Positions 1 to 20,372 of a DNA stretch of 20,372 nt are shown piece after piece. Source of the DNA: a virus; IMG/VR virus record IMGVR_UViG_3300037041_000377, positions 1 through 20,372 of that record; one strand, given 5' to 3'. The notes beneath the pieces were generated by a model that saw only the letters and a list, made by a program, of their open reading frames with translations, did not search any database and was not told the DNA's origin. The translations under genes were made by a program, and so were the position numbers. Position 1 is the first letter of the stretch; each line of letters begins with the position of its first letter.

Positions 1-35
1 TTGTGGTGGGCTTAATATATACGTGACTAAAAGAA

Positions 36-101
36 AAAGTTTAGTGTATGCCTGAAAAAAAGTTTTAGTCATGCAGATACTTAAAGTTTAAATGTGTGCC
101 T
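36..101. repeat. Three imperfect phased direct repeats upstream of the + strand block
   Basis: Three related words begin at 36, 59 and 83: AAAGTTTAGTGTATGCCT (36-53), AAAGTTTTAGTCATGC (59-74) and AAAGTTTAAATGTGTGCCT (83-101). The spacing of 23-24 nt is close to two turns of the helix, so bound proteins would sit on the same face. They lie in the only non-coding leader ahead of the rightward block. An operator or phage promoter element is inferred; the match is imperfect and the region is AT-rich, so chance is not excluded. Confidence 0.4.
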
Positions 102-153
102 AAAATAAAACTTCTAGCTTCAAAATGACTATAATTAAGAAAAAAGATAAGTT

Positions 154-759
154 ATGAGAAAAACAACAAAAGACAAGTTGTATGATTTGGCTAGAATTAT
201 GGCATCAGAGTACAATGTAAAAGATTTAGTAGGAAGCAATGAGTTCATAGAGTATTCATTTCACGAGAATGAAGAAAACGACATTGAGTTAAGTCGTGAG
301 TTAATCACAAAGTATGAAGCTGAACTTAAAAGAATTACACTTCGTATTGAAAACGATATCATCGAACAATTAGAAGAAGAACCCTTAGATGCTTTCATAG
401 ACAACTTTGCTAAAGAAGAAGAAAAAGTCCAAGACATTAGTGAATTGTTTACACAAAAACAAAGAACACTTATAGGAGTTATTAACTTCTATTCAGATGG
501 TACATTCGAAAAGATTAGTCCTAAAAAAGAAAATCCTGTTTCAGTATCAAGAGTACCTGAGTACACAATGTTTGCTGAAGGTGAAGATGGTTACATGCTA
601 ATAAGAGGTGAGTATAAAGGACTTCTAATTCACGAGATTGATGATAGAAGATGGAAAGGCGCTGCTGCTGGCTGGGCAGGTTGGATGTTAGAGAAAGACA
701 AGAACTTAACTGATGATGATAGATCAGTCTTAAACAGAATGGTTAAAAATCAACTATGA
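154..759 (+). CDS. Acidic phage protein of unknown function
   Basis: I do not recognise this 201-residue protein. It is rich in Glu and Asp, especially about residues 35-95, where long charged helices are likely. The C-terminal part contains a Trp/Gly/Ala stretch (about 167-180, WKGAAAGWAGWMLEKD). There is no signal peptide, membrane segment or catalytic motif that I can see. The start is preceded by an A-rich leader (AAGAAAAAAGATAAGTT) with no Shine-Dalgarno sequence, as in the other genes here. It is the first gene of the rightward block and its stop overlaps the next start (ATGA), so the two are probably translationally coupled. Placement at the head of a block with a sigma-like gene would suit a regulatory or takeover protein, but that is only context. 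Confidence 0.75.
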   Translation: MRKTTKDKLYDLARIMASEYNVKDLVGSNEFIEYSFHENEENDIELSRELITKYEAELKRITLRIENDIIEQLEEEPLDAFIDNFAKEEEKVQDISELFTQKQRTLIGVINFYSDGTFEKISPKKENPVSVSRVPEYTMFAEGEDGYMLIRGEYKGLLIHEIDDRRWKGAAAGWAGWMLEKDKNLTDDDRSVLNRMVKNQL

Positions 760-1286
760 AAATATGCAAGTACTGCAATGTAGAAAGAGAAGACTACTTT
801 TATTATAGACAATCATGTGGTACTCTCTATCGTAAGTGTAAATTGTGTTTGGGTATTAAGAAAGAAATAGTAGACGATTCAAAATCAAAAGAAGCAAAAA
901 TAACTAACGGAACCAAAACTTGTAAACACTGCAAAGTAGAAAGACAATCACATTTTTTTTACACAGGAGGTTCTAAGTGTAAAGTTTGTTTAGGTGTTAA
1001 AAAGATTTTACCTAATAAACCAGAAACTATTGTAATTAACTACAATCAACCACTTAGTGAGAAAGACATAAAACAAATATATAGATTTGTTTGGTTAGTT
1101 AGAGCAAGGAATTATGATGTTGATGTTGTTGACTTTTGGAGGATAATTCACTATTACGAATGCCTATGGCCTGACTGGAGAACAGATAAAACTGAAAAGG
1201 CTAAAGATGAAATCACTAGAAAATGGAAGTCTTTAGAAAGATGGTTTTTAAAAAATAAAGAAGCTTATGAAAATCAAAACAACTGA
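756..1286 (+). CDS. Double zinc-ribbon protein
   Basis: The 176-residue protein begins with two tandem zinc-ribbon-like units. The first uses C4/C7 and C28/C31, the second C56/C59 and C75/C78. Both follow the pattern CKxCxVER...(F/Y)(F/Y)Y...CKxCLGxKK and are clearly duplicated. This resembles the small CxxC...F...CKxC fingers seen in many phage proteins, some next to HNH nucleases, but no HNH motif is present here. After about residue 95 comes a helical, aromatic-rich region (RFVWLVRARNY, FWRIIHYYECLW) ending in a basic tail, which could bind nucleic acid or protein. The start overlaps the upstream stop by 4 nt (ATGA), and the 3' end overlaps the next gene by 20 nt. Function unknown; nucleic-acid binding is inferred. 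Confidence 0.75.
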   Translation: MKICKYCNVEREDYFYYRQSCGTLYRKCKLCLGIKKEIVDDSKSKEAKITNGTKTCKHCKVERQSHFFYTGGSKCKVCLGVKKILPNKPETIVINYNQPLSEKDIKQIYRFVWLVRARNYDVDVVDFWRIIHYYECLWPDWRTDKTEKAKDEITRKWKSLERWFLKNKEAYENQNN

Positions 1287-1614
1287 TGTTAATAAACTCT
1301 TAAGATTTGCAAAGTCACCTGCAGAAGTTGAAGAACTACCTCAGCCAACCAAGGCTGAGGTTTTATCGATCATAAAAAGAATCTATGATTGCTTTCTTAA
1401 ATGTGTTTGTGAAGTTATTCTAAATGATGAGCAGATTGAAAGGATCATAAATATGATTGATGCTTTAGAGGATAGACTTTCTTACTTTGTAGGATATGAA
1501 ATCTCTTTAATAATCTTACAATCAATATTAGAAGCAGTTAATCACTGGATTGAAAATCTAATAGAGATTGAACAGTTTGAATCTGTAGTCAATTTAAAAA
1601 AGATAATCTATTAG
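1267..1614 (+). CDS. Small helical protein of unknown function
   Basis: The 115-residue product is predicted to be mostly helical, with Ile/Leu-rich amphipathic segments and no membrane span. I recognise no family. The ATG lies 20 nt inside the previous gene. The stop TAG (1612-1614) overlaps the GTG start of the sigma-like gene by one base, so coupled translation is likely. Its first third carries a perfect GC-rich hairpin followed by TTTT (listed separately), encoding residues around LPQPTKAEV; such a hairpin inside a coding region is unusual. The next in-frame Met is about 60 codons in, which would leave a very short product, so the given start is preferred. Confidence 0.65.
   Translation: MKIKTTDVNKLLRFAKSPAEVEELPQPTKAEVLSIIKRIYDCFLKCVCEVILNDEQIERIINMIDALEDRLSYFVGYEISLIILQSILEAVNHWIENLIEIEQFESVVNLKKIIY
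1338..1364 (+). terminator. Intragenic terminator-like hairpin
   Basis: CCTCAGCC (1339-1346), a 6-nt loop AACCAA, then GGCTGAGG (1353-1360) followed directly by TTTT. This is a perfect 8-bp stem with six G-C pairs, extendable by an A-T pair at 1338/1361. It has the shape of a rho-independent terminator acting on rightward transcription, but sits 72 nt inside the 1267-1614 coding region. It may attenuate transcription between the first two genes and the sigma-like gene. The T tract is short (four), so termination may be partial. Confidence 0.5.
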
Positions 1615-2171
1615 TGAGTTGGCAGGTTTGGTTAAGTAAAAACTATGCAGTGATTTCTATGTGGAGTAAGAGATGGCACAAAGAAGAGTGTGGTGAGTTA
1701 ATGTCTCTAATGTCTATCTACTTAGAAAAGAACTGGTCAACATTCTCTAACATACCTGATGACGTACAAAGAATAAAGTTTCTACAAACTTGGATGAAAA
1801 ATAATGTTAAGTGGACTAATAGTGAGTTTTCAAACAATATTAGAGTGAATAACTTTTCAGAGTCATTTACAATAGTTGATAAATCAGAAGCACAACATTT
1901 AGAAATCTTAGCAGAGAATACATCAGAGTACTTAAAAGAGTATATCATTGAGATTACATCTGACTTTGGTGAAGAAGGAGCAAGAAAGATATTAGCAGTT
2001 AAGTCAGTTTATAATGGTCTACCAACAGACTTAAAGGTTCTTTATGACTTATACATCACGAAGAACCTTTCTTTAAGAGACATAGCTAACTTATTGAATA
2101 TACCGACCTCATCTGTTTATAATATGGTTAAGGTCTTAAAAAAAGAAATTAGATTAAGATGTGGTATTTGA
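1614..2171 (+). CDS. Sigma-factor-like helix-turn-helix protein
   Basis: The 185-residue protein has the size and layout of a small ECF-type sigma factor. Residues about 137-180 form a sigma region-4-like helix-turn-helix: 'LPTDLKVLYDLY' then 'LSLRDIANLLNIPTSSVYN', the usual pattern of a recognition helix after a short turn. Residues about 10-68 (WSKRWHKEECGELM ... FLQTWMKNNVKW) look like a divergent region 2, whose normal role is core RNA polymerase contact and -10 melting. The GTG start is chosen because it gives a TAGTG junction with the upstream stop; the first ATG is 15 codons later. Its end overlaps the next gene by 13 nt. It could redirect host RNA polymerase to phage late promoters. 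Region 2 is weak, so a plain HTH regulator is the alternative. Confidence 0.65.
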   Translation: MSWQVWLSKNYAVISMWSKRWHKEECGELMSLMSIYLEKNWSTFSNIPDDVQRIKFLQTWMKNNVKWTNSEFSNNIRVNNFSESFTIVDKSEAQHLEILAENTSEYLKEYIIEITSDFGEEGARKILAVKSVYNGLPTDLKVLYDLYITKNLSLRDIANLLNIPTSSVYNMVKVLKKEIRLRCGI

Positions 2172-2407
2172 TTACAATTTTAGGACTGGCTTCAATAACA
2201 AATCTGTGGATTCATTCAGAACCTACTTATAGATTAAGAAACTTTTTGTTAGGTAAACACGAAGGTTTATGGAGAAGATTACTCGAGTGTGCAATGTGTT
2301 GTGGATTCTGGATAGGTTTAATCTTTACCTGGAACATCTACCTAGCGGCTATTATATCAATTGTATCAGAGTTTATATGCAGAAACTTAAATAGTGGAAG
2401 ATTATGA
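2159..2407 (+). CDS. Small membrane protein with CxxCCGFW motif
   Basis: An 82-residue protein with a hydrophobic N-terminus (residues 1-18), a basic middle (YRLRNF, LWRRLL) and a second hydrophobic stretch (about 48-75). The motif ECAMCCGFWIGL (C44, C47, C48) resembles the 'C-x2-C-x-G-F/V-W' signature of small DUF1360-like membrane proteins of phages and bacteria. That link is a motif impression, not a search result. Two membrane segments with the Cys motif at the membrane face are likely. It overlaps the sigma-like gene by 13 nt and the next gene by 4 nt (ATGA). Role unknown. Confidence 0.65.
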   Translation: MWYLITILGLASITNLWIHSEPTYRLRNFLLGKHEGLWRRLLECAMCCGFWIGLIFTWNIYLAAIISIVSEFICRNLNSGRL

Positions 2408-2670
2408 TAAGCACAATTAAAAAATTATTCAAGAAACAAATGACAGAACAAGAAGAATTATTCAACAGAGTCGATGGTCTTATGCAACGACTTTATGGTA
2501 GAGAAGACTACCGACACGATGCTCAAACAATAAGAGAGCTATTCAATCTACACAATGAAACATTTCCTACAACGTTAGAATACAGCGTCAGTTGTGGCGG
2601 ATGCAGAGAAAGAGTTTACAACAGACTTAGAGATTGGTGGTTATCGAATGGTGGAAAGAAAAACGTTTAA
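2404..2670 (+). CDS. Small protein with CGGCRxR motif, unknown function
   Basis: 88 residues, soluble and helical. The C-terminal half carries SCGGCRERVYNRLRDWW (C64, C67), a compact motif that I associate with small conserved proteins of Bacteroidota phages, function unknown. With only two cysteines, metal binding would need a dimer or the nearby His residues. The start overlaps the previous stop (ATGA at 2404-2407), indicating coupling. A 34-nt gap containing CTTAAAAAGATTATCTT separates it from the holin-like gene. Confidence 0.65.
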   Translation: MISTIKKLFKKQMTEQEELFNRVDGLMQRLYGREDYRHDAQTIRELFNLHNETFPTTLEYSVSCGGCRERVYNRLRDWWLSNGGKKNV

Positions 2671-2704
2671 TAAACTTTCTAACATATCTTAAAAAGATTA
2701 TCTT

Positions 2705-2884
2705 ATGAAAAGAATTAAAATAACAAAAACTCAAGGATTAGCAATCATAAGACACTCATTAACATTTGTTGGTGGTTTAGTTGTTATGTTTGGATTGTTA
2801 GATGAATCAACATTTACTGAACTTAGTGGTTCAGTTATCGCACTTTCTGGTGTGATATGGTCAATCATAGAAAAAAATAATTAA
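2705..2884 (+). CDS. Holin-like small membrane protein (Pam3-gp28-type)
   Basis: A 59-residue reading frame from ATG at 2705 to TAA at 2882-2884; it is easily missed because of its length. The basic N-terminus (MKRIKITK) precedes 'IIRHSLTFVGGLVVMFGLL' (about 14-32) and a second hydrophobic stretch 'LSGSVIALSGVIWSIIEKNN' (40-59). The order R-H-x-L-T, GG, G-L-L-D, then W-S-I-I-x-K matches my recollection of the Pam3-gp28 family of putative phage holins: two membrane helices with a short polar link. Holins form lesions in the host membrane at the end of infection. No endolysin is seen next to it. The A-rich leader CTTAAAAAGATTATCTT and placement 5 nt ahead of the next gene support a real gene. 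The family call is from motif memory. Confidence 0.65.
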   Translation: MKRIKITKTQGLAIIRHSLTFVGGLVVMFGLLDESTFTELSGSVIALSGVIWSIIEKNN

Positions 2885-2889
2885 TTAGT

Positions 2890-4053
2890 ATGCCTATTAG
2901 TCGTAATGAAGGTGAAACTCGTGATGAGTTTGTATCAAGATGTGTATCAAAGGAGATGAACTCTGGTAAGCCACAAGATCAAGCCTTAGCAATTTGTTTA
3001 ACTTATGCTGATGAGTATTTTAGAAAGTCATCTACTCAATCAGTTTCTGATGCTACTTGGTCTACTGAATCACCAATTAATATCAACCTAAAAACTTATA
3101 GAGACTATCCACAAGAAGCACGTAATAACGCTCAGACTGCACTTGACTGGGCTGAGAAAAATGGATGGGGTGATTGTGGAACTCCTGTAGGTAAAGCAAG
3201 AGCAAATCAACTTGCTAATGGCGAAGGTATTAGTGAAGAAACAATTGCAAGAATGGCTTCGTTTGAAAGACAAAGACAAAACTCAACACGTAAGTTAGGT
3301 GAAGGTTGTGGTCGTCTGGTTTGGCTTGCCTGGGGTGGTGATGCTGGTATTGAATGGGCTAGTAGAAAACTTAAAGAGATTAGACGAACTGAAACTTTTA
3401 AAAAAGTAAATCGAGTTTTATTTAATGAAGACTTTGATGTTAATGAAGTTCGTGCTTACAAAGAAATGGGTTTCAAAGTTTATGTTCGTTCTTCTCGTAA
3501 GATTAAAAAGGCAGATAAAAAAGTTTGGAACAAGTTAAAAGAAGCTAAACTAACAGAAGATAATCTCGTTTTCGGTGAAGTTAAAGAACTTGATAAAAAG
3601 TTTAACTTTGACTTACTTCTTACAGGTGAAGATGCAGTATTAGAAATGCTTAGTGTTAAAGGTCAAAATCTTAATCCTAAGAGAGTTTTAAAGTCAATAC
3701 CAGTATCTAGTATAGAAGAGGCAGAAAAGATTGAAGAGGAAGAAAGAAAGTCAATTGACTTAAAGTTTGCTAAGATTTCTTTCTTGTATAAATACGAAGA
3801 GATACCTGGCATACCACCAGCAGAAAGTGGTAGTAGAACATTTTGTAAAAGAATGTTAGCCAATGATAAGTTTTATACTTTAGAAGAAATCAAAAGTCTT
3901 TCTAATGAACACCTGAAAAAGATGTTTGCTAAATATGCAGGTCTTGAACCAGATGTATTTCTTTATAGAGGTGGTTTTTATCGATTACCAGGCACTTTAA
4001 ACACAACACCTTATTGTAGACATCAATGGACTTTAAAGATTGTTATGAATTAA
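2890..4053 (+). CDS. Multi-domain virion/head-morphogenesis-like protein
   Basis: 387 residues in at least three parts. Residues 1-45 (MPISRNEGETRDEFVSRC ... DQALAICLTYADEYF) are an N-terminal tag found on many phage proteins with the pattern E-x-x-x-x-F-x-x-R-C ... Q-A-x-A-x-C. Residues about 72-165 contain a phage module of unknown function: A-x-x-A-L, then TPVGKARANQLANG, ISEETIARMASFERQ and WLAWGGDAGIEWA. A charged linker follows. The C-terminus (about 300-387) has SRTFCKRM, FYTLEEIKSL, YRGGFY and CRHQW, the pattern seen at the C-termini of SPP1 gp7/MuF-like minor head proteins. It is encoded on the strand opposite to the portal and capsid genes, starts 5 nt after the holin-like gene, and ends tail to tail with the leftward operon, sharing TTAA. 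Structural or head-assembly role is inferred; no enzyme motif is seen. Confidence 0.65.
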   Translation: MPISRNEGETRDEFVSRCVSKEMNSGKPQDQALAICLTYADEYFRKSSTQSVSDATWSTESPININLKTYRDYPQEARNNAQTALDWAEKNGWGDCGTPVGKARANQLANGEGISEETIARMASFERQRQNSTRKLGEGCGRLVWLAWGGDAGIEWASRKLKEIRRTETFKKVNRVLFNEDFDVNEVRAYKEMGFKVYVRSSRKIKKADKKVWNKLKEAKLTEDNLVFGEVKELDKKFNFDLLLTGEDAVLEMLSVKGQNLNPKRVLKSIPVSSIEEAEKIEEEERKSIDLKFAKISFLYKYEEIPGIPPAESGSRTFCKRMLANDKFYTLEEIKSLSNEHLKKMFAKYAGLEPDVFLYRGGFYRLPGTLNTTPYCRHQWTLKIVMN

Positions 4054-5375
4054 TTTACGAAGGTAAATGAACCACCAGCAACTCCACCTGTTGCACCTGT
4101 TGGATAAACATTTGTAACATTTGTTGTTCTTAATAAAGTTCCGTTAATTGCAACTATTTCTTCACCAACCGCATTAACATCAGTAAAGTTGTAGTTTATA
4201 CATTGTGATGATGTTTTACTAATCAAATTAATATTAACAGTAGTTGATGCCGTAATTGAACTTATAACTGGTCTTGTATTAACACTTCCTGTTTGTAACA
4301 TACCAATCGCCGCTATACTACCAAATGAGTGAGTAAAATCACTATCTAAACTAATACTAGGTGCCAAATAATTATACGTAGCATCACCTGTAGCCGATGT
4401 TGAACGAAATTGTGGCACTAACGAAACATTTGATGCTGATAATGAACCACCTCTAAATCTCCAATTTGGAACACTAGCATCAGTAGTGAAAGTTCTTGTC
4501 GTACCAGCAGTGATTATATTACGACAATTTAATCCATTACCTGGGTCTAAATTAATATTTTTAGTAACACCAATAGCATTATGAAATGTGTTTGATAATA
4601 CCAAACTATCAAATTGTTTTGATCCAGCCAAGTTTATATTATAATTTGATGTGCTAAGTCCGTCCGATAATAAAACAATTCTAAATGATGGGTCTAAATT
4701 ACCATTCACTAATCTAAACTCTGGAATTGTGGCTGGACCTGAAGTAGCATTAAGTATTAATCCTTGTGAAACTGTTGAATATGTTCCAGATGTATCCATC
4801 TCAACTCTACCTGGTCCACCAGCATGTGTGAAAGCAATCGCACCACTACCAGTTAATTTAAAAACAATATCACCTCTTAATCCAGTGGTGGCTGTTGAAT
4901 AACCGTCATTAGTTGAAATACCAAGATTACCAGAAATATCTATTGTAAAAGCACCATTATAAGTATTGTTTGTACCACTTGAAGCGACTGAAAGAGTAAC
5001 ACAAAACCAATTTGTTGTAAATGTTTTACCACCTGTAATCGCAAGTATTGGTATTCTACTAGTCGTGTTCATCGTCATCGTTGAACTAGCACCACTAAAG
5101 TTCATAGTTCCAGCTCCAGCGAAAGTAGTTGTTGAACTTATTGTGTTCGTAAAAGCACCACCTGATATAGTCCAAGTTAATCCAGAGTTTAATGTAATCG
5201 TATTGTTATAGTTTGTCAGGTCAATATTTCTCGCAGCCGACGCTACATTTATCGTTAATTGTCCTGATGTCGCTGTTGCTGCTATATTATCAACAGATGT
5301 TGGAACAACTCCCTCAACCCAAGTTGCTGTTGCGTTGTAATTACCACCCGCATTACTAATTGTTCTTGTAGCCAT
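4050..5375 (-). CDS. Beta-rich adhesin-like virion protein
   Basis: 441 residues rich in Thr, Ser, Asn and Gly, with almost no charged residues and many short alternating strands, as in parallel beta-helix fibre proteins. The N-terminus 'MATRTISNAGGNYNATATW' followed by 'VEGVVPTSVDNI' is a recurring opening of phage surface proteins (G-N-x-W ... W-x-x-G-x-x-P-T-x-x-D). Residues about 40-120 repeat short patterns such as LTNYNNTITLNSG and AFTNTISSTTTFAG. No catalytic or chaperone domain is visible. It is the last gene of the leftward operon, starts at a TAATG junction with the 68-residue gene and ends at the TTAA shared with the converging gene. Position after the collagen fibres suggests a tail appendage or capsid decoration; which one cannot be decided from sequence. 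Confidence 0.65.
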   Translation of the reverse strand: MATRTISNAGGNYNATATWVEGVVPTSVDNIAATATSGQLTINVASAARNIDLTNYNNTITLNSGLTWTISGGAFTNTISSTTTFAGAGTMNFSGASSTMTMNTTSRIPILAITGGKTFTTNWFCVTLSVASSGTNNTYNGAFTIDISGNLGISTNDGYSTATTGLRGDIVFKLTGSGAIAFTHAGGPGRVEMDTSGTYSTVSQGLILNATSGPATIPEFRLVNGNLDPSFRIVLLSDGLSTSNYNINLAGSKQFDSLVLSNTFHNAIGVTKNINLDPGNGLNCRNIITAGTTRTFTTDASVPNWRFRGGSLSASNVSLVPQFRSTSATGDATYNYLAPSISLDSDFTHSFGSIAAIGMLQTGSVNTRPVISSITASTTVNINLISKTSSQCINYNFTDVNAVGEEIVAINGTLLRTTNVTNVYPTGATGGVAGGSFTFVN

Positions 5376-5581
5376 TAATTTTCATATTCATTTTTTGTAG
5401 TCCAATCAACTATTAAATCAGCCTCGTCTAAATCGACTAACTCTAATTCAGCACATCTTTTACTAACAAAATAATCAACATTTGATTCGTTTAAATCCAG
5501 TGTGATTTCCCAACCTCTCTCTCTATATTGAAAGAGTATGTTTTTCCATCCTTCACCTTCACTATTTACTATCCACTCCAT
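5375..5581 (-). CDS. Small acidic protein of unknown function
   Basis: 68 residues, acidic, with four Trp (WIVNSEGEGWKN, RERGWEITLD, VDWTTKN). I recognise no family. It is linked by one-base TAATG overlaps both to the upstream collagen fibre gene and to the downstream adhesin-like gene, so it is part of a tightly coupled fibre cluster. A small chaperone or assembly factor for fibre proteins is possible from position alone; nothing in the sequence proves it. Confidence 0.6.
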   Translation of the reverse strand: MEWIVNSEGEGWKNILFQYRERGWEITLDLNESNVDYFVSKRCAELELVDLDEADLIVDWTTKNEYEN

Positions 5582-7497
5582 TACGATTTAGTTATATTTA
5601 TTGAGAGATTAACTCTTGTTACTGCTGATGCACTATCAACATTGAATGCTATTATATCACCAGCAGTCACAGATGTTGTCCAAGTTGAAAGTGAAAGGTC
5701 TTCGTTTTTAATAGCAGTTGATAAAGTTGGTTTCTCACTACCCGCTATACTATCAGCCACTAGTGGTGGGTAGTTAGCATAAGTATCTTTCCAAACATCA
5801 ACTACTATTGAGCCAGATTGATCAGCCAAAATACTCCATCCTGTTATAGTTCCAGAGTAAGGTATTTGAATGTAACCTTTAACACCAGTTGTAATAGCAG
5901 AACCACCACCATCAATTGTAATTCCAAAAGAACCTTTATCAGAACCTGGTCCTGTCGCACCAGTAGCACCAGTAGCACCTGCAGGTCCTTGAATACCTTG
6001 TGGTCCTTGTGGCCCTTGAATACCAATTGATAATGGCGCAAAAATTATGTTATGATTATTAGAAAACGTCCATCCACCACTCACATAAGTTACTGGTATA
6101 GTAAGATAACTATTTGGTGTTATTGAAGGTGTTCCATTAACAGTCCATTTTTGATAATTATCGGAGTTGTTCTCATCTTGAATAATTAAACTATCATTAT
6201 CACTAATTAAAGCTAAGAAAACATCAATATCAACATTATCTCTCGTTAAATGTGAGATGTATAATTGAGTAGATGATATTTGTGTAACATTATCCCATCT
6301 AATTTCCCCTGATGCTGGTGTTGGTGTTTGTGTATTCGTGTGTGCTTTATATTTATAATAAGTAGTAGAAAAACCATCGGCACCAGTTGCTCCAGTCGCA
6401 CCTTGAATACCGTTAGTACCAGTAGCACCAGTTGCACCTTGAATACCTTGAGGACCATCAGCACCAGTTGCTCCAGTAGCACCTTGAATACCTTGAATAC
6501 CATCAGCACCAGTTGCTCCAGTAGCACCTTGAATACCATTGTTACCAGTCGCACCAGTTGGTCCTTGAATACCTTGTTGACCATCAGCACCAGTTGCTCC
6601 AGTCGCACCTTGAATACCGTTAGTACCAGTTGCTCCAGTAGCACCTTGAATACCTTGAGGACCATCAGCACCAGTCGCACCAGTTGAACCTTGAATACCA
6701 TTGTTACCAGTCGCACCAGTTGCTCCTTGAATACCTTGTTGACCATCAGCGCCAGTAGCACCAGTTGCGCCTTGAATACCTTGTTGACCATCAGCACCAG
6801 TTGCTCCAGTCACACCTTGAATACCATTATTACCAGTAGCACCAGTTGGTCCTTGAATACCTTGAGTACCATCGGCACCAGTCGCACCAGTTACACCTTG
6901 AATACCATTGTTACCAGTAGCACCAGTTGGTCCTTGAATACCTTGTTGACCGTCAGTACCAGTTGCTCCAGTAGCACCTTGAATACCATTATTACCTGTG
7001 GCTCCAGTTGCACCTTGTGGTCCTTGTTGACCGTCAGCACCAGTAGCACCAGTTGCGCCAGCAGCACCAGCAGCACCATTTTCACCATTAGATCCTCTCG
7101 GACCCATCATACCTCTATCACCGTCTTTACCAGCTTTACCTCTTGGTCCAGTTGCACCAGTAATACCTATTTCACCTCTTTCACCTTTAGGTCCTATTGG
7201 TCCTATCGGTCCTACTAAACCAGTGTTACCGATAGGTCCTATTGGTCCTATCGGTCCTTGTATACCTATTGGTCCTATCGGTCCTATCGGTCCTTGTATA
7301 CCTATTGGTCCTATTTCACCTTGAGGTCCAGTAGGTCCAATTACTGTTGCTACATTTTTTGCTATAATCGAAACTACACCATTACTATCTTTGAAGTACC
7401 AGTCTCCTGAATCGTTGAATAAAGTATCTACATTTTCTGGTGGAGTTGGTACTGAACCTGAACCACCTGATACTCGACTTATGTTAATTAATCCCAT
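5581..7497 (-). CDS. Collagen-like tail fibre protein
   Basis: 638 residues. After a short N-terminal part (1-53, with [18 protein letters not shown]), residues 54-375 are almost pure Gly-X-Y repeats: first GPI-rich and charged ([15 protein letters not shown]), then a regular series of [15 protein letters not shown] units. An inserted globular domain (376-490; [35 protein letters not shown]) is of a type common in phage collagen proteins. A second short collagen stretch covers 491-518. The C-terminal head (about 519-638; [37 protein letters not shown]) is a beta-sandwich-type tip domain also known from phage fibres. Such proteins trimerise and bind surfaces. Start is next to an A-rich leader; the stop overlaps the next start (TAATG). 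It is probably a receptor- or mucus-binding fibre; the exact ligand is unknown. Confidence 0.85.
6373..7059 (-). repeat. Collagen minisatellite (alternating 36- and 45-nt units)
   Basis: Residues about 147-375 of the collagen fibre are coded by imperfect tandem DNA repeats. A 12-residue unit ([12 protein letters not shown], 36 nt) alternates with a 15-residue unit ([15 protein letters not shown], 45 nt), giving an 81-nt higher-order period that is broken in places by two 15-residue units in a row. All units are multiples of 9 nt, so gain or loss of a unit keeps the Gly-X-Y frame. A simpler GPI repeat (GGTCCTATTGGTCCTATC) lies upstream at about 7190-7320. Confidence 0.85.
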
Positions 7498-7530
7498 AAC
7501 TATTATATCTTTTTTCTAATCACTTGTTTT

Positions 7531-8007
7531 TTAATCTAAGACTAATACGCCATAGACGTTCAAAGAACCATCAATCGTTAAATCTTTTTTAATATTTAGT
7601 AAGGCATCGTTAGATACAGTAAATCCACCAATGCGAAAATGTGAATCAGCTGCCTCAACTGTTAACTGATTTATGATAAACATATCGTGAACAACTTGAT
7701 ACTGACCTGGTTTAATTTTAACAGAATCTGTTATAAATCTTAACTGTAACTCAGCACTAATTCCTGGTAGACCTTGAGGACCTTGAGGACCTACATAACC
7801 TACTTCACCTCTTTCACCTCTAATAGATTCACCATCTCGGCCATCTCGGCCATCTAAACCTTTTTCACCAACAATTGATTCACCATCTTTACCTTTATTT
7901 AGTAAAGATTCATCAACGTGTTGAAGTTTACCTTCAATAGTTTTTTCAACATAAGTGACCTTTTTGTAGGCTCCGTTTGATAATTTTATGTAGACTGTAT
8001 TGCTCAT
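7531..8007 (-). CDS. Short collagen-like fibre protein
   Basis: 158 residues. The N-terminus (1-37) is followed by a short Gly-X-Y segment of about 45 residues (GKDGESIVGEKGLDGRDGRD ... GPQGPQGLPG) rich in Lys/Asp/Glu/Arg, where charge pairs can register the triple helix. The C-terminal part (about 84-158) is predicted beta-rich, ending in FRIGGFTVSNDALLNIKKDL and 'SLNVYGVLVLD', a repetitive, strand-like tail. It starts at a TAATG junction with the 192-residue gene and is separated by 33 nt from the large collagen gene. The two collagen proteins may form one appendage or occupy different positions on the virion. Function as a fibre is inferred from the repeats and the context. Confidence 0.75.
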   Translation of the reverse strand: MSNTVYIKLSNGAYKKVTYVEKTIEGKLQHVDESLLNKGKDGESIVGEKGLDGRDGRDGESIRGERGEVGYVGPQGPQGLPGISAELQLRFITDSVKIKPGQYQVVHDMFIINQLTVEAADSHFRIGGFTVSNDALLNIKKDLTIDGSLNVYGVLVLD

Positions 8008-8585
8008 TATAGTTTAGGATAAATTGGTTTTATTGAAGGTATTGTAGGATTTGCAATTGAGTGAAAACTCTTTTTGTAAGAAATAAACAAACTCCAATCA
8101 AGAGTAAAACCTGTTTGACCACTTAAGTAAAGTACAACTGATGCTGTACCATTTGCAACAAAAGCCACATTAACAGTAGAGTAGTCAGTTCTGATATCAT
8201 ATTGAATACCAGCTGTACCACCTATTGGTTTTATCTCAGCTCCTGTGTTTATAAAAGCAGCATCTGTGTTTGCTAAAAATCCTTTACTAAAAGTTGCATT
8301 TACAGCAGTAACTGTTGTTGTTAGATGAACTAACTCACCAGGTAGAAGAGGAACTAATTCAAAGAAATGTGTTTGAGCACCACTCATTGTTAAACCAACA
8401 AATGATTCAAAAGTTGCAGATTCCATACTATTAGAAACTGTACCACCTAAAACAGAATAGTAGTATCTTTGACCACTACCTTCAGCAAAGTTAGTATCTA
8501 CTGGCGTACCAGTTGGAAATGAAACTCTATCATAAGATAATCTAACACCTGAAAATGGTCTATTTCTGAAAAGTATGTTACTCAT
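8007..8585 (-). CDS. Predicted virion protein of unknown function
   Basis: 192 residues, beta-rich, with few charges and no membrane segment. I recognise no named family. The N-terminus MSNILFRNRPFSGVRL resembles short virion-attachment leaders, and the body (YYYSVLGGTVSNSMESATFE, HLTTTVTAVNATF, TASVVLYLSGQTGFTLDW) reads like a beta sandwich. It starts and stops at TAATG junctions between the membrane coiled-coil gene and the short collagen gene, so it is co-translated with fibre genes. A fibre base, decoration protein or receptor-binding tip are all possible. MSN is also the start of the following protein, but the similarity does not extend further. Confidence 0.65.
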   Translation of the reverse strand: MSNILFRNRPFSGVRLSYDRVSFPTGTPVDTNFAEGSGQRYYYSVLGGTVSNSMESATFESFVGLTMSGAQTHFFELVPLLPGELVHLTTTVTAVNATFSKGFLANTDAAFINTGAEIKPIGGTAGIQYDIRTDYSTVNVAFVANGTASVVLYLSGQTGFTLDWSLFISYKKSFHSIANPTIPSIKPIYPKL

Positions 8586-8833
8586 TATTTAATTCTCCTA
8601 TTTAGTTCTTTTAACTCTTTTATTAAATCAGACATCGCAAGTTTTAATTCATCAAACTTATCAGTTAGATTATCAATTTTGTTCTTGTAATCAACCTTTA
8701 GTATGTCTATTTGTGTTTTGTTATCATACGTAGTTTCTTTAACCTTAGTTAAATCATCCATCGTTCTTTTTAAGAAGTAAGTGATTATAGCCAGCATAAC
8801 ACCACCAATAAAAGTTAAGATTTCCATTTGCAT
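8585..8833 (-). CDS. Membrane-anchored coiled-coil protein (XhlA/hemolysin-like)
   Basis: 82 residues. One N-terminal hydrophobic helix (about 4-21, EILTFIGGVMLAIITYFL) is followed by a charged coiled coil to the end (heptad Leu/Ile in IDILKVDYKNKIDNLTDKFDELKLAMSDLIKELKELNRRIK). This is the architecture of small phage membrane proteins such as XhlA-type holin partners, though XhlA usually has its membrane helix at the other end. Either M1 or M3 could start; both keep the membrane helix. It is coupled to the adaptor gene (TAAAATG, one base apart) and to the next gene (TAATG). It may act in lysis or in DNA injection; the sequence does not decide. Confidence 0.6.
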   Translation of the reverse strand: MQMEILTFIGGVMLAIITYFLKRTMDDLTKVKETTYDNKTQIDILKVDYKNKIDNLTDKFDELKLAMSDLIKELKELNRRIK

Positions 8834-8834
8834 T

Positions 8835-9416
8835 TTAAGAAAGATATTTTTTTAGGAACTTAAGTTCTTCAAGACTAATGTCTTTGAATCTATCTTCAAT
8901 GTAGATATCAGAGTCATATTGCCAAGTCTGTGGATACATATCGTCAGATGCTGCACCATATAATGGGAAATAAATTGAGTTATCACAGATGTAATTAACT
9001 ACTCTTTGATTCCAAAACTCAGCCAAGTTTTGCATCTCCTCACGAATGTATTTTAACTCGTTGATACTTGATAAGGCAGTGTTATCAGAAGTCGCTCTAG
9101 CAACACCTAAGTTTCTAATTTGAATAGCTAAATGAGGTAGTGCAAGATAGACTGTCCAGTAAGCAAGTGCCTTAGAACAAATGTTTATCAAGTTAACTTC
9201 TTGTTGTGTAAAGTAAGGTGTTGAGAATGTAGTTCCTATGTAAAGTTTATACTCTAAGTAGTTATACAAAGGAGTACCTAAAAGGTCTTGTGTGTAGATA
9301 TCCTGTGCTTCTTGAACGAAAGGATAAATCAAATTGACGTCTATTGATTTTCCCATCGGTGTATAGGTTTTTAGATATTGGTCGTCAATGAATAAGTATG
9401 AAAATGTAGCTGCCAT
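8835..9416 (-). CDS. Head-tail adaptor-like protein
   Basis: 193 residues, mostly helical. The N-terminal pattern (FIDDQYLKTYTPMGKSIDVN, then IYPFVQEAQDIYTQDLLGTP) fits the adaptor proteins that follow the portal in siphoviruses: helices beginning 'I..I..AQ..Y....LG..LY'. It resembles the DUF6712-type proteins of Bacteroidota phages, by memory only. The adaptor (gp6/gp15-type) binds under the portal ring and links it to the neck. The gene overlaps the portal stop by one base (TAATG), the usual place for an adaptor. The C-terminus (DISLEELKFLKKYLS) is an amphipathic helix. No enzymatic motif. Confidence 0.65.
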   Translation of the reverse strand: MAATFSYLFIDDQYLKTYTPMGKSIDVNLIYPFVQEAQDIYTQDLLGTPLYNYLEYKLYIGTTFSTPYFTQQEVNLINICSKALAYWTVYLALPHLAIQIRNLGVARATSDNTALSSINELKYIREEMQNLAEFWNQRVVNYICDNSIYFPLYGAASDDMYPQTWQYDSDIYIEDRFKDISLEELKFLKKYLS

Positions 9417-10579
9417 TATTGTTCAATTATTTTTATTGGTGTTAACTCTTCAATAGAAACTCTTGGAACACCATTGAAAATTAAGACTTCTTTAAACGAG
9501 TCTAATATTAACTTTCTCTCAGGTCTAATAACCATATTGTTAAAGATTTCCCAAGATTGTAGTAACTCACTTGAAAAGCCTAATTTACCAGCAACTTGAA
9601 TACCTAACAATTGAGGGTGACATCTATGAGCCGTTACGATTTGTTGAACGATTTGATCAGCAACTTGTAATAATCTTTGGTCGATATTTGTTGCGTCTAA
9701 AGTTTGAATCTCTGGTGCTAAATCTTTACCATCAGCATAAAAGATAATTGCTTTACCAGCATTTTTAGCACCTCCGTGTTGTGATTTAATAGCCTCTGAG
9801 TTCATTCTTCTTTCTTCTGGTGTAGGTTTCTTAAAGAACTTAAATACGATTGATGGTGAGAAACCATTGTTGATTGCTGCTAAGTTATATTCACCCATAA
9901 GCGAATCGGCTTTAATCCATCTCAAAGCAGAGTAATAATTAGGTAAGGCAAAATAGTCCATATTGTTGTCTTCACGTTTGATAAACATTAACTGTCTAAC
10001 TGCCTCACCATTAGGATCATAAGCTTCAATCTTTTTAGGTGGATTCATTCTTGTGTTTGACCAGTTATCAGAGTAGTAATATTCTTTAATATCACCATAC
10101 TCATCTTTTTTACCTGATGCAATTCTTGAAGCATCAACCCAGTTGATATCAACTATTCTTGTTCTATCCATTGAATAGATTATTTCAAAACAAGAATAGC
10201 CAAATGTTTCTTGGTCTCTTGCAACCATCCAGAATACATTGTCTAACTTTCTCCAAAATGGTATTAACTTCCAATTATCAACGAGAAATCTATCTGATAA
10301 TTCTCTTGTTTCATCAAATAAGAAACCATTACCTGCAATAAGTGATGTCTTACCTTCAATGATACTATCGTGAATAGATGAAGAGTTTCTATACTCTAAA
10401 ATATCTAGTGGAAAAGAATTGTTAGGTCCGAATAAAACCCAATCAAATCCTTTTTGTTCTTTAGGCATTGGTAAGTCAATGTTACGCATATTAATCGTGT
10501 CCATTATACTTTCACCTATTGATTTTCTAACCTCTGTTTGAGGTTTGCTCTTACTGAAAAGATTGTCTAATAATCCCAT
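9416..10579 (-). CDS. Portal protein
   Basis: 387 residues. The portal is the dodecameric ring at one head vertex through which DNA is packaged and ejected. The evidence is the characteristic late segment: 'QRLLQVADQIVQQIVTAHRC', then HPQLLGIQVAGKLGFSSEL and FNNMVIRPERKLILDSF, which matches the portal-family core (I..af.vpp.llGi...l....e....f...vi.P....i...). The central region (WVDASRIASG, YYYSDNW, FALPNYYSALRWIKADSLMG) also fits. It is shorter than many portals (400-500 residues), so the clip and wing may be reduced. It begins one base after the stop of the 119-residue gene (TAATATG) and is followed by the adaptor. No terminase or MuF gene is adjacent on this strand, which is unusual. Confidence 0.85.
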   Translation of the reverse strand: MGLLDNLFSKSKPQTEVRKSIGESIMDTINMRNIDLPMPKEQKGFDWVLFGPNNSFPLDILEYRNSSSIHDSIIEGKTSLIAGNGFLFDETRELSDRFLVDNWKLIPFWRKLDNVFWMVARDQETFGYSCFEIIYSMDRTRIVDINWVDASRIASGKKDEYGDIKEYYYSDNWSNTRMNPPKKIEAYDPNGEAVRQLMFIKREDNNMDYFALPNYYSALRWIKADSLMGEYNLAAINNGFSPSIVFKFFKKPTPEERRMNSEAIKSQHGGAKNAGKAIIFYADGKDLAPEIQTLDATNIDQRLLQVADQIVQQIVTAHRCHPQLLGIQVAGKLGFSSELLQSWEIFNNMVIRPERKLILDSFKEVLIFNGVPRVSIEELTPIKIIEQ

Positions 10580-10580
10580 A

Positions 10581-10940
10581 TTATCTTCTTATTGCGCCTC
10601 CTGTTTTAGCGGGTCTATCTAAGGCTGACCAAGTTTTTGTTTCTTGTACTATCACTTTACCCGTTTCAAGTGTAGTTTGACCGTCTTCTACAACATAAGA
10701 CCACATTCCTGGTGACATATTTAGTTTAGGAGTACTTAGGTTTTCAGGTGTACCAACAGACATTTCAAATCTCGACCACTTGTTAGTAGGTTGTAAATCA
10801 GTAGGGTAAAATACTTTATTAGAACCAGTCATATCATTAGTGAAAGTAAACTTGAAACTCGATGTTGATCCAATCGGTGAATCTTCCCTAAGACTCATCC
10901 AAACTGAACTGGTCATACCAGGTGTAAGGTTTATTATCAT
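10581..10940 (-). CDS. Small tail or neck protein of Bacteroidota-phage type
   Basis: 119 residues, beta-rich. The layout is an N-terminal strand (INLTPGM), FKFTFTNDMTGSNKVFY, then a Trp/Phe strand (KWSRFEMSVG), and near the end MSPGMWSYVVEDGQTTLETGKVIVQET. The 'G-x-x-x-Y-x-V-x-x ... L-E-x-G-x-x-x-V' ending is one I associate with a small conserved protein encoded near capsid and tail genes in Bacteroidota siphoviruses; its exact role is unknown. It is the first gene after the terminator at 10990-11021, so its transcript comes either by read-through or from a promoter in 10941-10993. It lies one base upstream of the portal gene. Confidence 0.6.
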   Translation of the reverse strand: MIINLTPGMTSSVWMSLREDSPIGSTSSFKFTFTNDMTGSNKVFYPTDLQPTNKWSRFEMSVGTPENLSTPKLNMSPGMWSYVVEDGQTTLETGKVIVQETKTWSALDRPAKTGGAIRR

Positions 10941-10989
10941 AGTTTCGGTTTTATTTTATATGGAGGTTGGAAGCCAATTTGTTTTTAAT

Positions 10990-11021
10990 AAAAAAACCCG
11001 TAATCATTCGATCACGGGTTT
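10990..11021 (-). terminator. Intrinsic terminator between the tube and portal sub-operons
   Basis: On the - strand: AAACCCGT, 12-nt loop, ACGGGTTT then TTTTATTA. The 8-bp stem pairs 10994-11001 with 11014-11021, with three further A-T/G-C pairs inside (ATC/GAT, 11003-11005 with 11010-11012). The T tract lies on the leftward strand, so it ends transcripts coming from the tube, capsid and tape-measure genes. About 53 nt remain before the start of the 119-residue gene. A weak TATAAAAT (- strand, 10953-10960) is present there but has no convincing partner box. Confidence 0.8.
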
Positions 11022-11042
11022 CTATTATTTGTGGTATTAAGA

Positions 11043-11558
11043 TTACTGTACTAAAGCCGTCACAATACTTGATGAGACTCCATAAGCTCTATCTGCTTCA
11101 AATCCTTTTAAGGTTAGAACATAATTAGAACCGTCTACTTTAGCTGTTCCTGATGTTGAAGTACTTTCTGATAAGTAGATACCTTCAGATTGTCCTGGAT
11201 ACCAGAATAAACCATTTGCGTCTTTAAAGATACAAGCTAAGTCTCTTTGAGTAAGTAGAGCTAACTTATTTCTTTTTGATACATCTCTTCTTGGAATAGT
11301 TACTGTTACTGTTTGTTCAAACAAAGCTGAACCAGCTTCAACAGATTTAACTAAATCTTCTGTGAATGTTGCAGAGTTTTTGTTAAACTCAAACTCATAG
11401 AAGTAAGAAGCAGATGCCATTGTGATTGATGATACAGTACCACCAGATTGAGCATATGAGACGATATTATCTAAGTCAGTTAAATACAACTTAGTAAGAC
11501 CTCCTATATTATTTTCACAATCCTTAGCGATACCTCCTGAAAAATTAACACAAGCCAT
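11043..11558 (-). CDS. Tail-tube-like major tail protein
   Basis: 171 residues, beta-rich, no membrane segment. The N-terminus MACVNFSGGIAKDCENNIGG carries three Cys and leads into a beta barrel-like body: VSSITMASASYFYEFEFN, EQTVTVTIPRRDVSKRNKL, LACIFKDANGLFWYPG and TLKGFEADRAYGVSSSIV. The 'A-x-x-x-D-x-N-G-x-x-W-x-x-G ... L-T-L-x-G-x-E' pattern fits tube-type or tail-assembly proteins of Bacteroidota siphoviruses. The gene follows the major capsid gene directly and is followed by a strong terminator. The A-rich leader and the terminator fit an abundant protein. Alternatives: head-completion or capsid-stabilising protein. Confidence 0.6.
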   Translation of the reverse strand: MACVNFSGGIAKDCENNIGGLTKLYLTDLDNIVSYAQSGGTVSSITMASASYFYEFEFNKNSATFTEDLVKSVEAGSALFEQTVTVTIPRRDVSKRNKLALLTQRDLACIFKDANGLFWYPGQSEGIYLSESTSTSGTAKVDGSNYVLTLKGFEADRAYGVSSSIVTALVQ

Positions 11559-11592
11559 TTTCTTATATATTTTTTTTTGGTCCTATTAAGGA

Positions 11593-12498
11593 TTATGAGT
11601 AAAGAACGATTTCAGCTCCGTAAAGGTAGTTAACACCAAACTTCAAAGATGTTACGAATCTTTCAGTTCTAGCACCTGAGATGTTTCTTTGTGGGATAAG
11701 TAAGACTTCGTCCCAATCAGAAGTTAAGTCAGTTAAGAAGAATACTTTATCAGAGTTAAATGCAACCATTTGTTTTGCAGTTAATCCTGATGTAGGAATT
11801 AATCTATAACCTAAGTAGTTTAACTCTTTGTCACCTACTAAGAACAAACCACCTTGTGTAGATGCTTGTGCTTGTTTGTAAGAGAATGCTACTTCTTGTG
11901 AAACAAAGATTTTAAAGTTAGCTTGGTCTCTTACTTGAGCTGGTACAGCTTCTAAAACTCTGTTTAATTCACCAACAACGTTTGCTGATGTGATTGAAGA
12001 TGCCGTAGCAGTTACATCAATTACAGTTGCGTCAGCTAATAATTGTTTGATTAAGCCATCACACAAGCTAAGTGGGTAAGAAGCAGTTCCTGTATCACCT
12101 TTAAACATTGTGATTTCTAAGTCAGATGCTACTTTTGTAGCAACATAATCAACTACGAACTCAGCATAAGATGCTGGCATAACTTCTTCTGAGTTAGAAC
12201 CTGCTCTTAATTGTAAAGATAAGTAATTTGCTTCGAAAGTTGTAGCACAATACTCAAGATTTACCTTAAGATCGCAAACTTCCATTGTTTTTTGGTTAAG
12301 TGTACCTTCACCAGTTGCTGAGAACGAACAGTCGTCAGCTTGTAAAATGTTACCTAAATCCGAATATGCTAACTTGATTTTTGATTTCACGTTAGGAACC
12401 AAAGTTAACTCGTTTTTAGCAACACCAGTAGTAAGAACTTTCTTGAAGAATCCTTCAGCGTCCTTACCGTAAAATGTAGTATTATCAACTAATGCCAT
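11593..12498 (-). CDS. Major capsid protein (HK97-like)
   Basis: 301 residues. The N-terminus (VDNTTFYGKDAEGFFKKVLT) and the C-terminal half (IFVSQEVAFSYKQAQ, GDKELNYLGYRLIPTSGL, MVAFNSDKVFFLTDL, LKFGVNYLYGAEIV) fit HK97-fold capsid subunits, whose C-terminal strand order is 'y.g..vv....lp...'. Length is typical of a small major capsid protein without a large delta domain. Position immediately after the protease-scaffold gene is the strongest support. It has its own A-rich leader of 63 nt and precedes the tube-like gene, and should be the most abundant product here. Called from pattern and context. Confidence 0.8.
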   Translation of the reverse strand: MALVDNTTFYGKDAEGFFKKVLTTGVAKNELTLVPNVKSKIKLAYSDLGNILQADDCSFSATGEGTLNQKTMEVCDLKVNLEYCATTFEANYLSLQLRAGSNSEEVMPASYAEFVVDYVATKVASDLEITMFKGDTGTASYPLSLCDGLIKQLLADATVIDVTATASSITSANVVGELNRVLEAVPAQVRDQANFKIFVSQEVAFSYKQAQASTQGGLFLVGDKELNYLGYRLIPTSGLTAKQMVAFNSDKVFFLTDLTSDWDEVLLIPQRNISGARTERFVTSLKFGVNYLYGAEIVLYS

Positions 12499-12561
12499 TT
12501 TTTATTTAATTATTTTTTGGGGTTTTTATAACCTATATGTAAAAACTTTCGAAATTGTTTT

Positions 12562-13062
12562 TTACTTCTTAAGAGTTCTCGCAAACTCCTTAATTCTTGC
12601 CTCATTTTCAGCAAACTTTGTGTCAAGTGGTCTAACTACTTCTGGTTTTTTGATACTTCCTGAACCAGGTACTGAACTAAACTTCTCTTTAACTTCATTT
12701 CTGAAAGAGTTCATCTCTTCTTTCTTTTCGTCAAGTGTTGATTTTAAACGAGTGATTTCTTCCATTAACTCAGCAAATCTCGCATCAATCATACCTGATA
12801 CTTCTTCAGCAGTAAGTGCCTGAGCTGCTGGTACGTCAGCTAAATCCTCATCTTCTTCAATAGAAGATACTTGAATCTCAACAACTTCTCCATTTCTTGT
12901 AGTTACAACAGTACCGTCTTCTAATACGTGATCTGCATCAGGAGCCAACTCAGTAAGAGCTTCATCTACATAGATAATTGTACCCATACCGAACTCACCG
13001 TCCCAGTAAACAGTAACACCACCTTTAAGAACAGCTGTTCCTAATTTGATTTCTTTTTCCAT
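12562..13062 (-). CDS. Candidate internally started scaffold product
   Basis: In frame within the protease gene, ATG at 13062-13060 (M228) would give a 166-residue protein made of the small beta domain and the coiled coil without the protease. Its leader, ACTAAAAAATAAAGAACAAATA then ATG, has the same A-tract-plus-spacer layout as the leaders of the 13743 and 18228 genes in this window (spacer 10 against 11 nt). The design mirrors lambda C/Nu3, where the scaffold is made from an internal start of the protease gene. The A-rich stretch also encodes Lys/Asn/Gln, so it could be coincidental. Confidence 0.45.
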   Translation of the reverse strand: MEKEIKLGTAVLKGGVTVYWDGEFGMGTIIYVDEALTELAPDADHVLEDGTVVTTRNGEVVEIQVSSIEEDEDLADVPAAQALTAEEVSGMIDARFAELMEEITRLKSTLDEKKEEMNSFRNEVKEKFSSVPGSGSIKKPEVVRPLDTKFAENEARIKEFARTLKK

Positions 13063-13743
13063 TATTTGTTCTTTATTTTTTAGTGATAATTGTAAGTCTG
13101 CCAGTATTTCAACTGAGAAACCTTTTACTTCATCATTCTTAACTTTACTCATCCAGAAGTTTTCATCTTTAATTTTGACTGCACCAAACCAAGTACCTTC
13201 AGGTAAATCAAAACCTAAGTTTTTAGACTTATCTGATTCGCCTTCTATAATCCAGTTCTGTGAAACAAAAGCATCGACCATTTCTTCAGTATGCATTAGA
13301 TTAATATTTTTAGAGTTTAAGTCTTCATTAAACTTTGTTGCAATCTTTTCGATTTCAGCAGCAGAGAAACGAACATAGTATTCACCGTTCTTTTCATCTT
13401 GTCTGTAAATAAGCATGTTAGGAATCAAGAATGGTCCGTATAACATTTGTTTTTCTTTATCTGCTTTAAATTGTATGTTAAGGTTTGTAGGTGCTTCTGG
13501 TTTACCATCTACGATAGGAACGCAGTTTGGTACTTCTTTACCATCAAGTATCTTCATACCTACTTGCACATAACCTTCATAACAAGGATCTTCACCTTCT
13601 AAACATTCAGTACAATCCTCCTGTTTTTTCAATTTAATCCAGTCAACGCCAATTGCAGGTTCATCAACAAGTGATATTCTACCTACACCTTGCTTTAAGT
13701 CATCATCTTGTAAGACGATATCGTATATCGGTAATTTACTCAT
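12562..13743 (-). CDS. Prohead protease (XkdF-like) fused to scaffold
   Basis: 393 residues. Residues about 1-215 are an XkdF-like prohead serine protease: N-terminal GRISLVDEPAIG, the central LYGPFLIPNMLIYR, NLMHTEEMVDAFVSQNWIIE with H151, GTWFGAVKI (183-191), and VKGFSVEI with S210 as the putative nucleophile. An insert at about 43-90 carries four Cys (C44, C47, C54, C74) and VGMKILDGKEVPNCVP, a segment common in Bacteroidota phage proteases. Residues about 228-290 form a small beta domain (GTAVLKGGVTVYWDGEFGMG ... VLEDGTVVTT). Residues about 310-393 are a charged coiled coil ending in a basic tail, typical of scaffolds. The enzyme cleaves scaffold and capsid tails during head maturation. 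It precedes the major capsid gene, as in lambda and HK97. An internal start at M228 is listed separately. Confidence 0.8.
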   Translation of the reverse strand: MSKLPIYDIVLQDDDLKQGVGRISLVDEPAIGVDWIKLKKQEDCTECLEGEDPCYEGYVQVGMKILDGKEVPNCVPIVDGKPEAPTNLNIQFKADKEKQMLYGPFLIPNMLIYRQDEKNGEYYVRFSAAEIEKIATKFNEDLNSKNINLMHTEEMVDAFVSQNWIIEGESDKSKNLGFDLPEGTWFGAVKIKDENFWMSKVKNDEVKGFSVEILADLQLSLKNKEQIMEKEIKLGTAVLKGGVTVYWDGEFGMGTIIYVDEALTELAPDADHVLEDGTVVTTRNGEVVEIQVSSIEEDEDLADVPAAQALTAEEVSGMIDARFAELMEEITRLKSTLDEKKEEMNSFRNEVKEKFSSVPGSGSIKKPEVVRPLDTKFAENEARIKEFARTLKK

Positions 13744-13754
13744 AACGTATATGT

Positions 13755-13766
13755 TGTTTTTTTAAC
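13755..13766 (-). promoter_or_regulatory. A-rich translation leader (shared 12-mer)
   Basis: GTTAAAAAAACA lies on the - strand with 11 nt between it and the ATG of the protease-scaffold gene. The same 12-mer stands at the same distance ahead of the 17068-18228 gene. It replaces a Shine-Dalgarno sequence and is probably bound by the ribosome or S1; this is inference from Bacteroidota practice. Confidence 0.4.
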
Positions 13767-13815
13767 TTCTGTTTTTTTGATGAAAACATGCAACATCATG
13801 ATACTAACTAACACA

Positions 13816-16800
13816 TTAACCAAATGATGAGCCTTCTTCAGTTACTCTAACTCTTCTTTGTACTTCAGTGATATCACTTTCAACAACATAAACTCTTTGA
13901 GAATTAGAAGTCATTGAACCAGTCATCGGAGTTGTAGAAGCACCAGTTGCCTGACCAACACCACTTGAAAATGATGTAAATCCACCAGTAGATGAAATAG
14001 GTGATTGAGACACACTCGGTATTGCAGTTGATGTATCAGGTGGAGAAGGTGTTGTTATTCCTGTTACTCCTGTACTACCACCATTATACTTTTGAGATGA
14101 AATCGCAGCAATTTGAGCCGCTGTTATTATACCAGCAGCTGCTATACCAGCGATACCTAAAGGTGAAGGTGGTGGTCCGAATTGAGCAATCGCAGACATA
14201 ACTGCCTGAGCACCTGAAATAATTGCATTTGTAATGTTTAAAGCCTTTTGTCTTTTAAATTGTTTCTTTGCAAGTTCTTCATTTGAAGCATCTATTACAT
14301 TATTAGTATCAGTTGTTATCTTTGCAATCGCATCATCAGTTTGTTTTCTTCTCTTTAACCTTTGTTCTTCTGTTAGGTTTCCTGCTTCGAGTTCTCTTTG
14401 ATAAGCCGCCTCTAAAGCATCAACTCTTGATTGTTGTGATTTAATGAATTGTTCATTTCTTTCAGTTAACTTTTGTTCTTCTGCCTGAACTCTTGTAGCT
14501 TCAATTTCACCTGCAGCATCAGCAAAGTTTTGAAAGATTTGAATCAATTTATTTGCTAGATTTAATCTATTAGCAAATATTTCTTCATCAGTTTTTTCAG
14601 AGTCATCTTTTCTTTTATCATTATACTCAACATCATTTTCTAACTTTTTTGTTGCAGCTTCTTTGTTTAAGTTAATAGCAGTTGTGTTAATGATATTTTC
14701 AACACGTCTAGCTTCGTCTGTAGCAGTCTGACCCGCATCATTGTTTAATTTAGCTGATTCTTTAAGATACTTGTCTGTTGCTTTTACTTTAGATTCACCA
14801 GTCTCTTTATTAAACTCAATTTCAAACTTATCTAAAGATTGATAATACTTTACAATTTCAGTTATCTGAAAATCTAATTCACGTTGAACTAAATCATCCT
14901 GTATTTGTTTTTGTCTTGCATCAAAAATACCTTGTAGTCTTTCTCTTTCTTTTAATGTTGATTCAAACTCTTTTCTTGATAATTTACCACCTTCAATCTC
15001 TCTTGTTAATCTATTGATCTCAATCTGTGCAATTCTTTGATCAAGTTGATCAAGTGAATCACCGATATTACTGTTACCAAAAGTTATTTCTTTTCGTAAG
15101 ACCTGTTCGGCTATAATTAATTGCTCATAAAACTCTTTTTGTTTTTGAAGTCTTGCACCTAATTCAATATCAATAGCCAAACTTGTTTTATCATTTTCAG
15201 CCTTAATGAATCTTTGATAATCAGCTTCAAGTCTTTTAAGAGTTTCGGCTCTTATTGCCTCATCTTTAATATTCAAGTCAATTGATTTTTTCTGAGCCTC
15301 ATACTCTTGAATTATCTTAGATAAAGTTATATCTCTTTCAAACTCTAAGTCATCAATTCTATCATCAGTTCTTGCTAATCTTCTTCTTTGAAGTTCAAGT
15401 TCAGCAGCATTTGCATCACCTGAAAACTTCTTTAATGATTCAAATACTTCTTCTTGAGCGGCTTTTAATTTCTCTAAGTCATCATTAGTATCTTTAGCCG
15501 CTTTTGCTGGTTTACCAAATGCTCCTTCTAAAAGAGTTGCATATTTTTGAGACTCTTCACCTAAGTTTCTAATTTGACTATCAAAACTTTTGTTTTCATT
15601 TTCTAACTCAGTAATTCTCTTTTTTGAATTACCAACTTCTGTCTCAGTTCTTGTGTTATTTACTCTTTGTAAGTTTCTATTTAAATCAATTTGACCACCT
15701 AAATTATCTAAAACGATACCATCTTGTTTAAGATAGTTATCACGTATATCAAAGCTTTCATTTAAGTTCTCATTAAATAAAATCGTGTTTGTATTAAGAC
15801 CTTTTTGTAGTTTTTCTAATTCTCTTTCATTAGCAATTCTTTTTTCAAGTATTTTAACAATCTTGTCTTCAATTAATTGAGCAGCAACTTTATTTTTTAA
15901 CTGAGTAATATAATCTTCTACTGACTTAGTTACTTGGTCTTGAAATGCTTTTTCATCTGATAAGTTTTTTAAAGTTGTACCATAGTCAGTATTGATTTCT
16001 TTTATCAAATCTCTTCTTTCTTTAGAGCCAGCATTTGTTGCTTTTAATCTTTGTAATAAGGTTACTAAAGAAGCACCTTCTTTTGCTTGTGAACTAATAA
16101 CAGAATCAATTGCAGTCTTTTCTTCTTCTAATCTTTTCTTTCTTTCTTCTTCAGCTTTTGCTGCCTCATCAGAACCAGCCACATAGTTTATTAAACCAGC
16201 AACAAGTAAACCAAGAGCAGTTACAATCGCAACAAGTGGTAAAGCATTTAAAGCAACACCAAATGCAGTTGTTGAAACAGCCGCACCAGTAGCAGCCACA
16301 CCTTCAGCACCAGTAGCAGCCGCGGCAGCACCAGTAGCAGTTGCAGCAGCAGCAGCCGCAGGAAATAAACTCTTAAATCCAGCTGTTATCTCTGTGACTT
16401 TATCACCTAAACCACCAAATGTTTCTAATGCTTGTGATAGATTAAGTAATGCAGTTAACTTAACTAAACTTTCATTGATTGCCTCACTTTCAGAACCAAA
16501 AAGAGCTTGTGCCGCAGTTATTCCTTGAAAACCAGCAATACCTATTTGAGCTGTTGATGAAAGTGCTTTACCTAATCTTTCTGTTGTGGAACCAGCAAGA
16601 GCAGACACAACGGCACTTGTATCACCAATCGTATCTCTTAATTGACCTGCTCTAACAGATAACTCTTGAAATCTTGCAGAACCTGGTTCTAAGTTTTGTA
16701 ACTCTTGTGTTATTTGTCTTAACTCAGCTCTTAATGATTGACTGCTAGTAGTTGCTTGATTGATACCACTTGAAGCGGCCTGTGTTGTTGTTGTAAAAGA

Positions 16801-17052
16801 TTTATTTAGTTGCTCACTAGATTGAGTAACATTTTTAATATTCTTGTTAAAATCAGCCGTATCTTTGTTTAATTCAACTATTACTTTATCAAGATTTGAT
16901 GCTTGATTTTGTAGAAACTTAAACTCTTTACTGCCTTGCTCAACCATAGCTAACTCAGCATTAGTTTCAGCAAGTGCTTTTTCTAATTGACCAATAGTTT
17001 TTACACTTTGCTCTACACCATTAATCTTTACATTTAATTGAAAATCTGCCAT
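13816..17052 (-). CDS. Tape measure protein
   Basis: 1078 residues, the longest gene. The order of parts is typical of tape measures: N-terminal coiled coil (1-160), an Ala/Gly/Thr-rich stretch (about 228-262) leading to a hydrophobic segment (about 264-293, VALNALPLVAIVTALGLLVA), very long charged coiled coil (about 295-975), and a C-terminal hydrophobic/Gly-rich part (NAIISGAQAVMSAIAQ, GPPPSPLGIAGIAAAGIITA). At about 0.15 nm per residue it would set a tail of roughly 160 nm. The protein threads the tail lumen and enters the host with the DNA; the hydrophobic part may insert in the membrane. The start is 15 nt from the upstream stop with the leader GTTTAAAAATAAAATAGTCTA. It lies between an appendage protein and the protease gene, upstream of the capsid. 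No tail assembly chaperone pair precedes it. Confidence 0.9.
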   Translation of the reverse strand: MADFQLNVKINGVEQSVKTIGQLEKALAETNAELAMVEQGSKEFKFLQNQASNLDKVIVELNKDTADFNKNIKNVTQSSEQLNKSFTTTTQAASSGINQATTSSQSLRAELRQITQELQNLEPGSARFQELSVRAGQLRDTIGDTSAVVSALAGSTTERLGKALSSTAQIGIAGFQGITAAQALFGSESEAINESLVKLTALLNLSQALETFGGLGDKVTEITAGFKSLFPAAAAAATATGAAAAATGAEGVAATGAAVSTTAFGVALNALPLVAIVTALGLLVAGLINYVAGSDEAAKAEEERKKRLEEEKTAIDSVISSQAKEGASLVTLLQRLKATNAGSKERRDLIKEINTDYGTTLKNLSDEKAFQDQVTKSVEDYITQLKNKVAAQLIEDKIVKILEKRIANERELEKLQKGLNTNTILFNENLNESFDIRDNYLKQDGIVLDNLGGQIDLNRNLQRVNNTRTETEVGNSKKRITELENENKSFDSQIRNLGEESQKYATLLEGAFGKPAKAAKDTNDDLEKLKAAQEEVFESLKKFSGDANAAELELQRRRLARTDDRIDDLEFERDITLSKIIQEYEAQKKSIDLNIKDEAIRAETLKRLEADYQRFIKAENDKTSLAIDIELGARLQKQKEFYEQLIIAEQVLRKEITFGNSNIGDSLDQLDQRIAQIEINRLTREIEGGKLSRKEFESTLKERERLQGIFDARQKQIQDDLVQRELDFQITEIVKYYQSLDKFEIEFNKETGESKVKATDKYLKESAKLNNDAGQTATDEARRVENIINTTAINLNKEAATKKLENDVEYNDKRKDDSEKTDEEIFANRLNLANKLIQIFQNFADAAGEIEATRVQAEEQKLTERNEQFIKSQQSRVDALEAAYQRELEAGNLTEEQRLKRRKQTDDAIAKITTDTNNVIDASNEELAKKQFKRQKALNITNAIISGAQAVMSAIAQFGPPPSPLGIAGIAAAGIITAAQIAAISSQKYNGGSTGVTGITTPSPPDTSTAIPSVSQSPISSTGGFTSFSSGVGQATGASTTPMTGSMTSNSQRVYVVESDITEVQRRVRVTEEGSSFG

Positions 17053-17067
17053 TAGACTATTTTATTT

Positions 17068-18228
17068 TTAAACTATGTTCATTAATCTATGATAAGAATA
17101 AGAACATAACCATTGCATTGTGTAAGTTGAAACACCTGTTACTTTAACACTTAGTCCTGAATTATCAGAACCCATTTCAATTACTGGTTGAGTACCAACA
17201 TAAGATGATAACTCATTAAGAATAGGAACACCTATCTCAAATAAAGTACCACTTTGATCTATTGAATAACAACCTATAATCTCTGCCGAATAAACAAGAC
17301 TAGCATCACTTATCTCAGTAGCCATTACATAAGCCTTTACTTGAACTACATTACCACCAGAAGCAGTAGCAACCCAAGGAATACTACCAATATCGTAAGT
17401 ATTCGCGTCTGTAGTTCTTAAAGAAGCCTGTCTAGTAATCCAGTCACTTTGGTTGTATTGAGTTGAACCATCATCACTTACGCCTCTAATAGCGAGACCA
17501 CCACCTGCATAAATAGTTTCGGTATCATAGTTAGTTTTAGATAAACCAATACCTAAGTGAACAACCGAGTTTAAAGCATCGGCAGTGTTAACATTTTGAG
17601 CACCTATAAAGACAGTTGAAGATGCACTCGACATAGATGCAGAAACACAACCTATAAAAGAACTATCTATACAACTACCTACAAATCTTGTAGATCTTGA
17701 ATTAAGGTGAAGTCCTCTATCTTTTGTTGTGTTAGATGAAGTACCATTAATTTCAATAGGCGCATTAGATGATGCAATTCCATTTGTTGTTATGATACCA
17801 TTTGATGTTTCTGTAAGTCTTAAACCACCATTAACATTTATTGTTGAAAGACCAAGTGTTGAACCACCTAAGTAAAGGTCTTTCCATCTTAAAGATGTTG
17901 TACCTAAATCAGTAAAATAAACACCATTTCTAACAACTGCATCAGCTGAGTAGGTTGAACCGATTTGTATATTCGGTGAGTTAAAAACAAAAGGTGATGC
18001 CGAAGCAGTGCCACCTGAAGAAGTACCCGTTGAAAGTTGTATGATACCATTGTTAGTTCTCATAAAGATTTTATCATCAGTTAGGTTAATACCTATCTCA
18101 CCAATGTAGAGGTCTGTTGTCACCCAAGTTTCATCTGTGTGATCATTTGAAGTTGGTATTGTAAAAGATGTACCAGCGGTTGTTACACCGTGGTTTATAA
18201 TTCTTGAATACTGTTCGATTTTTGCCAT
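17068..18228 (-). CDS. Tail appendage/fibre-like protein
   Basis: 386 residues, beta-rich, rich in Ser, Thr, Gly and Asn. Residues about 38-68 (LYIGEIGINLTDDKIFMRTN) are the 'GE(I/L)xxNxxDxKIFxR' motif of phage appendage proteins, found at the N-termini of tail fibres and Mtd-like proteins. GTTSLRWKDLYLGG (about 109-122) is a further common fibre motif that reports a strand register in beta-prism fibres. The C-terminal part (about 295-386: VQVKAYVMATEISDASLVYS, VKVTGVSTYTMQWLCSYS) is a sandwich-like tip. Between the baseplate and tape measure genes, it is probably a baseplate-attached fibre. The leader holds the GTTAAAAAAACA 12-mer. There is no variable-repeat/template pair or reverse transcriptase, so it is not called a DGR target. 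Confidence 0.7.
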   Translation of the reverse strand: MAKIEQYSRIINHGVTTAGTSFTIPTSNDHTDETWVTTDLYIGEIGINLTDDKIFMRTNNGIIQLSTGTSSGGTASASPFVFNSPNIQIGSTYSADAVVRNGVYFTDLGTTSLRWKDLYLGGSTLGLSTINVNGGLRLTETSNGIITTNGIASSNAPIEINGTSSNTTKDRGLHLNSRSTRFVGSCIDSSFIGCVSASMSSASSTVFIGAQNVNTADALNSVVHLGIGLSKTNYDTETIYAGGGLAIRGVSDDGSTQYNQSDWITRQASLRTTDANTYDIGSIPWVATASGGNVVQVKAYVMATEISDASLVYSAEIIGCYSIDQSGTLFEIGVPILNELSSYVGTQPVIEMGSDNSGLSVKVTGVSTYTMQWLCSYSYHRLMNIV

Positions 18229-18239
18229 GTTACTGAATA

Positions 18240-18251
18240 TGTTTTTTTAAC
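18240..18251 (-). promoter_or_regulatory. A-rich translation leader (shared 12-mer)
   Basis: GTTAAAAAAACA, identical to the element before the protease-scaffold gene and with the same 11-nt spacer, here ahead of the 18228 ATG. Translation-enhancer role is inferred; the word has low information content. Confidence 0.4.
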
Positions 18252-18264
18252 GCTTAATTGTTTT

Positions 18265-20372
18265 TTATCTTAACTCAGCTCTTCTTCTAATAGTATCTAC
18301 ATAAGAAGCAGTTGCTATGTTAGTTTCGAAACCTGATGATAAGTTAGTTCTTGGATTAGGATTAACAACAGTTGATATTCCTAACTCAGGTAAGTCAGGT
18401 AAGATTGAATCCTTACCACTATTAATTATGTTTTCAAATGCACTTGAGCCTGTATAGACAACAACATCTTCACCAGAATTAATCACATTAGGTGTTGTTG
18501 TAGATGATTGTTTTATAGTCACATAATCTACTGAGCCATTAATCACATTTGCTTTTGACACTGGTATACCATTAACATATCTAACACCATTGATGTAAGT
18601 CACATTTGATTCAGAGATATACTTTTTGTCTGTACCAATTATGTTAACATTCTTAACACCACCCATCACGAAGTTACCAGAACCACCAGAGATTTGAATG
18701 TTTTGAGCACCATCACCAACAGAGTTTTCATTACCAGTTATTGTAATGTTTTTAGAATTAGGACCAACAAAGTTTGATAAACCAGTAGTCACAACTGAAA
18801 TATTATTTGATAAGTTTACACCAGTAGTTGAGTTGTTAAATCCAAATTGAGGTCTTTTTCTATCAGGTGCTTTTTCAACTGAAATGTATTCAACAGGTCT
18901 TGTTGTGTCTGTTGTAGTAACAAAATCAGTAGCAACTGAACCATAAGAGTCAACAATAATAGATCGTGGTTGGTATCTAATAGGTGACTTTAATTTTAAA
19001 AACTCACACTTTGTTAGTGATTTAGAATTAGCATCATAGTCAATTATTTTTTGAAGTCTTAAATAGATACCGTCTATCACATAGATTTTTCTAAAATCAA
19101 GATTGTGAATATCAGTAGGACTTAAATTAACAGACACACTAATAACCTTAGAAGTAGGATCTGAAATCTCATTTATAAAGTTAGACCAGTACTTATTGTA
19201 AAGGTTAGAGTTTGTCCATCTAGCAAAGTCATAATAAACAAAGTCATCAACTTCCATATTGTACCAGTTAATATCAATTAGCGGGTCTTGTGCAGAGTCA
19301 ACAGTTCCTGCGTAAGGATATTGATTGTATTGAGAAGATGTTGAGCCAAGTGTGAGATAAGTCACATTATCAGTTTGAGTGAATGAAACTGGTTGTGAGT
19401 TTGAAAGCATTTCCCAACCAAATCTATTAGGAAGAGCGGCATTTTCTAAATTGATTTGTGCGCCACCTCTTTGTGCCCTGTAAGGTCTCATACCACCCCA
19501 TATCAAGACTCTTGGTGCACTTGTTGATACTGGTTTGAATGAACCATTCTGTTCTACTTGTAAAATAGCAGGCATCACAACATCTGAACCAACAGGATTA
19601 TTTATCATAACACTCGTACCGAAAGGAATTGAAATATTAGTTTCATTTTTTAAGAAGTCATTATTGATTTCTTTCTTGTAATAAGAGTAAGGTCTGCCTC
19701 TATCATCTTTAAACTTTTTATTCCAGTAGTCATTTTCTTCACGATTACTAAACACATAATACTTTGCAATCAATTCACCAAGTGGCGTCATCTCAACAGA
19801 TGTGTTATCAATCTTATCTGACCAATCAACAAAGTCACTAGAAGTTGCACCAGTCTTATAGAACTGGTCTCTTGGTTCAATGTAATACTTTCTATCAACT
19901 GAAGCATCATCTGTAATGTGTAGATTAAACATTTTGATAATACCTAATAAGAAATCTTTACACTCCATATCTTTAGGTAAGACAGAAGTCATAGGTATAA
20001 CACCACCTTCAACAACAATTGCTGATGGTGAATTAAAGACATAACTTTGTGAGTTAACTCTTAAATACCATTCACCTAAAATAGCTCTTGCTATTTCATT
20101 ACCACCAGATTGATTAAAAGAAAATGCAGTCTTTCTACCTAATGTTGTAAATGATGATGGTGAACCAGAAGGTGATTGAATATATTGATCTAACTCAACC
20201 CAAACTACATCACCTCTTTTAAAATACTTAGAGCTTGATGAAACTTGAACTTGTTGATTACGCCAGTTAAGAGGTCTGTATCTACCGAAGTAATCCCAGT
20301 TAGTATTATCTTTAGAATAATAAGATTGGTTATTCATTAAGAAGTCACAAACATTCTGACCGATGTTAGTAG
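18265..20372 (-). CDS. Baseplate/tail-associated protein, N-terminus outside the window
   Basis: The frame stays open to the right edge. An ATG at 20337 gives 690 residues, but sense codons (TNIGQNVCDFL) precede it, so the gene probably starts beyond 20372. The recognisable part is about residues 115-180: LPKDMECKDFLLGIIKMFNL, RKYYIEPRDQFY and 'DFVDWSDKID'. This is the 'P-x-x-x-x-x-D-F-L-x-x-I-x-x-x-F-N-L ... W-x-x-K-I-D' segment that I associate with Bacteroidota siphovirus baseplate or tail-tip proteins. Residues about 510-568 form an N/I/G-rich ladder (NITITGNENSVGDG, NIQISGGSGNFVMGG, NVNIIGT), a beta-helix-like stretch. The preceding DFL in the upstream codons could be a duplicated copy of the 129-130 DFL. 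It likely initiates tail assembly and contacts the host surface. Confidence 0.65.
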   Translation of the reverse strand, partial: TNIGQNVCDFLMNNQSYYSKDNTNWDYFGRYRPLNWRNQQVQVSSSSKYFKRGDVVWVELDQYIQSPSGSPSSFTTLGRKTAFSFNQSGGNEIARAILGEWYLRVNSQSYVFNSPSAIVVEGGVIPMTSVLPKDMECKDFLLGIIKMFNLHITDDASVDRKYYIEPRDQFYKTGATSSDFVDWSDKIDNTSVEMTPLGELIAKYYVFSNREENDYWNKKFKDDRGRPYSYYKKEINNDFLKNETNISIPFGTSVMINNPVGSDVVMPAILQVEQNGSFKPVSTSAPRVLIWGGMRPYRAQRGGAQINLENAALPNRFGWEMLSNSQPVSFTQTDNVTYLTLGSTSSQYNQYPYAGTVDSAQDPLIDINWYNMEVDDFVYYDFARWTNSNLYNKYWSNFINEISDPTSKVISVSVNLSPTDIHNLDFRKIYVIDGIYLRLQKIIDYDANSKSLTKCEFLKLKSPIRYQPRSIIVDSYGSVATDFVTTTDTTRPVEYISVEKAPDRKRPQFGFNNSTTGVNLSNNISVVTTGLSNFVGPNSKNITITGNENSVGDGAQNIQISGGSGNFVMGGVKNVNIIGTDKKYISESNVTYINGVRYVNGIPVSKANVINGSVDYVTIKQSSTTTPNVINSGEDVVVYTGSSAFENIINSGKDSILPDLPELGISTVVNPNPRTNLSSGFETNIATASYVDTIRRRAELR

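Follow-up and report, generated by a model that had tools for sequence, protein, structure and literature searches.

A very probable in-frame start for a free scaffold protein inside a phage capsid protease gene

Introduction

Where does a phage encode its scaffold when the gene for its capsid protease runs almost directly into the gene for its capsid? In lambda, the 3' part of the gene for capsid protease C, upstream of the capsid gene, is re-used in frame to make a free scaffold, Nu3. The question arises from a stretch of viral DNA of 20,372 nucleotides (positions 1 to 20,372 of IMG/VR record IMGVR_UViG_3300037041_000377), hereafter the window, in which a capsid protease gene lies upstream of and adjoins the gene for the major capsid protein (MCP), with 63 nt from stop to MCP start. 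A preliminary description of this DNA had found no separate scaffold gene, and indeed there is none between protease and MCP, where related phages have one. The same description proposed that an internal methionine codon, M228, begins a nested scaffold gene in the manner of lambda C/Nu3. That proposal is supported by the conservation of the Met, of its leader and of the synonymous sites around it, and from sequence evidence M228 is very probably a real in-frame start of a nested gene for a free scaffold. The features on which the argument draws are these:

12562-13743, minus strand: full-length protease-scaffold gene, an ORF of 393 aa that begins MSKLPIYDIV
13489-13596, minus strand: CYEGYVQVGMKILDGKEVPNCVPIVDGKPE module, aa 50-85; the N-terminus of most relatives is without it
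13099-13470, minus strand: XkdF/S78_2 protease domain, aa 92-215 (Pfam PF14550 Peptidase_S78_2, E 4.7e-15)
13063-13081, minus strand: internal leader, -19 to -1, AAAAAATAAAGAACAAATA, overlapping codons 222-227
12562-13062, minus strand: predicted nested gene for a free scaffold of 166 aa from M228 (Met228 in 30/30; profile match to standalone proteins)
12874-13050, minus strand: small domain, aa 232-290, IKLGTAVLKGGVTVYWDGEFGMGT...DGTVVTTRNGEVVEI, kept in standalone genes (the "beta domain" of the preliminary description, a sequence reading)
12673-12813, minus strand: coiled-coil-like helical stretch, aa 311-357, likewise a sequence reading, with weak matches to coiled-coil families
11593-12498, minus strand: MCP, the next gene downstream (phrog_1623 virion structural protein, E 1.1e-16)

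The protease gene and its parts

The N-terminal part of the 393-aa gene is, by its domain match, an XkdF-type capsid-maturation serine protease. Its protease residues H151 (13293-13291) and S210 (13116-13114) are invariant in an alignment of 28 sequences, and the Pfam domain ends at aa 215. M228 (ATG at 13062-13060, directly preceded by TCACTAAAAAATAAAGAACAAATA) does stand, as had been described, between the protease and the tail.

What the tail does is suggested by its place more than by its matches. It hits coiled-coil families weakly in a Pfam search, and it gives weak matches of coiled-coil type in a profile search of the PDB, among them a GCN4 fusion (E 0.055). The same Pfam search found no significant match to a recognised scaffold family, that to the P2 GPO scaffold having an E of 0.012. 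Judging from the slot it occupies, its size, its helical stretch, the architecture of the gene and the lack of any other candidate within this record of 20,372 bases, the tail is probably the scaffold. The same adjacency to MCP is seen in the relatives, except that in one (L013; L003 1416-2132) an extra gene for 238 aa lies between the protease-scaffold gene and MCP.

Two side observations can be added here. A module of about 35 aa, CYEGYxxVGMKxxDGKxVPNCVPVxDGKPE, lies near the N-terminus of the window protein (13489-13596) and between the small domain and the helical tail in other relatives (L005, L006, L008), and it is found in unrelated phage proteins too. Elsewhere in the window, the C-terminal part of a gene at 2890-4053, plus strand, is similar to residues 446-497 of phrog_33693, a portal family (E 0.0027). 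The portal gene itself is at 9416-10579, on the opposite strand, so the gene at 2890-4053 is read as a separate one for a C-terminal piece of a portal.

A start signal within the coding sequence

The relatives that share the fused layout were drawn from two scans of viral contigs and form a clade set of 30 non-redundant sequences, the window's included; they are about 45-69% identical over the best segment. Met228 is kept in all 30. It is also invariant in a 28-sequence alignment that takes in two members only 28-29% identical, and it is found again in a distant fused clade considered below. Conservation of the Met by itself was rejected as proof of a start, M318 and M327 in the helical tail being likewise present in 30/30. 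In one relative (L038, 2489-3514) the small domain that follows the junction Met is gone and the SLTAQEVSLMIDARFAELMNEIT helix is doubled, yet the Met and its leader are retained.

The leader says more. A scoring matrix was trained on 83 real leaders, with the nested site left out, and by this measure the M228 leader scores 8.72, fifth among the 364 minus-strand ATGs of the window. The only ATGs to score above it are the starts of MCP (whose leader, CAAAAAATAATTAAATAAAAA, has the top score in the window), the tail gene, the protease itself (11.64) and the 8833 gene. The M228 site is the best-scoring ATG inside the gene in 30/30 sequences, the remaining in-gene ATGs having a mean score of -18 (SD 8) across the 30 relatives. 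The spacing agrees as well: the A-run starts at -19 in 25 of the 30 nested leaders, and at -19 or -20 in most leaders of the MCP, tail and protease genes, and the nested-leader motif C/T-TAAAAAATAAAGAACAAAnnATG resembles the leaders of late genes, for example ACTACAAAAAATAAATTATAAAAAATG before MCP. The preliminary description had likened the M228 leader to real leaders nearby in its A-tract and spacing, and the likeness is borne out. Even in the diverged members (L037-L043), where the residues of the tract or its frame are altered, A6-8 T is kept some 13-14 nt before the ATG, and in L039-L042 it is the very reading frame of the tract that differs. Homologues without the Met or the A-rich leader, which would have told against the proposal, did not turn up.

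Initiation independent of a Shine-Dalgarno sequence has been measured in Flavobacterium johnsoniae, where an A-rich leader, an A at -3 and at -12 and low structure are favoured (PMC6847099). The nested leader is without a Shine-Dalgarno sequence, is A-rich and is little structured, as befits initiation of the Bacteroidota type (PMC6847099), save that C and T predominate at positions -6 and -13, in place of A. An A is found at -12 in 30/30 nested leaders and at -3 in 26/30, the latter being commoner than in the leaders of the protease (13/23). The predicted folding energy of the internal start region is 0 in most members, and in most it is the least structured site of the gene.

Selection on bases rather than residues

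Is the A-rich leader kept only for the amino acids that it encodes? Codons 222-231 have undergone 2 synonymous changes where 31.7 would be expected (Poisson P 9e-12), the lowest of 282 codon windows, as counted on a tree built without this stretch. By pairwise codon identity, an independent measure, codons 222-227 stand at the bottom of 304 windows, at 0.026 against a median of 1.04, and the next unrelated window by this measure is at 0.47 of expectation. The first three codons of the block, 222-224 (K-N-K), show 0 synonymous changes against 10.3 expected (P 3e-5). Residues 225-231 have undergone about 48 amino-acid changes, yet their codons remain A-rich, so the synonymous constraint is not due to the protein, and what the amino acids require falls far short of explaining the conservation of the leader. 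Synonymous change proceeds at a normal rate on either side, in codons 212-221 and from codon 234 onward. What is frozen, then, is a block of 30 bases that begins near -19 relative to the ATG and ends near +12, and so far as extent can tell, this block is that of an initiation region.

A second fused clade (L046 and its relatives; 11 non-identical sequences, about 25-29% identical to the window protein) behaves in the same way: of its 321 windows, the top three for constraint cover the codons immediately ahead of the matching Met. A Met is found at the junction in L171 and in Nonlabens phage P12024L as well.

The same module as a separate gene

In two sister lineages (the L044 and L064 groups), comprising 49 non-redundant relatives, the homologous C-terminal module is a gene of its own. 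Here the protease gene ends once its domain is complete, and a gene of about 190-220 aa comes next, beyond the stop and 12-62 nt. Where the downstream region was read, the order is protease, module, MCP, the same as in the window but with two genes in place of one. When profiles were compared by hhalign, the predicted nested product matched the standalone proteins of the two groups at 98.5% and 99.2% (E 2.5e-15 and 1e-19), and the alignment takes in all of it but the first one or two residues. A point on the other side is that the standalone proteins have about 30 extra N-terminal residues, which are missing from the nested product. A standalone gene in the same slot, matched over the full length, argues that the piece after M228 is a unit of its own. 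A search of a phage collection with the standalone scaffold as query gave no match.

Four members of the L064 group that had appeared to be fused were rejected as scaffold fusions, their C-terminal extensions being cargo domains; L158 was left out of the classification. In these four (L082, 2495-3946; L127-L129) a linker of the GGPGSGR type joins the capsid protease, in frame, to a cargo domain at its C-terminus; the domain is a Zeta toxin in L082 (PF06414, E 1.3e-29) and RelA/SpoT-like in L128 (E 0.004). As close relatives are without the domain, the site has the look of a slot for variable cargo on a capsid protein. There is a further variable slot after the first 40 or so residues of the protease gene, which holds long inserts with motifs of the ECLGCPPNGDGTRVNGEPDGRC type (L007 3989-4717, L008 841-2811, L035 2492-3220, L039 642-2453, L042 1025-3556). 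Most of these inserts end in a stop, with the protease restarting at its own Met.

Alternative readings of the conserved tract

It might be supposed that no second start is needed. In P2, gpO joins an N-terminal protease and a C-terminal scaffold in one self-cleaving polypeptide (PMC7552001), and the fusion here, which also holds the whole tail, could in the same way do both jobs, with free scaffold, if any, arising by self-cleavage. No internal start is described for gpO in that paper (PMC7552001), whereas here a start signal is conserved, one that a fusion of the gpO kind would not be expected to contain. Nor does such a fusion explain why synonymous change should be frozen in the codons of a variable linker, right up to an invariant Met whose leader is of the start type, or why a second clade should show the same constraint. 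A gpO-like protein acting alone is improbable.

Other readings give the tract a different task. The A6T tract could be a programmed slippery site, at which a -1 slip on A AAA AAT would lead immediately to TAA and yield free protease, and a TAA is in fact present in the -1 frame at -13, directly after the A-run, in 25/30 relatives. It is asking much of a termination signal, however, that the tract be in another frame in L039-L042, with no -1 stop nearby, that the stop come later in L038, and that the same AAAAAATAA be present in the non-coding leaders of the MCP, tail and protease genes. Frameshifting, moreover, needs neither the Met nor constraint downstream of it, and this reading is scarcely credible. 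Equally hard to credit is a promoter element in the tract, from which a short transcript of scaffold and MCP would begin inside the protease gene. A-rich tracts do recur ahead of several late genes, but the A-run keeps a near-constant distance (-19/-20) to the ATGs of the capsid, tail, protease and nested starts, codons 212-221 are unconstrained and so leave no room for promoter boxes plus a leader, and the resulting RNA would in any event be used for that same nested start. The tract might also do double duty, as nested leader and as slippery site, in most members (25 have the stop right after the tract). If it did, the fusion, a free protease and a free scaffold would all come from a single gene, but this is very unlikely.

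Two proteins from one reading frame

I propose, as highly likely, that one region of mRNA gives rise to two proteins in one frame: a protease-scaffold fusion and a free scaffold of 166 aa from M228. Ribosomes that start at 13743 would make the full-length fusion. The free scaffold would come from ribosomes that begin at M228 (13062), led there by an A-rich, unstructured leader of the kind with which Bacteroidota initiate independently of a Shine-Dalgarno sequence. Since both products share the C-terminal tail, fusion and free scaffold probably assemble together within the prohead; the shared tail would recruit the protease to the scaffold core, and the free form would add more scaffold, as with UL26/UL26.5 and lambda C/Nu3. 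On the surplus of scaffold over protease that the preliminary description envisaged, the leaders point both ways: that of the protease scores slightly higher (11.64 against 8.72), but the nested leaders more often have the favourable A at -3 (26/30 against 13/23).

The likeness to lambda lies in the layout, a protease and scaffold in frame upstream of the capsid gene, as it is read here from sequence. Lambda C belongs to a different protease family from the XkdF/S78_2 type found here, and the A-rich leader without a Shine-Dalgarno sequence is a further difference; no sequence match was seen between the window gene and lambda C/Nu3. Lambda C and Nu3 form an initiator complex with the portal protein B (PMC3224144). 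The herpesvirus pair UL26/UL26.5 offers a second parallel, in that a short protein identical to the C-terminal part of a long protease-scaffold is the major form, both acting as scaffold (PMC12474303). A long protease-scaffold and a shorter C-terminal product are what is predicted here, but the herpesvirus is a virus of eukaryotes, with a separate gene for its short form, and the sequences are unrelated. Nearer at hand is gene 01 of Nonlabens phage P12024L (phrog_24921), in which a protease fused to a tail immediately precedes MCP and the junction has a Met, though this gene is only about 33% identical over the matched part and is annotated as hypothetical, in a family of unknown function.

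The type of leader and the Nonlabens phage relative suggest that the host belongs to the Bacteroidota. Two scans of genome collections found no relatives and no host genome carrying one, and the literature searched contained no report of a nested phage scaffold in this phage group.

A few model viruses are known to have nested scaffolds; the one predicted here belongs to phages that form an uncharacterised group and whose protease is of a different type. The leader, independent of a Shine-Dalgarno sequence, would double as protein-coding sequence, and the 30 frozen bases would mark out, through selection, the leader positions on which initiation depends in these phages. The relatives with two separate genes provide a natural series between the separate and the nested states. 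Finally, it is suggested that annotated capsid proteases of this kind (phrog_24921, of unknown function) may conceal the scaffold gene that seems to be missing.
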